52,540 nucleotides of DNA from a virus, in IMG/VR virus record IMGVR_UViG_3300025703_000007, positions 1 through 52,540 of that record; one strand, given 5' to 3'. Positions within the stretch are counted from its first letter, which is position 1. The number at the start of each line of letters is the position of its first letter. This document shows, one piece after another, positions 1 to 52,540 of this stretch. Both the position numbers and the translations under genes were made by a program. The notes under the pieces were generated by a model that saw only the letters and a list, made by a program, of their open reading frames with translations, did not search any database and was not told where the DNA came from.

Positions 1-340
1 CGTGACTTACTCCGAATACGTAATCCAAGTAATCTGAAAATACAACCCCGATAGGCTGCATTACGCTACCGCTTATATTAGCTAACACATCACCATCCGC
101 AATGGAAGGAAGGGAACCGCCAGGGGGAGGTGCCCAATCTATATCACTGCCCGTACTTGTTAGCACGTAACTTAAAGCCCCGGGCGGTAAAGTAAGCCAA
201 CTGCCGTAAGCACGGTATAACAACGCGCCATCTGTAATACCAAACACGTAATCCAAATAATCTGAAAGCGTAGTTCCTACAGGCTGCGCCGTACCGCCGC
301 TCGTATTCGCTAAAAGATCACCGTCAACAATCACCGGAAG
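1..340 (-). repeat. 228-bp tandem coding repeat in the tail fibre (left part)
   Basis: Two successive units are visible. The segment around 321-340 (coding VDGDLLAN) recurs at 93-112 (coding ADGDVLAN), exactly 228 bp apart, which is 76 codons. The unit codes for a module with conserved SDYLDYVFG and GALLYRAYGSW blocks. Copies differ at many third positions, so this is an old in-frame duplication rather than an assembly copy. Confidence 0.85.
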
Positions 341-1138
341 CGCGCCGCTTGCAAGCGCAGCAATATCGGCAGCGTTCACGCGCACCGCGACGCCGTCGAT
401 TGTCACGGGCACTTGCGCGTGCGGGTCGACACCGCTGTTTGCTGGCAATGCGTCGATCAACGCTTCGAGTGACCCGAGTTCACGAACCAGTCGGTACGCC
501 GCTGGCAAAAAATCGGTGTAGGAGTCAGGAAAATTCGAGTCAAAAGCGGTGGCCAGCACTACCGGCACACTAGGGTCGACGTAGATCTGCGTTGACGATA
601 CCGCGATGCCTAGCAGCAACGCCGTGGCGTCGTTGCTTCCGGGTGTTTGAGTGATACCCGTGCCATCGACGTAGACAGCACGATCAACGAGAAGGCCCGA
701 GACACCCGGTGGCGCATAAACCCCGCGGCGCTGCACTTGCACCATCGCGCCCGTTGACGCTGCGTTAATCGCCACGCCGAGCAGTCCCAGGATGCGTGTT
801 GGGTCGCTTGGGTCAGCTGCGCCTACCGATAGCGCATCGATCGGCACGACACCTTGCCCGAGCGTAATCGTCTCGCCAGCGAGGAATGACTCGATATCAG
901 TCGAATTCGTATTTTCAAGCGCGCTAACCCGCAGAGCGAGCGTAGTTAGCTGTGCTAGAAGTGCTCCAAAGCTACCTGAAGAATTTTGTGAATTCGCTTG
1001 GGCTCGGACAGTACTCGACGTGGTGCCGATAACCGCCTCAGCAGCTTCAATGCGTTGCCGAATGTTTTGAATGGCGGTCTGAAGTACGCGCAAATCAAGC
1101 GCGTTGGGCGTCGTGATTGACGGTGAGCCGAGAGCCAT
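1..1138 (-). CDS. Tail fibre / receptor-binding protein, N-terminal part (runs off the window edge)
   Basis: The reading frame opens at an ATG at 1138, one base after the stop of the upstream nozzle-like gene, and is still open at base 1. About the first 50 residues form a helical, coiled-coil-like start rich in Ala, Gln and Leu. A beta-rich middle part follows, then a C-terminal part of about 76-residue repeats (DGDLLANTSGG..., SDYLDYVFG..., GALLYRAYGSW..., YVLTSTGSDIDWAP). The same repeat lies at 52249-52540 in the same orientation, so the C terminus is at the other end of the window. The position after the nozzle gene and the repeat-rich tail suggest a host-contact fibre or spike. No enzymatic motif is visible. 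Codons near the repeats are richer in A/T than in the capsid genes, suggesting a separately acquired module. Confidence 0.7.
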   Translation of the reverse strand, partial: MALGSPSITTPNALDLRVLQTAIQNIRQRIEAAEAVIGTTSSTVRAQANSQNSSGSFGALLAQLTTLALRVSALENTNSTDIESFLAGETITLGQGVVPIDALSVGAADPSDPTRILGLLGVAINAASTGAMVQVQRRGVYAPPGVSGLLVDRAVYVDGTGITQTPGSNDATALLLGIAVSSTQIYVDPSVPVVLATAFDSNFPDSYTDFLPAAYRLVRELGSLEALIDALPANSGVDPHAQVPVTIDGVAVRVNAADIAALASGALPVIVDGDLLANTSGGTAQPVGTTLSDYLDYVFGITDGALLYRAYGSWLTLPPGALSYVLTSTGSDIDWAPPPGGSLPSIADGDVLANISGSVMQPIGVVFSDYLDYVFGVSH

Positions 1139-1139
1139 A

Positions 1140-3488
1140 TCAATTCAACTCGGTAACGTCATCCGCAGCTTGCAGCACGCGTACCGTATCGGTTCCAACG
1201 AGCTCCATCTCAAACGTCCCGTAAGCTTGCTGCGGCGGCGTGAGCGTGAATTCAGTATCACTCATGAGCACGATCTCGTTGAGCAATGCGCCATCGCCGT
1301 AAAAACGAACAATCAGGTTGCCGGATGCATCCGGGTCACGCCGCACTTGCGCCATGTTGTAAAACGTCGGGAACGGCTCTAGCCATAGCTTAGTGCGCCA
1401 CCGGTAGGTCATGTACTCTGAGGTGTTGCCTTCAAATGCGTAGATTGTGCGGCCGTCGACGTAGACTGGTGCCGACGACGGGGTAGGTAATAGCGCGTCA
1501 TCAGGCTCAGTGTCAGCATCGAGCACCAAGTACATAATATCTTCAACTGGGTCAACGTAAGCCGCGCTTGCGTGGAACGCCATCTCGACCACACCGAAGC
1601 CATGGGTACGCAAGTCCACGGCGTAGCAACCCTGGGCGGATCCAGATTGCCAAAACATGAAATAAATATCGTCATGAGCGACACTGAAAATACTGCTTGG
1701 GTTAAGCGCTTGCCATTGCCTGCGCGTGAACACGCTCTCGGTAAGGTTGCGAGCTTGCCCAACACCGGCCACCACGATCAACCCGTCCGGTCCGGAGAAC
1801 ACGACACCAAGTCCGGTGATGTATGCAAAGCTGCGTTTACTCGAACAAGCATGCGGTACTTCGAACTTGCTCATGCTGTAGTTAGCCGGGTCGTTCCCTG
1901 AGGCCACATACAAAAAGCTTTGCGTACCGATCACCACAGTGGTGTCAATGTTGCCGATGCCCACGATGGCCGTATCGGTGCTGAGTCGATAAGCCACGGG
2001 CCACGCGTGCGGAAAATTCTGTGCGCTGAAGCAGAGCTCGTTATTGCTGAAGCCCACCATCACCCCGTTGGGTAGCGCGAGAATGCCTTGCAAATCGCTA
2101 GGCGGGAGTTCCCAATTGTCTGAGGGCAGTACCTCGCCAAGTTCAGCATCCGTCGATGTGTCGATGTAATCGGCTTGCGAAAGCGGGATCTCGGCTAAAA
2201 ACAAAAACGCGGTCCCCGTCGCACCAGTTGCTGCACGGTAGATTCGCTTCGTTGTAAGGCCGTAATCACCAGTGATACCAGTTGGCGCACTCGTTTGCGT
2301 GGTGATCGTGACAGTCACCCCGTCCGGTCGCAAGATCGTTGTGCTCGGCAAACTCGGTGCACTCTCTTCACCGAAGTCATTGACGAAAGTCACAACATAC
2401 GATGTCGCAACGTCAGTGATCACCGCATTGAGTGACCCGCTCGCTTGCACAAGAATGTTGTCGTAGTAAGTGTCTTTCTGATCGTTGCCCGTGACACCAA
2501 GCAGCGCGCAGTAGTCGCCAGCGTCGAAAGTGCTCGTCGCTGACACGGCTCCGAGTTGCCCGGAGCCTAGGTAAACCGATGCCGTGACCGTGACCGAGTT
2601 GTCGGCATTGACGCTGCGCAACGCTGTAAGGGTGTACCAAACCCCTTTGCTCAAGCCCGCGGATAAAGGGATCGAAGTCAAAATCGACTGCGTACCAAAG
2701 TCGGAACCGGCGAGCACAGCAAGCACGGGTGAGCTGATGTCACTGAATACGCCTACACGCGCTCCGGCCCCCGTTACTGTTAACCCGATCCCGATCTCCA
2801 CAACGATCCCGCTACCGCCTTGCGTTGGGTCGATCATGAAATCAGAGCTCATGAACGAAACTGAGGCGCCTGAAATACCGAAATTCCGGTAAGCGTAAGC
2901 CGGCGTACCGCCGTTGTTTTCGATTGCGACTTCGTAGCTCGGCGCTGGGTTACCGGTGATGGCCGACTGCACCACAAACGACGTATTGTTGGTGACGTTT
3001 AAAAACGATGAAGTCGTCCAGTTGGTCGCTAAGTCGCTACCATCGTCAAACACGTTGACTGAGAAAGTCGTTGGGGTCGTGTCAATACCCACTACTAAAG
3101 TCGGCGGCGAGTCGGGCGCTGGCACGCCGAGGAGTCGCGTAGCAACAGGGTAAGGCTGCGCCCCAGTGGTCGCCAGTGCGAGGTTAGTGAAGCGCGGAGC
3201 ATCCAAACCGGTGAGATAAGTTCGATATGTCGTGTCACCGGGCACCGTACCGCGAGCCACATCAACTTGCTGATCCCAAGAAAGCCAATATTGCCCGGCC
3301 ATCAACGAGATCGTCTGCACCGGTCCGTCGTTTGCGAGCCCTTGCGTCATCAAAAACTGACGAAACGCTGTCAAATCGCCAGTAAAAAGTCGAGCATTCA
3401 CCGCGGCTTGCGCAGAATTATCCGGCAGCTCCCGCGGTGTCATCAGCGGCACTTCACCGCGGAAAGCATTGACGATGTGGGCTGTCAT
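1140..3488 (-). CDS. Tail nozzle / tail-tube-B-like structural protein
   Basis: A 782-residue protein starting MTAHIVNAFRGEVP. I chose the ATG at 3488 because it overlaps the upstream stop in an ATGA arrangement; a longer frame to 3677 would run through the neighbouring gene. The protein is beta-rich, with a long central part rich in Thr, Ser and Val and a C-terminal half with WD-like blocks (GVMVGFSNNELCFS, FPHAWPVAYRLS, VVFSGPDGLIVV). That pattern is typical of the propeller-like nozzle proteins of short-tailed phages (T7 gp12 and P22 gp10-type proteins). It lies between adaptor genes and the tail fibre, as a nozzle should. The assignment rests on pattern and position only. Confidence 0.6.
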   Translation of the reverse strand: MTAHIVNAFRGEVPLMTPRELPDNSAQAAVNARLFTGDLTAFRQFLMTQGLANDGPVQTISLMAGQYWLSWDQQVDVARGTVPGDTTYRTYLTGLDAPRFTNLALATTGAQPYPVATRLLGVPAPDSPPTLVVGIDTTPTTFSVNVFDDGSDLATNWTTSSFLNVTNNTSFVVQSAITGNPAPSYEVAIENNGGTPAYAYRNFGISGASVSFMSSDFMIDPTQGGSGIVVEIGIGLTVTGAGARVGVFSDISSPVLAVLAGSDFGTQSILTSIPLSAGLSKGVWYTLTALRSVNADNSVTVTASVYLGSGQLGAVSATSTFDAGDYCALLGVTGNDQKDTYYDNILVQASGSLNAVITDVATSYVVTFVNDFGEESAPSLPSTTILRPDGVTVTITTQTSAPTGITGDYGLTTKRIYRAATGATGTAFLFLAEIPLSQADYIDTSTDAELGEVLPSDNWELPPSDLQGILALPNGVMVGFSNNELCFSAQNFPHAWPVAYRLSTDTAIVGIGNIDTTVVIGTQSFLYVASGNDPANYSMSKFEVPHACSSKRSFAYITGLGVVFSGPDGLIVVAGVGQARNLTESVFTRRQWQALNPSSIFSVAHDDIYFMFWQSGSAQGCYAVDLRTHGFGVVEMAFHASAAYVDPVEDIMYLVLDADTEPDDALLPTPSSAPVYVDGRTIYAFEGNTSEYMTYRWRTKLWLEPFPTFYNMAQVRRDPDASGNLIVRFYGDGALLNEIVLMSDTEFTLTPPQQAYGTFEMELVGTDTVRVLQAADDVTELN

Positions 3489-4165
3489 GACACGCGTGCC
3501 CAGGGGCGATACCCGGTAGGAAGTGGGTAGAGAATGTCGAGTCCTAAACGCGCTTGAAAAAACGATGGCCCTCCTATAACACCCCCATCGTAACTCGCGA
3601 TAGTCCCCACAAAATCTTGATCCGGGAGCGTTAATGCAGGATTTATATCTAGAGTAGGATTCTGCGAACCCAACCACGCGCCTTGATAACCGAAAAATAC
3701 ATGCCCATTTTCTCCGTTTATAGCAACCATGATGGTTGCCCCGAGAGCTGTACCGTATTGACTATCCGCGCCGTTAGCCCCGTCAGTCCATAAACCCGGA
3801 TGCACTCCCCCGACAAAGTTACTCGTAGCCATGTAAGTTTGTCGTGAGGCGGGATTAGCACTCCCGTCATTCGCGTTAGCCCAAGAAACAAAACCTATAG
3901 ACGCGCCCATGTGCTCAGGGCCGTTAAAAGTGAATTCAAAATACCTTTTATCTGTTATCTGGTAGAGACCTGTACTCCCAAAACGATCAGTGATATTAGC
4001 GGCGCGCCAAGTTGATCCTACTCCCGTATGCTCCGCAATAAGATTGTTATCTGACAACGCAAGCACAGATGCGGTCCCTAACAACGAGGGTAGGTACATC
4101 TGCGCCGGCCCGAATACAGGCGGCGGATCATGGGGCATGCGCGCTCCCGCGCGAACAGCACGCAT
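3485..4165 (-). CDS. Virion-associated protein with SPRY/concanavalin-like features
   Basis: A 226-residue protein. The start at 4165 gives a TGATG overlap with the upstream stop; an ATG at 4201 would add 12 residues. The central part (YFEFTFNG, IGFVSWAN, MVAINGENGHVFFGYQGAWLG) has the alternating strand and 'ALNG..G..FFG' look of SPRY/lectin-like domains that some phages attach to tail proteins for glycan binding. The gene has visibly more A/T-rich codons than the flanking genes, which fits exchange of a host-recognition domain. Function is inferred. Confidence 0.5.
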   Translation of the reverse strand: MRAVRAGARMPHDPPPVFGPAQMYLPSLLGTASVLALSDNNLIAEHTGVGSTWRAANITDRFGSTGLYQITDKRYFEFTFNGPEHMGASIGFVSWANANDGSANPASRQTYMATSNFVGGVHPGLWTDGANGADSQYGTALGATIMVAINGENGHVFFGYQGAWLGSQNPTLDINPALTLPDQDFVGTIASYDGGVIGGPSFFQARLGLDILYPLPTGYRPWARVS

Positions 4166-4809
4166 CAGCTCAACGCGGCCATGTCGCCGCAAAGAATCCA
4201 CGTATTTGCTGTACGCTTAACCAAAGTAAGCGTTGCGCCTTGACCCGCAGAAAACGGTAAGAACTGATCGATTCGATAAAGCAGCTGCACACCTGAGACA
4301 GGCGTAAATTCAATCTGCGCAGCGCCCTCCTGAAACACTAAAACTGATTGGCCGTTAATGAAGTCAATCGTTGGGTCACCTGTGTCACCCGGGATGAAAA
4401 CAGTCTGTATACCAGTCGTACCACTTGTCGAAATGCCGTTTTCAGCATCGGAAAGTTGCAACGTATAGTCGCCCGGCACATCTTCCCAAATCAAGTGTGG
4501 CGCTGCAATAGTAAGTGTAGCAACGTCACCGGAAACAGTTACGCCGATCCCGCTGCCGATATTCAACGTGCTGACCAGAGCTTGCGTCACGCCATCAATT
4601 TGGATGCCAATACCGTCAGCAGTTATTGTTAAGACGTTCGCGCTTTCCCCGACACCGCGAGTAGCTGTCAACCCCGTATTGATATCAACGGTGTCGACAT
4701 CCGGGCCACCGAGGTCGTAGCCCTGCGTTTGCCACTGCAAAAATTGTGGAAAACCGTCGTCAGTCGACGGCGGGAAAGGACCGACGGGGGTGACACTAAA
4801 AGAGGGCAT
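4165..4809 (-). CDS. Hypothetical tail structural protein
   Basis: A 214-residue protein beginning MPSFSVTPVGPFPPSTDD. It is rich in Thr, Gly, Val and Asp with repeated short strands (TATRGVGESANVLTITADG, IGSGIGVTVSGDVATLTI), typical of beta-structured appendage proteins. The C-terminal half has the form of a small trimeric head or collar domain (GQSVLVFQEGAAQIEF, LVKRTANTWILCG). It lies within the tail block, coupled by TGATG to the downstream SPRY-like gene. I do not recognise a specific family. Confidence 0.55.
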   Translation of the reverse strand: MPSFSVTPVGPFPPSTDDGFPQFLQWQTQGYDLGGPDVDTVDINTGLTATRGVGESANVLTITADGIGIQIDGVTQALVSTLNIGSGIGVTVSGDVATLTIAAPHLIWEDVPGDYTLQLSDAENGISTSGTTGIQTVFIPGDTGDPTIDFINGQSVLVFQEGAAQIEFTPVSGVQLLYRIDQFLPFSAGQGATLTLVKRTANTWILCGDMAALS

Positions 4810-4818
4810 GCTGTTCTC

Positions 4819-5463
4819 TCAAACGAGAAATTGACGTTGACGCGCGCGTTGCGAACCGACGTTGTAATTGCGTTGCGCTTCAGCTTTGCCGTTGGAGATG
4901 CCGGAACGAAACTCGCGGCCCTTCATCATCGCAGTCTGCTTGTCAGTCCACGGCATGCCGGGTAGCCCGAGCAAGTACTCAAGCGCGCCGGCTTCGATAT
5001 CGTTGCTGTATTTGATAAGCGGTGACTCAGGCACGTTCACCGCGGCTTCTTTCGGTGCCAAAATGAGCGTGATCAGCAGTTCGTAAATCTGAGAAGGAAT
5101 CGGATCAACCGAAAACTGCGCTTCCGCGATGTACTGAAACCGCACCGGCATGCCAGGCTTCATATTCGGATCCCATTGCCCTGAGTCGCTGGGCACGATC
5201 GGCCAATACTGAATACCTTGCTGCTGACTCTGCGAGCCCTGCATCGCGAAAACGCCCATGATGTCGAGCTGTGGGTCGTTTCCCAACGCGTACTGACGTA
5301 TGCCGACCACAGTAGCCCCCGGGATATTTAATCGCAACCATTGCGTTTGCTGGCACCACTCACGAAACGCGCGCATGTAAGCATGGCGCAATGTAGCGGT
5401 AGGGCACTTGCGTGCAACCTGAGCTACGTTGGCCAAATAGTCATTAACGCTGACTGTATTCAT
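4819..5463 (-). CDS. Head-tail adaptor-like structural protein
   Basis: A 214-residue protein, MNTVSVNDYLANVAQ. I chose ATG 5463 because GGAAG lies five bases upstream and because the ATGA overlap couples it to the small membrane gene 5460..5558; an ATG at 5475 lies before that ribosome-binding site. The helical N terminus (LRHAYMRAFREWCQQTQWLR) and the later proline-rich beta part ending in a helix (NDIEAGALEYLLGLPG, DKQTAMMKGREFRSGI) match the layout of podovirus connector proteins. Position directly after the two DUF6682-like genes supports a neck role. Confidence 0.55.
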   Translation of the reverse strand: MNTVSVNDYLANVAQVARKCPTATLRHAYMRAFREWCQQTQWLRLNIPGATVVGIRQYALGNDPQLDIMGVFAMQGSQSQQQGIQYWPIVPSDSGQWDPNMKPGMPVRFQYIAEAQFSVDPIPSQIYELLITLILAPKEAAVNVPESPLIKYSNDIEAGALEYLLGLPGMPWTDKQTAMMKGREFRSGISNGKAEAQRNYNVGSQRARQRQFLV

Positions 5464-5558
5464 AGCAACTTCCAAAGCAGGTAACCTGCGAGAAGCGCAG
5501 CTACAGCTACGAAGTCGTCAACCATGCGCCGATGCTTGCGATACCAATTAACCATCAT
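5460..5558 (-). CDS. 32-residue membrane peptide between neck genes
   Basis: A short frame, MMVNWYRKHRRMVDDF followed by a hydrophobic helix (VAVAALLAGYLLWKLL) that runs to the stop. Its ATG overlaps the stop of the upstream adaptor gene (5555..6196) and its TGA overlaps the ATG of the downstream gene in ATGA form, so it fits the operon exactly. A basic cytoplasmic end and one membrane span are visible. Such a peptide could be a holin-like or superinfection factor, but nothing in the sequence decides this. Confidence 0.55.
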   Translation of the reverse strand: MMVNWYRKHRRMVDDFVAVAALLAGYLLWKLL

Positions 5559-6196
5559 GTCGTTCCCGGTGACGCATCGACTTTCGGTGCGATCGCAATC
5601 TGCGCCTGCGACTTCATGCCCAACATTTGCCCCCACTGCTTCATAAAGTCCTGAGCCTTCTGCGGACTTTGCCGAGCAGAAGCCTTGCTATAGCACTTCG
5701 ATAGCACAAACACGGTCAGCGCATGCTGATATGAGTCAGGAATCGAAAGCTCTTCCGCATCGTAGGTGACTGTCGGCGGCACAGCCCCGTAAATCAAGTC
5801 AACAACACCCGCACCATTGTTCGGGGGGAACACAACAAAACGTCGCGGGTTGCGCGGATCTTCGGTGTAGTGCTCGACTTGCGCTTGCATCGTCCCAGCC
5901 GGCCAAAACCGATTGGACTCATCAAGCAGTTCTTTATCGACTTGCGTCACGACGCGGCCATTCGGGCTATTGCGCGGCACATCGATAAGCGCCACGCCGT
6001 CGGATGGCAAATTCTGGATCATGCCGGCCGCGAGCGTGAATGGGGTTTCAACGACGTAGCAATCAGGCTTTACGAATGCCGTAGCCGTCAATGCTTCATT
6101 GAGGTAGGTCATCAACTCGGGATCAGTCCAACCAACTCCCGGCGCTGGGTCAAAGAGCTGCGTACGCACGTCATCAAGGATGGTCGAAACTTGCAT
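5555..6196 (-). CDS. Phage adaptor protein, DUF6682-like (copy 2)
   Basis: A 213-residue protein, MQVSTILDDVRTQLFD. The start is ATG 6196, giving a TGATG overlap with the preceding stop. The N-terminal GWTDPELMTYLNEAL block, the central LPSDGVALIDVPRN and the C-terminal ELSIPDSYQHALTVFVLSKCYSKAS block match, position for position, the product of the next gene upstream (6196..6831). The two are therefore tandem paralogues. The pattern is the one I recall for DUF6682 phage adaptors, which join portal and tail. Confidence 0.7.
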   Translation of the reverse strand: MQVSTILDDVRTQLFDPAPGVGWTDPELMTYLNEALTATAFVKPDCYVVETPFTLAAGMIQNLPSDGVALIDVPRNSPNGRVVTQVDKELLDESNRFWPAGTMQAQVEHYTEDPRNPRRFVVFPPNNGAGVVDLIYGAVPPTVTYDAEELSIPDSYQHALTVFVLSKCYSKASARQSPQKAQDFMKQWGQMLGMKSQAQIAIAPKVDASPGTT

Positions 6197-6831
6197 CAAC
6201 GGCTCCCCACAAGATCAGGGGGAGCAACCATGCTGTCTTTAGTTTTCTTCCACGAGTCAAGGATCGATGTAAAAAGACCCATGTAGCTCGTTGCCTTTGT
6301 CATGTCTTGCCGTTTTGAATTCTTGGAGTAAGCCATCCCCAACACATAAGCCCATAACGCCGTGTTGAACGTTGCATCGATCGGGATCTCATCAGCCAGG
6401 TAATTCATCACGGGCGGCGTTGCGGCGTACACCAGCTCGGCCGTGCCCGCACCGGTGGCAGCGGGATAGACAAGGAAAGTCTTTGGCGAACGTCGGTCAT
6501 ACATGAAATAGCTGATCGTGTCCGATGCCGGATCGTTCGGCCAGCTGGGTCGCGTACGTGCCAGCTCGTTCATTGCCTGCTGCGTCACTGCGGTGCCGTC
6601 ACCCGTGCGCGGAATATCGATCAGCATGAGCCCGTCAGCAGGCAACACCTGACGCACCCCGGCTGTGAGCGCCACCTCGTTGGCAACCACGTAGATGTCA
6701 AGCAACGTGCCGCACGCTTGCGCAATCCCGTTATTGAGGTACGTCAACAGCTCCGCACTCGTCCACGTCGTGCCGCTCTCATCAAGCAACGTGGCAGAGA
6801 CTTCCCCTAGAAGCGTTGACGCAAGGGTCAC
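6196..6831 (-). CDS. Phage adaptor protein, DUF6682-like (copy 1)
   Basis: A 211-residue protein starting with GTG at 6831 in a GTGA overlap with the upstream stop. TWTSAELLTYLNNGI, VLPADGLMLIDIPRTG and DEIPIDATFNTALWAYVLGMAYSKNS are the conserved blocks shared with the next gene. Other parts differ, so the duplication is not recent. The likely role is the ring that joins the portal to the tail nozzle. Confidence 0.7.
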   Translation of the reverse strand: MTLASTLLGEVSATLLDESGTTWTSAELLTYLNNGIAQACGTLLDIYVVANEVALTAGVRQVLPADGLMLIDIPRTGDGTAVTQQAMNELARTRPSWPNDPASDTISYFMYDRRSPKTFLVYPAATGAGTAELVYAATPPVMNYLADEIPIDATFNTALWAYVLGMAYSKNSKRQDMTKATSYMGLFTSILDSWKKTKDSMVAPPDLVGSR

Positions 6832-7244
6832 GTCAGTTCGCTCTCAGCCACTGAAGTAGCTAGTGCCATGACTTCTTTGCGCAACGTGCGCACGTCTTTC
6901 GAAGCATCAAGCACGTGACCAAACTCATCCTGCGCGAACACAACAAGCTCATCCTTGGTCGCAGTGCCAACGTCAAACGTGTCGGCTTCAGCTTTGCTGT
7001 TCACAACCTTCATCGGCAGTTGCCTCAGCGCACCAGCCAGCCAGCGTAGCCGCTCAGGGGCACCGATATCCGGGCCTTTAGGCCCCGTATAAATCCGGTA
7101 ATCCTTGTGGACTCGTAGCCGCGGTGTGTTGGGCATCAACCGACCATCGTGGATGTTAATAACGTGTGGGTTGACCTTGTCCTGCTTGTGCTTCACGTTC
7201 GCACTGGCGTTGGATAGGTTGCGTTCTTGCTGTTCGGTGATCAT
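6828..7244 (-). CDS. Conserved hypothetical structural-operon protein
   Basis: A 138-residue, charged protein, MITEQQERNLSNASAN. A central block (RVHKDYRIYTGPKGPDIGAPERLRW) could be a small beta fold; the C terminus is helical and acidic. It ends in a GTGA overlap with the first adaptor gene. The ribosome-binding site GGAG lies in the 3' arm of a perfect 6-bp hairpin (see the regulatory entry). Proteins at this place between capsid and adaptors are often head-completion factors; this is inference from position. Confidence 0.5.
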   Translation of the reverse strand: MITEQQERNLSNASANVKHKQDKVNPHVINIHDGRLMPNTPRLRVHKDYRIYTGPKGPDIGAPERLRWLAGALRQLPMKVVNSKAEADTFDVGTATKDELVVFAQDEFGHVLDASKDVRTLRKEVMALATSVAESELT

Positions 7245-7250
7245 GGGTTT

Positions 7251-7268
7251 GCTCCGTTTGATCGGAGC
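7251..7268 (-). promoter_or_regulatory. Hairpin sequestering the ribosome-binding site of 6828..7244
   Basis: GCTCCG (7251-7256) and CGGAGC (7263-7268) form a perfect 6-bp stem with a 6-base loop. On the minus strand the GGAG Shine-Dalgarno lies in the 3' arm, nine bases before the ATG at 7244. A competing 7-bp pairing, GAGCTTG (7265-7271) with CAAGCTC (7289-7295), would free it. Confidence 0.4.
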
Positions 7269-7299
7269 TTGATCGACACTTTGCCGACCAAGCTCGAAG

Positions 7300-7473
7300 T
7301 TATTTTTTCATCTTTTTCTTGAAGGCCGCGAACTGCTTTTTGTCGCGAGCTTTATCCTCTTTCGAACCCTCTTTGACGCCCTTGTCATTATCCATTCCTG
7401 ACTTCTCGAACGCAGCTTTTGTTACTGCTTTTTTCTTGGCGCCCATCATTGGCTTTTTCTTCATCGTTGCCAT
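7300..7473 (-). CDS. Small lysine-rich protein
   Basis: A 57-residue protein, MATMKKKPMMGAKKKAV, ending in KKKMKK. The start at 7473 is preceded by AGGGA; a longer frame from 7497 would begin inside the terminator stem region. More than one third of residues are Lys or Arg, so it probably binds nucleic acid or an acidic protein surface. It follows a terminator hairpin, so it may be expressed at lower level than the capsid gene. No family recognised. Confidence 0.55.
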   Translation of the reverse strand: MATMKKKPMMGAKKKAVTKAAFEKSGMDNDKGVKEGSKEDKARDKKQFAAFKKKMKK

Positions 7474-7495
7474 CGTGTTTCCCTGTTTTGAGATC

Positions 7496-7522
7496 AAAAA
7501 ACCGGCGCCACGAGGGCGCCGG
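7496..7522 (-). terminator. Rho-independent terminator after the capsid genes
   Basis: CCGGCGCC (7502-7509) and GGCGCCGG (7515-7522) form an 8-bp stem with a 5-base loop. On the minus strand it is followed at once by six T residues (7501-7496). It sits between 7544..7744 and 7300..7473, so it would limit read-through from the abundant capsid transcript. Confidence 0.75.
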
Positions 7523-7543
7523 AGTTCTTATTGCGAGTTAGGC

Positions 7544-7744
7544 TTAGGAGCCGGCGGGCGAAGTGCCGGGCGTCAAAGCCCGAATTTTGATCTTGCCCTG
7601 CTGGCCGTTGGTCTGCTCTGGGCCAAGCGGCGGATTCGGATACCGAGCACTTGCCTTTTTCGCAGCTTGCGCTTGTTCAGCTTGGATCGTTTCAGGGGGC
7701 ACCTTAACTTGGTAGTTAGCGCCGTATGGGTTTTTGGTCTTCAT
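7544..7744 (-). CDS. Small protein downstream of the capsid gene
   Basis: A 66-residue protein, MKTKNPYGANYQVKVPP. The N terminus is basic, the middle (ETIQAEQAQAAKKASARY) is an Ala/Gln-rich helix and the end is rich in Pro, Gly and Ser. GAGCTTTCT lies just upstream as a weak ribosome-binding site. It lies 30 bases after the major capsid gene and before a strong terminator, so it should be made at high level with the capsid; a decoration or capsid-completion role is possible but not shown. Confidence 0.5.
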   Translation of the reverse strand: MKTKNPYGANYQVKVPPETIQAEQAQAAKKASARYPNPPLGPEQTNGQQGKIKIRALTPGTSPAGS

Positions 7745-7774
7745 AGAAAGCTCCTAGAGTTACGAAAACGACTT

Positions 7775-8719
7775 TCAGGGGTTGCTGACGCTAGCGTTGA
7801 CAACCGCTGTACCGACGTAGTTCGGACCAATGACTTCATAGCCAAACACCATCAGACCACGGATGATGTACCCGAAGTCGTTAGGGTTGTCAATCATCTG
7901 GCACTCAACGATCTGGCTCGCGAACGTCAAGCCAGCGCTGTGACCGAACATGAGGTACTGAGCAGGGCCTGGTGACGTTTGCTTAAGCAGGTTACGCGAC
8001 TGGTACATCGTGAAGCGATCAATCTCACCGACCTTACCGTTGCGCATGATCGAGACGCCATCGCCGGCCAACGAAGCAATCCGCAGATCACTTGTCTTGA
8101 CAGCAGCAATGAACGACGGTGCAGCCACCATCCAACGGCCCTCGTCTGACACGTTCTGTTCGTCCAAAACCTGACCGCACAAGACAATGAAGTCAAGGAT
8201 GTTGGTCTTGTCAAGAACAACCGGCGTCGAAGAGGTGCCGAGATTGATGTTGCCTGAATCGACGCCGGCATCTTGACCGCTGTTGAACGCAGACACTTCG
8301 GCTGGGATTGTCTCGAGCATGTCGGCATCAGCCGCAATGCGCAATTGAATCGAGCCGTCGTTCGCGAACACGTCTGCGAGGTCGAGATCGGACTGCCGTG
8401 AGTCGACCGTGGACAGAGCCACAGCAAAGCTCTTGGCTTGGTCGATCGCCAGCGTGACGCTGTTGTTGACCGGGTACTGCGGCGTGAGGCCGGCACCGAT
8501 CACGTAATCCGAGACCGTTACGTCAGGGATCGTGCGGATTTTAATCTGCGCGCCAAAGCCCGCGATCTCACCCTCATAGTCTGTCGACGCGATCTCGCCA
8601 AAGACCGTAGTTTTGTAAAACTTCTCAACCAGCTTGCCACTGTACAACTCCGGGTCGAAGTTGACTGTGCCAGATGGTCCGTAGTCAGGTACGCCTGACG
8701 CGCGCGGAACTCCACTCAT
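7775..8719 (-). CDS. Major capsid protein
   Basis: A 314-residue protein, MSGVPRASGVPDYGP. It follows the scaffold gene and has the expected length and composition for an HK97-fold shell protein of a short-tailed phage. An N-terminal arm (FDPELYSGKLVEKFYKTTVF) is followed by an extended-loop-like strand region (GFGAQIKIRTIPDVTVSDY). A long helix region holds DLADVFANDGSIQLRIAADADML, and a C-terminal A-domain region includes RWMVAAPSFIAAVKTSDLR. The gene is followed by a terminator, as expected for the most abundant protein. Identity rests on position and layout. Confidence 0.8.
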   Translation of the reverse strand: MSGVPRASGVPDYGPSGTVNFDPELYSGKLVEKFYKTTVFGEIASTDYEGEIAGFGAQIKIRTIPDVTVSDYVIGAGLTPQYPVNNSVTLAIDQAKSFAVALSTVDSRQSDLDLADVFANDGSIQLRIAADADMLETIPAEVSAFNSGQDAGVDSGNINLGTSSTPVVLDKTNILDFIVLCGQVLDEQNVSDEGRWMVAAPSFIAAVKTSDLRIASLAGDGVSIMRNGKVGEIDRFTMYQSRNLLKQTSPGPAQYLMFGHSAGLTFASQIVECQMIDNPNDFGYIIRGLMVFGYEVIGPNYVGTAVVNASVSNP

Positions 8720-8752
8720 TTTTGCTCTCCGAAAGGATGTGATTTACACCAG

Positions 8753-9694
8753 TCAACGACTGGCGTGCGTCAGCTTCAATCGGGCATCAAATGTTGCTCG
8801 TTCCGAATCCGTTACCTTGTTCTGCGCTGCACGGGTGTAAAACGCTTTGATCTCGCCTGGCTTCAACGGCGTCATGCCTGTCACTGCGGCAGTGTCGGGC
8901 GGCGCGGCGTCGTTACCTGGTGAAGCTCCTGACCCGCTTGGCGATACAGTCGGCGCGGGGCGCGTCGCTGTTTTCTCCCAAGCTTTGAACATCTTGGCAC
9001 ACGCATCGGCATTGCCTTTGCGAATGTGGATGTCCAAAATAGTCTGGCGTTGCACACCGTTATCGTCCTCTTCCGATAGCCAGGCGAGCCAGCGCGGATC
9101 GACATCAACAGCAGCGTAGTTTGGATACAGCTCAACGAGCCGATCTACAAACCGCTGCTTAGCCAGCGTGACTTGATCCGCCTTAGCCTGCTCGCGTTCC
9201 TGTTGAAGTGGCTTCACGGCCGCGTCAATCAATTCGCGTGACTTAGCTTCAGCGGCTTTCATCGCCGTTTGCGCCATCGCTTCTAGCTGTTCGTCACCGT
9301 AGGCTTTTCGCTGATCTTCCGTAAAGAAGGTCGAGAGATCAACTTTCGGCGCCGCTGCACTGACTTGGGGAGTACGACTTTTCTCTTGCAGTTCAGAAAG
9401 TTGCTGATTCAAAGCGGTGACTTGCGTTTTGCGATCTTCTCGTTCTCGGTTCAGTATGCCCGAGGTGACTGACCAGCGTTGTTTCCAATAAGCCGGGTCG
9501 GTGTCACGAGGATCAGCATTCGCTGCCGGTGTTTGAGTTTCAGCTGAGGTATTAGCAGACGCAACTTGTGTTTGCTCTGCAGGATTCAGGGCCGCCGGTT
9601 CATCGGGTTTCGTGTAGCGCGCGGTAATTGCCGCGGAACGACGCACAACCTGGTGAGGGAGACGAGTTTCATTCGGTGCCTGGTTAGGCTGCAT
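8753..9694 (-). CDS. Capsid scaffolding protein
   Basis: A 313-residue protein directly before the capsid gene. The first 75 residues are low-complexity (Ala, Pro, Gln, Thr). Then comes a long coiled coil with many Glu, Lys and Gln (NREREDRKTQVTALNQQLSE, VKPLQQEREQAKADQV). The C terminus (TPLKPGEIKAFYTRAAQNKV and a final basic helix) resembles the coat-binding helix of scaffolds. No protease gene is seen nearby, so the scaffold may leave intact, as in P22; that is inference. Confidence 0.75.
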   Translation of the reverse strand: MQPNQAPNETRLPHQVVRRSAAITARYTKPDEPAALNPAEQTQVASANTSAETQTPAANADPRDTDPAYWKQRWSVTSGILNREREDRKTQVTALNQQLSELQEKSRTPQVSAAAPKVDLSTFFTEDQRKAYGDEQLEAMAQTAMKAAEAKSRELIDAAVKPLQQEREQAKADQVTLAKQRFVDRLVELYPNYAAVDVDPRWLAWLSEEDDNGVQRQTILDIHIRKGNADACAKMFKAWEKTATRPAPTVSPSGSGASPGNDAAPPDTAAVTGMTPLKPGEIKAFYTRAAQNKVTDSERATFDARLKLTHASR

Positions 9695-9758
9695 TCAGTT
9701 CTCCACGATCCAGCAAAAATGCTTGGGATTCGTCAGGGATGCGGAATGCGGTTCCCGA

Positions 9759-9845
9759 TTAGGCGCCTGAGCCGCAAGACGGGGGGATCGCCTTGGCACA
9801 GTACGGGCAGACTTGAGAATTACTTGAAACGTTTCGCAAACTCAT
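9759..9845 (-). CDS. Possible 28-residue Cys-containing peptide
   Basis: A short frame, MSLRNVSSNSQVCPYCAKAI, ending PPSCGSGA. It overlaps the end of 9820..10014 in another frame and fills part of an otherwise empty 125-base gap before the scaffold gene. The CPYC pair resembles half of a zinc ribbon. There is no clear ribosome-binding site. It may be chance. The rest of the gap (9695-9758) shows nothing I can name. Confidence 0.25.
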   Translation of the reverse strand: MSLRNVSSNSQVCPYCAKAIPPSCGSGA

Positions 9846-10014
9846 CGAGGTAACGCGCTTTACCCTGCTCTCGCAGAAGTTCGTCACCAGAGAGTTTGCG
9901 CAACCGCTCGTTGCACCCTTCGATCTCTGCCTTGATCAGCATCATCAGCTGCTGCCCGTCTGGTGATTTCCCCAATCTACCCAGAAAACCGAGTTGCGTT
10001 GCATCCAAATGCAT
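9820..10014 (-). CDS. Small helical protein between portal and scaffold
   Basis: A 64-residue protein, MHLDATQLGFLGRLGKSPDG. It is all-helical in appearance, with charged helices (LMMLIKAEIEGCNERLRKLSG, ELLREQGKARYLDEFAKRFK). Its position between portal and scaffold matches the short genes often seen there in podoviruses. Function unknown. The 78 bases between it and the portal stop hold nothing evident. Confidence 0.55.
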   Translation of the reverse strand: MHLDATQLGFLGRLGKSPDGQQLMMLIKAEIEGCNERLRKLSGDELLREQGKARYLDEFAKRFK

Positions 10015-10092
10015 GTGGCGGATTGTCTATAACCCGGTCGGTGCCGTCAATAGGCATGCAGATTGCCGAAAAATGGGTTTATGCCGAAATTG

Positions 10093-12327
10093 TCACGGCC
10101 CCGCTGGCGCAGTAGGTGCTGCGGCCGGCAGCGCAGCTTGTGCAGCGCCCGCCGAGGCTTGTGCAGACTGCGCCGCTTGCGTCGCACTGGCCCCTGAAAT
10201 GGGGTGCCCTTTGAGTGCAGCTGTTACCGCAGCATTGATGATGTCACCCGTTGTGCGGGTGTTGATCGCTTGCTGTTCTCGTGCGGCAATCGCTGTCTCT
10301 TTGGTTTGCAAGATCCCCTGCTGAGCTTGCAATTGCATTTGCTGTTGCGCCATTGCGGTTTGTTTTTGAGCCTCGATCTGTTGCTCGACCTCGTCCTCGC
10401 TCGGCACGCAGTCGCCGACCGGCAGTTCCATCGCTGCAGCCACTTCACGCACGATGTTGGCGATGTACTTCGGCCCAAGAATGCCGGTGATGACCGGACT
10501 GCCCACCACCATTTGTAAGAACTGCGTACGACGTTGTTGCGCCGATTCTTTGATCAGGATCGCCGCTGCCCCGCGCGGCACAACCACGCAGTCGCCCTTG
10601 ATCGACTCATCGTTGTTGTAAAGCATCTCATAGGTGAACGTGTCGCTGATCGTTGGAGCGATCACGTTCAAATCGATGTTGCTGATCGCGCGCCGCAGCC
10701 CTTTGGCTGCGTTGTTCATCAGCATGCTCAAACCTGTGGCCGTGTCCGCGCTGCCGCCTGCGTTCTCGTTACCGTAGGTGTAGCGCGGTATACCGGTAGC
10801 GTCATCGGCGCGCACTTCCCATTGCTCGTAAGTCGACATCAAATTAGCTGATCGGTCATCAGTCTGGAAGAACCCGACACCGGGATTCGTTCCCTGCGTT
10901 GGGTCACTCTTAAGCTGCCAAATCTTCCAAGGGAAAATCTCGACCGAGTTTTCGCCGTCGGCGAAACGATCAGCGTGCACCCACACCATCGGGCCGCTTG
11001 CCATGCTGAGATTGTCTGCAAGCGCACACACGATCGCGTTGCACATCTTCTGGCTCGTGGAGCACAAGTCAGGAATCGATCGACCCCAAAACGCACCGGG
11101 GATCTCGTCATAGCAAGCCTTGCGATACGGTCGCTGATGCAAGGGGTGTGGATTAAGCGCAGCGTAGAGAACGTAGCGGCCACACACCACCACATTGCAC
11201 TCATACTCCTGCGTCTCTTCAATCTCGAAACCTTTGCGACTCACGACGCCCCAAGTCAGCAGTTTCCAGCCGGGCACGCTGCCCCAGTAATTCAACGCAT
11301 CGATCACGCCCGGCGGTGAAAGCCACATGTACAGGCTTTCTTGCTCGAGCCGTTGACGCTCCGCCTCGGTCCACAACCACCCCTCAAGATGCCCGTTCGA
11401 GTAGTCACGCAGCGCCGAATCAATTTGGTCGTCTTTGTAATCGGGCAAACCTTTCAAATCGTGGAGCTCTTCCCGACGAAACCGAATACGTTCAATGAAA
11501 TCACCGTCTTGCGGGGTGCGCGCGCTCGGCGCTGGATAGCAGTCAAATGGGCTTGCGCGTTCCCAGCTTTGCGCCGGGTTATTGGAGACCTTCGGTATAA
11601 AGCCCGTGCCCCATTCAAGCTCTTTGTGACGACGGTAGAACGGGCCTTTGAGAATCGCTGCGGGGTAGGTGACGAAGTCCTCTACGAAAGCGTCCATCGC
11701 TGGCTCGTAACCGCCCTTATCGAGTCGCTCAGCGATTTGTTTTTCCATACGCAACGCGCGTTTCTCGGCTTCTTTTGAAACCGCCGCCTCGGCTTGATCG
11801 CGGAGCTGATCACCAACTTGTAAGGCAAGCGCACGGAATTCCTCTTTGCTCATTGCCGCGCCGCCTGCCTGCGCGTTCTGTTGCATGGCCTGCTTTGCGG
11901 AGTTCAAAGCTGCACTGACGATACCGTTCTTAAGTTGATCAGGCAGTTCGGGGATCGGCGTCGGGTCAACACCCCACGGCTGCTCACCCACTGGCAGCAC
12001 GATCTCACGAATCCAAGCCGATGCTGCGCGGCTTTTGGTTTCCGTCAAATCAGCCCACACGATATTCATGCCGCTGTTGGCAGACTGCATTGCTGCAAGC
12101 GCGCTTGCGCTGTAGACACCGCGGCGCGCGCGCAAGCAGTCAAGCAGCTTCAGATCGATTTTTTGTTTGGCGAGTTTGTTGCGGCCCCACGCTGCGCGGC
12201 AATGGCTCGCGAGCGCTGATAACGACCCGATGTCGTCAATCGATTGCGCTTCAGGAGGTTTCTCAGCGTCACGTGTAAGCAACTGCTGAAGGCCAAGGGA
12301 TCGAACGAGCGGGTTAGCTGTCGCCAT
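10093..12327 (-). CDS. Portal protein
   Basis: A 744-residue protein, the dodecameric ring at the capsid vertex through which DNA enters and leaves. I chose ATG 12327 (MATANPLVRSLGLQ), which has GGTGA eight bases upstream; a GTG at 12342 lies just before. The size is that of the large portals of short-tailed phages. Conserved-looking blocks include DAFVEDFVTYPAAILKGPFY, SPFDCYPAPSARTPQDGDFI and GENSVEIFPWKIWQLKSDP. The C terminus is a Gln/Ala-rich coiled coil (AQQQMQLQAQQGILQTKETA) followed by an Ala/Pro tail. It follows the terminase and precedes the scaffold, the canonical order. Confidence 0.85.
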   Translation of the reverse strand: MATANPLVRSLGLQQLLTRDAEKPPEAQSIDDIGSLSALASHCRAAWGRNKLAKQKIDLKLLDCLRARRGVYSASALAAMQSANSGMNIVWADLTETKSRAASAWIREIVLPVGEQPWGVDPTPIPELPDQLKNGIVSAALNSAKQAMQQNAQAGGAAMSKEEFRALALQVGDQLRDQAEAAVSKEAEKRALRMEKQIAERLDKGGYEPAMDAFVEDFVTYPAAILKGPFYRRHKELEWGTGFIPKVSNNPAQSWERASPFDCYPAPSARTPQDGDFIERIRFRREELHDLKGLPDYKDDQIDSALRDYSNGHLEGWLWTEAERQRLEQESLYMWLSPPGVIDALNYWGSVPGWKLLTWGVVSRKGFEIEETQEYECNVVVCGRYVLYAALNPHPLHQRPYRKACYDEIPGAFWGRSIPDLCSTSQKMCNAIVCALADNLSMASGPMVWVHADRFADGENSVEIFPWKIWQLKSDPTQGTNPGVGFFQTDDRSANLMSTYEQWEVRADDATGIPRYTYGNENAGGSADTATGLSMLMNNAAKGLRRAISNIDLNVIAPTISDTFTYEMLYNNDESIKGDCVVVPRGAAAILIKESAQQRRTQFLQMVVGSPVITGILGPKYIANIVREVAAAMELPVGDCVPSEDEVEQQIEAQKQTAMAQQQMQLQAQQGILQTKETAIAAREQQAINTRTTGDIINAAVTAALKGHPISGASATQAAQSAQASAGAAQAALPAAAPTAPAGP

Positions 12328-12403
12328 GCGTAGTGTCACCAAGTGGTGAGCATGGGTAGCCGGTTGCTCGTCAGGGCCGATTATGCCGCGGTAGAGCTAA
12401 AAA

Positions 12404-12428
12404 CGACAACGCCCGCTAGTGGCGGGCG
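12404..12428 (-). terminator. Probable terminator upstream of the portal gene
   Basis: CGCCCGC (12410-12416) and GCGGGCG (12422-12428) form a 7-bp stem with loop TAGTG. On the minus strand it is followed by TTGTCGTTTTTAG, so the T run starts several bases after the stem, which makes it a weak terminator. It lies between 12478..12873 and the portal gene. Nothing else is evident in 12328-12477. Confidence 0.5.
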
Positions 12429-12477
12429 ATTGAAGGTTCGCAGTTTCGAGTTTCTCTAGATAGCAGACCGTGCGATT

Positions 12478-12873
12478 TTACACGCGCTTACGGATTGTGC
12501 CGTCTGCGTTGTGCGTCGCGGATGCCTTAAAAGGAGGGTTGCGCAGCGTGCCGTCAGCATTGTGAACGCCGTCCCCGTATGTACCGTCAGCGTTGAGCAC
12601 CTGGCCATCTGCGTTGAGCGTACGGCCGTCAACCTTATCTCTATACGTACCGTCTGCATTGAGTGCACGACTCTCAGTGGCATTGCCGAACTTAGGATCT
12701 TGATTAAGAAGCGTGGCACCGGTTTTCGGATTCGGTGCAACCGTTTGCAATGGGTCGTTTAGTGAATGTGCAGGCTTAGGCTCGTGCGGCGCATGATAGT
12801 CACGACCAGTAGGGTTAGCGGGGTTTGCTGACTTCGCAGAGTCAGCAAGGTGCATTGAAGCGGACTTATCCAT
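12478..12873 (-). CDS. Small protein with NADG repeats
   Basis: A 131-residue hydrophilic protein, MDKSASMHLADSAKSAN, preceded by AAGG. The C-terminal half contains five NADG units, four of them NADGT (LNADGTYRDKVDGRT, LNADGQV, LNADGTYGDG, HNADGTLRNP, HNADGTIRKR), each followed by one or two basic or aromatic residues. Asp/Asn-Gly turns of this kind can bind calcium or form short beta rolls. It lies between terminase and portal, flanked by a membrane-protein gene and a terminator. No family recognised; the repeat resembles a bacterial surface-protein motif. Confidence 0.55.
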   Translation of the reverse strand: MDKSASMHLADSAKSANPANPTGRDYHAPHEPKPAHSLNDPLQTVAPNPKTGATLLNQDPKFGNATESRALNADGTYRDKVDGRTLNADGQVLNADGTYGDGVHNADGTLRNPPFKASATHNADGTIRKRV

Positions 12874-12952
12874 GAGATGCCTTTCAAAGAGGGTAGAACC
12901 CTCAATGTAGGCTTCACCGATCGGACACGATGTAGGACGAACGCGCGAAGCG

Positions 12953-13123
12953 CTACAGGTTCAAGCCGACTCGCTGCGCTACCCAAATCACAATGATCAA
13001 AGCAACGAGACCTTGAATCACCCGACAAATCCAAGGTGGGCCAGGAAACGGGATCACCTCCGCAACCCACCACACGATCCCTACAACGATCAACGCAAGC
13101 AACAAAGTCACAAGAATGTTCAT
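12953..13123 (-). CDS. 56-residue protein with two membrane spans
   Basis: A short frame, MNILVTLLLALIVVGIVWWV, a proline-rich turn (IPFPGPPW), then a second hydrophobic helix (VIQGLVALIIVIWV) and a short basic end. It begins two bases after the stop of 13126..13326, so it is cotranslated. The hairpin layout with both ends on one side is that of small holins and of common phage membrane proteins. No other clear holin candidate with two spans exists in the window, so a role in lysis should be considered. Confidence 0.65.
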   Translation of the reverse strand: MNILVTLLLALIVVGIVWWVAEVIPFPGPPWICRVIQGLVALIIVIWVAQRVGLNL

Positions 13124-13125
13124 GG

Positions 13126-13326
13126 TCAAGCCTTCGGAAAGTAAACGATGCGCTCATCAAGCACTGCGGAGAGTTTAACCATCAACACGAGTTGACGTAT
13201 CAACCGCTCACGTTCTTGCACATGCAGAATTTCGAACAGGTTGCCTTTGATGAAGGCATCGAGCTTCGCAATGCGGTCATCGAGCTCTTGCTTCTCGACA
13301 ACAACGCGTTGCTGATAAGGGGCCAT
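13126..13326 (-). CDS. crAss001_48-related small helical protein
   Basis: A 66-residue protein, MAPYQQRVVVEKQELDDRI. The pattern 'QRVV.EK.ELD.RI.KL.AFI ... M..L..VLDERI' is that of the small coiled-coil phage family named crAss001_48-related, of unknown function. It starts in a TAATG overlap with the end of the large terminase gene. Confidence 0.65.
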   Translation of the reverse strand: MAPYQQRVVVEKQELDDRIAKLDAFIKGNLFEILHVQERERLIRQLVLMVKLSAVLDERIVYFPKA

Positions 13327-14858
13327 TACTTACTCCACACTACCTGCCGTCGTCTAACGGGCCGGGCGACCGCGTTCACCATCTTGCGGTCAATCAACTC
13401 AGGGATGAAGGATAGAGCAAGTGAGTCAGCGCAGTCAGGAGATTTACCCCCGTTTTTCTTCATGTCTTTTTTACTTTGAAGCTGAATGCGGAACAGCCCG
13501 TCATAGCCGTAATCGAGGCTCGTGAGTTGGTCACCAAGCTCATCATCGTCGGGGATTTCACCCTCCTCAAGAAAGTCGCGCATCTTCCCCCACGCTTCAG
13601 AGCGTTGATTGAAGTACTGCTTGCTGTCTTTCGCAGGCTGACCCCACATCACCGGAACCAGCAACGGCAGGCCATCCATGCGGCGCAGTGCGCTGTCGAG
13701 ATCAGCACCGTTGCCGATTGCGTCATAAACGATGCACGCAGCACCTTGAGCATCGTGGCGCGAAGCTTTGTTCGGTGAATCGAGATCGCCGCGCAGGATC
13801 GCGAAGATGCGGCTTGCTAAATCAGGACCGTCGAAGCCCGATAGCTTGACTTGCCAATGCACCTTGATACCTTGACGCAGTGTGATCACACTGAAGTCAT
13901 CTCCGAATCGTGCTGGGTCAACAGCCAAGACTTTCGGGAAAGCTTGATAGGCAAGCAACGGCACGCGTCGTCGACGTGCTTGCATCACCAATTCAGGGCT
14001 GATGAAGTTGGCAGTGCCGGCGCGCGGAAACATGCCCTTGACACGCACCCGAACGAAGTCGGAATCCTCGCCATAATCCTCGACCCACTCTTGGATCTTG
14101 CCCTTGTTCGTAAACCTCACGTTGCGTGCATCAACGCGGTGATACGCGCTGCGCTTAGGCTGCGTACACATCTTGAAAAACTCACCGCTCGTTCGCGTTG
14201 GATTTCCGTAGCGCAACCAAATAATCTGCGTGCCGGCATCGGTGAGCGCACCGCGTGTCACTTCGTACACGAGATCAGCGATCGTCGATGCCTCATCGAA
14301 CAACACCAAGATGCGCTTGCCTTTGTTGTGCAAGCCAGCGAATGCTTCAGTGTTGTTCTCGCTCCAAGGCACCGCGTCGACCCGCCATGCTTTCTCACGC
14401 ACGGGGTCGTTATTGATGTAAATGCTCGTGGCTGTGAACTTGAAAAAGCTCTTAGCGATGAAGAGTTGAAACCACTTAGCAAGCTCGGCCCACGTCTTGG
14501 TGCGCAACTGCGTGTCGGTGTTGGCTGTGACAACGCCGCGTGTGTCCTCGTGCGTCGAAATCGCGAACAGGATAAGCCAGCTCACTTGCGCTGACTTGCC
14601 GACACCGTGGCCGGAGCTGATGTCCTCTTCAATCACACACCCGAGCTCGCCACCGGCACGCAGCTTCTGCCCGATGCGATCAAGCTGATCGACTTGCCAT
14701 TGCTCAGGCCCGAGTTCGTTCTCAAGCTCGGTGCCAGGCTCACCCCAAGGGAAAGCCCAGCGCACAAAACCAAGCGGGTCTAAGCTGAAGCTTGCAAGCT
14801 GGTCGAGCAACTCATCGATTGGCGAGCCTTGAATTGCCGCGTTCGTGATCTCGACCAT
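13326..14858 (-). CDS. Terminase large subunit
   Basis: The DNA-packaging motor and nuclease. From ATG 14858 the protein has 510 residues; the frame also has a GTG at 14978 that would add 40 residues and overlap the upstream gene, and neither start has a clear ribosome-binding site. The ATPase domain has Walker A SGHGVGKS (about residues 82-89), Walker B RILVLFDEAS (about 182-191) and a coupling-type motif near LRYGNPTRTSGEF. The nuclease domain starts at KVLAVDPARFGDDFSV with the first catalytic Asp near 314. A further acidic site lies at IVYDAIGNGADL, and a C-terminal KSPDCADSLALSF block is typical of the last metal ligand. Confidence 0.9.
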   Translation of the reverse strand: MVEITNAAIQGSPIDELLDQLASFSLDPLGFVRWAFPWGEPGTELENELGPEQWQVDQLDRIGQKLRAGGELGCVIEEDISSGHGVGKSAQVSWLILFAISTHEDTRGVVTANTDTQLRTKTWAELAKWFQLFIAKSFFKFTATSIYINNDPVREKAWRVDAVPWSENNTEAFAGLHNKGKRILVLFDEASTIADLVYEVTRGALTDAGTQIIWLRYGNPTRTSGEFFKMCTQPKRSAYHRVDARNVRFTNKGKIQEWVEDYGEDSDFVRVRVKGMFPRAGTANFISPELVMQARRRRVPLLAYQAFPKVLAVDPARFGDDFSVITLRQGIKVHWQVKLSGFDGPDLASRIFAILRGDLDSPNKASRHDAQGAACIVYDAIGNGADLDSALRRMDGLPLLVPVMWGQPAKDSKQYFNQRSEAWGKMRDFLEEGEIPDDDELGDQLTSLDYGYDGLFRIQLQSKKDMKKNGGKSPDCADSLALSFIPELIDRKMVNAVARPVRRRQVVWSK

Positions 14859-14941
14859 GCGAACCGGAACCTTGACGCCCTCCGGCCGAATACCGCTTTG
14901 GGTTTGCAGCTTTGTGCCGGGGCTGCGCGGGAGATTACTTC

Positions 14942-15232
14942 TCAGTTCGGACCGCCAAGCGCTGGCACCTGTTTCCACGGCAGGCCGGTGACAGCATCAA
15001 GCATCGTGCCGTCAGGATTCATCAATGGGGTTGGACGCGGGTAACTGCGATCAGCAACCACAAGCTGCGACTTCGGAGCGCAATCAATCACACGCAAACT
15101 GCGCACCGCACCTGTTGCTTCGCTCATGCCGCGGCTTTGACCAATGCCGGTAGCTTGATTGCGGAACTGCTTGGCTTTCACATCACTCACTTGCGCGCCG
15201 CTGAACGTGCTTGTCTTTGAAGGCAACATCAT
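14942..15232 (-). CDS. Hypothetical protein between terminase subunits
   Basis: A 96-residue protein if started at ATG 15232 (MMLPSKTSTFSGAQVS), overlapping the small terminase gene by 50 bases. A longer frame to 15337 is possible but overlaps more. It has no hydrophobic stretch and ends with a proline-rich block (YPRPTPLMNPDGTMLDAVTG). Cotranscription with both terminase genes suggests a packaging role; no family recognised. Confidence 0.45.
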   Translation of the reverse strand: MMLPSKTSTFSGAQVSDVKAKQFRNQATGIGQSRGMSEATGAVRSLRVIDCAPKSQLVVADRSYPRPTPLMNPDGTMLDAVTGLPWKQVPALGGPN

Positions 15233-15809
15233 CGATCTCCTGGGTTGAATCGGGGAGCGCGACAACACGTTTGCGCGCAAGCTTGAGTCTATCTGACAGT
15301 GCGTTCGCCAAAGCGTTAACTCCATCGCCTTCATCACCCACGATTTTGAAGTGCTTGGCGAGAATGTTCAACGCTGGATTCTTGTCATAGCGCTTGATTT
15401 TGGCCGTCTGCACACTGATGAATTTCGGTCGCATCTCGCCGGTCACGAGATCAAGCTCTTCACCATCACGCTCCATACGCGTTTCGATTTCAATGCTGGC
15501 GAGCGCGCCCGCAACATCATCATCGAGATCTTTGAGCGGCTTCAGGCGACCGCGCTCATCAACAATACCCCGAATATCACTCAAAGCCACGCGCCCAAGC
15601 TCAATCATGATGCGTTTCGCAGTGATGTCACAGGCTTTTAACATGGCGTCGTTGAGCTCACTAATGCGAGTTGCCACGTCGTTTTGCAAAGCGATCTCAC
15701 GCCCCCTTTGAGCCGTAAGACCAACCGCGTAGGCAGCTTCTTGAAAGCTCCACGTTTTAAGGTAATGGCGGCAGAAAGCTTCATGCCGTTCATTGGACAG
15801 GCGTGGCAT
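15183..15809 (-). CDS. Terminase small subunit
   Basis: A 208-residue protein, MPRLSNERHEAFCRHYLKTW. The N-terminal 'ERHEAFCRHYL..WSFQEAAYAVG' followed by 'QNDVATRISELNDAML' is the DNA-binding helix-turn-helix pattern of Terminase_2 family proteins, which recognise the packaging site. A central oligomerisation region (ITAKRIMIELGRVALSDIRG) and a C-terminal basic tail follow. It lies immediately upstream of the large subunit and overlaps the end of 15790..16086 by 20 bases. Confidence 0.8.
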   Translation of the reverse strand: MPRLSNERHEAFCRHYLKTWSFQEAAYAVGLTAQRGREIALQNDVATRISELNDAMLKACDITAKRIMIELGRVALSDIRGIVDERGRLKPLKDLDDDVAGALASIEIETRMERDGEELDLVTGEMRPKFISVQTAKIKRYDKNPALNILAKHFKIVGDEGDGVNALANALSDRLKLARKRVVALPDSTQEIDDVAFKDKHVQRRASE

Positions 15810-16086
15810 AAAGGCGCGTTCGCAACTTCTCGTTCCACTGCGAAATGATGTGCTGAATTGCTGCTACGGCACTCGTCCAATTCGTGCGGTTGAGATCATC
15901 GCTGAGACCTTCTTTTTGCAGTGCTGTGATGAGGTCTGCTGTGTACTTTTTGGCAGCATCAATCGTCGGCTCAATCGGTGCGCCTGTTCGCCACGCGACC
16001 GATTTCATCGCTCCTGACGGAAATTCAGCGACAAAGCCGCCTACGTTAGGTTCGTAAGTCGTTGATTCTGCAGGCCAAAGTTTCAT
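15790..16086 (-). CDS. Hypothetical protein at the head of the structural operon
   Basis: A 98-residue protein if started at ATG 16086 (MKLWPAESTTYEPNVGGF); a GTG at 16137 would add 17 residues. Neither has a convincing ribosome-binding site. It shows a mixed fold with two helices (AKKYTADLITALQKEGLSDD, WTSAVAAIQHIISQWNEKLR). As the first gene of the minus-strand late operon, it lies next to the divergent promoter region. Confidence 0.45.
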   Translation of the reverse strand: MKLWPAESTTYEPNVGGFVAEFPSGAMKSVAWRTGAPIEPTIDAAKKYTADLITALQKEGLSDDLNRTNWTSAVAAIQHIISQWNEKLRTRLYATPVQ

Positions 16087-16118
16087 AAAGGTGAAATGTA
16101 GGTGCTTATCGCAGTGTT

Positions 16119-16148
16119 TTGCAACATAAGAATTCACGTTTCTATAAC
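16119..16148 (+). promoter_or_regulatory. Candidate promoter for the 16.2-17.4 kb block
   Basis: TTGCAA (16119-16124) and TATAAC (16143-16148) are separated by 18 bases, giving a sigma-70-like promoter reading to the right. A second, weaker possibility is TTGCAA (16159-16164) with TATAGA (16184-16189), 19 bases apart. I could not find an equally good promoter for the leftward late operon in 16087-16233. Confidence 0.4.
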
Positions 16149-16195
16149 AGATCTATCGTTGCAAAATTCTGCAAGAGGAGCACTATAGAGGTGTT

Positions 16196-16209
16196 GTATC
16201 AAGTGATAC
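16196..16209. promoter_or_regulatory. Palindromic operator, GTATCAAGTGATAC
   Basis: A 14-base inverted repeat with arms GTATCA and TGATAC, 24 bases before the ATG of 16234..16443 and between the divergent early and late operons. The same site occurs as GTATCACGTGATAC at 21117 and in weaker form at three other gene starts. Confidence 0.65.
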
Positions 16210-16233
16210 AGATTCTTCACAGGAGAAAACATC

Positions 16234-16443
16234 ATGACAACCACTGCAAAACTTCTCCCGGCCTCAGGTCCACGTGTTGGGGTTGTATGCGGTCCAGGCA
16301 ATACGCCCAAGGATGATGCAGGCACGGTGTTATGCCAAGCCTCTAACTCATGGGGCTCGTTTGCAGTTGCGCTGATGGACAGCGGCAAGATTGAACACTG
16401 CCGCGGGCTTACAGAAATCGGCATCGGTTGGTATTCGCTCTAA
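16234..16443 (+). CDS. Small hypothetical early protein
   Basis: A 69-residue protein, MTTTAKLLPASGPRVGVV, with AGGAG eight bases before the ATG. The sequence is rich in Gly, Ser and Ala with a compact beta look. It is the first gene after the operator at 16196, so probably early. No family recognised. Confidence 0.6.
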   Translation: MTTTAKLLPASGPRVGVVCGPGNTPKDDAGTVLCQASNSWGSFAVALMDSGKIEHCRGLTEIGIGWYSL

Positions 16444-16489
16444 AAACAAAGTCGTTGTGCTGTTATCTGCACTTTCGGAGATTACTAAC

Positions 16490-16807
16490 ATGAAAACCCT
16501 CGAACAACGCGTGAAATTTGATCACCATCTTCCTATCGGTGAGTCTCTCGTTCAATTCACATTAGAAGGCAAAACGCATCTCGCCCTGGTGAACATCGGC
16601 CCACGAGGGAAAGTCATGTGCCTACCGATGCCCAAGCCTGAAGACATGTACACAAGCTGGTGGTCAATCCGAGGTGACATGTCACGCTCCATCGGCAGCA
16701 TCATCGTATGGGCTTCCCAAAACGCTGACCTGATGGCGAAATTCAACGGTGAACCACTCGCTACCGTTGCTTTAGAACGGAAAAGTACAGTATCGGAAAC
16801 GGTATGA
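16490..16807 (+). CDS. Hypothetical early protein
   Basis: A 105-residue protein, MKTLEQRVKFDHHLPIGE. ATG 16490 has GGAG upstream; the frame is open further back but would overlap the previous gene. Strand-rich first half (SLVQFTLEGKTHLALVNIG) and a central TSWWSIRGDMSRSIGSIIVW block. Next gene starts in ATGA overlap. Function unknown. Confidence 0.6.
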   Translation: MKTLEQRVKFDHHLPIGESLVQFTLEGKTHLALVNIGPRGKVMCLPMPKPEDMYTSWWSIRGDMSRSIGSIIVWASQNADLMAKFNGEPLATVALERKSTVSETV

Positions 16808-16998
16808 AAACCAAAAATGTTCGCCGGGTCGTATGGGCAAACGAACACGAAGAAATAGTGCTAGTGCGCACAAATGAGCCTGAAGCTTTTCTTAAAGACG
16901 ACAAACTGCTTCAAATTGCGCATCATGTTTTTAAAAACCTTGATGGCAAAATAGGTAATGGCCAAATTATCATCATCCCGCACGGAGATAAATTATGA
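16804..16998 (+). CDS. Small hypothetical early protein
   Basis: A 64-residue protein, MKTKNVRRVVWANEHEEIV, coupled by ATGA to genes on both sides. It has a charged alpha/beta look (LLQIAHHVFKNLDGKIGNG, then QIIIIPHGDKL). A/T-rich codons. Function unknown. Confidence 0.55.
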   Translation: MKTKNVRRVVWANEHEEIVLVRTNEPEAFLKDDKLLQIAHHVFKNLDGKIGNGQIIIIPHGDKL

Positions 16999-17204
16999 AA
17001 ACCTCAAACCACTTAGTAGGCAAAGTAGTCGAAGTCACAGACCAAAATACTCCTACCTTCGGGTGGGTCGGTAAATGCGTTCGCTTAGTCGACAAACTAG
17101 AACCAAAAGTTTACACAATACGTTTCTGGTCACACGACAATGTATACGGTTCAATACCTTTGAATACTACACAATTCAAATTAAAGGACACCCCATCATG
17201 CTAA
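16995..17204 (+). CDS. Small hypothetical early protein, beta-barrel-like
   Basis: A 69-residue protein, MKTSNHLVGKVVEVTDQNTP. Strands with regularly spaced Val, Gly and aromatic residues (FGWVGKCVRLVDKLEP, VYTIRFWSHDNVYG) suggest a small SH3- or OB-like barrel. Begins in ATGA overlap with its neighbour. Function unknown. Confidence 0.55.
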   Translation: MKTSNHLVGKVVEVTDQNTPTFGWVGKCVRLVDKLEPKVYTIRFWSHDNVYGSIPLNTTQFKLKDTPSC

Positions 17205-17305
17205 CTCGAACCCAATTCGAATTTTGGATCTTCATCGGTACTTCTCTGGTCGCCACCGGTGCTTGGTCAGAGGCTCTCAAAACGCTCTTGCAGGCTCTCC
17301 GATGA
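17198..17305 (+). CDS. 35-residue membrane peptide
   Basis: A short frame, MLTRTQFEFWIFIGTSLVAT, with one hydrophobic segment and an amphipathic C terminus (SEALKTLLQALR). The ATG overlaps the end of the previous gene by 7 bases and the TGA overlaps the next ATG, so it is part of the coupled chain. Confidence 0.5.
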   Translation: MLTRTQFEFWIFIGTSLVATGAWSEALKTLLQALR

Positions 17306-17430
17306 GGTCGCAGGACATTGACTACGCCTGCCCGCTCGAACACTGCTGGCGGGCCGCAAATTGGTCCATCGACGATTCGATGCTCGTCTTCTGTGTTGTG
17401 GTCGGCATCGTTGCTTTTTTCTTCATCTGA
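17302..17430 (+). CDS. 42-residue membrane peptide
   Basis: A short frame, MRSQDIDYACPLEHCWRAAN, ending in a hydrophobic helix (MLVFCVVVGIVAFFFI) that runs to the stop. Acidic N terminus outside the membrane segment. It is the last gene of the early block, coupled by ATGA to 17198..17305. Possible inhibitor of a host membrane protein; nothing more can be said. Confidence 0.5.
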   Translation: MRSQDIDYACPLEHCWRAANWSIDDSMLVFCVVVGIVAFFFI

Positions 17431-17482
17431 CCACGCGATGCGGAATTTTGCATGCCGTTTCTTACATCTTGCAGAAAAAAGC

Positions 17483-17690
17483 GTAACACTGTAACGCATG
17501 TAACGCATGTAACACTCGTTTTCTCGGGAACTTTGCTGAGTAAGGTAACCAGATGTAACAGCCCTGTTTTTCTCTTTTTAACCTTAACATAAAGAAAGAT
17601 GTGTTACAGCGTTACAAGCCTCATAAGTTGTTGATTTCATTAAGCGTTTTGTGTAACACATCCTGCGTTACGGATGTGTTACTGCGTTAC
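17483..17690. repeat. GTAAC/GTTAC pentamer array, candidate replication origin
   Basis: The non-coding gap 17431-17686 and the last bases of the primase gene hold 12 copies of GTAAC or its complement. GTAAC starts at 17483, 17491, 17500, 17509, 17545, 17555 and 17653; GTTAC starts at 17603, 17611, 17667, 17678 and 17686. Spacings of 8, 9 or 11 bases recur. Less than one copy would be expected by chance in this length. It lies between the convergent early block and the primase-helicase gene. The rest of the gap is A/T-rich. Confidence 0.65.
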
Positions 17691-19852
17691 GTTTTTGACC
17701 AAACACGCAAGACACACCCGTTTTTACGTACAAGTTTGTGCTCGTACCCAAAACCACGCAAAATTGTGCAAATTCGATTAGAAACGGCCCGGTTCATCTC
17801 TTTTCCGATCAAACCGACCGCTCCGGCGAGCACATCGCTAGTCGAAAACAGTGTTTCGCCGTTTAAAACAGCCCCCGGAATCAGCTCGTTTGGTGCCTCT
17901 AACCATGCGTTAACGCGCTCATCCCAAGCATCGTTCATGGCGTAGGCGCCGTGCTCTGCGTTGGCTAGCTTTTCAGCCTCACGCCACGCGACGCCGCCCG
18001 CATGGATACTCGGTAACTTACCCTCGAAAAGTATCTTGCCTTCGGCCCAGAGCTGGCAGCAATCGCGCGTGATGGCTTCCACATCCGCGGCTTCGACGTG
18101 GAGCGGGAGCCAACGCCTGTTGCCAGTATCATCAGCCAGTATCTCGGTGCGGTTTGTGGTGCCGATGAATATCAAACGCCGTTTGAAGGTCGAGGGAAAC
18201 TCTTTGTATTTAGGCACCCACTTCTCGGTTTTACGCGCCACGAACTTCTTAATACCCTCAAGATCCCGTGTGTGGAGACCTGAGAGCTCTGCGATTTCCG
18301 CGATGAGCGCGCCGCGGAGCTTGCGCACCGTGTCATCCTCTTTTTCAGCGAGATCGATCTCGACAAAGAATTCCGGATCCGGCGACATCGCTTCGATTGC
18401 TGACGACTTCTTGATGCCTTGGGCCCCCTCGAAAATCGGCACCATGTCAGCCTTCACCCCCGGCTGCACCACGCGGCCGGCAAGCGCTGTCCAGGTGTAG
18501 AGCGAAACTGCACGCGTGTAGGGGGTGTCTTTGCAGCCAAGGTAGCTCTGCAAGAAACTCTCAACCCGTGGCACACCGTCCCAAACCAAGCTGCTGAGCC
18601 AAAGCTGCGCGCTGTCATATTTGTTTTGCGTCGCAACGAGCACCACGGCGTCGCGCACGAGATCCTTCGGTGCCGTTTTGAACCGCATGCGCTCGAGCGC
18701 GATACGCAGCTGCACGACGTCGGCATCCGTCATCGGGCGCCACTCATTGGTGTTAGGCCGAGCTACGGTGATCTCGTCACGGAATTCATCATGGCCGATC
18801 CGCAAGCCACAGAGATCTGGTCTGCCGACAGCCTTCACTGCGTTATCGACAGTGGCCAGGATCACACCAGATCGCTCGCGCACGAACGGCGGCAGCTCAG
18901 GAGGATCGCCCGCTTTTGGCGGCGCTGTGAGGTCGCTGAATGCGTTGGCGTCGATAGCAAGGCCATTGGAGCGTGCCTCCGCGACGGTGCGCAGCCAACG
19001 TGCTGTCGTGACCGCGCGGCCGGATTCTTTGCCGAAACCGAACCATTTGCTTTCGAGCAATTCACGGCCGGCGTACTTCAACCCACGTGCGCTGTACTCG
19101 TCCCACAGATCGAGGCCACGCCGATCGCCTTCGCATTCATGGTGCAGTGCCATGCCGGCGCCCATCCAAGAGCCCTCACTTATGCTCTTGGACATATAAG
19201 GGGCGTCAGGATCATGCCAATTCAATAGTTGGCGTAGGTCATCGTCGGTCAAGCCTTCCGGTTCGATGTCGCTGCGCACGTGGTCGTGCACTACGATGTC
19301 GTTTGAGCCGAAACGGGCGGCAAACAGCTCAGTGATGGCGCCGTTAACGTGGCTGAGCGTGTCCCAGCCGATAAGCTCAGCAGCCGGCGTCGGGCGCCCG
19401 GTCATCGTCAGGAAACCCTTGGAGCAGAAAACTTCGAAGCCCCACTGCTCTGCGCCAGCCCGCGACTTTTTGTCAGGCAGCACGCCCGTGAGAAACGCGT
19501 GGACACCTGCGCCCCTGGGTGAGTACTCGCTGTAGGTGTCCTCGGTAGCGGCCATCACCGCAGGATTGACGTTGCCCTCAGGATCTACGCAGGCATCGAA
19601 GTCGAGGCCCACGATGCCCCACTCAGGCGAGAGCGCCAGTCCTAAGCCTTGGTAACTGGGGTCGTCTCGCAGCGCGGCTTCGGCTTCATTGAACGTGGCC
19701 CAGTGTTGTCGATCCTCTGGTGAGCCCTGCACACCGCGGCGGCGCCGGCCGTTGGTGTAGTACGGCACCTTGCGAGGTTTGGGTTCGTCGGTGTGCTGTT
19801 CGAGCTTCCACAGTAACCATCCCTTGAGTGCCCGCAACTCAGCGGGGATCAA
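17687..19852 (-). CDS. Bifunctional primase-polymerase / VapE-type helicase
   Basis: A replication initiator-type primase-helicase. I chose TTG 19852 (LIPAELRALKGWLLWKLEQ) because GGAGAA lies six bases upstream; a TTG at 19909 lacks such a site. This gives 721 residues. The N-terminal PrimPol domain has GIVGLDFDACVDP with the catalytic Asp pair near residues 84 and 86 and SPRGAGVHAFL near 111. A PriCT-like linker (MSKSISEGSWMGAGMALHHE) follows. The C-terminal SF3/VapE domain has Walker A GAQGIKKS (about 474-482), Walker B ALIAEIAEL and the sensor GTTNR. It is the only large minus-strand gene in the early region and abuts the pentamer array. Confidence 0.85.
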   Translation of the reverse strand: MIPAELRALKGWLLWKLEQHTDEPKPRKVPYYTNGRRRRGVQGSPEDRQHWATFNEAEAALRDDPSYQGLGLALSPEWGIVGLDFDACVDPEGNVNPAVMAATEDTYSEYSPRGAGVHAFLTGVLPDKKSRAGAEQWGFEVFCSKGFLTMTGRPTPAAELIGWDTLSHVNGAITELFAARFGSNDIVVHDHVRSDIEPEGLTDDDLRQLLNWHDPDAPYMSKSISEGSWMGAGMALHHECEGDRRGLDLWDEYSARGLKYAGRELLESKWFGFGKESGRAVTTARWLRTVAEARSNGLAIDANAFSDLTAPPKAGDPPELPPFVRERSGVILATVDNAVKAVGRPDLCGLRIGHDEFRDEITVARPNTNEWRPMTDADVVQLRIALERMRFKTAPKDLVRDAVVLVATQNKYDSAQLWLSSLVWDGVPRVESFLQSYLGCKDTPYTRAVSLYTWTALAGRVVQPGVKADMVPIFEGAQGIKKSSAIEAMSPDPEFFVEIDLAEKEDDTVRKLRGALIAEIAELSGLHTRDLEGIKKFVARKTEKWVPKYKEFPSTFKRRLIFIGTTNRTEILADDTGNRRWLPLHVEAADVEAITRDCCQLWAEGKILFEGKLPSIHAGGVAWREAEKLANAEHGAYAMNDAWDERVNAWLEAPNELIPGAVLNGETLFSTSDVLAGAVGLIGKEMNRAVSNRICTILRGFGYEHKLVRKNGCVLRVWSKT

Positions 19853-19960
19853 AGGCACTTCTCCAACGAGGAGTGCATAGCGGATAGGATTTTCAAGAGA
19901 CGGCCCCAAGTCTTTCGTTGAGCGCCGCTCTTACGCTGACCGCGGCTTTAGCGGATCAGT

Positions 19961-19990
19961 AGGATAGCTCCTACGCCGCACTTGTATCAA
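19961..19990 (-). promoter_or_regulatory. Promoter of the primase-helicase gene
   Basis: Reading left, TTGATA (19990-19985) and TATCCT (19966-19961) are 18 bases apart. A half operator (GTATCAAG, 19984-19991) covers the -35 box. GTAGGA/TCCTAC around 19959-19974 can form a hairpin across the -10. The leader to the chosen start is about 100 bases; I see no other gene in 19853-20006. Confidence 0.5.
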
Positions 19991-20006
19991 GCGGTAAACC
20001 CGCGAC

Positions 20007-20288
20007 TTAAACCACGGGCTGATCGACCCAGATGTAGAGCACTTCGCCAGTGCAAAGGTCGGGGGAACTGATCGAAAGCGTGCCGTAATCCACACCCTCA
20101 ACGCTCAGCACCCCTGATGCGGGGATGCCGCGCTCACGCAAACGAGCCAGCAGCGCGATGCCGCGGTGCACCGGCTGGTTAGACAGTTTTGTTGGGTCTA
20201 GCGTGAGTGATATGACTGCAGGCTGCGTTAAAAGACGACCCGTGGCTGTGTCGCCAGCGCCGAGCATGTAAGGCGTGATCTCCTCCAT
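20007..20288 (-). CDS. Hypothetical protein in the regulator operon
   Basis: A 93-residue protein, MEEITPYMLGAGDTATGR, starting at 20288 in a TGATG overlap. It contains a beta-rich core (LLTQPAVISLTLDPTKL, VLSVEGVDYGTLSISS) and ends LYIWVDQPVV. It is the last of four coupled minus-strand genes headed by the HTH regulator. No family recognised. Confidence 0.55.
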   Translation of the reverse strand: MEEITPYMLGAGDTATGRLLTQPAVISLTLDPTKLSNQPVHRGIALLARLRERGIPASGVLSVEGVDYGTLSISSPDLCTGEVLYIWVDQPVV

Positions 20289-20512
20289 CAGTGCACGCCC
20301 TTGGCAGCTTCTAGGTTCGTGATCGCAGGCACTGTCATCACGAACGCAAGTGTCAGCTGGCACCCGTCATCGCTCTGCGTCACACTCATGGTGTCAACCT
20401 TCACGCGTGTCGATTTCTCGAGACTGAGCTGCACGAAGTTGACGAATTCCTCGACCAACTGCATAAGCTCGTTTTTCGGTAAGACGACTTGCAATAAGTG
20501 CTCAGGCAGCAT
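20288..20512 (-). CDS. Hypothetical protein, MLPE pair member A
   Basis: A 74-residue protein from ATG 20512 (MLPEHLLQVVLPKNELMQL), overlapping the previous gene by 11 bases. The layout (helix ELMQLVEEFVNFVQLSLEKS followed by strands RVKVDTMSVTQ and QLTLAFVMTV) is the same as in the next gene upstream, and both start MLPE, so the pair is probably a duplication. Function unknown. Confidence 0.5.
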   Translation of the reverse strand: MLPEHLLQVVLPKNELMQLVEEFVNFVQLSLEKSTRVKVDTMSVTQSDDGCQLTLAFVMTVPAITNLEAAKGVH

Positions 20513-20696
20513 CAGGTGCTTTCTTTCGGGCACCTGTGGTGATGTGAAACGTAGCACCAGTTACCCCGTCGTATTCGTGAAGGCTCAACACTTCTATACG
20601 CCCGTGCGCCGCTGGTTGATCGCGGTTGAGATGCACTTCAAGGATTTGGCACAAAGCCGCTTTACACAACGTGATCTCATTTGTTTCAGGCAGCAT
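20502..20696 (-). CDS. Hypothetical protein, MLPE pair member B
   Basis: A 64-residue protein from ATG 20696 (MLPETNEITLCKAALCQIL) in a TGATG overlap with the regulator stop. Helix LCKAALCQILEVHLNR, then strands RIEVLSLHEYDG and GATFHITTGARK. It resembles member A in order of elements and in the MLPE start. Function unknown; cotranslation with the regulator suggests a regulatory accessory. Confidence 0.5.
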   Translation of the reverse strand: MLPETNEITLCKAALCQILEVHLNRDQPAAHGRIEVLSLHEYDGVTGATFHITTGARKKAPDAA

Positions 20697-20986
20697 CAAA
20701 GCACTTCTCCCTTGGTGCAGCGCCTCGCGTACTCGCAACGCCTGCAGGTTTCGTTAAGCCCCATGCGCGAGAGGGGCGGCGTGAGCTTCATCGTCTCGCT
20801 TGCCTTCTCGATCTTGATGGCGAGTCCCGAGCTGATGCCGCGCCGGCCTTCAGCAACGTGACGCATTGAGCCACGAGATTTCTCCACGAGCGTGGAGAAG
20901 CGTTCTTGTTGTTCTCGAGTGAGCTTTTCCCATAGGGTGAGCAGTTTTTTGTTGAGATAGGGGGTTTTGGAGTTGATCACTTTCAT
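20696..20986 (-). CDS. Cro/YdaS-like HTH regulator with a C-terminal Cys cluster
   Basis: A 96-residue protein, MKVINSKTPYLNKKLLTLW. The segment GSMRHVAEGRRGISSGLAIK followed by IEKAS has the spacing of a Cro/YdaS-type helix-turn-helix, in which the basic loop and 'LAIKIEKA' form the recognition and support helices. The C terminus has CRRCEYARRC (C-x2-C-x5-C), which could bind zinc or an iron-sulphur cluster. The gene is transcribed away from the strongest early promoter, and variants of one palindrome lie on both sides of the divergent gap. It is therefore the best candidate for the protein that binds those sites. Confidence 0.65.
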   Translation of the reverse strand: MKVINSKTPYLNKKLLTLWEKLTREQQERFSTLVEKSRGSMRHVAEGRRGISSGLAIKIEKASETMKLTPPLSRMGLNETCRRCEYARRCTKGEVL

Positions 20987-20996
20987 GCGGCTTACT

Positions 20997-21010
20997 TTAG
21001 CACTTGATAC
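20997..21010. promoter_or_regulatory. Imperfect operator beside the HTH regulator start
   Basis: On the minus strand the site reads GTATCAAGTGCTAA, matching the 16196 operator at 12 of 14 positions. It lies 10 bases before the regulator ATG, where a bound protein would block its own expression. Confidence 0.5.
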
Positions 21011-21103
21011 AACTCTGGTCTAGGTCTACACTCTTTTTTCGTCGATCATCTGGCGATTCGAGGCACGTAGAACACGAGTCTCTTTTTTCTGCAAAAAAAT
21101 CAC

Positions 21104-21132
21104 TTGACAGACTTTTGTATCACGTGATACCT
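21104..21132 (+). promoter_or_regulatory. Strong early promoter with embedded palindromic operator
   Basis: TTGACA (21104-21109) and GATACC (21126-21131) are 16 bases apart. The perfect palindrome GTATCACGTGATAC (21117-21130) fills the spacer and overlaps the -10 box, the classic layout of a repressible promoter. It should drive 21173 and the long replication operon. The rest of the gap 20987-21172 has T- and A-rich tracts only. Confidence 0.7.
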
Positions 21133-21172
21133 TACAGCTCACAAACCCAGCAAGACAACCAGGAAAAAACAA

Positions 21173-21580
21173 ATGAGCAGCGTCTCAGTCACGATCACAT
21201 TCGGCTCAACCGAAGAGGCCATCACAGCCCTGGCAAAGCTTCGCCACCCTGATGGGCTACCTATCATATTGACGCCCAAAGACCCAAAGCTTGTCGAGTT
21301 AGCGGCCACGAAGGAAAAGCCCAAAGCTGCGGCTACCAAGCCTACTGCAGCACCAGCCGCTGCGCCCGAACCGAGCGCACCAGTTAATGCGGTTGATATC
21401 AGTGCTGTCAACGAAGCGATCGGCGCTGCACTTAAAGCAAACAAACGTGCTGAGGCAGTTTCTGCTTTGGCTGTTTATAAAGCTAAGACGGCGAAAGACT
21501 TGAAACCTGAAGATTACGCAGATTTCTTGAAAGAACTTGAGACGCAACTCAACCCACCGGCGGGTGATGACCTGACTTGA
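21173..21580 (+). CDS. Hypothetical early protein with Ala/Pro linker and acidic tail
   Basis: A 135-residue protein, MSSVSVTITFGSTEEAITAL, with AGGA upstream. A short alpha/beta N terminus is followed by an Ala/Pro/Lys-rich linker (residues about 45-68) and a helical C-terminal domain (VNEAIGAALKANKRAEAVSA, LKPEDYADFLKELETQL). It ends PPAGDDLT, an acidic tail shared with the DUF2800 and DUF2815 proteins downstream. As first gene of the replication operon it may be a recombination or replication accessory. No family recognised. Confidence 0.6.
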   Translation: MSSVSVTITFGSTEEAITALAKLRHPDGLPIILTPKDPKLVELAATKEKPKAAATKPTAAPAAAPEPSAPVNAVDISAVNEAIGAALKANKRAEAVSALAVYKAKTAKDLKPEDYADFLKELETQLNPPAGDDLT

Positions 21581-21586
21581 GAGATG

Positions 21587-21686
21587 CAGCCCTTACGGGC
21601 TGTTTGATGAGGGGGCAGTGCTATAGACACCGTGGGATGCCGGCTACTCCCAAACTGGTAGTAATGCCTGCCCTCTCTTCAAACAG
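21587..21686 (+). ncRNA. Structured leader upstream of 21701, attenuator-like
   Basis: CAGCCC (21587-21592) and GGGCTG (21597-21602) form a hairpin followed by TTTG. The 3' arm is shared with CTGTTTGA (21600-21607), which can instead pair perfectly with TCAAACAG (21679-21686). Inside the long helix, GGGCAG (21613-21618) pairs with CTGCCC (21668-21673), and smaller pairings (GGGA/TCCC) lie within. The two folds exclude each other. Function is inferred. Confidence 0.45.
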
Positions 21687-21700
21687 TCAAGGAGCACACG

Positions 21701-22465
21701 ATGACCACACTCATTGCTTATCACAACGACCCTGCAGTCAAAGCGAAGTACACAGCACGTTTTGCTGCGCATCGCGCTGCCGATGAAGTCATTCAAGGGC
21801 AGGGTTTCGAAAATGGCCGCGGATGTTTCGTGGGTTGCACCCTCGATGACTACAAGCACGCGCGTTTTCCGATCGAACTTGGGTGGCCTGAGTGGCTCGC
21901 CTTTCTTGCTGATCGGATCTTCGAAGGTTTACCGAAAAGTGAAGCACCCCAGTTCGGTACTGATTTGTTGGAAGCTGTTTCACCTGGCGTTGATCTCGAA
22001 CCAGTTAAGAACCGATTTCTAGTCACGATTCAACGCCGCAATCTCACACGTTTGGAAGGTAATAACGAACCTTACGCTATCCAGTGCCGCACCACTATTC
22101 AAAGCGTTATTGACTGGCTTCTTTCAAGCGACGAGTCGGCAACGGAGTCGGCGCGGTCGGCGCGGTCGGCAACGTGGTCGGTAGCGTGGTTAGCAACGGA
22201 GTCGGCAACGCGGTCGGCAGCGCGGTCGGCGCGGTCGGCGTGGTTAGCAACGGAGTCGGCAGCGGAGTCGGCAACGTGGTCGGCAGCGGAGTCGGCGCGG
22301 TCGGCAGCGGAGTTGGCGCGGTCGGCAACGCGGTCGGCAGCGGAGTCGGCGCAGTCGGCAGCGGAGTCGGCGCAGTCGGCAGCGGAGTCGGCGCAGTCGG
22401 CAGCGCAAAGAACTGAATCTCAACTACAACGCGATTCGTTGCTTTCAATTATTCGAGCACTTTGA
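21701..22465 (+). CDS. Hypothetical protein with a long Ser-Ala repeat tail
   Basis: A 254-residue protein, [20 protein letters not shown], with AAGGAG upstream. Residues 1-145 look globular and carry a DUF-like block ([20 protein letters not shown]) and a following [16 protein letters not shown] helix. Residues about 146-235 are almost only ESA, RSA, QSA and TWSA units, at the end as exact 7-residue repeats (ESAQSAA). The tail would form an alanine-rich helix. Similar N-terminal domains with variable SA tails occur in other phages; the function is not known to me. Confidence 0.6.
22134..22410. repeat. GTCGGC-rich coding minisatellite, 21-bp units at the right end
   Basis: The stretch is built from GTCGGC-centred units in frame with 21701..22465. 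From about 22335 three consecutive units of exactly 21 bp are identical, coding SAQSAAE. Other frames on both strands stay open only because of this low complexity. Confidence 0.8.
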
Positions 22466-22686
22466 TGCCCATCAAAACTACTCACGTGCAAGATCGTTTA
22501 AGTGTCACGACCACGCTGACCGAAATGGTTCAAGCTTTCGAACAGCACCTTAAAGAAAAGTACCCTGATGTAGTGATTGACTTCATCCATGTGGTTAGCC
22601 ATAGCACTTCAGTCATGACAATTGAATGCGGAGACAACGGTCTCGTTGAAACGTTCGCATGCCGGCATCGCGCAAAAGGTAACTGA
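22465..22686 (+). CDS. Small hypothetical protein
   Basis: A 73-residue protein, [23 protein letters not shown] 22465 overlaps the previous stop in TGATG form. A helix (TEMVQAFEQHLKEKYPDV) is followed by strands (VIDFIHVVSHSTSVMTIECG). It ends one base before the DUF2800 gene. Function unknown. Confidence 0.6.
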   Translation: MPIKTTHVQDRLSVTTTLTEMVQAFEQHLKEKYPDVVIDFIHVVSHSTSVMTIECGDNGLVETFACRHRAKGN

Positions 22687-22687
22687 G

Positions 22688-24091
22688 ATGCCCGGCCTTC
22701 ACGCTCGTCTCTCACCTTCTGGCAGCAAACGCTGGCTCAAATGCGCCGGCAGCATCGTGCTCGAAAGCGCGTTTCCGAACACCAGCAACACCTACAGCGA
22801 TGACGGCACCGCGATGCACACGGTTGCAGCGATTTGTCTTGATCAGCTTTGTGAAGCTAGCTACTGGGTAGGCCAGGAAATCACCGTCAGCGATGCAGAT
22901 GAGCCGCTGCGTGAGGTGCTTTTCACCGAAGAAATGGCCGTCATCATGCAGGGCTACATCGACGCAGTGCGAGCACTCGCCGACGGCCACGCGCTTTTCG
23001 TTGAGCAACGCGTGGAATTTACCGAGTTTGTATTCCCCGGCAATGAAGCTGAGGAGATGATTCTCGAGCTCGTGGCACTCGGCAAGACACGCGGAGAGGC
23101 AGAGACGATTGTTCGTCAATTCGGAACTGCTGACGCGATCATTCTGCGTGGCGACGGTGAGATGATGCTTATCGACCTCAAGACGGGTTATCGCTACGTC
23201 GACGTGATACGAAGCAGCCAGCTCATGCTCTACGCACTCGGCGCGTACCGGATGTTTGACCTCACGCACACCATCACAAGTATTCGACTGATGATCTATC
23301 AGCCGCAGCACGGTGGTATGCGCGAGTGGGTTACCACGGTCGAGGACTTGATGGAATTCGCCGCCGAGGCTCGCGAAGCTGCGCAGAAGGTCGAGAGAGC
23401 CACTGCAGTGTTTTCGGCGATCCTGCCTGCTGAAGAAAAAACAGAGTGGGCCGCAATCTATCTGCACCCCCACCCCAACAAAGAGGACTGCTGGAAATGC
23501 CGCGCGATGGCGACATGCCCAGCCTACACCGCGATGGTCGTGGATACGGTTGGTGCGGATTTTGAAGTGATCATCGAGAACCCGGCTGTGCTTGCGCACG
23601 TGAGCAGGGAGGACAGCGCAGCTCTCAGCGCGATGATGAAAGCAACGGGCGCGATCGAGGACTGGATCACCGCGGTGCGCGCTGAGGTTGAACGCCGGCT
23701 ACTTGCCAACGTCGAGGTGCCGGACTTCGGGCTTGAGTTGGGTCGTGAAGGCAACCGCAAGTGGGATGACCCGACCAAGGCCGAGGATTACATGCGCAAG
23801 ACGCTGCGCTTGCCAATGGAGGTCGTCTATGACATGAAACTCATCAGCCCGACGTCGGCCGAGGAGCTGGCGCCAAAACTTAACAAAGACGGCATCGAAA
23901 TACCGCTAAAGCCTAGCGCGCCGGTACCGAAAATGAAGTTGCGGCAATGGGAAAAATTGAAGGTGCTGATCGCCCGCTCGCCGGCAGTCCCTTCAGTCAA
24001 ACCGTTGTCGCAAATCAAAGTCCTCTACAAACCCACGGCGCCCGATGCTGATGCTTTCGAAGTCATTGACGAGAACGCCGACCTAACCTGA
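22688..24091 (+). CDS. DUF2800 RecB/Cas4-like nuclease
   Basis: A 467-residue protein, MPGLHARLSPSGSKRWLKCA. The start at 22688 is one base after the previous stop. The N-terminal 'SPS.S.RWL.C.GS' and TYSDDGTAMHTVAA blocks, and the core GTADAIILRGDGEMMLIDLK, are those of DUF2800, a PD-(D/E)XK nuclease of the RecB/AddB type. Cys19 together with CWKCRAMATC gives four cysteines placed like the iron-sulphur ligands of AddB and Cas4 nucleases. The C terminus is a linker and an acidic end, DENADLT. It pairs with the DUF2815 gene downstream, a common phage replication/recombination pair. Confidence 0.8.
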   Translation: MPGLHARLSPSGSKRWLKCAGSIVLESAFPNTSNTYSDDGTAMHTVAAICLDQLCEASYWVGQEITVSDADEPLREVLFTEEMAVIMQGYIDAVRALADGHALFVEQRVEFTEFVFPGNEAEEMILELVALGKTRGEAETIVRQFGTADAIILRGDGEMMLIDLKTGYRYVDVIRSSQLMLYALGAYRMFDLTHTITSIRLMIYQPQHGGMREWVTTVEDLMEFAAEAREAAQKVERATAVFSAILPAEEKTEWAAIYLHPHPNKEDCWKCRAMATCPAYTAMVVDTVGADFEVIIENPAVLAHVSREDSAALSAMMKATGAIEDWITAVRAEVERRLLANVEVPDFGLELGREGNRKWDDPTKAEDYMRKTLRLPMEVVYDMKLISPTSAEELAPKLNKDGIEIPLKPSAPVPKMKLRQWEKLKVLIARSPAVPSVKPLSQIKVLYKPTAPDADAFEVIDENADLT

Positions 24092-24104
24092 ATGAAGGAA
24101 ACGT

Positions 24105-24392
24105 ATGGAAAACGCACCTGTTTACCAAAACATCCTGAAACCGACCTTCGCTGAGCTGAAAGCCAAAGAGAAGCACCTTTGCGGCGCTGTTGACGAGATG
24201 CGGCAAAACTGCGAGATGCTGCTGTCGATCGTTACGATGCACATCCGCGACTTGCGACACGCAGCCGGCAGCACCGACGCTGCAACGCTTGACCTTGCCC
24301 AGCCCGAGCGCTGGCTCGCCATCACGGCCACGCATTTCCAAGAGGGTTTGATGACCCTCAAGCGTTCGCTCACGCAACCCACGAGCTTTTAG
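24105..24392 (+). CDS. Hypothetical protein between DUF2800 and DUF2815 genes
   Basis: A 95-residue all-helical protein, MENAPVYQNILKPTFAELKA, with AAGGAAA upstream. A long first helix (ELKAKEKHLCGAVDEMRQNC) and a second (PERWLAITATHFQEGLMTLK) could form a four-helix dimer. Its fixed place between two single-strand-processing genes suggests an accessory role. No family recognised. Confidence 0.6.
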   Translation: MENAPVYQNILKPTFAELKAKEKHLCGAVDEMRQNCEMLLSIVTMHIRDLRHAAGSTDAATLDLAQPERWLAITATHFQEGLMTLKRSLTQPTSF

Positions 24393-24421
24393 ATTTCTTC
24401 AAACCCCATACAGGAGACCCC

Positions 24422-25033
24422 ATGGGAACAGTTGTGATGCTTACCGGTGTTCGAGGTGCTTTTTTAGAACTCGGTGAGCCGGATTATTATCAGAGTAAAA
24501 AGCAGAACGATAAAGACGAACGTAGGTGGGACGCCGTAGGACTTATCCCGTATAAGTCACCTTTACTTGCCGTTGTTAACAAAGCCATTGAAGAGGTAGC
24601 GCAAAACCGTTGGGAAAAGAAATGGGAAATGGTTTTAGAAAACCTCCGCGGAGATCCGAAAGCATTCTGTTTTCAAGACGGCAAGAAAAAAGATTATGAC
24701 GGCTACCCCGGGCATTGGGCACTGACAGCCCACCGCAAAGAGAGTAAAGGGCGCCCACTCGTGATAGACAGTGACAAATCTCCTATTTACGATCCTTTAA
24801 CCAATCAGGTATATAAAGGCAAAGCCGGGAGAGTCTATAGTGGGTGTTATATTAACCTACAGGTAGAATTATTTGCTTGGGATAATAAAACAAACGGAAG
24901 TAAAGGTATCGGAGCTACTTTACTCGTTATTCAGCGGGTACGTGACGGTGACGCGTTCAGCGGCGGCGTAACACCGAACACAGAAGCTTTCGATGAGATC
25001 ACAGAAGGGGCCGACGCAGACGATTTGACTTAA
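24422..25033 (+). CDS. DUF2815 single-stranded DNA-binding protein
   Basis: A 203-residue protein with CAGGAG five bases before the ATG. The block YSGCYINLQVELFAWDNKTN followed by GIGATLLVIQRVRDGDAFSGG is the C-terminal signature of DUF2815, an OB-fold ssDNA-binding family of phages. The protein ends TEGADADDLT, an acidic tail of the type by which phage SSBs contact polymerase and helicase. Codons are richer in A/T (many TTA, AAA, TAT) than in the flanking genes, which suggests transfer from another source. Confidence 0.8.
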   Translation: MGTVVMLTGVRGAFLELGEPDYYQSKKQNDKDERRWDAVGLIPYKSPLLAVVNKAIEEVAQNRWEKKWEMVLENLRGDPKAFCFQDGKKKDYDGYPGHWALTAHRKESKGRPLVIDSDKSPIYDPLTNQVYKGKAGRVYSGCYINLQVELFAWDNKTNGSKGIGATLLVIQRVRDGDAFSGGVTPNTEAFDEITEGADADDLT

Positions 25034-25040
25034 GAGTTAC

Positions 25041-25124
25041 GGGTGACCGCAAGCGCGGTAAGGTTCGTGTGTTATTCGAGAGGATAAGCCAAATAGCCGG
25101 GGGTTGCGCCCCGGTCACCCCCCA
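25041..25124 (+). ncRNA. Candidate structured RNA, cloverleaf-like, domain 1
   Basis: Begins 8 bases after the DUF2815 stop. GGGTGACC (25041-25048) pairs with GGTCACCC (25113-25120). Inside are CCGC-AAGC-GCGG (25047-25058), TTATT-CGAGAG-GATAA (25072-25087) and CCGGGG-GTTGCG-CCCCGG (25097-25114), which together make a four-way junction if the outer stem is 6 bp. The 3' end reads C-CCA after the outer stem, as in a tRNA, but the D, anticodon and T arms do not fit. Not a clear terminator, since no T run follows. Confidence 0.45.
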
Positions 25125-25137
25125 GTTAAGAGAGTTT

Positions 25138-25282
25138 TGTGATGGCGAATGCGCAGGCTGATGCGCTAAGTCGGGACGGGTACGCGAAAAAGCACAAGTA
25201 GCTGAGACGCGATGAAAGCTGGCGGTCAATCCCGTGGGAAGCCAGTCAATGCCGGAAATCAGTACCGGCCGCCATCACAAAG
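25138..25282 (+). ncRNA. Candidate structured RNA, domain 2
   Basis: A perfect 12-bp inverted repeat, TTTGTGATGGCG (from 25137) with CGCCATCACAAA (ending 25281), encloses about 120 bases. Inside are GCGCA/TGCGC, ACGGG/CCCGT, CTGGC/GCCAG and GCCGG/CCGGC pairings. A 19-codon frame begins at the ATG at 25141 but has weak support. The segment to 25304 ends with the ribosome-binding region of the next gene. Function unknown. Confidence 0.45.
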
Positions 25283-25304
25283 CTTTTCAAAAGGTTGAAA
25301 CGAC

Positions 25305-25724
25305 ATGACCAAGATCAAACAAACCACGCGGCAGCGCGCTAATACGATTGAGGCGCTCGAGGTTATGTGGCCTTCGGTGCCACCTGAGAATGTCTGTGAG
25401 GGTTTGAAATGGTGGAGAAAAGGAAAACCCACAAGGAGACCGCCGACTTGCGAGACTGTCGCTTGTTTTGGCGGATGGTGCGCCTGGTGGCCGGCATTTA
25501 AAGCACAAGGGGTCCAGGCGAACGAGTTTGGCGCACCTTGTATTACTAACGCCAGAGATGTCTGCTATCAAGCTAGCGCTGTCTTTATAAAGTTATTTGG
25601 TGATTATGACATATGCGCGCCCGTTGGAAATTTTGAGTGTGAAATGGATTTCAAAGGCACCGACCACGAACTGGTAACCCATCGCCTCAAACGGCTGCTT
25701 GAGAACAGTGAGGTAGTGGAATGA
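25305..25724 (+). CDS. Hypothetical protein with ACFGGW motif
   Basis: A 139-residue protein, MTKIKQTTRQRANTIEALEV, with AAGG upstream. The block CETVACFGGWCAWWPAF is a Cys/Trp-rich motif seen in small phage proteins of unknown function. Further Cys residues (CITNARDVC, ICAPVGNFEC) could form a metal site. First gene after the structured RNA region. Coupled by ATGA to the next. Confidence 0.6.
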   Translation: MTKIKQTTRQRANTIEALEVMWPSVPPENVCEGLKWWRKGKPTRRPPTCETVACFGGWCAWWPAFKAQGVQANEFGAPCITNARDVCYQASAVFIKLFGDYDICAPVGNFECEMDFKGTDHELVTHRLKRLLENSEVVE

Positions 25725-25951
25725 ACCGGTTTAAAGAATTGGCAGACTTTTGCGATGGCTACCGCAACAACCCTGAAGTCAGGGAAATCGAATCAATCCT
25801 CCGCGCTCTAGCTGCGGCAGATGAGGCGCTGCCGAGATGCCACTGTTTTTTTGATCCTGGAATCATGGCCGAAGCAGACGATGGTGACTACGTCAAACGC
25901 GACGACGCATTGAAAGCTGTTGCGCTGGCGAGTAAGCGTGAGGTGGAATGA
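25721..25951 (+). CDS. Small hypothetical accessory protein
   Basis: A 76-residue protein, MNRFKELADFCDGYRNNPEV. Helical and acidic, with CHC and a C-terminal YVKRDDALKAVALASKREVE that is common at the ends of small phage accessory proteins. ATGA overlaps on both sides. Function unknown. Confidence 0.55.
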   Translation: MNRFKELADFCDGYRNNPEVREIESILRALAAADEALPRCHCFFDPGIMAEADDGDYVKRDDALKAVALASKREVE

Positions 25952-26121
25952 TGGATGTCAACACTGTAGAGTACTCAGACGTATATGATCCATACGGCCG
26001 AAACCGAATATCTTTATTAGAAGATCAGATCAATGTGTTGTCTGATCATATCGCCGATCTGCAGAGAGAACTAGATTCAGCTATTCGCAGGATAGAAACT
26101 CTTGAAATTCAAAGTGATTAA
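25948..26121 (+). CDS. 57-residue coiled-coil protein
   Basis: A short frame, MMDVNTVEYSDVYDPYGRNR, starting in ATGA overlap with the previous gene. The second half (SLLEDQINVLSDHIADLQRE) keeps Leu, Ile and Val at heptad positions to the end, so it should form a coiled coil. Function unknown. Confidence 0.55.
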   Translation: MMDVNTVEYSDVYDPYGRNRISLLEDQINVLSDHIADLQRELDSAIRRIETLEIQSD

Positions 26122-26133
26122 GCGTGAGGGGGA

Positions 26134-26316
26134 ATGCTGGACGAACAACAGCTTTCACATTTATATCGGCAATACTGCATGTATGCAGTAAATCCAGCGA
26201 GTTATGAAACTTGGCTAAAAGCTTATTGCAAAGACCACAACTTATATACGCAAGAAGAGATAGACGACGCCAAAGTTCGTGCCAAAGCTTTGCATGCATC
26301 TATCAGGGTTGAATAA
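26134..26316 (+). CDS. Small hypothetical protein
   Basis: A 60-residue helical protein, MLDEQQLSHLYRQYCMYAVN, with GAGGGGG just upstream. It contains a Trp/Tyr-rich middle (ASYETWLKAYCKDHNLYTQE). No family recognised. Confidence 0.5.
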   Translation: MLDEQQLSHLYRQYCMYAVNPASYETWLKAYCKDHNLYTQEEIDDAKVRAKALHASIRVE

Positions 26317-26318
26317 TC

Positions 26319-26537
26319 ATGACAACCAAAGCACCCGCTACACACCCTAACGAAAAAGCGCGGCTTGCTTTTGAACGGGGCGTCGGCCTCAAACGTGAAG
26401 GCATGCATCTGCTTGGATTGGTAGTGGCGGAATGGATGTCCGATCCTCAATCTGTCCAGTGCTTTGATTCGCGGATTGTTGAGCGAGCAATCAAAGTCAT
26501 CGCTGAATATGAGTGCCTACCCGAGATCGCAAAATGA
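26319..26537 (+). CDS. Small hypothetical protein, MTTKA start
   Basis: A 72-residue protein, MTTKAPATHPNEKARLAFER. Its first 16 coding bases are identical to those of the gene at 26534, indicating reuse of a gene start by recombination. It ends in ATGA overlap with that gene. Function unknown. Confidence 0.5.
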   Translation: MTTKAPATHPNEKARLAFERGVGLKREGMHLLGLVVAEWMSDPQSVQCFDSRIVERAIKVIAEYECLPEIAK

Positions 26538-26968
26538 CAACCAAAGCACAAGACGCGCTGCGCCGGCTCATTGATCAACAAGCTGAGTGCGAAGCCCTTT
26601 GGTTCGCGGCCAAACACGCATCTGAAGCGTATTTGCAGCAAGCTTTGCGCGATCTGCACTCGGTTGCTGAGCATGCCCTAGCCACCGAGCAAGCAGAGCT
26701 GACGCGCGAAGGTAACGTCAGCTTGCACGATAACAACGCGGATGTTATCGAACATCTGCGAGAGGCGTTGTTAGACGCTGTAGCAAATCTGACGGGAGCG
26801 GCGGACGCGTACAGAATCTATTGCAAGCGTCATATTTCACAGGGTAAAGCTGAAACAGACGCTTTCTTTTCGACTAGATGCGCTCAGTTTGACGCAGCCG
26901 TAGAGCGTGGTCACAAAGCTCTCGTATCCGACCGCGCAATCATCGCCGCATCGAAAGCTAAATCATGA
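26534..26968 (+). CDS. Hypothetical helical protein, MTTKA start
   Basis: A 144-residue protein from ATG 26534 (MTTKAQDALRRLIDQQAECE), coupled by ATGA on both sides. It is almost entirely helical with Ala, Glu and His (LRDLHSVAEHALATEQAELT, HLREALLDAVANLTGAADAY). No membrane segment. Function unknown. Confidence 0.55.
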   Translation: MTTKAQDALRRLIDQQAECEALWFAAKHASEAYLQQALRDLHSVAEHALATEQAELTREGNVSLHDNNADVIEHLREALLDAVANLTGAADAYRIYCKRHISQGKAETDAFFSTRCAQFDAAVERGHKALVSDRAIIAASKAKS

Positions 26969-27729
26969 CTAAAGATATTGAGCAGGTGCGCAGAGAGTTT
27001 GAAGAATATTGGGAACTCAAGAAGCATCCAATGTCAGAAGGTTTTGGTGATGATGAATGGGAGCCTGTTTGGCGCGGCTGGCTAGCACACGAAGATTTCA
27101 CTATGTCAAATAAGGATATGTTTTATATGAGCGTAGCTGGCGCGCGAATAGTATTCAAAATACTTGGAGACGCTCTCGCATCACGCCCAGTTGGTGACGA
27201 TCTGGCGCCAACTGGTGAGGGTTTGTCACCGGTTGAATGCCCGAACAAAGCATTTGGTCGTGTGTGCGGCGGGATGCTCGCGAGGCAAACACGTCCGCCA
27301 CAAGAATCACAGCCTGCGCAAGACGCCCAATCAACCCACATCGCACTGAGGCTCGCGCAAGCAGCACTCGGCGAAATGGCCTCATGCGCCGAGCCTGACT
27401 GCAGGGTTGTGCAAACTGAGTACCAACAGGAGGCGTTAAAGGCAATCAACGCGGCACTTGAACCAACTGTACGCCCTGATCGTACGGTTGAGGCGCAAGG
27501 CAGCGGGTATTGGGTTCACGGGCCGTTGACTGTACGCCCTGCGGTTGAGGCGCAAGACAGCGAGCGGCTGCGGGAGGCGTTGACCACGTTGTTGAGTCTA
27601 ATTGAGTCGGCTGGACTTAAAAATCTGACCAACGGAGTGCAACTAGGAGCAACTTCTTGGCACGTCAAGATGGACAGCGCAATTAAATATGCTGCAGACG
27701 CCCTCACCGGGGCCAGCCCTGGCAAATGA
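26965..27729 (+). CDS. Mosaic hypothetical protein
   Basis: A 254-residue protein, MTKDIEQVRREFEEYWELKK. The N terminus has WEPVWRGWLAHEDF, typical of small phage accessory proteins. The middle is low-complexity. Two copies of a TVRP...VEAQ block (about residues 168-176 and 188-196) flank a short insert, and a second helical domain (SERLREALTTLLSLIESAGL) follows. The protein looks assembled from pieces of several accessory genes by recombination. Confidence 0.5.
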   Translation: MTKDIEQVRREFEEYWELKKHPMSEGFGDDEWEPVWRGWLAHEDFTMSNKDMFYMSVAGARIVFKILGDALASRPVGDDLAPTGEGLSPVECPNKAFGRVCGGMLARQTRPPQESQPAQDAQSTHIALRLAQAALGEMASCAEPDCRVVQTEYQQEALKAINAALEPTVRPDRTVEAQGSGYWVHGPLTVRPAVEAQDSERLREALTTLLSLIESAGLKNLTNGVQLGATSWHVKMDSAIKYAADALTGASPGK

Positions 27730-27937
27730 ACAACCAGACGTAAACGAGCAGCATGAGCGTTACCTGCTTGAACTTATCTCAAATATAGAAAAAGAGTATC
27801 GCGCCCGTGTGGAACCGCTAATAAATAGGTTGGCTGCTATTCGAGCATCAAGACCAATGCCGCCTATTTACGTTGAGATAGATAAATTAGACGACGAAAT
27901 GCGTAAGCAACTTGGGATTGAGTGCCATGGCAAATGA
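27689..27937 (+). CDS. Small coiled-coil accessory protein
   Basis: An 82-residue frame from ATG 27689 overlaps the previous gene by 41 bases. The recognisable part starts at ANEQPDVNEQHERYLLELIS, coded by a sequence equal to the MANEQ starts found at 27927 and 28562, except that CTG stands in place of ATG. The protein is helical (NIEKEYRARVEPLINRLAAI) and ends ECHGK. The true start is uncertain. Confidence 0.45.
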   Translation: MLQTPSPGPALANEQPDVNEQHERYLLELISNIEKEYRARVEPLINRLAAIRASRPMPPIYVEIDKLDDEMRKQLGIECHGK

Positions 27938-27944
27938 ACAAACG

Positions 27945-28103
27945 CTACTTCGGTCGCGCTCGCTCAATGAGCTTACGAAGCCAAGCCATTCCATGCGCAT
28001 CGATCTTCGCCCACTGCGAGGCGGTCAGGCGGATCGATCGCAAAAGAAGCTTCTCTTCGTCGGGCGTCGGCGGCCTGCCGCGTGATCGTTTTGGCGTTTC
28101 CAT
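27945..28103 (-). CDS. Ribbon-helix-helix DNA-binding protein
   Basis: A 52-residue protein, METPKRSRGRPPTPDEEKLL, then LRSIRLTASQWAKIDAHGMA and WLRKLIERARPK. The AT-hook-like RGRPP, the 'RSIRLT..QW.KI' strand-helix and the last helix are the pattern of small Arc-type regulators found in phages and plasmids. It is the only minus-strand gene between 21.2 and 40.1 kb, has its own promoter, and lies in a segment bounded by 17-bp direct repeats. It is probably an autoregulated transcription factor. Confidence 0.7.
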   Translation of the reverse strand: METPKRSRGRPPTPDEEKLLLRSIRLTASQWAKIDAHGMAWLRKLIERARPK

Positions 28104-28110
28104 GCAATCG

Positions 28111-28138
28111 ATTGTACGTCATTTGATGTGGTACACAA
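28111..28138 (-). promoter_or_regulatory. Promoter of the ribbon-helix-helix gene, near-leaderless
   Basis: Reading left, TTGTGT (28138-28133) and TACAAT (28116-28111) are 16 bases apart. Transcription would begin near 28104, at the ATG (28103), so the mRNA would have almost no leader and no Shine-Dalgarno. Confidence 0.55.
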
Positions 28139-28144
28139 AAGAGC

Positions 28145-28172
28145 TTGCGCAGTCTGTTTGTTGTGCTACAGT
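28145..28172 (+). promoter_or_regulatory. Divergent promoter for 28201..28335
   Basis: TTGCGC (28145-28150) and TACAGT (28167-28172) are 16 bases apart on the plus strand, back to back with the ribbon-helix-helix promoter. The regulator could bind between the two. Confidence 0.4.
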
Positions 28173-28200
28173 AAATACGTCGACCAACCCGGGGCACAGC

Positions 28201-28335
28201 ATGTACACACTCGCTGGATTTACCGTCAACACCGCCGAGCAAGCCCGCACCATCCTGCTGATGGCGATGCTGAAGCGAGACCAGTCCTTGTCTGCCCAGG
28301 CGCACTGGGTGCTGAAGAAGCTGGGCGGCGTGTGA
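28201..28335 (+). CDS. 44-residue hypothetical protein in the inserted cassette
   Basis: A short frame, MYTLAGFTVNTAEQARTILL, then a basic helix (MAMLKRDQSLSAQAHWVLKK). It starts right after the plus-strand promoter of the cassette and ends one base before the next gene. Function unknown. Confidence 0.5.
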   Translation: MYTLAGFTVNTAEQARTILLMAMLKRDQSLSAQAHWVLKKLGGV

Positions 28336-28336
28336 C

Positions 28337-28816
28337 ATGACGGTGGCGAAAGCAAAGCAACTCGCCGCCATGCGCGACTCGGCGACCCGCTGGTTCCTGG
28401 CGCAGCAACTTGCCGAAGAAGAGGCGCGACAGGGCAGGCCCTTGACCAAGAACGAGCGGATGGCGTTCAAGGCAGGGCTGTATCGCGGAATGAATTTCGA
28501 CGTGTTCGACTGTCTAGATGCAGCCTATTCCAAGCCCCCCGCGGCTTTTGAGGTAGACACCATGGCAAATGAACAAGAGCTGCGAGAGGCGCTTGTTGCC
28601 GCTCTTCGCAAGGCTGCTCAAGAAATTGCCAACGCCAATTTATTCGGCTGGGGAAACGTATGCACCGATGCTGCAGATTACATCGAGCGCTTTGCCGCAT
28701 CCCCATCATTGCAAGTAGAGAGCGCAGCACTGCAAGACGTGGCCGCGGAGCGCCAACGTCAGCAAACGGTCGAGGGCTGGAGAATTTGGAAGTTGCCAAA
28801 GACGAACTGCTTTTAG
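28337..28816 (+). CDS. Chimeric protein with a truncated C-terminal domain
   Basis: A 159-residue frame, MTVAKAKQLAAMRDSATRWF. Residues 1-75 belong to the cassette. From residue 76 (MANEQELREALVAALRKAAQ) a second gene begins. It reaches the block DVAAERQRQQTVEGW, which in many phage proteins is followed by a longer conserved domain. Here the frame breaks off after WRIWKLPKTNCF. A different frame (LEVAKDELLLAIQISPKAYV, ending 28875) continues, so the 3' end of another gene has been joined out of frame. It is probably a recombination product; expression is possible but function is doubtful. Confidence 0.5.
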   Translation: MTVAKAKQLAAMRDSATRWFLAQQLAEEEARQGRPLTKNERMAFKAGLYRGMNFDVFDCLDAAYSKPPAAFEVDTMANEQELREALVAALRKAAQEIANANLFGWGNVCTDAADYIERFAASPSLQVESAALQDVAAERQRQQTVEGWRIWKLPKTNCF

Positions 28817-28905
28817 CAATCCAAATCTCACCTAAAGCATACGTTATGCTTGACCCGTTAATAAATCAAAAATGAGCTTCTATTACCCAAATCCAAGGAA
28901 AAATA

Positions 28906-29028
28906 ATGCTTATATTTATGTCACTAGTTGTGTTTACCGCAGTGGCCCTTGTTGCGATCGGGTGCCTCATTGGGGAAGAAATATCTCAAAGAATTAATAG
29001 GAAATTAGCACAGCGGCATAAAGAATGA
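28906..29028 (+). CDS. 40-residue membrane peptide
   Basis: A short frame, MLIFMSLVVFTAVALVAIGC, followed by a charged C terminus (EEISQRINRKLAQRHKE). AAGGAA lies six bases before the ATG. An overlapping frame from ATG 28873 (MSFYYPNPRKNNAYIYV) is less convincing. One membrane span with a basic cytoplasmic tail. Confidence 0.5.
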   Translation: MLIFMSLVVFTAVALVAIGCLIGEEISQRINRKLAQRHKE

Positions 29029-29126
29029 GCTTTTACGAATGGCTACTGGACATGACTTGCGTGACCGCAACGTGTTGCTCACCGTGGTTATTCGCTTGGT
29101 TTTGTAATAAGTTTGGAGCTAAATAA
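29025..29126 (+). CDS. 33-residue Cys/Trp-rich peptide
   Basis: A short frame, MSFYEWLLDMTCVTATCCSP followed by WLFAWFCNKFGAK, starting in ATGA overlap with the previous one. Four Cys residues and a hydrophobic profile suggest a membrane-associated peptide. Function unknown. Confidence 0.45.
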   Translation: MSFYEWLLDMTCVTATCCSPWLFAWFCNKFGAK

Positions 29127-29142
29127 TTAACACCAAAAAGAA

Positions 29143-29199
29143 TTGAGAATCACAGACGGCAATCCGTGATTCTCAAAGGGAGCCAGCCGGCTCGATTTT
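29143..29199 (+). terminator. Tandem hairpins, probable terminator
   Basis: TTGAGAATCAC (29143-29153) pairs perfectly with GTGATTCTCAA (29166-29176). A second stem, GAGCC (29180-29184) with GGCTC (29189-29193), is followed by GATTTTCC. The pair separates the accessory block from the polymerase block. Confidence 0.5.
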
Positions 29200-29227
29200 C
29201 CTCAACCGCGAAGTAAAGGAACATGCC

Positions 29228-29584
29228 ATGAGCACGTCAGCAGTTATTTTAACTTGCTTGGTCGTCAACATCCCCTACGGGACAGCACTTCAGATGAAAT
29301 GCTTAAACCAAACGCAAGAAATCACGATGCACGTCAGTCAAGTGGAGAAATCCACTCCGGTGCCTTTTGCACTGACAGACGAAGCCGTCGCAAAACGCGT
29401 GCTCTGGAACGAGTGCTCGCAGAAAACGGTGGCGTTGATCATCGGTCGTTCTAACGAGCACGATGAGCGCCCCGCAAGTGTGACGTGCGGAGGCCCGGCT
29501 TGGGAGACAACCTACACAGTCCACGGTCAAATCGTGGACGCTAAGAGGGCGGATGCCCAAGTCCGGACGAGGTTTCCTGAGTGA
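29228..29584 (+). CDS. Hypothetical protein upstream of the polymerase
   Basis: A 118-residue protein, MSTSAVILTCLVVNIPYGTA, with AAAGGAA upstream. The hydrophobic N terminus is too polar for a clear signal peptide. The middle part (PFALTDEAVAKRVLWNECSQ) is helical and the end is beta-like. It ends in a GTGA overlap with the next gene. No family recognised. Confidence 0.5.
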   Translation: MSTSAVILTCLVVNIPYGTALQMKCLNQTQEITMHVSQVEKSTPVPFALTDEAVAKRVLWNECSQKTVALIIGRSNEHDERPASVTCGGPAWETTYTVHGQIVDAKRADAQVRTRFPE

Positions 29585-29778
29585 CCGATACCCCGAAGAA
29601 AACCGTTTACTTGAAGTGCGATGACTGCGGCGCAACGTTCGGGCAAGGCGAAGGCTTTACGGAAGCTGACGCCTTGCGTGCTGCAGCACGTCAACAAGGT
29701 TGGTGGCGGGCCTCGGCGTATTCAAAACCCGTTGATCTTTGCCCAAAGTGCCCAGTGGCTTTCGTAAAAATAGAATAG
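29581..29778 (+). CDS. Small zinc-ribbon protein
   Basis: A 65-residue protein with a GTG start in GTGA overlap. YLKCDDCGATFGQGEG and VDLCPKCPV give two CxxC pairs about 38 residues apart, so it should bind one zinc ion. Between them lies a helix (TEADALRAAARQQGWWRA). Small ribbons of this kind are common next to phage replication genes and probably bind nucleic acid or polymerase. Confidence 0.65.
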   Translation: MTDTPKKTVYLKCDDCGATFGQGEGFTEADALRAAARQQGWWRASAYSKPVDLCPKCPVAFVKIE

Positions 29779-29786
29779 AACAAGCT

Positions 29787-32018
29787 GTGCATAACCTTTG
29801 GCTCGACACCGAAACGTACTGCGAGACGCCGATCAAACACGGCACGTACAAATACGCAGAAAAAGCCGAAGTCATGCTCATAAGCTGGGCCGTCGATGAC
29901 GAAGAGCCCAAGGTTTGGGATCGCACATTCGACCCTCGGATGCCCAATTGGCTTGGCGATGCACTCAACAGCCAAGAGGTGCTTGTCTGGTTCCAAAACG
30001 GAGACAAGTTCGACTGGCCGGTCATTGAGCGCGCGATGCCTTGGCTCGCTGACTGGGTGCCCCAGCATCGACGACGTGACACGATGGTGCAAGCTTACTG
30101 CCACAGCTTGCCGGGCAACCTCGAGATGATGGCTGATGCCCTCGGCGTGGCTACAGACAAGCGCAAGCTCAAGACCGGCCGCGATCTCATCCGGCTGTTC
30201 TGCATGCCACGTAAAGACAAGCCGCGCGCTACGCGGCTCACGCACCCCGAAGAGTGGGAACAGTTCAAAGCCTACGCAACGCAAGACATCGTCGCGATGC
30301 GCGAGTGTCAACGCCGCATGCCGGCATGGAATTACCACGGCAAACAACTCGAACTCTGGTTTCTTGACCAGAAAGTCAATGCCCGCGGTATGTGCATGGA
30401 TGTCGATCTCGCTGAGGCCGCAGTGCGCGCCAGCGAGATCTCAAAAACCAAGCTTGCTGCGCAAACCCTCGAGATGACCGACGGCGCTGTTGCCTCAGCG
30501 ACGCAGCGTGACGAGATGCTGGCGCACATCCTCGCGTCTTACAACATCACGCTGCCCGACATGCAGGCCGCAACACTTGAGCGCCGTATCCAGGACGAGA
30601 GTTTGCCCGAGGCGTTGCGTGAGTTGCTGCGTGTGCGTCTGCAGAGCACCACCTCGAGCGTCGCTAAGTACAGCGCGCTGCTGCGCGGCGTGAATAGCGA
30701 CGGTTGGTTGCGTGGGTGTCAGCAGTTCCGCGGCGCCATGCGCACCGGCCGCGTGGGCCACCGCCTTTTTCAGCCGGGCAACATGCCACGGCCCGACATG
30801 CCAGCGAGTGAGATCGCGTGGGCGATCGAGTTGCTTAAGCTCAACGCTGCGCACCTCGTTTTCCCGAACGTGATGCGTGTGTGCAGCAACGCGATCCGCG
30901 GCGCCATCATCGCGCCGCCGGGGCACAAGCTGGTCGTTGCTGACTTGGCCAACATCGAAGGCCGAGTGGCAGCGTGGCTTGCCGGTGAAGATTGGAAGCT
31001 GCAAGCATTTCGAAACTGTGACGCGGGCACCGGTCCTGACCTGTACGTGCTCGCATACGCAAGCAGTTTCAACGTCGACCCAAGCACCGTTGGCAAAGGC
31101 CCGAAACGGCAAATCGGCAAAGTCCAAGAGTTGATGTTTCAGTACGGCGGCGGCGTTGGAGCGTGGATCACCGGAGCCGCGACTTACGGTATCGACTTGG
31201 ACCAGATGACCGAGCAAGTATGGGACACGTTGCCCAAGTGGGCACGCGATGAAGCCGAGCAGTACATGCGGTATTTGCATGAGCCGGCAATTGCTGCTTA
31301 TACGAAAGACTTAGAAAAAATTGAGAAGCACTTAAACGCTTGGAAGCTTAGCGCGGCGGAAGTAGACCACCTCATTGGTATTGCTGACGCTCTCTGCGAT
31401 GAACGCAGACTCAAAGCCCAGCATCTCTTGCCCGAACGCACGTTCATTGCGTGTGACGCTATCAAACGACTCTGGCGCAAGGCTAACCCTACCATCAGCT
31501 CGTATTGGAAAGAGCTTGAAATTGCAGTGCATACCGCCATCGATAATCCTGGCACGCAGCTCGAATGTCGTAAACTCAAAGTCAGACGCGACGGCGCGTG
31601 GCTGCGTATCGGGTTGCCCAGCGGTCGTGCGCTCTGCTATCCACATTCTGGTTGGGACGTTGTTGTCACCAAGCAAGACGGCACGAAGAAAACGTACCCC
31701 GGCTTCAGTTACATGGGCCTTGATCAGTCCACCAAAAAGTGGCAGCGCATCGGCTCATACGGCGGCAAAGTTTTTGAGAACGTAACACAAGCAGTTGCTT
31801 GTGATCAGTTGCTCGAATGCGGCCCATTGATCGATGAAGCCGGATTCGATATCGTGATGAGTGTCCACGATGACTATCTCACTTACGCACCTCTCGATCG
31901 ACCCGATTTGAACGCTGATCATCTCGGCGGACTTATGTGCGCCGATCTTGGCTGGAACGCCGGGTTGCCGCTCGCCGCTGCCGGGTTTGAGGCTCAACGT
32001 TACGCAAAAAAGGATTGA
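29787..32018 (+). CDS. DNA polymerase, family A, with 3'-5' exonuclease domain
   Basis: The replicative polymerase. I chose GTG 29787 (MHNLWLDTETYCETPI), which puts the exonuclease motif at the start as in relatives; a TTG at 29739 overlaps the previous gene. The product has 743 residues. Exonuclease motifs are LWLDTET (Asp7, Glu9), QNGDKFDWPVI and ATQDIVAMREC. Polymerase motif A is VVADLANIEGRVA (Asp386), motif B is KRQIGKVQELMFQYGGG (Arg near 441) and motif C is MSVHDDYLTY (His694-Asp695-Asp696). Motif C has Asp where most family A enzymes have Glu. The gene opens the helicase/nuclease block. Confidence 0.9.
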   Translation: MHNLWLDTETYCETPIKHGTYKYAEKAEVMLISWAVDDEEPKVWDRTFDPRMPNWLGDALNSQEVLVWFQNGDKFDWPVIERAMPWLADWVPQHRRRDTMVQAYCHSLPGNLEMMADALGVATDKRKLKTGRDLIRLFCMPRKDKPRATRLTHPEEWEQFKAYATQDIVAMRECQRRMPAWNYHGKQLELWFLDQKVNARGMCMDVDLAEAAVRASEISKTKLAAQTLEMTDGAVASATQRDEMLAHILASYNITLPDMQAATLERRIQDESLPEALRELLRVRLQSTTSSVAKYSALLRGVNSDGWLRGCQQFRGAMRTGRVGHRLFQPGNMPRPDMPASEIAWAIELLKLNAAHLVFPNVMRVCSNAIRGAIIAPPGHKLVVADLANIEGRVAAWLAGEDWKLQAFRNCDAGTGPDLYVLAYASSFNVDPSTVGKGPKRQIGKVQELMFQYGGGVGAWITGAATYGIDLDQMTEQVWDTLPKWARDEAEQYMRYLHEPAIAAYTKDLEKIEKHLNAWKLSAAEVDHLIGIADALCDERRLKAQHLLPERTFIACDAIKRLWRKANPTISSYWKELEIAVHTAIDNPGTQLECRKLKVRRDGAWLRIGLPSGRALCYPHSGWDVVVTKQDGTKKTYPGFSYMGLDQSTKKWQRIGSYGGKVFENVTQAVACDQLLECGPLIDEAGFDIVMSVHDDYLTYAPLDRPDLNADHLGGLMCADLGWNAGLPLAAAGFEAQRYAKKD

Positions 32019-32020
32019 GC

Positions 32021-32290
32021 ATGCGTGAATCCAATATTCGTGAAGCACTCACAGCTCGCATTAAAAGCTACGGCGGCGAAGAACGTGCGTTGAAATACCT
32101 CGGCCGCAACAACTGCCCCGACGTGCTGGTTTTACTATCTTCAAGGCACCTCCTGGTTGAGACAAAGAGGCCGAAGAAAAAAGCAACTGAAGCCCAAGCT
32201 CGTGAGCACGACCGCTTACGACGTGCTGGGTTCCATGTGTTCGTAATCACGACCCTTGAAGAGCTTGATAGCCGGTTTCCGCCGGTATGA
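32021..32290 (+). CDS. VRR-NUC nuclease
   Basis: An 89-residue protein from ATG 32021 (MRESNIREALTARIKSYGGE). NCPDVLVLLSSRHLLVETKR has the catalytic Asp and the E-x-K of the VRR-NUC fold (PD-(D/E)XK), and the block TEAQAREHDRLRRAGFHVFV is the usual helix that follows. Stand-alone VRR-NUC proteins of phages act as structure-specific nucleases with the neighbouring SNF2 helicase. It is coupled by ATGA to that gene. Confidence 0.85.
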   Translation: MRESNIREALTARIKSYGGEERALKYLGRNNCPDVLVLLSSRHLLVETKRPKKKATEAQAREHDRLRRAGFHVFVITTLEELDSRFPPV

Positions 32291-33720
32291 AAGACTTCGT
32301 TCCGCGACCGTGGCAGCTTCCAGCAATTGATCACATCCTGAAACACAAGCGCTGCGCCCTTTGGCTACCCATGGGCAGCGGCAAGACTTCAATCGTGCTC
32401 ACGGCACTCGATATCCTCTCTCTGACCGAAGGCGACGTGTGGCCGGCGCTTGCAATCGGGCCTTTGCGCGTCGCGCGCAAGGTGTGGCGGGAAGAGGTTG
32501 CCAAGTGGACGCATACAAGTGGAATTCGTGTGCGTCAAATCATCGGTACTGCAAAAGAGCGCATGGCAGCATTGAATGGCGAAGCCGAGCTTTTCGTCAT
32601 CAACTACGAGAACATCGTTTGGTTCCTGAAGCAGTTTGAAAAGCACCCGTGGCCGTTCAAAACGATCATCCCTGATGAGAGTCGCAAGCTCAAAGCCTAT
32701 CGTATAAAACAAGGCGGCGTGATGACCGCAGCACTCGCAAAAGTCGCGTGGAAATCAGAGCGTTTTATCGAGCTCACCGGCACACCGAGTCCCCTTGGCT
32801 TGCAAGACCTATGGGGGCAACTCTGGTTCTTAGATCAGGGGAAACGATTAGGTCGCACCTACTCAGAATTCGATCACCGCTGGTTCGGCTATAAGCGCGT
32901 GCGAGACGCCTTATCAAAGTCCCCGAGCATCGTAGCGGTGATCCAAAAGGGAGCTGATGAAGAGATCCATGAGCGCGTTAAAGATCTCTGCTTATCGATT
33001 GATTTGAAAGACTATTTAGACATCAAAAAACCGGTGCAACGTTCGGTGATGATCGAGTTACCGGCGCATGCCCGCAAACTCTACAACCAGATGGAGCGCG
33101 AGTTGTTCATCAAGATCGAACAGCACGAAATCGAAGCTTTTTCGGCGGCTTCCAAGACGATAAAGCTCATGCAAATCGCGAACGGCGCTTGCTACTTGGA
33201 TGAAGATGTGATGAACGATGACGACCCACGCGCTCGCGCTTGGAAAACCGTACATGACGCCAAAATCAACGCTCTCGAAAGCGTCGTCGATGAGGCAGGC
33301 GGCACACCGGTACTCGTGGCCTATCAATTCAAAAGCGACCTTGCTCGGTTGCTCAAAGCTTTCCCAAAAGGTCGGCAGCTTAAAACCGAAAAAGACGAGG
33401 ATGACTTCAAAGCCGGCCTTATCCCGATGCTGTTCGCCCACCCAAAAAGTGCAGGCCACGGTATTGACGGCTTTCAAAATGTGACCAGCGTGATCGCGTT
33501 CTTCGGTCACTCATGGGATCTAGAGTTGCGTCAACAAATGATCGAGCGCATCGGCCCAACACGGCAGATGCAGAGCGGTTTTGACCGCTTGGTTTTTGTC
33601 TACGATATCGTGGCCGAAGATACGATCGATGAAGTGGTGCTCGCTCGACACGAGTCGAAACGTGCAGTGCAAGATCTTCTCTTGGACGCTGTGAAAGCAA
33701 AAGCCTATGCCACGCTATAG
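32287..33720 (+). CDS. SNF2-type DEAD/DEAH-box helicase
   Basis: A 477-residue ATP-driven helicase or translocase, MKDFVPRPWQLPAIDHIL. Motif I is LPMGSGKTSI (residues 28-36), motif II is IIPDESRKLKAY (Asp130-Glu-Ser instead of DEAH), motif III is IELTGTPSPLGL, and the C-terminal motif VI region is QQMIERIGPTRQMQSGFDR. Compact SNF2 helicases with a DES box next to VRR-NUC and family A polymerase genes are usual in phages. They probably remodel replication forks. Confidence 0.85.
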   Translation: MKDFVPRPWQLPAIDHILKHKRCALWLPMGSGKTSIVLTALDILSLTEGDVWPALAIGPLRVARKVWREEVAKWTHTSGIRVRQIIGTAKERMAALNGEAELFVINYENIVWFLKQFEKHPWPFKTIIPDESRKLKAYRIKQGGVMTAALAKVAWKSERFIELTGTPSPLGLQDLWGQLWFLDQGKRLGRTYSEFDHRWFGYKRVRDALSKSPSIVAVIQKGADEEIHERVKDLCLSIDLKDYLDIKKPVQRSVMIELPAHARKLYNQMERELFIKIEQHEIEAFSAASKTIKLMQIANGACYLDEDVMNDDDPRARAWKTVHDAKINALESVVDEAGGTPVLVAYQFKSDLARLLKAFPKGRQLKTEKDEDDFKAGLIPMLFAHPKSAGHGIDGFQNVTSVIAFFGHSWDLELRQQMIERIGPTRQMQSGFDRLVFVYDIVAEDTIDEVVLARHESKRAVQDLLLDAVKAKAYATL

Positions 33721-34138
33721 CAGCCTTTTTGACCGCCTACTCGCCAACTCAATCGAGGATGAGAAAACGGGTTGCTGGCTTTGGATCGGGGCTCACCGCA
33801 AAGGTTACCCACGTTTGACGATGCGCCGACCGGGGATATCTCACCCTTCTCGAATTGCTGCGCATCGTGCAATGGCCGAGTTGGTTGTGCAGCGTGTTTT
33901 GCACCCGGTTGAAGAGACGATTGAACACACTTGCCTCAACACTGCTTGTATCAATCCGCTGCACTTCGCACTTGCTTCAAACTCGGAGAACGTAGCCGAC
34001 ATGAATGCTCGCCGCTTTGGCAAGCAACGCAGGGTATTCAAGCCTTTAGTTGACCCGACTCTCTACATCGTTGACCCACTTGTGCGGTCGCTGCCAACGC
34101 TTCGATCCGAAGCTCTCCATCAGGAGTGCCCATTTTGA
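33707..34138 (+). CDS. HNH endonuclease-like protein
   Basis: A 143-residue protein, MPRYSSLFDRLLANSIEDEK, overlapping the helicase gene by 14 bases. CWLWIGAHRKGYPRL, AAHRAMAELV and HTCLNTACINPLHF are the blocks of the HNH family common in phages, with His-Thr-Cys and the final Asn-Pro-x-His. LASNSENVADMNARR follows as usual. It could be a homing nuclease, though no intron is visible, or part of the replication apparatus. Confidence 0.7.
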   Translation: MPRYSSLFDRLLANSIEDEKTGCWLWIGAHRKGYPRLTMRRPGISHPSRIAAHRAMAELVVQRVLHPVEETIEHTCLNTACINPLHFALASNSENVADMNARRFGKQRRVFKPLVDPTLYIVDPLVRSLPTLRSEALHQECPF

Positions 34139-34455
34139 ATATTGATGAACGCTCGCGTTGCCACAGTTGCAGCGCTCCCTTCGGGGGACAACATGCAGTT
34201 AACTGCCTCAGTATGGCTAACGGAATCGAAAGCGCCCCGGCGCTCAGCAAGCAAGAAGGCGGCGACCACTACAAAAAGCTTGCGATCCAACCGATCGAGT
34301 ACATCAACCAAAACGGACTTGGCTTCTGCGAAGGCAACGTCGTCAAGTACGTGACCCGGTGGCGTGACAAGGCCGGTATCGAAGATCTCAAAAAAGCCAA
34401 GCACTACGTGGAATTACTTATCGATTTCGAGACCCGCAAAACCGATAGCACGTGA
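34135..34455 (+). CDS. DUF3310 protein with an N-terminal Cys motif
   Basis: A 106-residue protein. I chose TTG 34135, in TTGA overlap with the upstream stop and eight bases after CAGGAG; ATG 34213 would remove the Cys motif. GGDHYKKLAIQPIEYI and EGNVVKYVTRWRDKAGIEDL are the signature of DUF3310 (nucleotide kinase-like or SaV-like phage proteins). The N-terminal CHSCSAPFGGQHAVNC may bind zinc. The stop lies inside the operator-like site at 34445. Confidence 0.7.
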   Translation: MNIDERSRCHSCSAPFGGQHAVNCLSMANGIESAPALSKQEGGDHYKKLAIQPIEYINQNGLGFCEGNVVKYVTRWRDKAGIEDLKKAKHYVELLIDFETRKTDST

Positions 34456-34458
34456 TAC
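34445..34458. promoter_or_regulatory. Operator-like site before the sugar/methyltransferase cluster
   Basis: ATAGCACGTGATAC matches the 21117 operator at 12 of 14 positions and ends 10 bases before ATG 34469. It overlaps the 3' end of the DUF3310 gene. Confidence 0.4.
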
Positions 34459-34468
34459 AGTTGGCTGC

Positions 34469-35053
34469 ATGACAACGACAGCCATTGTGCTCGCCAGCGG
34501 CCCTAGTCTCACAGCCGAGCAGATTGCAGCTGCCAAAGCTTCCGGCCATTTCACTATCGTCGTTAACGGCACATACAAGTCGATGCTGGATGCTGATGCG
34601 ATGTACGCAGGCGACTTTCTTTTTTGGAAGATCAATTTCGCTGACGCGATCAAGACTTTCAAAGGCAAGCTTTGGACTCAAGACAACAGCGCTGCAGCCC
34701 GCTGGCCGAAGCTCAACCGCATTCGCGGCACGAACCGCGACGGCCTCGGCAAAGACATGATTCACCTTGGCGGTAACTCAGGCTACCAAGCCATCAACGC
34801 TGCGTACATCTGGGGCTACCGTCGCATCATCCTCCTCGGTTTCGATATGAAGCTCGGGCCAAAAGGCGAGAAGCACCACCACCCTGATCACCCGGCACCG
34901 CTCGTGCAAGCGCAGGTTTTTGGCGAGTGGATTCACAAGATGCAGAAGTTTTCCAAAGACCTGAAAGCCGCAGGTTGCGAAGTGCTCAACGCGACACCGG
35001 GCTCAGCTCTGACTTGCTTCCCGGCGGTTGACTGGCGTGAAGTGCTGAAGTGA
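34469..35053 (+). CDS. Putative sugar transferase, DUF115/GT42-like
   Basis: A 194-residue protein, MTTTAIVLASGPSLTAEQIA. The start IVLASGPSLT, then IVVNGTYKSMLDADAMYAGD, is the nucleotide-sugar site pattern of DUF115 and sialyltransferase-like (GT42) proteins. GGNSGYQAINAAYIWGYRRI and LLGFDMKLGPKGEKHHH complete a Rossmann-like fold with a His cluster that may be catalytic. First gene of an eight-gene coupled cluster. The exact donor and acceptor cannot be read from the sequence. Confidence 0.6.
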   Translation: MTTTAIVLASGPSLTAEQIAAAKASGHFTIVVNGTYKSMLDADAMYAGDFLFWKINFADAIKTFKGKLWTQDNSAAARWPKLNRIRGTNRDGLGKDMIHLGGNSGYQAINAAYIWGYRRIILLGFDMKLGPKGEKHHHPDHPAPLVQAQVFGEWIHKMQKFSKDLKAAGCEVLNATPGSALTCFPAVDWREVLK

Positions 35054-35838
35054 AAGCCGTCCTGCGCCTTCGCAAAGAACCGTATTACCGCCGCGCAGCA
35101 TTCGAAGCCGGGCTCAAGCGTGTTGGCTTCGTACTCACCGAAATGAACGAACCAAACGGCCCCGAAGACTGGCGCGTGGTGTGGAACCGGCAAGGCACAG
35201 AAGAACGCGCATGCGATAAATGGGAAGCAGCCGGCGGCACGGTAATCGTTGCTGAAAACGGCTACCTGCAACAGGTCGACAAGACCTACTACGCGATCAG
35301 TGTGCACGGTCACAACGGCTCAGGCTGGTTCCCCGTCGGTAACGAGAATCGATTTCTCAAAACGGGTTTTCACATCCAACCCGAGAAGCCGATCGTCGGG
35401 TCGGTGCTCGTGATCGGTCAGCGGGGGATAGGCTCCCACGCGATGAAGAGCCCGCCGCAATGGGGCGAGCAAACGCTTAAAGCGATCCAGAAGCTAACCA
35501 AGTTTCCAGCGGTTCTAAGACCCCACCCCGGCAACTTCGCTCCCCGAGTACCGCTTGTCTGCGATCTCGCTAAGGCCGCGCAGTGCGTTATCTGGTCAAG
35601 CGCTGCCGGCGTGCGTGCACTCGTGGAGGGGCTCACAGTTTTCTACGCAGCGCCCCGCTGGATTTGCGAAGAGGGCGCGTACTCGTTCAAAGACATTCCG
35701 AAAGTCATCGATCAATCGAATCTCGGTCGTTTAAGCGCTTTGCACACGATGAGCCATGGGCAGTGGCATCACGACGAGATCACGACCGGCGAGCCGTTTG
35801 CTCGCATCATCGCCCAACGGAGTCGAGCTGTATGGTGA
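35050..35838 (+). CDS. Putative glycosyltransferase-like protein, GT-B type (copy 1)
   Basis: A 262-residue protein starting with GTG 35050 in GTGA overlap. VLVIGQRGIGSHAM, the later FPAVLRPHPGNFAPR and QCVIWSSAAGVRALVEGLTV followed by FYAAPRW resemble the C-terminal nucleotide-binding half of GT-B enzymes and of KpsC/KpsS-like capsule proteins. No signal or membrane segment. The next gene has the same order of features, so they may be distant paralogues acting together. Confidence 0.55.
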   Translation: MKAVLRLRKEPYYRRAAFEAGLKRVGFVLTEMNEPNGPEDWRVVWNRQGTEERACDKWEAAGGTVIVAENGYLQQVDKTYYAISVHGHNGSGWFPVGNENRFLKTGFHIQPEKPIVGSVLVIGQRGIGSHAMKSPPQWGEQTLKAIQKLTKFPAVLRPHPGNFAPRVPLVCDLAKAAQCVIWSSAAGVRALVEGLTVFYAAPRWICEEGAYSFKDIPKVIDQSNLGRLSALHTMSHGQWHHDEITTGEPFARIIAQRSRAVW

Positions 35839-36536
35839 TCAAAACCCACCCCGTCGTTGGTAAAGTCAAGTCAGCCAACATCTGCAAGACCTTCATTGAA
35901 GGCGCACCCCCTGATGCTGAAGGTCACGTGTTCTACGGAGTCAACGAAAGCAACGTGACCGAATGGCGTCAGATAAGAGCCCGCGGTGAGCCCTGGTTCT
36001 ACATCGACAACTCGTTTTTCGACAGCGTTCGAGGCTTGCAATTTCGTGTTGCCAAAAATCGTATCCAGACTTATGTCGGAAGCAAACACTCCGATGGCAA
36101 ACGCTTCACAGCCTTGGGCTTAGAGATCAAGCCTTGGGTTATCCGTCCAGAAGGCTACTCACTTGTTATCGAGCAGTCTCCAAGCTTCATGAAGTGCGTG
36201 GCCGACGACCCAAGCTGGCTAAAGCGTATGTTTGAGCAACTGCCGCGGCCGGTCAAAATCCGTCGCTGGTCTCCCGAGAAACTGCGTCAACAATCTACCC
36301 TATTGAAAGACTTCACGGGAACCAAGATGCTTGTGACGCATTCGTCGGCTGCGGCTGTCACTGCATTACTTGAAGGCGTGCCCGTTGGAGTTTCAACAAT
36401 GTCAGCAATCGCTGAAACTCCAACAGGTACTTCACTCGAACAAAGGCAACGAGTTTTAGGCGTGCTTGCAGACAACCAATTCACCTTAGAAGAAATCAAA
36501 GAAGGGAAAGCATGGGCTTTGCTAAACAAATCGTAG
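35832..36536 (+). CDS. Putative glycosyltransferase-like protein, GT-B type (copy 2)
   Basis: A 234-residue protein from ATG 35832 (MVIKTHPVVGKVKSANICKT), overlapping the previous gene by 7 bases. HVFYGVNESNVTEWRQIRAR and PWFYIDNSFFDSVRG are typical of a family found in prophages next to capsule-like transferases. The second half has MLVTHSSAAAVTALLEGVPV, the same Ser-Ser/Gly-Val-Pro site as in copy 1. Likely the same type of reaction. Confidence 0.55.
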   Translation: MVIKTHPVVGKVKSANICKTFIEGAPPDAEGHVFYGVNESNVTEWRQIRARGEPWFYIDNSFFDSVRGLQFRVAKNRIQTYVGSKHSDGKRFTALGLEIKPWVIRPEGYSLVIEQSPSFMKCVADDPSWLKRMFEQLPRPVKIRRWSPEKLRQQSTLLKDFTGTKMLVTHSSAAAVTALLEGVPVGVSTMSAIAETPTGTSLEQRQRVLGVLADNQFTLEEIKEGKAWALLNKS

Positions 36537-37069
36537 AAGGCTGGTTCTCCACAGACGGGCGTCTTGGCGATCGCACACTCGATCAACAAATGAAGGGCCT
36601 TGGGCCGCTGATTGAGCGCGTGCCGGGCAAGACAGTGCTTGACGTGGGGTGTGCTGAGGGGCTCATCGCGATGAAGCTCTATGATGAAGGCGCCTCAGCC
36701 GTGCACGGGCTCGAGATCGTGCCGGGGCATGCCGCCGTAGCAAACAAGCTCCGCGCTGACCGCGGTTGCACGTTCGATGTTGCTGACGCAAACGCCTATA
36801 AGCCGAAACGCAAATACGACATCGTGATCATGCTCGCGATTTTGCATAAACTGACGGACCCAACCGCGGCTTGCAAACGTTTTGCTTCTGCCGCGCGCGA
36901 GCTTGTTGTGCTTCGGTTGCCGCCGCGCACAGCGCCGGTTATCGTCGACCGCCGCTCGGGTAATTACTCGCATGACATGGAAGCCGCGCTTGAGACATGC
37001 GGGTTTTTTCTCACGCGCAAAACTCTAGGCCACATGGAAGAATGGGTAGGATTTTTTGAAAAGGGTTGA
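36512..37069 (+). CDS. SAM-dependent methyltransferase 1
   Basis: A 185-residue class I methyltransferase, MGFAKQIVEGWFSTDGRLGD, with AGGGA upstream; it overlaps the previous gene by 25 bases. Motif I is KTVLDVGCAEGLIAMKLYDE, the acidic end of strand 2 is VHGLEIVPGH, and KYDIVIMLAILHKL is motif IV. The substrate is unknown; in this cluster a sugar or glycan is most likely. Confidence 0.75.
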   Translation: MGFAKQIVEGWFSTDGRLGDRTLDQQMKGLGPLIERVPGKTVLDVGCAEGLIAMKLYDEGASAVHGLEIVPGHAAVANKLRADRGCTFDVADANAYKPKRKYDIVIMLAILHKLTDPTAACKRFASAARELVVLRLPPRTAPVIVDRRSGNYSHDMEAALETCGFFLTRKTLGHMEEWVGFFEKG

Positions 37070-37071
37070 TC

Positions 37072-37590
37072 GTGTCAAATCTGGTCCCGCTCTACCGTGA
37101 GATGGCCGAAGGCGGGGAGCAGTTTCATGGGCTTTCAATCCTTCAGCACGCCAAGTCAATCGGGCGCCTTCTCAAAGAATACGACGTGAGCACAGTACTT
37201 GACTTCGGGTGCGGCCGCGGAGACGCCTACCGATCGCCGCACAAGCTTCACCATGAGTGGGGGCTCAAGCGTATCGATGTCGCACTCTACGATCCGGCCT
37301 TCAGCCGTCACGATCACTTACCTGAGCGGCGCTTCAGCGCGGTACTCTGCAGTGATGTGCTCGAGCACATCCCTGAAGAGAACGTGAACGACTTCATTGG
37401 TGGCCTATTTAAACGGGCGAAGAGGTTGGTATGGGCGAGCGTATGCTGCCGGCCGGCCAAAAAGACATTCCCCCAGAATGGCGAAAACCTCCACGTCACT
37501 GTGCAACCGCTCGAATGGTGGCAAGAACGTTTCAAAGCAGTGAGTACGTTTTTCCCCGGCATTACTTACGTGCTCGTTGAGACACCGTAA
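37072..37590 (+). CDS. SAM-dependent methyltransferase 2
   Basis: A 172-residue class I methyltransferase. GTG 37072 is chosen because AAGGG lies six bases upstream. VSTVLDFGCGRGDAYRSPHK is motif I, RIDVALYDPAF carries the strand-2 acidic residue and FSAVLCSDVLEHIPEENVND is motif IV with the DVLEH box of small-molecule methyltransferases. Coupled to the genes on both sides. Confidence 0.75.
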   Translation: MSNLVPLYREMAEGGEQFHGLSILQHAKSIGRLLKEYDVSTVLDFGCGRGDAYRSPHKLHHEWGLKRIDVALYDPAFSRHDHLPERRFSAVLCSDVLEHIPEENVNDFIGGLFKRAKRLVWASVCCRPAKKTFPQNGENLHVTVQPLEWWQERFKAVSTFFPGITYVLVETP

Positions 37591-38346
37591 GTGGGCATCG
37601 GTGATGAATTGATGGCCGCAGGTGAAGCACGCTTGCGTCATGAAGCTACCCTCCTGCCCGTGGTGATCGTCGACCGCCACGGGCGTCCCCGTTGGTCTGA
37701 AGTTTGGGAGAACAACCCTTACATTCTTCGCTATCGGCCACCTGGTGCGCACAACACGCTTGTCAATGGAGGTGGCGTACGGCCCTACATCGTTGGCAAA
37801 GGTGTCACCAAATGGTTTTGGAAAAAATACAAACCGATACCTGCTGAATTTTTCTTCACCAAGGCTGAGCTTGCTTTTGCAGAACCTTACCGTGGCTCAA
37901 TCATGATCGAGCCCAGCGTCAAAGCGGTCGGGCACGATAACAAAGCGTGGCTGACGGACCGCTGGAATTATCTCGCGCATGCCATTGCAATTGACATGAA
38001 ACAGCGGATTGTGCAATGTGTGCCAAGCGGTCATGCCACGTTGCCAAACACTGAAACCGTGTTGACCCCAACATTCCGGCTTGCTGCTGCTGTGCAGTCT
38101 GTTTGTGCAGCCTACATCGGCACTGAAGGTGGCTTGCATCACGCGGCAGCGGCGAATAAGACGCCAGCCGTTATTCTTTGGGCAGAGTTTATTGACCCAA
38201 GTATCACGGGATACACTACGATGATTAACCTGCGGCACGCTCACAAGGTGTGTGGCTACCGCGTACGTTGTAGCGGGTGTCGGAAGTCGATGGAAGCGAT
38301 CACAGTAAGCGAAGTGGTCAGTGCTTTAAAGAGGATTTTGAAATGA
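37591..38346 (+). CDS. Putative glycosyltransferase, GT9 (heptosyltransferase)-like
   Basis: A 251-residue protein, GTG start directly after the previous stop (MGIGDELMAAGEARLRH). The start 'GIGDELM..GEA' is the N-terminal glycine loop of GT9 enzymes. The second half (FRLAAAVQSVCAAYIGTEGG, then LHHAAAANKTPAVILWAEFI) is their donor-site pattern, where a His and Glu/Gly contact the ADP-sugar. It is shorter than bacterial heptosyltransferases, which have about 330 residues, as is common for phage versions. Confidence 0.6.
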   Translation: MGIGDELMAAGEARLRHEATLLPVVIVDRHGRPRWSEVWENNPYILRYRPPGAHNTLVNGGGVRPYIVGKGVTKWFWKKYKPIPAEFFFTKAELAFAEPYRGSIMIEPSVKAVGHDNKAWLTDRWNYLAHAIAIDMKQRIVQCVPSGHATLPNTETVLTPTFRLAAAVQSVCAAYIGTEGGLHHAAAANKTPAVILWAEFIDPSITGYTTMINLRHAHKVCGYRVRCSGCRKSMEAITVSEVVSALKRILK

Positions 38347-39020
38347 AAAAAATAGGCGATTGGTACTGGCCCGATCACGAACGTCACCTCATCGACTGGA
38401 TGGCAGCACCGAAGAACAAAACCGTGATTCTCAACGGCCGCATCGCTTATCAAGGCCGCAAGCAAATTCTCGCGCTCGATCAAATCCCCGGCGATCGCCG
38501 CCGCACAATGATCGACGTGGGCGCCCACTCGGGAACCTGGTCCTACAACTTCGCGCATTGGTTTGATCACGTCGAAGCATTCGAACCTGTGATTGCCCAC
38601 CGCGAATGTTTTGAAGCCAACACAGCACCCGTCAAAGGCAAGATCACGCTGAATCCGTTCGCGCTTGGGGACCGCGGCGCAATGGTCTCAATCGTGACTG
38701 AAACCGGCAGCAGCGGCAATTCAATGGTCTCAGTGTCCGGCAAAGGCACTGTCGAAATGCGCACACTCGACAGCTTCGAATTTCAGGATGTCGACTTCAT
38801 CAAAATTGACGTTGAAGGCTACGAGGAATTTGTGCTGCGCGGAGCTGAGCGCACGATTAAAAAATGGAAGCCGGTGATTTGTGTCGAGCAGAAACGCGAC
38901 ATGTCGATGCGCTTTGGTCTCAAACAACTCGGCGCGTTGAAGTGGCTTTACACCCTAGGAATTGGTTACGAAACCGTGGCCGAAAGCTCAGGCGATTTCA
39001 TTCTCAAGGTGAAGGCATGA
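38343..39020 (+). CDS. FkbM-family methyltransferase
   Basis: A 225-residue protein from ATG 38343 (MKKIGDWYWPDHERHLIDWM) with GAGG upstream. RRTMIDVGAHSGTWSYNF, EAFEPVIAHRECFEAN and VDFIKIDVEGYEEFVLRGAE are the diagnostic blocks of the FkbM family, which methylates sugar hydroxyls in antibiotics and polysaccharides. That supports a glycan as the product of this cluster. Coupled by ATGA to neighbours. Confidence 0.85.
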   Translation: MKKIGDWYWPDHERHLIDWMAAPKNKTVILNGRIAYQGRKQILALDQIPGDRRRTMIDVGAHSGTWSYNFAHWFDHVEAFEPVIAHRECFEANTAPVKGKITLNPFALGDRGAMVSIVTETGSSGNSMVSVSGKGTVEMRTLDSFEFQDVDFIKIDVEGYEEFVLRGAERTIKKWKPVICVEQKRDMSMRFGLKQLGALKWLYTLGIGYETVAESSGDFILKVKA

Positions 39021-39718
39021 GAGTTTTCATCGGTCACGATGAACGTGAAGCCGAAGCTGCTGAAGTCGCAGCGAAGAGCTTGCGCAAAGTCACTCACGGT
39101 GAGATCGAGCCTGAATTCTTGTGCATGCCTAAGCTCGTTGCACAAGGTCTCTTGAGCCAGCGCGTTGTTGACCAACGAGATGGCCAAGATTACGACCTTG
39201 CGAGCAACGCGCCGCAGTCCACGCGCTTCGCAATCTCACGCTTCTTAACCCCGGTCATTTGCCAAAACGGCCTTGCGCTCTTCGTCGATGCCGATGTAGT
39301 GTTTCTAGAAGACCCGCGCAACATGTTGTGGGGCGTCACCGCTGAGCATGCGGTGGGCGTTGTGCAGCACAGTCAAGGTACTGTCACCCCCTACAAAATG
39401 GTCAACCAGGTGCAGACCTCTTATGCCCGAAAAAATTGGTCGAGTGTGATGCTTTTCAACTGCGATCACGCGGCTAATCGACGGCTGTCACTGCGTGACA
39501 TCAACGAACGCCCCGGCCGCGACTTGCATGCGTTTTACTGGCTGCATGACCACGAGCTCGGCAACCTTGCGCGTTGCTGGAATTGGCTCGTAAACGTAGA
39601 ACCGAAACCAGACAACGGAGTCGGTGTCGCGCACTTCACGCTCGGAGGACCGTGGCTTGAAGGTTGGAAAGGCGCACCGCATGACGATATGTGGCTTGCT
39701 GCTAGGGATGCCCTATGA
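39017..39718 (+). CDS. Putative glycosyltransferase, GT-A/GT8-like
   Basis: A 233-residue protein, MRVFIGHDEREAEAAEVAAK. The N-terminal 'RVFIGHDERE..A..V...S' and the DxD box ALFVDADVVFLEDPRNM, which binds the metal and nucleotide sugar, identify a GT-A fold. Further features are STRFAISRFLTPVICQNG and a C-terminal VAHFTLGGPWLEGW block. Last enzyme of the cluster. Confidence 0.75.
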   Translation: MRVFIGHDEREAEAAEVAAKSLRKVTHGEIEPEFLCMPKLVAQGLLSQRVVDQRDGQDYDLASNAPQSTRFAISRFLTPVICQNGLALFVDADVVFLEDPRNMLWGVTAEHAVGVVQHSQGTVTPYKMVNQVQTSYARKNWSSVMLFNCDHAANRRLSLRDINERPGRDLHAFYWLHDHELGNLARCWNWLVNVEPKPDNGVGVAHFTLGGPWLEGWKGAPHDDMWLAARDAL

Positions 39719-39960
39719 GCGGCACGTTGCATATTTTCGAGCAGCCTCGCAAGTTGGTCCCTGACCTCGCAAAGCGCTTGCGCGACTTGGCTGACAAGGT
39801 TGACCAAAATACAGTAACGGGGCTCGCAATCGTGTTCGAAACTCAAGACGTCACGCGTTTTATTTACGATGAAGGCGCATCCCACGAAAGCCTCACACTT
39901 GCTGTGATGCTACAACACCATTTGCTCAAAACTATCTTCACCGACGGGGGCGATACATGA
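39715..39960 (+). CDS. Small hypothetical protein
   Basis: An 81-residue protein, MSGTLHIFEQPRKLVPDLAK, in ATGA overlap with the transferase gene. An amphipathic helix (RLRDLADKVDQNTVTG) is followed by strands (LAIVFETQDVTRFIYDEG) and a helix. Function unknown; similar small proteins occur at the ends of phage early operons. Confidence 0.55.
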   Translation: MSGTLHIFEQPRKLVPDLAKRLRDLADKVDQNTVTGLAIVFETQDVTRFIYDEGASHESLTLAVMLQHHLLKTIFTDGGDT

Positions 39961-40157
39961 CCAAACTTACCGCAGCCAAACGCAAAGCGCTTCCAAAGTC
40001 TGACTTTGGACTCCCTGACAAGAAAGCCTACCCAATGCCTGACAAGAGTCACGCGGCAAACGCAAAAGCTCGAGCGAGTCAAGCGGTCAACGCCGGCCGC
40101 ATGAGTAAGAGCACTGAAGCAAAAATCGATGCCAAAGCAAACAAAAAGCTGAAATGA
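39957..40157 (+). CDS. Small basic protein of a common phage family
   Basis: A 66-residue protein, MTKLTAAKRKALPKSDFGLP. 'LT..KRKALPKS.FGLP..KAYPM.DK.HA.NAKARASQ' is a widespread short phage and prophage family of unknown role, with a basic helical C terminus (TEAKIDAKANKKLK). It is the last gene of the plus-strand operon, just before a terminator. Confidence 0.65.
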   Translation: MTKLTAAKRKALPKSDFGLPDKKAYPMPDKSHAANAKARASQAVNAGRMSKSTEAKIDAKANKKLK

Positions 40158-40186
40158 AAAAGCCGCTCGAAAGCGGCTTTTCTTTT
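40157..40186. terminator. Bidirectional terminator between convergent operons
   Basis: GCCGCT (40162-40167) and AGCGGC (40172-40177) form a stem with loop CGAA. It is followed by TTTTCTTTT on the plus strand and preceded by AAAAA, which serves as the T run on the minus strand. It closes both the early operon and the late operon. Confidence 0.8.
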
Positions 40187-40199
40187 GGCTGAAGGTCTC

Positions 40200-40517
40200 T
40201 CAGGTCGGAGATGGCGCAGCCGGAACCGGGGCCGCAGGCGTGTTTACTGCCACGGCTGCGGCGAGAGCCGTACTTTGGGTCTGGATATCGCTTGTGAGGG
40301 CTGCAAGCGCATCAGCATCGGTGCCAGCGGCGGCAAGCTGCGCAGCAAAACCATTGATCAACACGAGTGCTGAAGCGATAACGGTATCTTCTGCAGCAAC
40401 CGCAGCTTGAAGGTCAGTAATTTGGGTCATGATTTCTCCGCGAATTTTTAGGATGAAAAGAACATTGGCGACCGTGAAAACCAGCGTGGTCGCGAGAAGA
40501 ACACTGTTAGGCACCAT
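40200..40517 (-). CDS. Lysis-region protein with two possible starts
   Basis: From ATG 40517 the product has 105 residues and opens with a membrane span (SVLLATTLVFTVANVLFILK). From ATG 40430, which has GGAG six bases upstream, the product is a soluble 76-residue coiled coil (MTQITDLQAAVAAEDTVIAS...). The short form matches a frequent small phage protein. Both are in one frame, so a membrane-bound and a soluble form may be made. It is the last gene of the late operon, after the spanins. Confidence 0.5.
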   Translation of the reverse strand: MVPNSVLLATTLVFTVANVLFILKIRGEIMTQITDLQAAVAAEDTVIASALVLINGFAAQLAAAGTDADALAALTSDIQTQSTALAAAVAVNTPAAPVPAAPSPT

Positions 40518-40526
40518 GTCGGCATT

Positions 40527-41033
40527 CTACGGGACGGGCGGCGTCAATGCGTCGTAGGAGCGCTCGCAGCCGACGCCGCGTTCGTAGGACTCGTCAGCAA
40601 ATTGAGCGATGACTGCGCTTTCAGCCTCACATTGTCCGAGCATGTCGGCAAGCATATTGACGGTCGGGCCAGTTGTCTGAATTGCTGAGGGAGCACCGGC
40701 AGGCTTACTTGAGGCACTATGACTGATCTTGGCGAGCTGACTGCGCAACTTATCAACAACGTCGCCGGCAGCAGAGGCAGCAGCTTCAGCAGCCGTGATC
40801 CTTGGTGTTTGGTCATCAATGACTTTCTTGAGGTCGTCGATGACCTCATTCGCATGCTTAACCGCATCCTTTAAAGCTTTTGCTTCATCTGCAGCGTCTT
40901 GAGCCTTCACCGCAACCAAAGCAGCGTTTGCGACGTGCACCGCATGACGCTCATAGAGCAGTCCAGCGCTGGCCGCAATAAGCAACCAAGTGGACAACGA
41001 AAAGCCCCGCAGAAGCAACAAGAAAGCGGTCAT
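40527..41033 (-). CDS. i-spanin (Rz-like, DUF2514-like)
   Basis: A 168-residue inner-membrane spanin. ATG 41033 overlaps the endolysin stop. One N-terminal membrane span (RGFSLSTWLLIAASAGLLYE) is followed by a long periplasmic coiled coil (AADEAKALKDAVKHANEVID). The end CEAESAVIAQFADESYERGV and GCERSYDAL is the DUF2514/Rz-type terminus. It would join the outer-membrane partner to disrupt the outer membrane after endolysin action. Confidence 0.75.
   Translation of the reverse strand: MTAFLLLLRGFSLSTWLLIAASAGLLYERHAVHVANAALVAVKAQDAADEAKALKDAVKHANEVIDDLKKVIDDQTPRITAAEAAASAAGDVVDKLRSQLAKISHSASSKPAGAPSAIQTTGPTVNMLADMLGQCEAESAVIAQFADESYERGVGCERSYDALTPPVP
40544..40816 (-). CDS. Candidate o-spanin (Rz1-like lipoprotein) embedded in the i-spanin gene
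   Basis: A 90-residue frame nested in 40527..41033 in another reading frame, MTKHQGSRLLKLLPLLPATL then LISC. The basic start, hydrophobic core and LISC lipobox make a lipoprotein signal. The following part is rich in Pro and Ser (SSPRSVIVPQVSLPVLPQ), as in Rz1 proteins. Nested rz/rz1 pairs are known from lambda-like lysis cassettes. It is longer than most Rz1 proteins, and the later part may be passive overlap. Confidence 0.5.
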   Translation of the reverse strand: MTKHQGSRLLKLLPLLPATLLISCAVSSPRSVIVPQVSLPVLPQQFRQLARPSICLPTCSDNVRLKAQSSLNLLTSPTNAASAASAPTTH

Positions 41034-41833
41034 GCAAAACCGCTCGATCTTTGCTTCCATCGCCACCAGCATGCCACTCCGGCCGCGATGATCGCGATCG
41101 GGCAAAACACTTCCACGGGCGTGAGATCGAATTCAGCAAGTAGCCCTTTGACACCTTGGGTTGCTGTCGTGATTTGTGTAACTGCTGTATTGGCCTTATC
41201 GGCTTGGTCACCGAGGTTCGAGAGCAGCGGCACGGCTGCGGCAACGCCGGCCGTAATCGAGCTGACATTGATTGGGCTGCGTGCAAGGCTCGACTCAGGC
41301 GCTACGGCTTGAGGTGTGTCTTGGCTTATGGCGCCTGTTTCATCCGGTATCGGCGTTAAGTAGAGCGCTTTTTCTTGCGCGCGGCGTAGCGTCAAACCCG
41401 GAGACACAACGAGTTGTTTCGTCTTTGGGTCACGATACTCATTCCACAGCCCAAAAGCTCGCGCAGCGTTATCGAAGTTGCCAAGGTTGTGCTGCTTCAG
41501 CATGGTCGAGCCGCGCATCGCCTCGAGCCCGATGTTGTAGTCACAGCTCACGAGCCCGGCAAGCTGATTCACGTTCGGCGCACGTGTGCACATGGCTTTC
41601 GTCGCAGTCGTGTACGCCGTCAACTGCTCACATAACTTTGCGTCAGCCTGCTCTTTGCTCCATGCCATACCTTCATGGATACCTTCAGTTTCGCCCCACC
41701 CGAGAGTTAAAACCCCCGCTTCGCACGGGTATGCAACGAGCCGTAACCCCTCTCGCATTGCGATAAGCACCACACCGGCCCACTCGATCGGCCACGGCAG
41801 GCTTGGATCGGGCAGTACTTGTTCACTTGTCAT
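41030..41833 (-). CDS. GH24 endolysin (lysozyme) with a C-terminal membrane segment
   Basis: A 267-residue muramidase that cleaves the peptidoglycan backbone. Glu28, Cys37 and Thr43 (REGLRLVAYPCEAGVLTLG) form the E-8-C-5-T triad of GH24 phage lysozymes. NQLAGLVSCDYNIG and WNEYRDPKTKQLVVSPGLTL are further family blocks. After residue 180 there is an Ala/Thr-rich linker, then a hydrophobic stretch (VFCPIAIIAAGVACWW, about 242-257) and a basic end. A C-terminal anchor is unusual for GH24 enzymes. It overlaps both neighbours by 4 bases. Confidence 0.85.
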   Translation of the reverse strand: MTSEQVLPDPSLPWPIEWAGVVLIAMREGLRLVAYPCEAGVLTLGWGETEGIHEGMAWSKEQADAKLCEQLTAYTTATKAMCTRAPNVNQLAGLVSCDYNIGLEAMRGSTMLKQHNLGNFDNAARAFGLWNEYRDPKTKQLVVSPGLTLRRAQEKALYLTPIPDETGAISQDTPQAVAPESSLARSPINVSSITAGVAAAVPLLSNLGDQADKANTAVTQITTATQGVKGLLAEFDLTPVEVFCPIAIIAAGVACWWRWKQRSSGFA

Positions 41834-42207
41834 CGCCTAGACCCTCCGCTCGCAGATTGAGCTTTGAGCACTGCAAGGCTTTGCTTGACATCGCTCATGT
41901 CAGCTTTCATCGTTTTCATGTCGTCACGAAAGTCACTGAAAGCTGCTTTCACATCTTCGCGATCGCGATCTGCGTCATGCTTGACTTGCTCAATATCAGC
42001 ATGCGTCTGCGCACGGTCCTCACGGTAGGTGCCGTAAGCCATCGAAGCTCCAATGACGATTGCCCCAAGCTGCAGCAGCGTCCCCGTTGAAACCGTGGGG
42101 TCGAAACGAAAAAGCTTGCGCACGCCAGTGCGGCCGTCACGCATGTCTCCCGAACGTTTAGTGTGCTCCAGAGGAGCTCGGTCTGAATCATCCATGAAAC
42201 TGCTCAC
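41830..42207 (-). CDS. Single-span membrane protein of the lysis cassette
   Basis: A 125-residue protein; GTG 42207 gives a GTGA overlap and ATG 42195 is an alternative. A basic N terminus is followed by one membrane span (GTLLQLGAIVIGASMAYGTY) and a coiled coil rich in Asp, Lys and Glu (DIEQVKHDADRDREDVKAAF). It lies just before the endolysin. It could be a class III-type holin or a scaffold for one; the sequence does not prove pore formation. Confidence 0.55.
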   Translation of the reverse strand: MSSFMDDSDRAPLEHTKRSGDMRDGRTGVRKLFRFDPTVSTGTLLQLGAIVIGASMAYGTYREDRAQTHADIEQVKHDADRDREDVKAAFSDFRDDMKTMKADMSDVKQSLAVLKAQSASGGSRR

Positions 42208-45200
42208 TGAGTCGGTCTAGAGCGCAACGCAGCACGTGCTGCGATCGGCGGCAACGTCGCCATGAAACGGCGATGCTCATCTTTTGGAATACCCATTTGC
42301 AAAGGCTTATTCATGCTCGGCAAGTCTCCTTTCGAAGCTTTTCTCAACGCAGAAACAGCCATCGTGCGAATCAAGTCTGCATCAGCTCGGTTGCCGAGAG
42401 TTGTGCCAAAGTGTTCGTAAAAGAAAGCACGCACCTCATTGATCAACCTGCGCACAAACGGCAAATCGGGGTGATTTTCAACCAAGTGCGCAGCCACTTC
42501 GCACAAGAAATTCGGATCACCTTCAGTGAGCCCCGTGGCTGAGTCCTTGCCGATGTAGCTAGCCTTCACAGTGTTCCACGCCTCTTTGACTTCAGCATCG
42601 CCGCGGGCGTGCTGCTGAGCCAGTTCCTTGAGCATCGTGTAATAACGGTCTGGTCCAAGCAAACGCATCGTGCCGAAATGCTCACCAAGCTCGTGCATGA
42701 GAATGGCCGGCGCCTCAGCGGCATTCACGCGGTCGTAATAGAGCGTCGCAGCCGGCCGGCCGCGCTCACGCATTACAGCCTTGACGCCAGCTTTGCGGCC
42801 TGTCATACCCTCTGCCGCGCTGTTGGCGTACTTCAGCACACCTTGGTCCTGCAGACCTTGAATTAGCTTGTCACCAAATTTGTCGCGCAACACGTTGTCG
42901 AGAACGGCCGGCGACCCCACCGGTTTTGATGTTTGACCTGTTTGCTTGAAGAGGGGCACGCCGCCCTCTTTGAGGTAGTTCAAAACCTCTTGCTTGGTGA
43001 CTTGCTTGCCTTGGGCTTTCAACCAGTCGTTGACGCCTGACCACTCGATTTCTTCAGGCTTCACGCCCTTCAATCCGCGCAAGATATTGCCCCAATCGTT
43101 GGGGGTGCCCTTGCCCTGTTTCAAATTCTCGACAGCGCGACTCAGCGGCGAGTAGAACGTTTGGGCTTTTTTCTTTTCGAGGCTGTAGGCTTCGTCGGTG
43201 CTTTTTTCACCGACTTTTTGCTGTACACCACGGGGCTGATCACGAGATTCGGGGTTAGCGCCATTCTGGTCTCCTACGTCGTTTGTGACTTGTCGCCCGG
43301 CAGCGTTTGCGGGCCGACTCCCGGATTCGGTCGATCGAGCGCCGTCGGCCCCGGGCTGTTGCTCGGCGGCGCGAACTGCTGAAACGGGGTTACGTTCGAG
43401 GTTTGCTTCTGCACCGCGCTGGGCGGCTGAAACTGCCCCGTCACCCCCAAGTTCGCCAGAAACGGGTGTACTCCCCGACTGCGTGTCGGTTGCACGCTCG
43501 GCTCGAACGGGTGCAGCGGCGTCGCCCCCAGTATCCGCGCCGCCGGCTGAAACGGTTTTGCCGGCGACTGCGGAAGCGCCGGCATCGCTTTGGCCGCTGC
43601 TAGCAGCGCGCTGGGTTTCATTCTCACGATTCTTTCCTTCGTCGATGATGTCTGCAATCGCGCGATCAAACGCGCGCGGGCTGCGCTCGTGCTGCTGCAC
43701 AGCCGCTTCTGTAGCATCGGCGTCGTAGCGCAAAGCTTGAGCAACATTACGTGCTCGACCAGCGTCATCGTCACCAAGTCGGAATTGTGCACGCCATGCG
43801 CGCTCAGCCTTCACATATTCTTCAGGCGAAAGCTCGGTTGCTTCACCGGTTTCAACCGGTGGCTCGGCGGCTTCGACATGCTCCGGTTCAATTTCCGTGG
43901 CCTCGCCGGCCCGGATCGGAGGCGGCGGCGCGCGCGCTGGCTTCACCTGCTCCGGTTCAATTTCCGTGGCCTCACCGGTTTCGATCGGCGGCTCAGCAGG
44001 TTCAACCTGCTCCGGGGCAATCTCAGTGGCCTCGCCGGCCGGGGGCTCGAACTGCTCGCGTGCTTCAGCCACGGGCAACGGCGCTTTCGGTGCCTCAGCT
44101 TTGATCTCAGGCTGACCCTCCACGGCTTTGCCGACGGGAATAGGCTCGGTGCCGCGCAACTTGTCAGCCTGCTTGAGTAAGCGAGCCTGCAGAGCTGAGT
44201 CTGACGTTTGGCGGGCCGCGGTCTCCATGGCTGCGGCATCGCTCTCCGTTGCCGCGGCTGCCGCCTGCTTATCGGCTTCGACTTTGAGCGCTTTGACGTG
44301 GTCTTGCACTACCTGCTTGACCGCGAGCGGCTGCGTTGGGTCAGCAAGTATTTCCTGCGCGGCAGCGAAGCTTGGTCCTGCCCCCGCGGGTGCTTCAGGC
44401 GGCGGCATCGGGGGCGGTGTTGACGGACCCCCGGAATCGCCGCCACTTGCTGTCGGTGGCGTGACATCAGGTTCAACATCGTCGGCTGCTCGTGCAGTAC
44501 CCCGAAGTGCGCGACGGACCATAGCACGCGCAACAGCCGGGCCAGCGCGGTTGTAAATGTTCGCGGCAAGAAACGGCAGCGCGACACTCGCGCCATGCGT
44601 AGGGCCGGCTGCGGCGCCCGCGGCACCAAAAGCGGCTGCTTTCTCACCGAGGTGATAAAGCAACTGGCGTTCGGCAGTGCCAGATGTGCCCGGTTCCTGC
44701 AGCAGCTTACCGAAAGTCGCGAGATCACCAAGAGACCCGGCGTTGCCTTTTGCAACACGGCTCTTTCCGGCTTTCGTGTTGGTAAGCACACTCAGCAATG
44801 ACGACGGCGGGATTACACCCCCGTTCGACACGTTCGCAGCCACCAACGGCTCGATCGTTTTGCCGATCGCGTATTGCTGCCGCGCAGCCTGAAAAGCATC
44901 GGTGTCGTCATCGCTTAGATTGCGCTGCAGACCATCCATCCAGATGTCTTGCAAATCCGAGAGCGGCCCGCGCAGCGCCGGATCAGAAGTGTTTCGAATT
45001 TGCGTGCTCAGTTTCGTATTGAGTTTGCGCCACACATCACCTGGGATCACCCCATCGTCGTCGCCGGCCGCGGCTTTGAATTGGTCGATGTACTTATCGG
45101 TGACGGCTTGCACCTCAGGCACATCGGTTTGATCTTTTTGGAAACTGTCGAGCGCGTCTGTAAGCTTGGCGTCAAGCGGCACCGGGGTGCTGTCGGCAAT

Positions 45201-46082
45201 ATCACCGATCGTGCTTCCTGACTTGTCCATCGCCGCGCTGAAAACGTCAGGCGTGAGGCGCGTGGCGGTGCTGTCGGGATCAACCATCTTGGCAAGCGCG
45301 CCATTGAAAGCATCCGCACGCACATCTGCCTGAGAGCCGCTTGCCGGAATTTGCTCGCTAAGCTGCCCGAGCTTTTTCATGAACGGGTTTTTAACGAGCT
45401 GATCCGGCCGATACGGGATACCAAGCTCATCGCCAGTTGCTGCAACTTGAGCGATGCCCGGCTCGACCTTTGGAAGCACCGCGGCTGCAGCATCCGCTGC
45501 TTTGTCACCGACTGCCGAAACCGCTTGACTAACCGCGGGTTTCACGGTTGTATCGATCACGGGTGCCGCAGCACCGTGAATTTGCGCAAGCTCCGCACCG
45601 TGGCCGATCAACGGCGTGGCAGCTTCCATCGCCGGGGCGACCACATTCTCGACATCGGATTGCCCGGCTGCGGTACGCGGCTGATATGTCAGTTTTTGCG
45701 CACCTTCAGTTGCGGCTTGCTCGATCTGATCACCCGCGGCTTGAGTGCCAAATTGCCCTGTCGCAAGTGAGCCTGCTAAGCCGCCAATTGCCCCGCCCGC
45801 CATCCCGATCGCGCCGCCCGTGAGCTGGGTTACCAGGTTGAGCCCAGCCTCGACACCCCCAACAATTTTTTGCGTAAACGTAGACGGCTGAGCTGGCGCA
45901 GGTGCAGCTTGTTGCGCGGGCGGCGCAGGGATCGACCCCGGCGCCATGCCGGGGATTGCGTTGATGCCCGCCGCGGCTGGCCCTGCCGGTGCGCTGTACT
46001 GCGCCCAAGGGCCAGAATTATCCTGACCGGGGTCCGCCGTTGCCGTCGGAGCTGCCGCATACGACTCCCACGGGCCGCTCAC
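42204..46082 (-). CDS. Large polyvalent internal virion protein with HExxH metallopeptidase motif
   Basis: A 1292-residue protein, probably packed in the head and ejected with DNA. N terminus: Ala/Pro-rich with SGPWESYAA and SGPWAQYSA repeats, then a Gly/Ala membrane-active stretch (LTGGAIGMAGGAIGGLAGSL). Middle: helical, followed by an acidic repeat region with four GEATE(I/L).PE units (about residues 681-750). C terminus: a domain with LMHELGEHFG (HELGEH at 1130-1135) and EVAAHLVENHP, a zincin-type zinc site. The layout is that of phage polyvalent proteins, whose enzyme domains act in the host after injection. Codes in ATGA overlap with 46079..48601. Confidence 0.7.
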   Translation of the reverse strand: MSGPWESYAAAPTATADPGQDNSGPWAQYSAPAGPAAAGINAIPGMAPGSIPAPPAQQAAPAPAQPSTFTQKIVGGVEAGLNLVTQLTGGAIGMAGGAIGGLAGSLATGQFGTQAAGDQIEQAATEGAQKLTYQPRTAAGQSDVENVVAPAMEAATPLIGHGAELAQIHGAAAPVIDTTVKPAVSQAVSAVGDKAADAAAAVLPKVEPGIAQVAATGDELGIPYRPDQLVKNPFMKKLGQLSEQIPASGSQADVRADAFNGALAKMVDPDSTATRLTPDVFSAAMDKSGSTIGDIADSTPVPLDAKLTDALDSFQKDQTDVPEVQAVTDKYIDQFKAAAGDDDGVIPGDVWRKLNTKLSTQIRNTSDPALRGPLSDLQDIWMDGLQRNLSDDDTDAFQAARQQYAIGKTIEPLVAANVSNGGVIPPSSLLSVLTNTKAGKSRVAKGNAGSLGDLATFGKLLQEPGTSGTAERQLLYHLGEKAAAFGAAGAAAGPTHGASVALPFLAANIYNRAGPAVARAMVRRALRGTARAADDVEPDVTPPTASGGDSGGPSTPPPMPPPEAPAGAGPSFAAAQEILADPTQPLAVKQVVQDHVKALKVEADKQAAAAATESDAAAMETAARQTSDSALQARLLKQADKLRGTEPIPVGKAVEGQPEIKAEAPKAPLPVAEAREQFEPPAGEATEIAPEQVEPAEPPIETGEATEIEPEQVKPARAPPPPIRAGEATEIEPEHVEAAEPPVETGEATELSPEEYVKAERAWRAQFRLGDDDAGRARNVAQALRYDADATEAAVQQHERSPRAFDRAIADIIDEGKNRENETQRAASSGQSDAGASAVAGKTVSAGGADTGGDAAAPVRAERATDTQSGSTPVSGELGGDGAVSAAQRGAEANLERNPVSAVRAAEQQPGADGARSTESGSRPANAAGRQVTNDVGDQNGANPESRDQPRGVQQKVGEKSTDEAYSLEKKKAQTFYSPLSRAVENLKQGKGTPNDWGNILRGLKGVKPEEIEWSGVNDWLKAQGKQVTKQEVLNYLKEGGVPLFKQTGQTSKPVGSPAVLDNVLRDKFGDKLIQGLQDQGVLKYANSAAEGMTGRKAGVKAVMRERGRPAATLYYDRVNAAEAPAILMHELGEHFGTMRLLGPDRYYTMLKELAQQHARGDAEVKEAWNTVKASYIGKDSATGLTEGDPNFLCEVAAHLVENHPDLPFVRRLINEVRAFFYEHFGTTLGNRADADLIRTMAVSALRKASKGDLPSMNKPLQMGIPKDEHRRFMATLPPIAARAALRSRPTQ
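43830..44055 (-). repeat. GEATEIEPE coding repeats
   Basis: Four in-frame units of about 20-23 codons, with the core GEATEIAPEQV, GEATEIEPEQV, GEATEIEPEHV and GEATELSPEEY separated by Pro/Ala/Glu-rich spacers. The DNA copies are about 60-70 bp apart and well conserved. Confidence 0.75.
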
Positions 46083-48601
46083 TGCACTCGCTCCCAGCTA
46101 GTTTGCTGCGCCGGGTCGCCGCCCTTGAACCGGTAACCTTGCTGCACGGTGCCAATTGACGGGCCGCTAGATGCTGGCCGCGGCAAACCTGTTCCTGAGC
46201 CGCCCCCGCCCGCAGGGAACGCCGCACGCGAAGCCGGGGTAAGAAACGTGGTTGCAAAATCCTTGCGACCTTGTCCTGCGGTGTAACCTTGCGCCAGTCC
46301 GTTGAGTTGACCACCTATGAATTTTGTGGCCGTATCGATCCAACCCGTGAGCTGCGCCGGACTTTGCGAGTTCTTAATACCCGCAACGATGGCCTCGCGA
46401 TCAGACTGCGCGCCAGCGCCCCCGGTCCCGATCGCAGCTTTAAGAACTTCATCCCCGACAAACTGCTTCGCCATGTCGAAATTGGTCGGCGCGGGTTGAC
46501 CTGTCGCAGAAGCAAATTGATTAGCAATTTGATTGATCATCGGCGTACTACCGTTCTGCAAGGCTCCGGCCAAAGTACGCAACGTTGCCAAGTGGTCGGA
46601 AGCGACATTAAGCGACCGGATGGCCTTAGCCGGTGTACCGTTACCGGTGTAAGCAGCCTCCGTCTTAGTTTGGACTTTCTGATCATTTGAGTTGTAGCTG
46701 GTGCCGTCACCTGATTGCACACCTAGCGCATTCTTATACCGAGCGGCCAGTGCAACAATATTGGCTTTCTGGTTTTGCCGCGTGCTGATAACACTCGGAT
46801 CGATCGAACCATCGGCCACGCCTTTGACCAATGCGAGGTCATCTTTTGACAAGCCTGCAAGCACGCCGTCGGGGGTATCCGGACTGGATGACGCTGGGCC
46901 TCCCAATCCCGTACCGCTCGCTGCACCGAGGGCAGAAACTTTCACGAGTCCAGTGGCAACGCCCGTGGCCTTTGCTTTGTCAGCAGCGCTGAGACTTGAG
47001 GCGTTAATGGCATCGAGTTTTGCTTGCAACCCCGTGGCCGCGCCTTTGCCTTCTAACTGCTGAGCTGCTTGCGAAAACGAAATGTTGTTCGCAGTTGCAA
47101 ACTTGTTGATCGCGTTAATTTTGAGCGTCGTCGGATCGGTAGCGCCGGCCGGCAACAATGCTTTCGGGTCACCGTGCATCGCGTAGTATGAATTCACGAA
47201 CGACGTGGAACCGGTGCCGAGATCTTGTAGCCCTTGCTGAATTTTCGCTTTCGCAGCCGGCGTGTTCGCCCACGCTTCGAGCGTACCGAGCTTGCCCACG
47301 CGGTCCATCGCATCCGACATATCGAAGCCAGGCGACACAGGGTCGTTTGGATCGGTACTGCGCCCGTCGGTTACCGGTGCGTGATAGGTTACTTGCGTGC
47401 CATCAGGGTGTTGCGCAGTGACTTGCAAAACAGGGATGACTTTGTTCGGGTCCGTGCTGCTGCCCAAAGGCGGTGCTGCGGCCGTTTGTGGCGCTACATA
47501 CGCCGACGGGTTGTTAATCGAAGGAGCCGCTGGCGCAGATGTAGGAGGAGCCGCTGCTGAAGGATCGGCAGCAGGAGACATCCCCGTACCAGTCGTTGGC
47601 GGCGTGTCCGCGGGTGCTGTGGCCGGCCCAGCGGATGCCGCGGCGCTCGTGGCATCCGGCGCTACGTACGCCGACGGGTTGTTGACCGGCGCCGCTGGTG
47701 CTGCTGCCGGCGGCAAGTTGGGGGCAACGTAAGCCGAGGGGTTGTTAACGTCATTCGTACTGCTGATCGGCGGCGCGCCCGGAGTCGTCGCAGCAGTTAA
47801 CGCGGCCGTCAAGCCCTGCACGGGGTTGGCTTGCATCGCCGTCTGCGCAGGCGTAGCTTGAGGCTGCTGCGGCGCGGGCACGAGCGCAGCGAGCTGCTTA
47901 TTGACGATCGTCGACCCGTCGGGAGCGACATGCCCGACACCGGCCCCGACCTCGGGGGCTAACAGCGTGTTGGCACCCTGCACCGTCAACGACTGGTTGC
48001 CCGTTTTAATGCCCGCTGTTGCGTCGGCGATACCTTGGCCGACAGTCGAGTTGCCGCCATTCGCAGGCCGCAAAAAATCAGTCGCGGGTCGCAACGTTGA
48101 GCCTTGGATGAGCCGCACCGTGTCGGCAGGGCTCAAATCATCCATGCTCATTTGCCCCGTTGCAATGCGCGACGCAGTATCTTGCGCCCACTGCTGTTCC
48201 TGCTTCACTGCAGGGGCGTAGCGTTGCTGCAGGATGGCTGCGCGGCGAGATCCAATCTCGTTGGCCTTGGCGGCATACGCAGTACCGACACTCGCCGGGA
48301 TATTCGCCATTCCGCCGTACTGCTGTGCAAGGCCGGCGCCAGTTACAGCTTGATCCGACATTTCTTGATTGACGGCATTCAACGCACGATCAGAGTCCTG
48401 CTCATCGTTCGTGCGTTGGGTCTGTGCTTGCCGCTCGGCATCGAGCTGAGCATTGCGGGCGTTTATCGTTGCGGTTTGAGCTTTGCGGTCATTGTCCTCA
48501 TCGACTTCGCGACCCATTTGGAAACCGCTCATGATGCCCGACGCGGCAGCACCGCCTACACCAAGGCCCCCACCAAGGCCCCCACCCAATCCGTAAAGCA
48601 T
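46079..48601 (-). CDS. Large internal virion protein with NNPSAY repeats
   Basis: An 840-residue protein. Starts MLYGLGGGLGGGLGVGGAAA, a glycine-rich membrane-active stretch, followed by a helical region (NARNAQLDAERQAQTQRTND). The middle (about residues 275-390) is Pro/Ala-rich with three copies of NNPSAYVAP. The C-terminal part is helical (LDAINASSLSAADKAKATGV and later ASDHLATLRTLAGALQNGST). Size, composition and place point to one of the core proteins that form the DNA-ejection channel, as T7 gp15/gp16 do. No enzyme motif seen. Confidence 0.65.
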   Translation of the reverse strand: MLYGLGGGLGGGLGVGGAAASGIMSGFQMGREVDEDNDRKAQTATINARNAQLDAERQAQTQRTNDEQDSDRALNAVNQEMSDQAVTGAGLAQQYGGMANIPASVGTAYAAKANEIGSRRAAILQQRYAPAVKQEQQWAQDTASRIATGQMSMDDLSPADTVRLIQGSTLRPATDFLRPANGGNSTVGQGIADATAGIKTGNQSLTVQGANTLLAPEVGAGVGHVAPDGSTIVNKQLAALVPAPQQPQATPAQTAMQANPVQGLTAALTAATTPGAPPISSTNDVNNPSAYVAPNLPPAAAPAAPVNNPSAYVAPDATSAAASAGPATAPADTPPTTGTGMSPAADPSAAAPPTSAPAAPSINNPSAYVAPQTAAAPPLGSSTDPNKVIPVLQVTAQHPDGTQVTYHAPVTDGRSTDPNDPVSPGFDMSDAMDRVGKLGTLEAWANTPAAKAKIQQGLQDLGTGSTSFVNSYYAMHGDPKALLPAGATDPTTLKINAINKFATANNISFSQAAQQLEGKGAATGLQAKLDAINASSLSAADKAKATGVATGLVKVSALGAASGTGLGGPASSSPDTPDGVLAGLSKDDLALVKGVADGSIDPSVISTRQNQKANIVALAARYKNALGVQSGDGTSYNSNDQKVQTKTEAAYTGNGTPAKAIRSLNVASDHLATLRTLAGALQNGSTPMINQIANQFASATGQPAPTNFDMAKQFVGDEVLKAAIGTGGAGAQSDREAIVAGIKNSQSPAQLTGWIDTATKFIGGQLNGLAQGYTAGQGRKDFATTFLTPASRAAFPAGGGGSGTGLPRPASSGPSIGTVQQGYRFKGGDPAQQTSWERVQ

Positions 48602-48612
48602 ATCTCAGACTT

Positions 48613-49041
48613 TCAAAAAAGCTTGCTTGCAACCAAAGCACCAACAACGCCACCGATCAGCGTGCCCCACGGGCCGATCGCAGACCCCGACGTCGCGCCG
48701 CTTGCCGCCCCCGCCGCGGCGCCAGCAACACCTGTCGCGGCGGCAGTTGTCGCGGCGCCTGCTGCAGCCGCACCCCCTGCTGCAGCCGCCGTGCCGCCTA
48801 ACGAGGCGCTGAGCGCTGTGCCACCGAGTGCGCCTAGCGTTCCGCCAAGCTGTTCATTGCCGGCTTTAGCTTGCGCTGCAGCCACGGTGTTTTGTGCATT
48901 GCGCTGCGTCTCTTCGCCTGCCGCAGTTTGCAAGCCCTTATCTGCTTGATCCTCTTCAGACGAACCAAAAGCTGCGAGCGAAGGTGATCGGCCGCGGGTG
49001 CCGTAATTTGCAAGCGAAGGGCCGATCCCAAGTCCTGGCAT
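48613..49041 (-). CDS. Glycine/alanine-rich internal virion protein
   Basis: A 142-residue protein from ATG 49041 (MPGLGIGPSLANYGTRGRSP). The first third is polar and charged. The rest is an Ala/Gly zipper (GGTLGALGGTALSASLGGTA, GPWGTLIGGVVGALVASKLF), typical of membrane-inserting ejection proteins. It lies directly upstream of the two large internal proteins. Confidence 0.6.
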   Translation of the reverse strand: MPGLGIGPSLANYGTRGRSPSLAAFGSSEEDQADKGLQTAAGEETQRNAQNTVAAAQAKAGNEQLGGTLGALGGTALSASLGGTAAAAGGAAAAGAATTAAATGVAGAAAGAASGATSGSAIGPWGTLIGGVVGALVASKLF

Positions 49042-49042
49042 G

Positions 49043-49489
49043 TCAATTCGTTCCTTGTGGCGCAGGGTTTCCAAGTATCGATTGCTGGCGTTGCACCGTC
49101 AGGTCACGCGCAGTGTTTTGTGCTTGCACATCGGCGAGCGACTGCGTAAGCCCGAGGGACTTCGCGGACGCCGCTTGCTCATCGGGTGACAAGTTCACGC
49201 CAAGCGCACTCTCGCGTCGTTGCGTTGCGCCGGCTTGCGCAGCAAACGAAGAATTCACGTCTGCCCCGGCTTGCGACATCGCTGAAGTAACTTGCGTTGG
49301 ATCTTCCGCGTACTTAATCAAATTGTTTTCGATCGGTACGAACGTGTTGACATAGTTCGCCCACTGGTCCTTCGTGACCGCTGCAAGCGTATCGTTAGCG
49401 TAGCTGCTCGACCCCGGATTAAGTCCGTAAGGGTTGACAACCTGTGGCGAAGCATTGCCAGTAAGCGAAGAGGAAATGTTGTCAGACAT
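49043..49489 (-). CDS. Small internal virion protein
   Basis: A 148-residue protein, MSDNISSSLTGNASPQVVNP. Polar, helical and rich in Ala, Gln and Ser, with QRRESALGVNLSPDEQAASA. Similar composition to its neighbours, so probably part of the same ejected set. It ends two bases before 48613..49041. Function unknown. Confidence 0.55.
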   Translation of the reverse strand: MSDNISSSLTGNASPQVVNPYGLNPGSSSYANDTLAAVTKDQWANYVNTFVPIENNLIKYAEDPTQVTSAMSQAGADVNSSFAAQAGATQRRESALGVNLSPDEQAASAKSLGLTQSLADVQAQNTARDLTVQRQQSILGNPAPQGTN

Positions 49490-49491
49490 AA

Positions 49492-50130
49492 TCAGGGAAG
49501 GTACGCTGAAGGGTTGTTCACGCTGTTCGTATTGCTGATCGGCGGCGGGCTGCTGCCAAGGCTCCCGAAACCGCCTTTCAATCCTTGCTGCAGGCCAAAG
49601 CCCGCAACCTGGCCGGCGACCCCGCCCGTCTCCTCATGACTCATCAACGAGGCTTGTGCGTCAGCTGAAGCTTGCTGCCCGCTCTGCGCAGCTTGACTAC
49701 TTAAATTCGAACTGACTTGCGCGCTCTGACCTTGACCGAGCGCTGTAAGCGCGCCAAGACCCTGCGTATAAGCGTCATCGACCTGTTGGTCGGAAATCAT
49801 CTTTCCAAGACCTTTGGATGCCGCGGCATCGCCGCCCATACCGGCCGTTGCAAGGTCCGCGCGACCCGAACCCGGCGCGGCACCGTTGTTTGAGAGCGAA
49901 GCATTCAAGCCCGTTTGAGCTTTATCGAAGTCCATCGCAACGTCGGTCGTTGCTTTGCCTTGAGCAAGTTGCCGAGCATTGGAATTCTCAGGGCCTTCAG
50001 CCTCGATTTGAGAAGCAAGCTTTTGCTGGACCGGCAACCAACGTTGGTTATAGTCGGCCAGCATGTTGGCAGCATGGCTAGCTTGTGCTACCTGCGCTGA
50101 TGTCTGCTGCTGGCCTGCCTTCGATCCCAT
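49492..50130 (-). CDS. Internal virion protein with NNPSAY C terminus
   Basis: A 212-residue protein, MGSKAGQQQTSAQVAQASHA, almost entirely Ala/Gln/Ser-rich helix. The C terminus, SPPPISNTNSVNNPSAYLP, repeats the motif present three times in the 840-residue protein (PPISSTNDVNNPSAYVAP). It overlaps the upstream gene by 53 bases. Probably a core protein that binds the same partner as the large one. Confidence 0.6.
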   Translation of the reverse strand: MGSKAGQQQTSAQVAQASHAANMLADYNQRWLPVQQKLASQIEAEGPENSNARQLAQGKATTDVAMDFDKAQTGLNASLSNNGAAPGSGRADLATAGMGGDAAASKGLGKMISDQQVDDAYTQGLGALTALGQGQSAQVSSNLSSQAAQSGQQASADAQASLMSHEETGGVAGQVAGFGLQQGLKGGFGSLGSSPPPISNTNSVNNPSAYLP

Positions 50131-50527
50131 TTACGACTCTTTCAAAAGCGGTATACCGCACTCTCCACTCGGGATTGAGCACCTTATGCATCCCGGGTCT
50201 GAGAGTGTGAAACACCAGCCGCACGGCCCCCAGTTCCCTCGCTATTGCATCGAGGTGCGCATCGTTGCGCTGGATGGAGCCCCGCTCACCCCACGTTGCG
50301 GCCATGCGCACGAAGAGCTCGAGTTCACCGTTTCCGTAGCGATCGGGCTGCAGCTGAATCACCAGCAGCCCATCGTTCGAAACCAAACAAAGCGCCCGCC
50401 CTTCTCGGCAGCATTGGCGCAAATCGTCGCCTGCAGTATCGCAGGGATCAACACCCAAGACTAGTGGGCCAACACGGTGCCATTCGTGATCGATGTCCGC
50501 GAGTAGGAATGGCGTGCCAGAAATCAC
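50078..50527 (-). CDS. Virion-block protein, possible GNAT-like fold
   Basis: A 149-residue protein, MISGTPFLLADIDHEWHRVG. The order of blocks (ALCLVSNDGLLVIQLQPD, LELFVRMAATWGERGS, LDAIARELGAVRLVFHTLRP, ending WRVRYTAFER) is that of a small alpha/beta family placed before internal virion genes in many podoviruses. The alternation resembles a degenerate acetyltransferase fold, as proposed for T7 gp13-like positions. No clear acetyl-CoA loop is visible, so the role may be structural. Confidence 0.5.
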   Translation of the reverse strand: MISGTPFLLADIDHEWHRVGPLVLGVDPCDTAGDDLRQCCREGRALCLVSNDGLLVIQLQPDRYGNGELELFVRMAATWGERGSIQRNDAHLDAIARELGAVRLVFHTLRPGMHKVLNPEWRVRYTAFERVVNGIEGRPAADISAGSTS

Positions 50528-50529
50528 AA

Positions 50530-51690
50530 CTAAAACGTGTTCGAAACCTCGGCAAGTATCTGCCCTGTAGCCCCGAGGTTGATTGCCATGACCTCTCTGC
50601 CTGCTAAGCTGCCGGCCCCCTGATAGATTGTGTAATTTGTGAACGCTCTAGCATGCAGGGGGGCATAAACACCTTGCATATAACCCCGTGGCCCTTGCGT
50701 AGCTTCTGTAAGTGTTACTTGCGAGGTCCAAGCGTTACCGTCAACAGGCATTGGAAACGTCAACGGACCGTTACTTCCGCTTCCGATTTGTGCTCCTACA
50801 CCCGCCGAAATGGCGGTAACCGTTGTATTAGAGAATCTAGAATCCGCCACTTTGCCAGCTGTAACGGCCCCTGCAAGTTGCGAAAAACTGCGAACAAAGT
50901 AGTGTGTGTTGATCGCCCCCAAAGCCGAAACCGACGCTGTCGCAATAGCGACAGTATTACCGGAGGAATCCCCCGCGGCGCTCGATCCGAAGATATAAGT
51001 ACACCACGCGTCCCCGCTCTTCGTCGGGGTAGCATCCCCAAACGACATCAGCGTGCCTGATGAACTGTCGCCTGTGTAATCAGTAAAGCAATGGAAAACT
51101 GAACTGTTACCCCAAAGTATGGTACGCCGCGCTGTGACAGCGCTTGATTTTGACCAAAAATTGCCTCCCGATACCTGCGTAGCAAGGGGGAACCCATTCA
51201 CACCAGTGTTCACGTCGCTCATTGTTTCGTAACCGAGAAATCGCGCAGTGGTCGTTCCCGTATCGTCGATGCGAACTGGCAAGCGGTTCCCAGATGGTGC
51301 TTGATAGGCCCGTAAATTTGTACCTGTAAACTCAGTTGTATAACCAAGCGGTGCGACGATGCATGCGAGTGTCCCGGTTGCCGCCGATAACCCCGAGCTT
51401 AATATCGTAAATTGAAACGTATTTGATGAAGTAGACCCCGGTATGATTTGCCAAGTCCCGTTATACCCTGTTGGGGTCGCTCCGCTTATAGTGACAAACT
51501 GACGATCGCGGTATCCGTGTGAAACAAGAGTTGCGGTTACCGTCGTACCTACGCATATAAGGCTTGTTAGAGTCTTTGAGTTATAGCCGTTAACAAGAAC
51601 AGCGTCGAGAAAGGTGAGTAACGACCCGGCGACATTAGTCAGGCCGGCGAGTCCCGTATCTGTACTGTCGTAATAAGTAGAAAATGGCAT
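50530..51690 (-). CDS. Putative tail appendage protein
   Basis: A 386-residue protein, MPFSTYYDSTDTGLAGLTNV. A block VTATLVSHGYRDRQFVTISG followed by TPTGYNGTWQII is an Ig-like or beta-sandwich module common in phage tail proteins. The rest is beta-rich with many Ser, Thr and Gly. It ends two bases before 50078..50527. A/T-rich codons, like the tail fibre, suggest a mobile host-recognition module. Confidence 0.55.
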   Translation of the reverse strand: MPFSTYYDSTDTGLAGLTNVAGSLLTFLDAVLVNGYNSKTLTSLICVGTTVTATLVSHGYRDRQFVTISGATPTGYNGTWQIIPGSTSSNTFQFTILSSGLSAATGTLACIVAPLGYTTEFTGTNLRAYQAPSGNRLPVRIDDTGTTTARFLGYETMSDVNTGVNGFPLATQVSGGNFWSKSSAVTARRTILWGNSSVFHCFTDYTGDSSSGTLMSFGDATPTKSGDAWCTYIFGSSAAGDSSGNTVAIATASVSALGAINTHYFVRSFSQLAGAVTAGKVADSRFSNTTVTAISAGVGAQIGSGSNGPLTFPMPVDGNAWTSQVTLTEATQGPRGYMQGVYAPLHARAFTNYTIYQGAGSLAGREVMAINLGATGQILAEVSNTF

Positions 51691-51693
51691 AAC

Positions 51694-51912
51694 TTACGCC
51701 TTTCCTCGATAATCAAGTGGACGAACAAGCTTGTCAGAGATCGTCGAAACCGACGATTTGCGCACCCCCACAAACGGTGCATGGACAAGGTTTGCTGAAT
51801 AAATAAGCACCGGCGGCGAAACTTTGAACCCCGACCCCCCCGTTGTCTGCCACGTGCCCGTGGGCCAACGCCGCAATGTTTGGGCGCTGTTAACTGCAGT
51901 AAGTGTTGTCAT
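51694..51912 (-). CDS. Small hypothetical tail protein
   Basis: A 72-residue protein, MTTLTAVNSAQTLRRWPTGT, in ATGA overlap with 51909..52247. Beta-rich with Gly and Pro turns. Lies between two tail genes. Function unknown. Confidence 0.5.
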   Translation of the reverse strand: MTTLTAVNSAQTLRRWPTGTWQTTGGSGFKVSPPVLIYSANLVHAPFVGVRKSSVSTISDKLVRPLDYRGKA

Positions 51913-52247
51913 GCGCCCTCAACTCCACTAATTCGAGCAGAAACAACGCTATTTCGGTCAGCAAATCCTTGAAGACTATCGCCTGCTGAAAGTACAGTAC
52001 TCAACGCGATAACTAACGTTGACCCTGCGTCTACTTTTTGTTGAGCTAGTATTTTGTTAGCTTGTCCAGGTGACCCGCCTGAAGGTACTGCGTAAAAAGT
52101 TACTAAACGTGATACCGCATCTGAATTACAAAGTATAATTTCTTTAGTTATAGATGCCGTAATTGCACCTCCTACCGTGTAAAACGTTACTATAGACGTG
52201 GTCAACGCCCCGTTGAAAAAAGAAACAGGCGTAAAAGCCAAGGTCAT
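51909..52247 (-). CDS. Small beta-rich tail protein
   Basis: A 112-residue protein, MTLAFTPVSFFNGALTTSIV. A small beta sandwich is likely (FYTVGGAITASITKEIILCN, RLVTFYAVPSGGSPGQANKI, STLVIALSTVLSAGDSLQGF); it resembles small phage proteins that sit at the tail tip. It starts one base after the tail-fibre stop. Confidence 0.55.
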   Translation of the reverse strand: MTLAFTPVSFFNGALTTSIVTFYTVGGAITASITKEIILCNSDAVSRLVTFYAVPSGGSPGQANKILAQQKVDAGSTLVIALSTVLSAGDSLQGFADRNSVVSARISGVEGA

Positions 52248-52248
52248 T

Positions 52249-52540
52249 TTAAATACTCATCCAAAAAAGTGAAGCATCCGTTGCACTCCCCCCGCCTCCG
52301 CTACCGGGTGCCCAACCGATATCGGCGCCCGTGCTAGTCAGCACGTAACTTGAAGTTCCGGGGGGTAAAACAACCCAACTTCCATAAGCACGGTACAGCA
52401 ATGCCCCGTGACTTACTCCGAATACGTAATCCAAGTAATCTGAAAACACAACCCCACCAGGTTGTGCTGTGCTACCGCTTATATTAGCTAATAAATCGCT
52501 ATCTGCGATAGAAGGGAGAGAACCGCCAGAGGGAGGCGCC
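52249..52540 (-). CDS. Tail fibre protein, C-terminal part (continuation of 1..1138)
   Basis: An open frame enters from the window end at 52540 and stops at 52249. It begins inside the same 76-residue repeat that closes the 1..1138 part (GGSLPSIADSD, then SDYLDYVFGVSHGALLYRAYG) and ends in a short Gly/Ser-rich tail, SATDASLFWMSI. An internal ATG at 52449 exists but falls inside a repeat and is unlikely to be a true start. The gene is followed after one base by 51909..52247. The two parts are in frame only if bases are missing between the window ends, as explained in the findings. Confidence 0.65.
   Translation of the reverse strand, partial: APPSGGSLPSIADSDLLANISGSTAQPGGVVFSDYLDYVFGVSHGALLYRAYGSWVVLPPGTSSYVLTSTGADIGWAPGSGGGGSATDASLFWMSI
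52272..52540 (-). repeat. 228-bp tandem coding repeat in the tail fibre (right part); 52407-52540 matches 1-134
   Basis: Bases 52407-52540 align without gaps to bases 1-134. The first 40 bases are identical and roughly 20 scattered differences follow. The last repeat unit continues down to about 52272 before the gene-specific end. The match is therefore a further copy of the 228-bp unit, not an exact terminal redundancy. Confidence 0.85.

Follow-up and report, generated by a model that had tools for sequence, protein, structure and literature searches.

Eight adjacent enzyme genes of a podovirus, here called W1 to W8, are on balance likely to form a transferable cassette for glycosylation of the phage virion. 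The genes and their neighbourhoods in other phages suggest that the product would be a methylated sugar chain on the virus particle rather than a changed host surface. Few phages are known to have glycosylated virions. No described cassette of this kind was found in the open-access literature searched.

Layout of the gene cluster

As listed in Table 1, it was found that W1 to W8 lie on one strand between positions 34469 and 39718 of the window, that is, the whole 52,540-nucleotide stretch of viral DNA analysed here. The ORF coordinates bear out a first-pass annotation that had described eight coupled enzyme genes in this region; the intergenic gaps from W1 to W8 are, in order, -4, -7, -25, -4, 0, -4, and -4 nucleotides. 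The record had also been assigned to a podovirus, in agreement with its internal virion/ejection proteins, its head-tail adaptor, and a DNA polymerase nearest to those of Bordetella BPP-1 and Burkholderia BcepC6B.

Table 1. Cassette genes and flanking features, with positions in the window
Feature	Position	Strand	Description
DUF3310 protein	34126..34455	+	PF11753 E 9e-14; ends 13 nt upstream of W1
W1	34469..35053	+	194 aa; predicted GT42/DUF115 (MptE/Maf-like) glycosyltransferase; cassette gene 1
W2	35050..35838	+	262 aa; GT-B, retaining beta-Kdo transferase fold (predicted model)
W3	35832..36536	+	234 aa; GT-B, W2-related
W4	36512..37069	+	185 aa; class I SAM methyltransferase; PF13489 E 7e-11
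W5	37066..37590	+	174 aa; class I SAM methyltransferase; PF13489 E 2e-6
W6	37591..38346	+	251 aa; GT9 (heptosyltransferase-like) glycosyltransferase
W7	38343..39020	+	225 aa; FkbM-type (PF05050) methyltransferase
W8	39017..39718	+	233 aa; GT-A-like glycosyltransferase, invariant DxD (D91, D93)
81-aa ORF	39715..39960	+	4-nt overlap with W8; no assigned function
66-aa ORF	39957..40157	+	Lys/Ala-rich; 4-nt overlap with the 81-aa ORF
Terminator-like hairpin (intrinsic)	40158..40181	+	would close the transcription unit

The window cassette is a continuation of the replication-gene unit. In its podovirus relatives, too, the cassette follows replication genes and lies away from the head genes. It had been suggested that an operator-like site before W1 controls the cassette. 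This reading is not supported: the 19-mer directly before W1 that was taken as this site has a single copy in the whole window even when as many as 3 mismatches are allowed, and W1 follows the previous gene after 13 nucleotides. No operator family emerged from the direct repeats of the early region, and in a promoter scan the promoter-like sites were rarer than in shuffled sequences. Downstream of W8, relatives of the 81-residue ORF were not found among the loci searched, and the 66-residue ORF has a possible relative in one locus (L091). The region has 10 terminator-like sites against 8.4 expected, so that the hairpin is weak taken alone.

Predicted enzymes

In a profile search, W1 matches phrog_4603, named "alpha-2,3-sialyltransferase", at E 9e-38, and PF01973 (MptE-like) at E 1.7e-4, under the Pfam cut-off. 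PF01973 weakly matches 15 of the 18 aligned members of the W1 family. W1 is like GT42 sialyltransferases and DUF115 (MptE/Maf) proteins in the name of its phrog and in the weak matches of its relatives, but it differs from their solved members: its confidently predicted model (pLDDT 92.7) has zero matches in a PDB fold search at E<=0.001. Sequence profiles of W1 hit only weak, biologically senseless PDB entries, which were discarded. PF01973 also takes in a pterin kinase, which, like the lack of a significant PDB match, weighs against the virion-glycosylation reading.

A BLASTP match at E 4e-4 relates W2 to W3, and neither has a firm Pfam family in profile searches. It was revealed that the top 27 PDB fold matches of the W2 model (pLDDT 90) are all KpsC, WbbB, or KrkA, with E values from 8e-7 to 3.5e-5. 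Thus, the structure prediction proposed earlier as a check gave a Kdo-transferase fold for W2, while it yielded no counterpart for W1. Retaining beta-Kdo transferases have a CMP-binding (K/R)XHP motif and a QXXXD motif with the nucleophilic Asp (PMC10148158, PMC12887879). W2 resembles KpsC (GT107), WbbB (GT99), and KrkA (GT140) in its model fold, in the CMP-binding motif (R157-P-H159-P160, nearly invariant among its relatives), and in the Gln of QXXXD and the Ser-Ser. In contrast, W2 has Gly in place of the catalytic Asp (Q124-R-G-I-G128), as do its closest relatives, so that a covalent retaining mechanism should not be taken for granted. A motif check indicated that the HP motif is not kept in W3. 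The joint W2/W3 profile matches KpsC (E 5e-4), and 6 of the 21 members of the W3 family match DUF6716, a putative glycosyltransferase. KdsA/KdsB-like sugar-donor genes are rare near the cassettes (three loci besides S-SCSM2R), so that these genes lend weak support to a CMP-sugar donor.

W4 and W5 both match Methyltransf_23 (PF13489), and W5 also matches phrog_24759 (E 4e-20) and has a counterpart in Caulobacter phages. The start codon of W5 is TTG as called, while a GTG a few bases downstream is possible. W6 matches GT9 in Pfam (PF01075, E 0.0013) with a single-sequence score just under the cut-off, and its family profile finds the ADP-heptose LPS heptosyltransferase II (WaaF-type) 1psw at E 1e-9. 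The likeness to the GT9 heptosyltransferases WaaF and WaaC lies in the profile of the C-terminal donor domain, whereas W6 constitutes a separate family that begins with MGxGD and has three conserved cysteines near the C-terminus (C221, C227, and C230). W7 is an FkbM protein (PF05050, E 2.7e-19, 70.4 bits versus a cut-off of 22.7; phrog_8156, E 1e-27). W8 matches phrog_28018 (E 2e-37), whose entry names no function, and has weak sequence matches to GT8/WbbM; both Asp residues of its DxD box are invariant in the columns of the family alignment. The family calls of the first-pass annotation, including the relatedness of W2 and W3, agree with these profile and BLASTP searches, although for W1 the phrog_4603 match is strong and the PF01973 match weak. 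Its view that the enzymes build and methyl-cap a glycan is supported as a prediction.

Conserved order and linkage to head genes

Is this gene set found in other phages, as the annotation had asked? Each of the eight families has many homologues, and all eight are present in the window order in several loci (L011, L013/L014, L022, L092/L093, and L104). Thus, the cassette is more than a chance assembly. The IMG/VR homologues of W2 and W8 were recovered with family alignments; IMG/VR scans with a single W2 or W8 sequence found nothing, and a near-identity DNA search of phage records gave no match. L022, a phage with a different head, has the eight genes in this order after those for its phrog_617 head protein and its portal, and its W8 is 69% identical to that of the window. 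Six of the families occur as a cluster with a shared orientation in the giant Caulobacter phages of the Dolichocephalovirinae (C1, CcrBL9, CcrColossus, and CcrPW); in contrast to the window, their cassette is without W4 and W7, has W8 elsewhere, and lies between tail-fibre and endolysin genes. Beyond phages, chromosomal relatives with non-phage surroundings were found in Pseudomonas luteola (W6 alone) and Verrucomicrobia (W3-W6-W8).

Unlike in the window, the genes are in or beside the structural block in many relatives. In many IMG/VR phages and in Mesorhizobium prophages, the cassette is within the head block beside the major head and portal genes, in the same orientation. The one-strand order MCP-cassette-portal was found in L137, L144, L147, L164, and L166 and, among Mesorhizobium prophages, in L190 and L193. 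Of 30 GT9-found loci having at least 3 kb on either side, 19 show a head or portal marker within 3 kb, but among GT-A-found loci only 5 of 17 do; these counts ignore kinship, and the markers used cover few head families. A scan starting from the head protein, also counted regardless of kinship, found cassette genes in 24 of 39 loci with at least 6 kb downstream, and W1 within 1.5 kb after a head or portal gene in 38 of 80, with the W1 identity confirmed for five. W1 takes the first place in 73 of 74 cassettes and is often the sole cassette gene beside head genes; in phage D3, a W1 homologue lies between the major head protein and the head-tail adaptor. Late-operon positions host unrelated cargo genes as well, which counts against the virion-glycosylation reading.

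Candidate targets of the glycan

Host LPS or capsule had been listed as the first candidate target and virion proteins as the second. The comparative gene positions favour the latter, because the cassette lies in head/tail blocks in their orientation, also in prophages, and W1 stands alone beside head genes. The part of the former proposal that endures comes from the window itself, where the cassette follows replication genes, so that host-glycan modification is possible. Such a cassette may be expressed well before lysis, and it would alter the LPS core or capsule during infection, which would exclude superinfecting phages or keep the progeny from adsorbing again to debris. The heptosyltransferase-like W6 and the Kdo-transferase fold of W2 are indeed enzyme types of LPS and capsule synthesis. 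Nevertheless, I consider this explanation unlikely. In relatives, prophages included, the cassette shares the strand of a head or tail block, a position ill suited to lysogenic conversion; in the lysogen, the genes of a late head operon are expected to be off. A gtr-type seroconversion cassette has a membrane flippase (GtrA) and membrane-anchored transferases, whereas simple hydropathy found no membrane protein in the cassette, no flippase or polymerase, and no strongly hydrophobic 19-residue stretch in ten proteins (maximum 1.49). Moreover, the cassette is common to Caulobacter and Mesorhizobium phages, whose host surfaces should differ.

The adjacency of the cassette, or of W1 alone, to head and portal genes would be left unexplained if the enzymes glycosylated a host protein, for example flagellin or pilin in the manner of Maf/DUF115 proteins, or made a small host-acting glycoside. 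This is improbable, even though chromosomal relatives exist and W1 relatives weakly match PF01973, the group to which the Maf flagellin glycosyltransferases belong.

Glycosylation of phage DNA bases has a precedent: according to an entry among the references of PMC12619734 (Pyle et al. 2024), DNA can carry a variety of glycans added by phage glycosyltransferases. The position of the window cassette after replication genes would suit such hypermodification. However, the record has no match to the thymidylate-synthase family (PF00303), for which the positive control worked; in relatives the cassette goes with head genes, and three of its enzymes are methyltransferases. Thus, the earlier judgement that hypermodification is less likely still holds, and I regard it as very improbable.

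For virion glycosylation, I infer the following substrate, donors, order of reactions, and benefit. W1 would put the first sugar on a virion protein, which may be a head protein in many relatives and in others perhaps one of the tail. Lengthening of the glycan to a short oligosaccharide would fall to W2, W3, W6, and W8, with host sugar nucleotides as donors; judging from folds and motifs, these may include an acidic sugar activated by CMP and a donor of the ADP-heptose type. The oligosaccharide would then be capped by the methyltransferases W4, W5, and W7. Such a coat may hide the surface of the particle or tune how it adsorbs.

Mycobacterium phages have glycosylated capsid and tail-tube subunits (Freeman et al. 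2023, cited in PMC12619734). As far as that citation goes, the likeness lies in phage-encoded glycosyltransferases for head or tail proteins, which are predicted here. The present set differs in being a multi-family cassette with three methyltransferases, W1 as the constant first gene, and Gram-negative hosts. A general transferable system can be proposed tentatively, although I would not yet bet on it: a GT42/DUF115-like initiator would glycosylate the major head (or tail) protein, on which further transferases and methyltransferases, where present, would build a methylated, acidic, Kdo-like oligosaccharide, in podoviruses, temperate Rhizobiales phages, and giant Caulobacter phages alike.

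The gene set is recognisable and portable, its first gene is fixed, and much of one head-protein lineage carries it. If virion glycosylation is true, likely functions would be given to families now hypothetical, namely W2, W3, and W8 in Caulobacter phages. Cultivated phages, and prophages that can be induced, would then allow direct tests of how many phages carry sugar coats, and why.

Organization of the eight-gene cassette

The layout of the complete virus record (52,540 bases) is listed in the table. Its DNA polymerase is closest to those of Bordetella BPP-1 and Burkholderia BcepC6B (about 50% identity), and its terminase to those of Pseudomonas UFJF_PfDIW6 and epsilon15-like phages. The eight genes proposed by the first-pass annotation, W1 to W8, are all present on one strand, adjacent genes overlapping by 4–25 nt or abutting. 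Only 13 nt separate the DUF3310 gene from W1. Thus, the cassette prolongs the replication-gene unit. Downstream of W8, two more short overlapping ORFs precede a terminator-like hairpin. An operator-like site had been placed before W1, but it was not upheld, since the sequence taken as that site occurs without repeats.

Features of the virus record
Feature	Position	Strand
Head, portal and terminase genes	7.8–15.8 kb	minus
GTCGGC-type unit in imperfect tandem repeats, encoding a low-complexity protein stretch (within ORF 21701–22465)	22135–22410	
Exonuclease, SSB, DNA polymerase, helicase and DUF3310 genes	22–34.5 kb	plus
Gene for an HNH endonuclease, located between the helicase and DUF3310 genes	33707–34138	
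Cassette W1–W8	34469–39718	plus
Lysis and ejection genes	from 40.5 kb	minus

HNH genes were also found within several cassettes of relatives, making up 7 of the 120 genes inserted there, and they possibly help the cassette spread.

Predicted enzymes and a putative pathway

Pfam matches identify three class I methyltransferases: W4, W5 and the FkbM-type W7. W6 is a GT9 protein whose family profile matches heptosyltransferase II (1psw, E 1e-9). W8 belongs to phrog_28018 and has a D91xD93 that is invariant across 19 diverse members; its GT8/WbbM matches are weak. The Pfam search assigned no family to W2, and the 27 best matches of its predicted structure (pLDDT 90) are KpsC, WbbB and KrkA. Like retaining Kdo transferases, whose motifs have been described (PMC10148158, PMC12887879), W2 carries the (K/R)XHP motif for CMP, the Ser-Ser pair and the glutamine of QXXXD. 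In contrast, Gly lies where the nucleophilic Asp of QXXXD is expected. Since this Asp defines the retaining Kdo enzymes, a Kdo-type donor is no more than a candidate for W2. W3 is a W2 relative without the HP motif. W1 was placed by phrog_4603 with a weak PF01973 match, and a PDB fold search with its model gave no match at E<=0.001; thus, its activity is the least secure in the set.

Most likely, W1 would prime a glycan on a putative virion protein target, W2, W3, W6 and W8 would extend it from presumed donors, and W4, W5 and W7 may then methylate it, the order of steps being provisional. This pathway is supported by the CMP motif in W2, by the lack of strongly hydrophobic proteins in the cassette, by KdsB-like genes within two related cassettes (L156 and L185), by additional genes for methyltransferase, cytidylyltransferase, epimerase and TylF proteins in some cassettes, and by KdsA/KdsB genes near the W8 homologue of Synechococcus phage S-SCSM2R, which suggest a supply of CMP-Kdo by the phage itself. 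A carbohydrate phosphorylase gene also adjoins that homologue (L004, 5001–8526). Modification of DNA, already downgraded by the first-pass annotation, is indeed unlikely because a search of the record for the thymidylate-synthase family found none.

Distribution among phages and bacterial chromosomes

Most relatives of W2, W6 and W8 in annotated phages belong to giant Caulobacter phages, where a six-family cluster (GT42-GTB1-GTB2-GTA-MT-GT9) is flanked by tail genes and endolysin. IMG/VR holds at least 592 W8 and at least 122 W6 relatives. In the architecture table, all eight families stand in window order at seven loci, of which L013 and L014 are mutual copies and L092 and L093 apparently are too; the most frequent reduced cassette is W1-W8-W6-W4/W7-W3. 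L013 and L014 are of the window's phage type, with helicase before the cassette and ejection proteins after it. L022 is of another type; its eight genes, 35–69% identical and in window order, follow a phrog_617 head protein and portal gene.

A lone W6 relative (46–48% identical) was found in Pseudomonas luteola, P. asuensis and P. duriflava (L171, L172, L173); in P. luteola (L171) it lies among ordinary, unrelated chromosomal genes without other cassette genes. A W3-W6-W8 set is present in Verrucomicrobia bins (loci L176, L177, L178, L179, L188 and L191), one bin being labelled Akkermansia, and is surrounded by ordinary chromosomal genes in L176.

Linkage to head genes and the likely target

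Of the families named, cassette-flanking genes most often match portal, major head, protease, adaptor, tail fibre and tape-measure proteins. Among representative loci whose sequence extends 3 kb or more in each direction, a head/portal marker, built from few head families only, lies within 3 kb in 19 of 30 GT9-found and 5 of 17 GT-A-found loci (raw counts, shared ancestry ignored). Since selection on the cassette was to be avoided, a second search was seeded with the head protein of locus L144 and its relatives. With shared ancestry again ignored, at least one cassette family was found in 24 of 39 loci having at least 6 kb downstream, and at least three in 14, a rate valid for that head lineage only, as the query family itself came from cassette-bearing loci. 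W1 lies within 1.5 kb after a head or portal gene in 38 of 80 head-seeded loci and leads 73 of the 74 cassettes possessing it (shared ancestry ignored in both). In many of these 38 loci no cassette gene besides W1 was seen, but further ones could be missing where contigs are short; five W1 proteins, four of them from solitary genes, were checked and all match phrog_4603. A solitary W1 directly follows a portal-associated gene in many phrog_617-head phages (L228, L246, L263, L271, L285 and similar IMG/VR loci), other cassette genes not being seen nearby. In phage D3, the W1 homologue is flanked by the major head protein and head-tail adaptor genes, with a methyltransferase gene five genes further.

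I lean slightly towards virion glycosylation as the function of the cassette. Such glycosylation is already known from Mycobacterium phages, as cited in PMC12619734; no earlier description of this cassette was found in the open literature, and one may exist beyond that scope. A host protein target is possible. So is modification of the host surface, especially for the lineage of the window itself, in which the cassette belongs to the replication-gene unit. However, the prophages speak against it. In a genome scan, the cassette of Mesorhizobium jarvisii and Mesorhizobium sp. CA8 is flanked by major head and portal genes on a single strand, and that of Bradyrhizobium follows a portal gene. This position fits late lytic expression rather than alteration of the lysogen surface.
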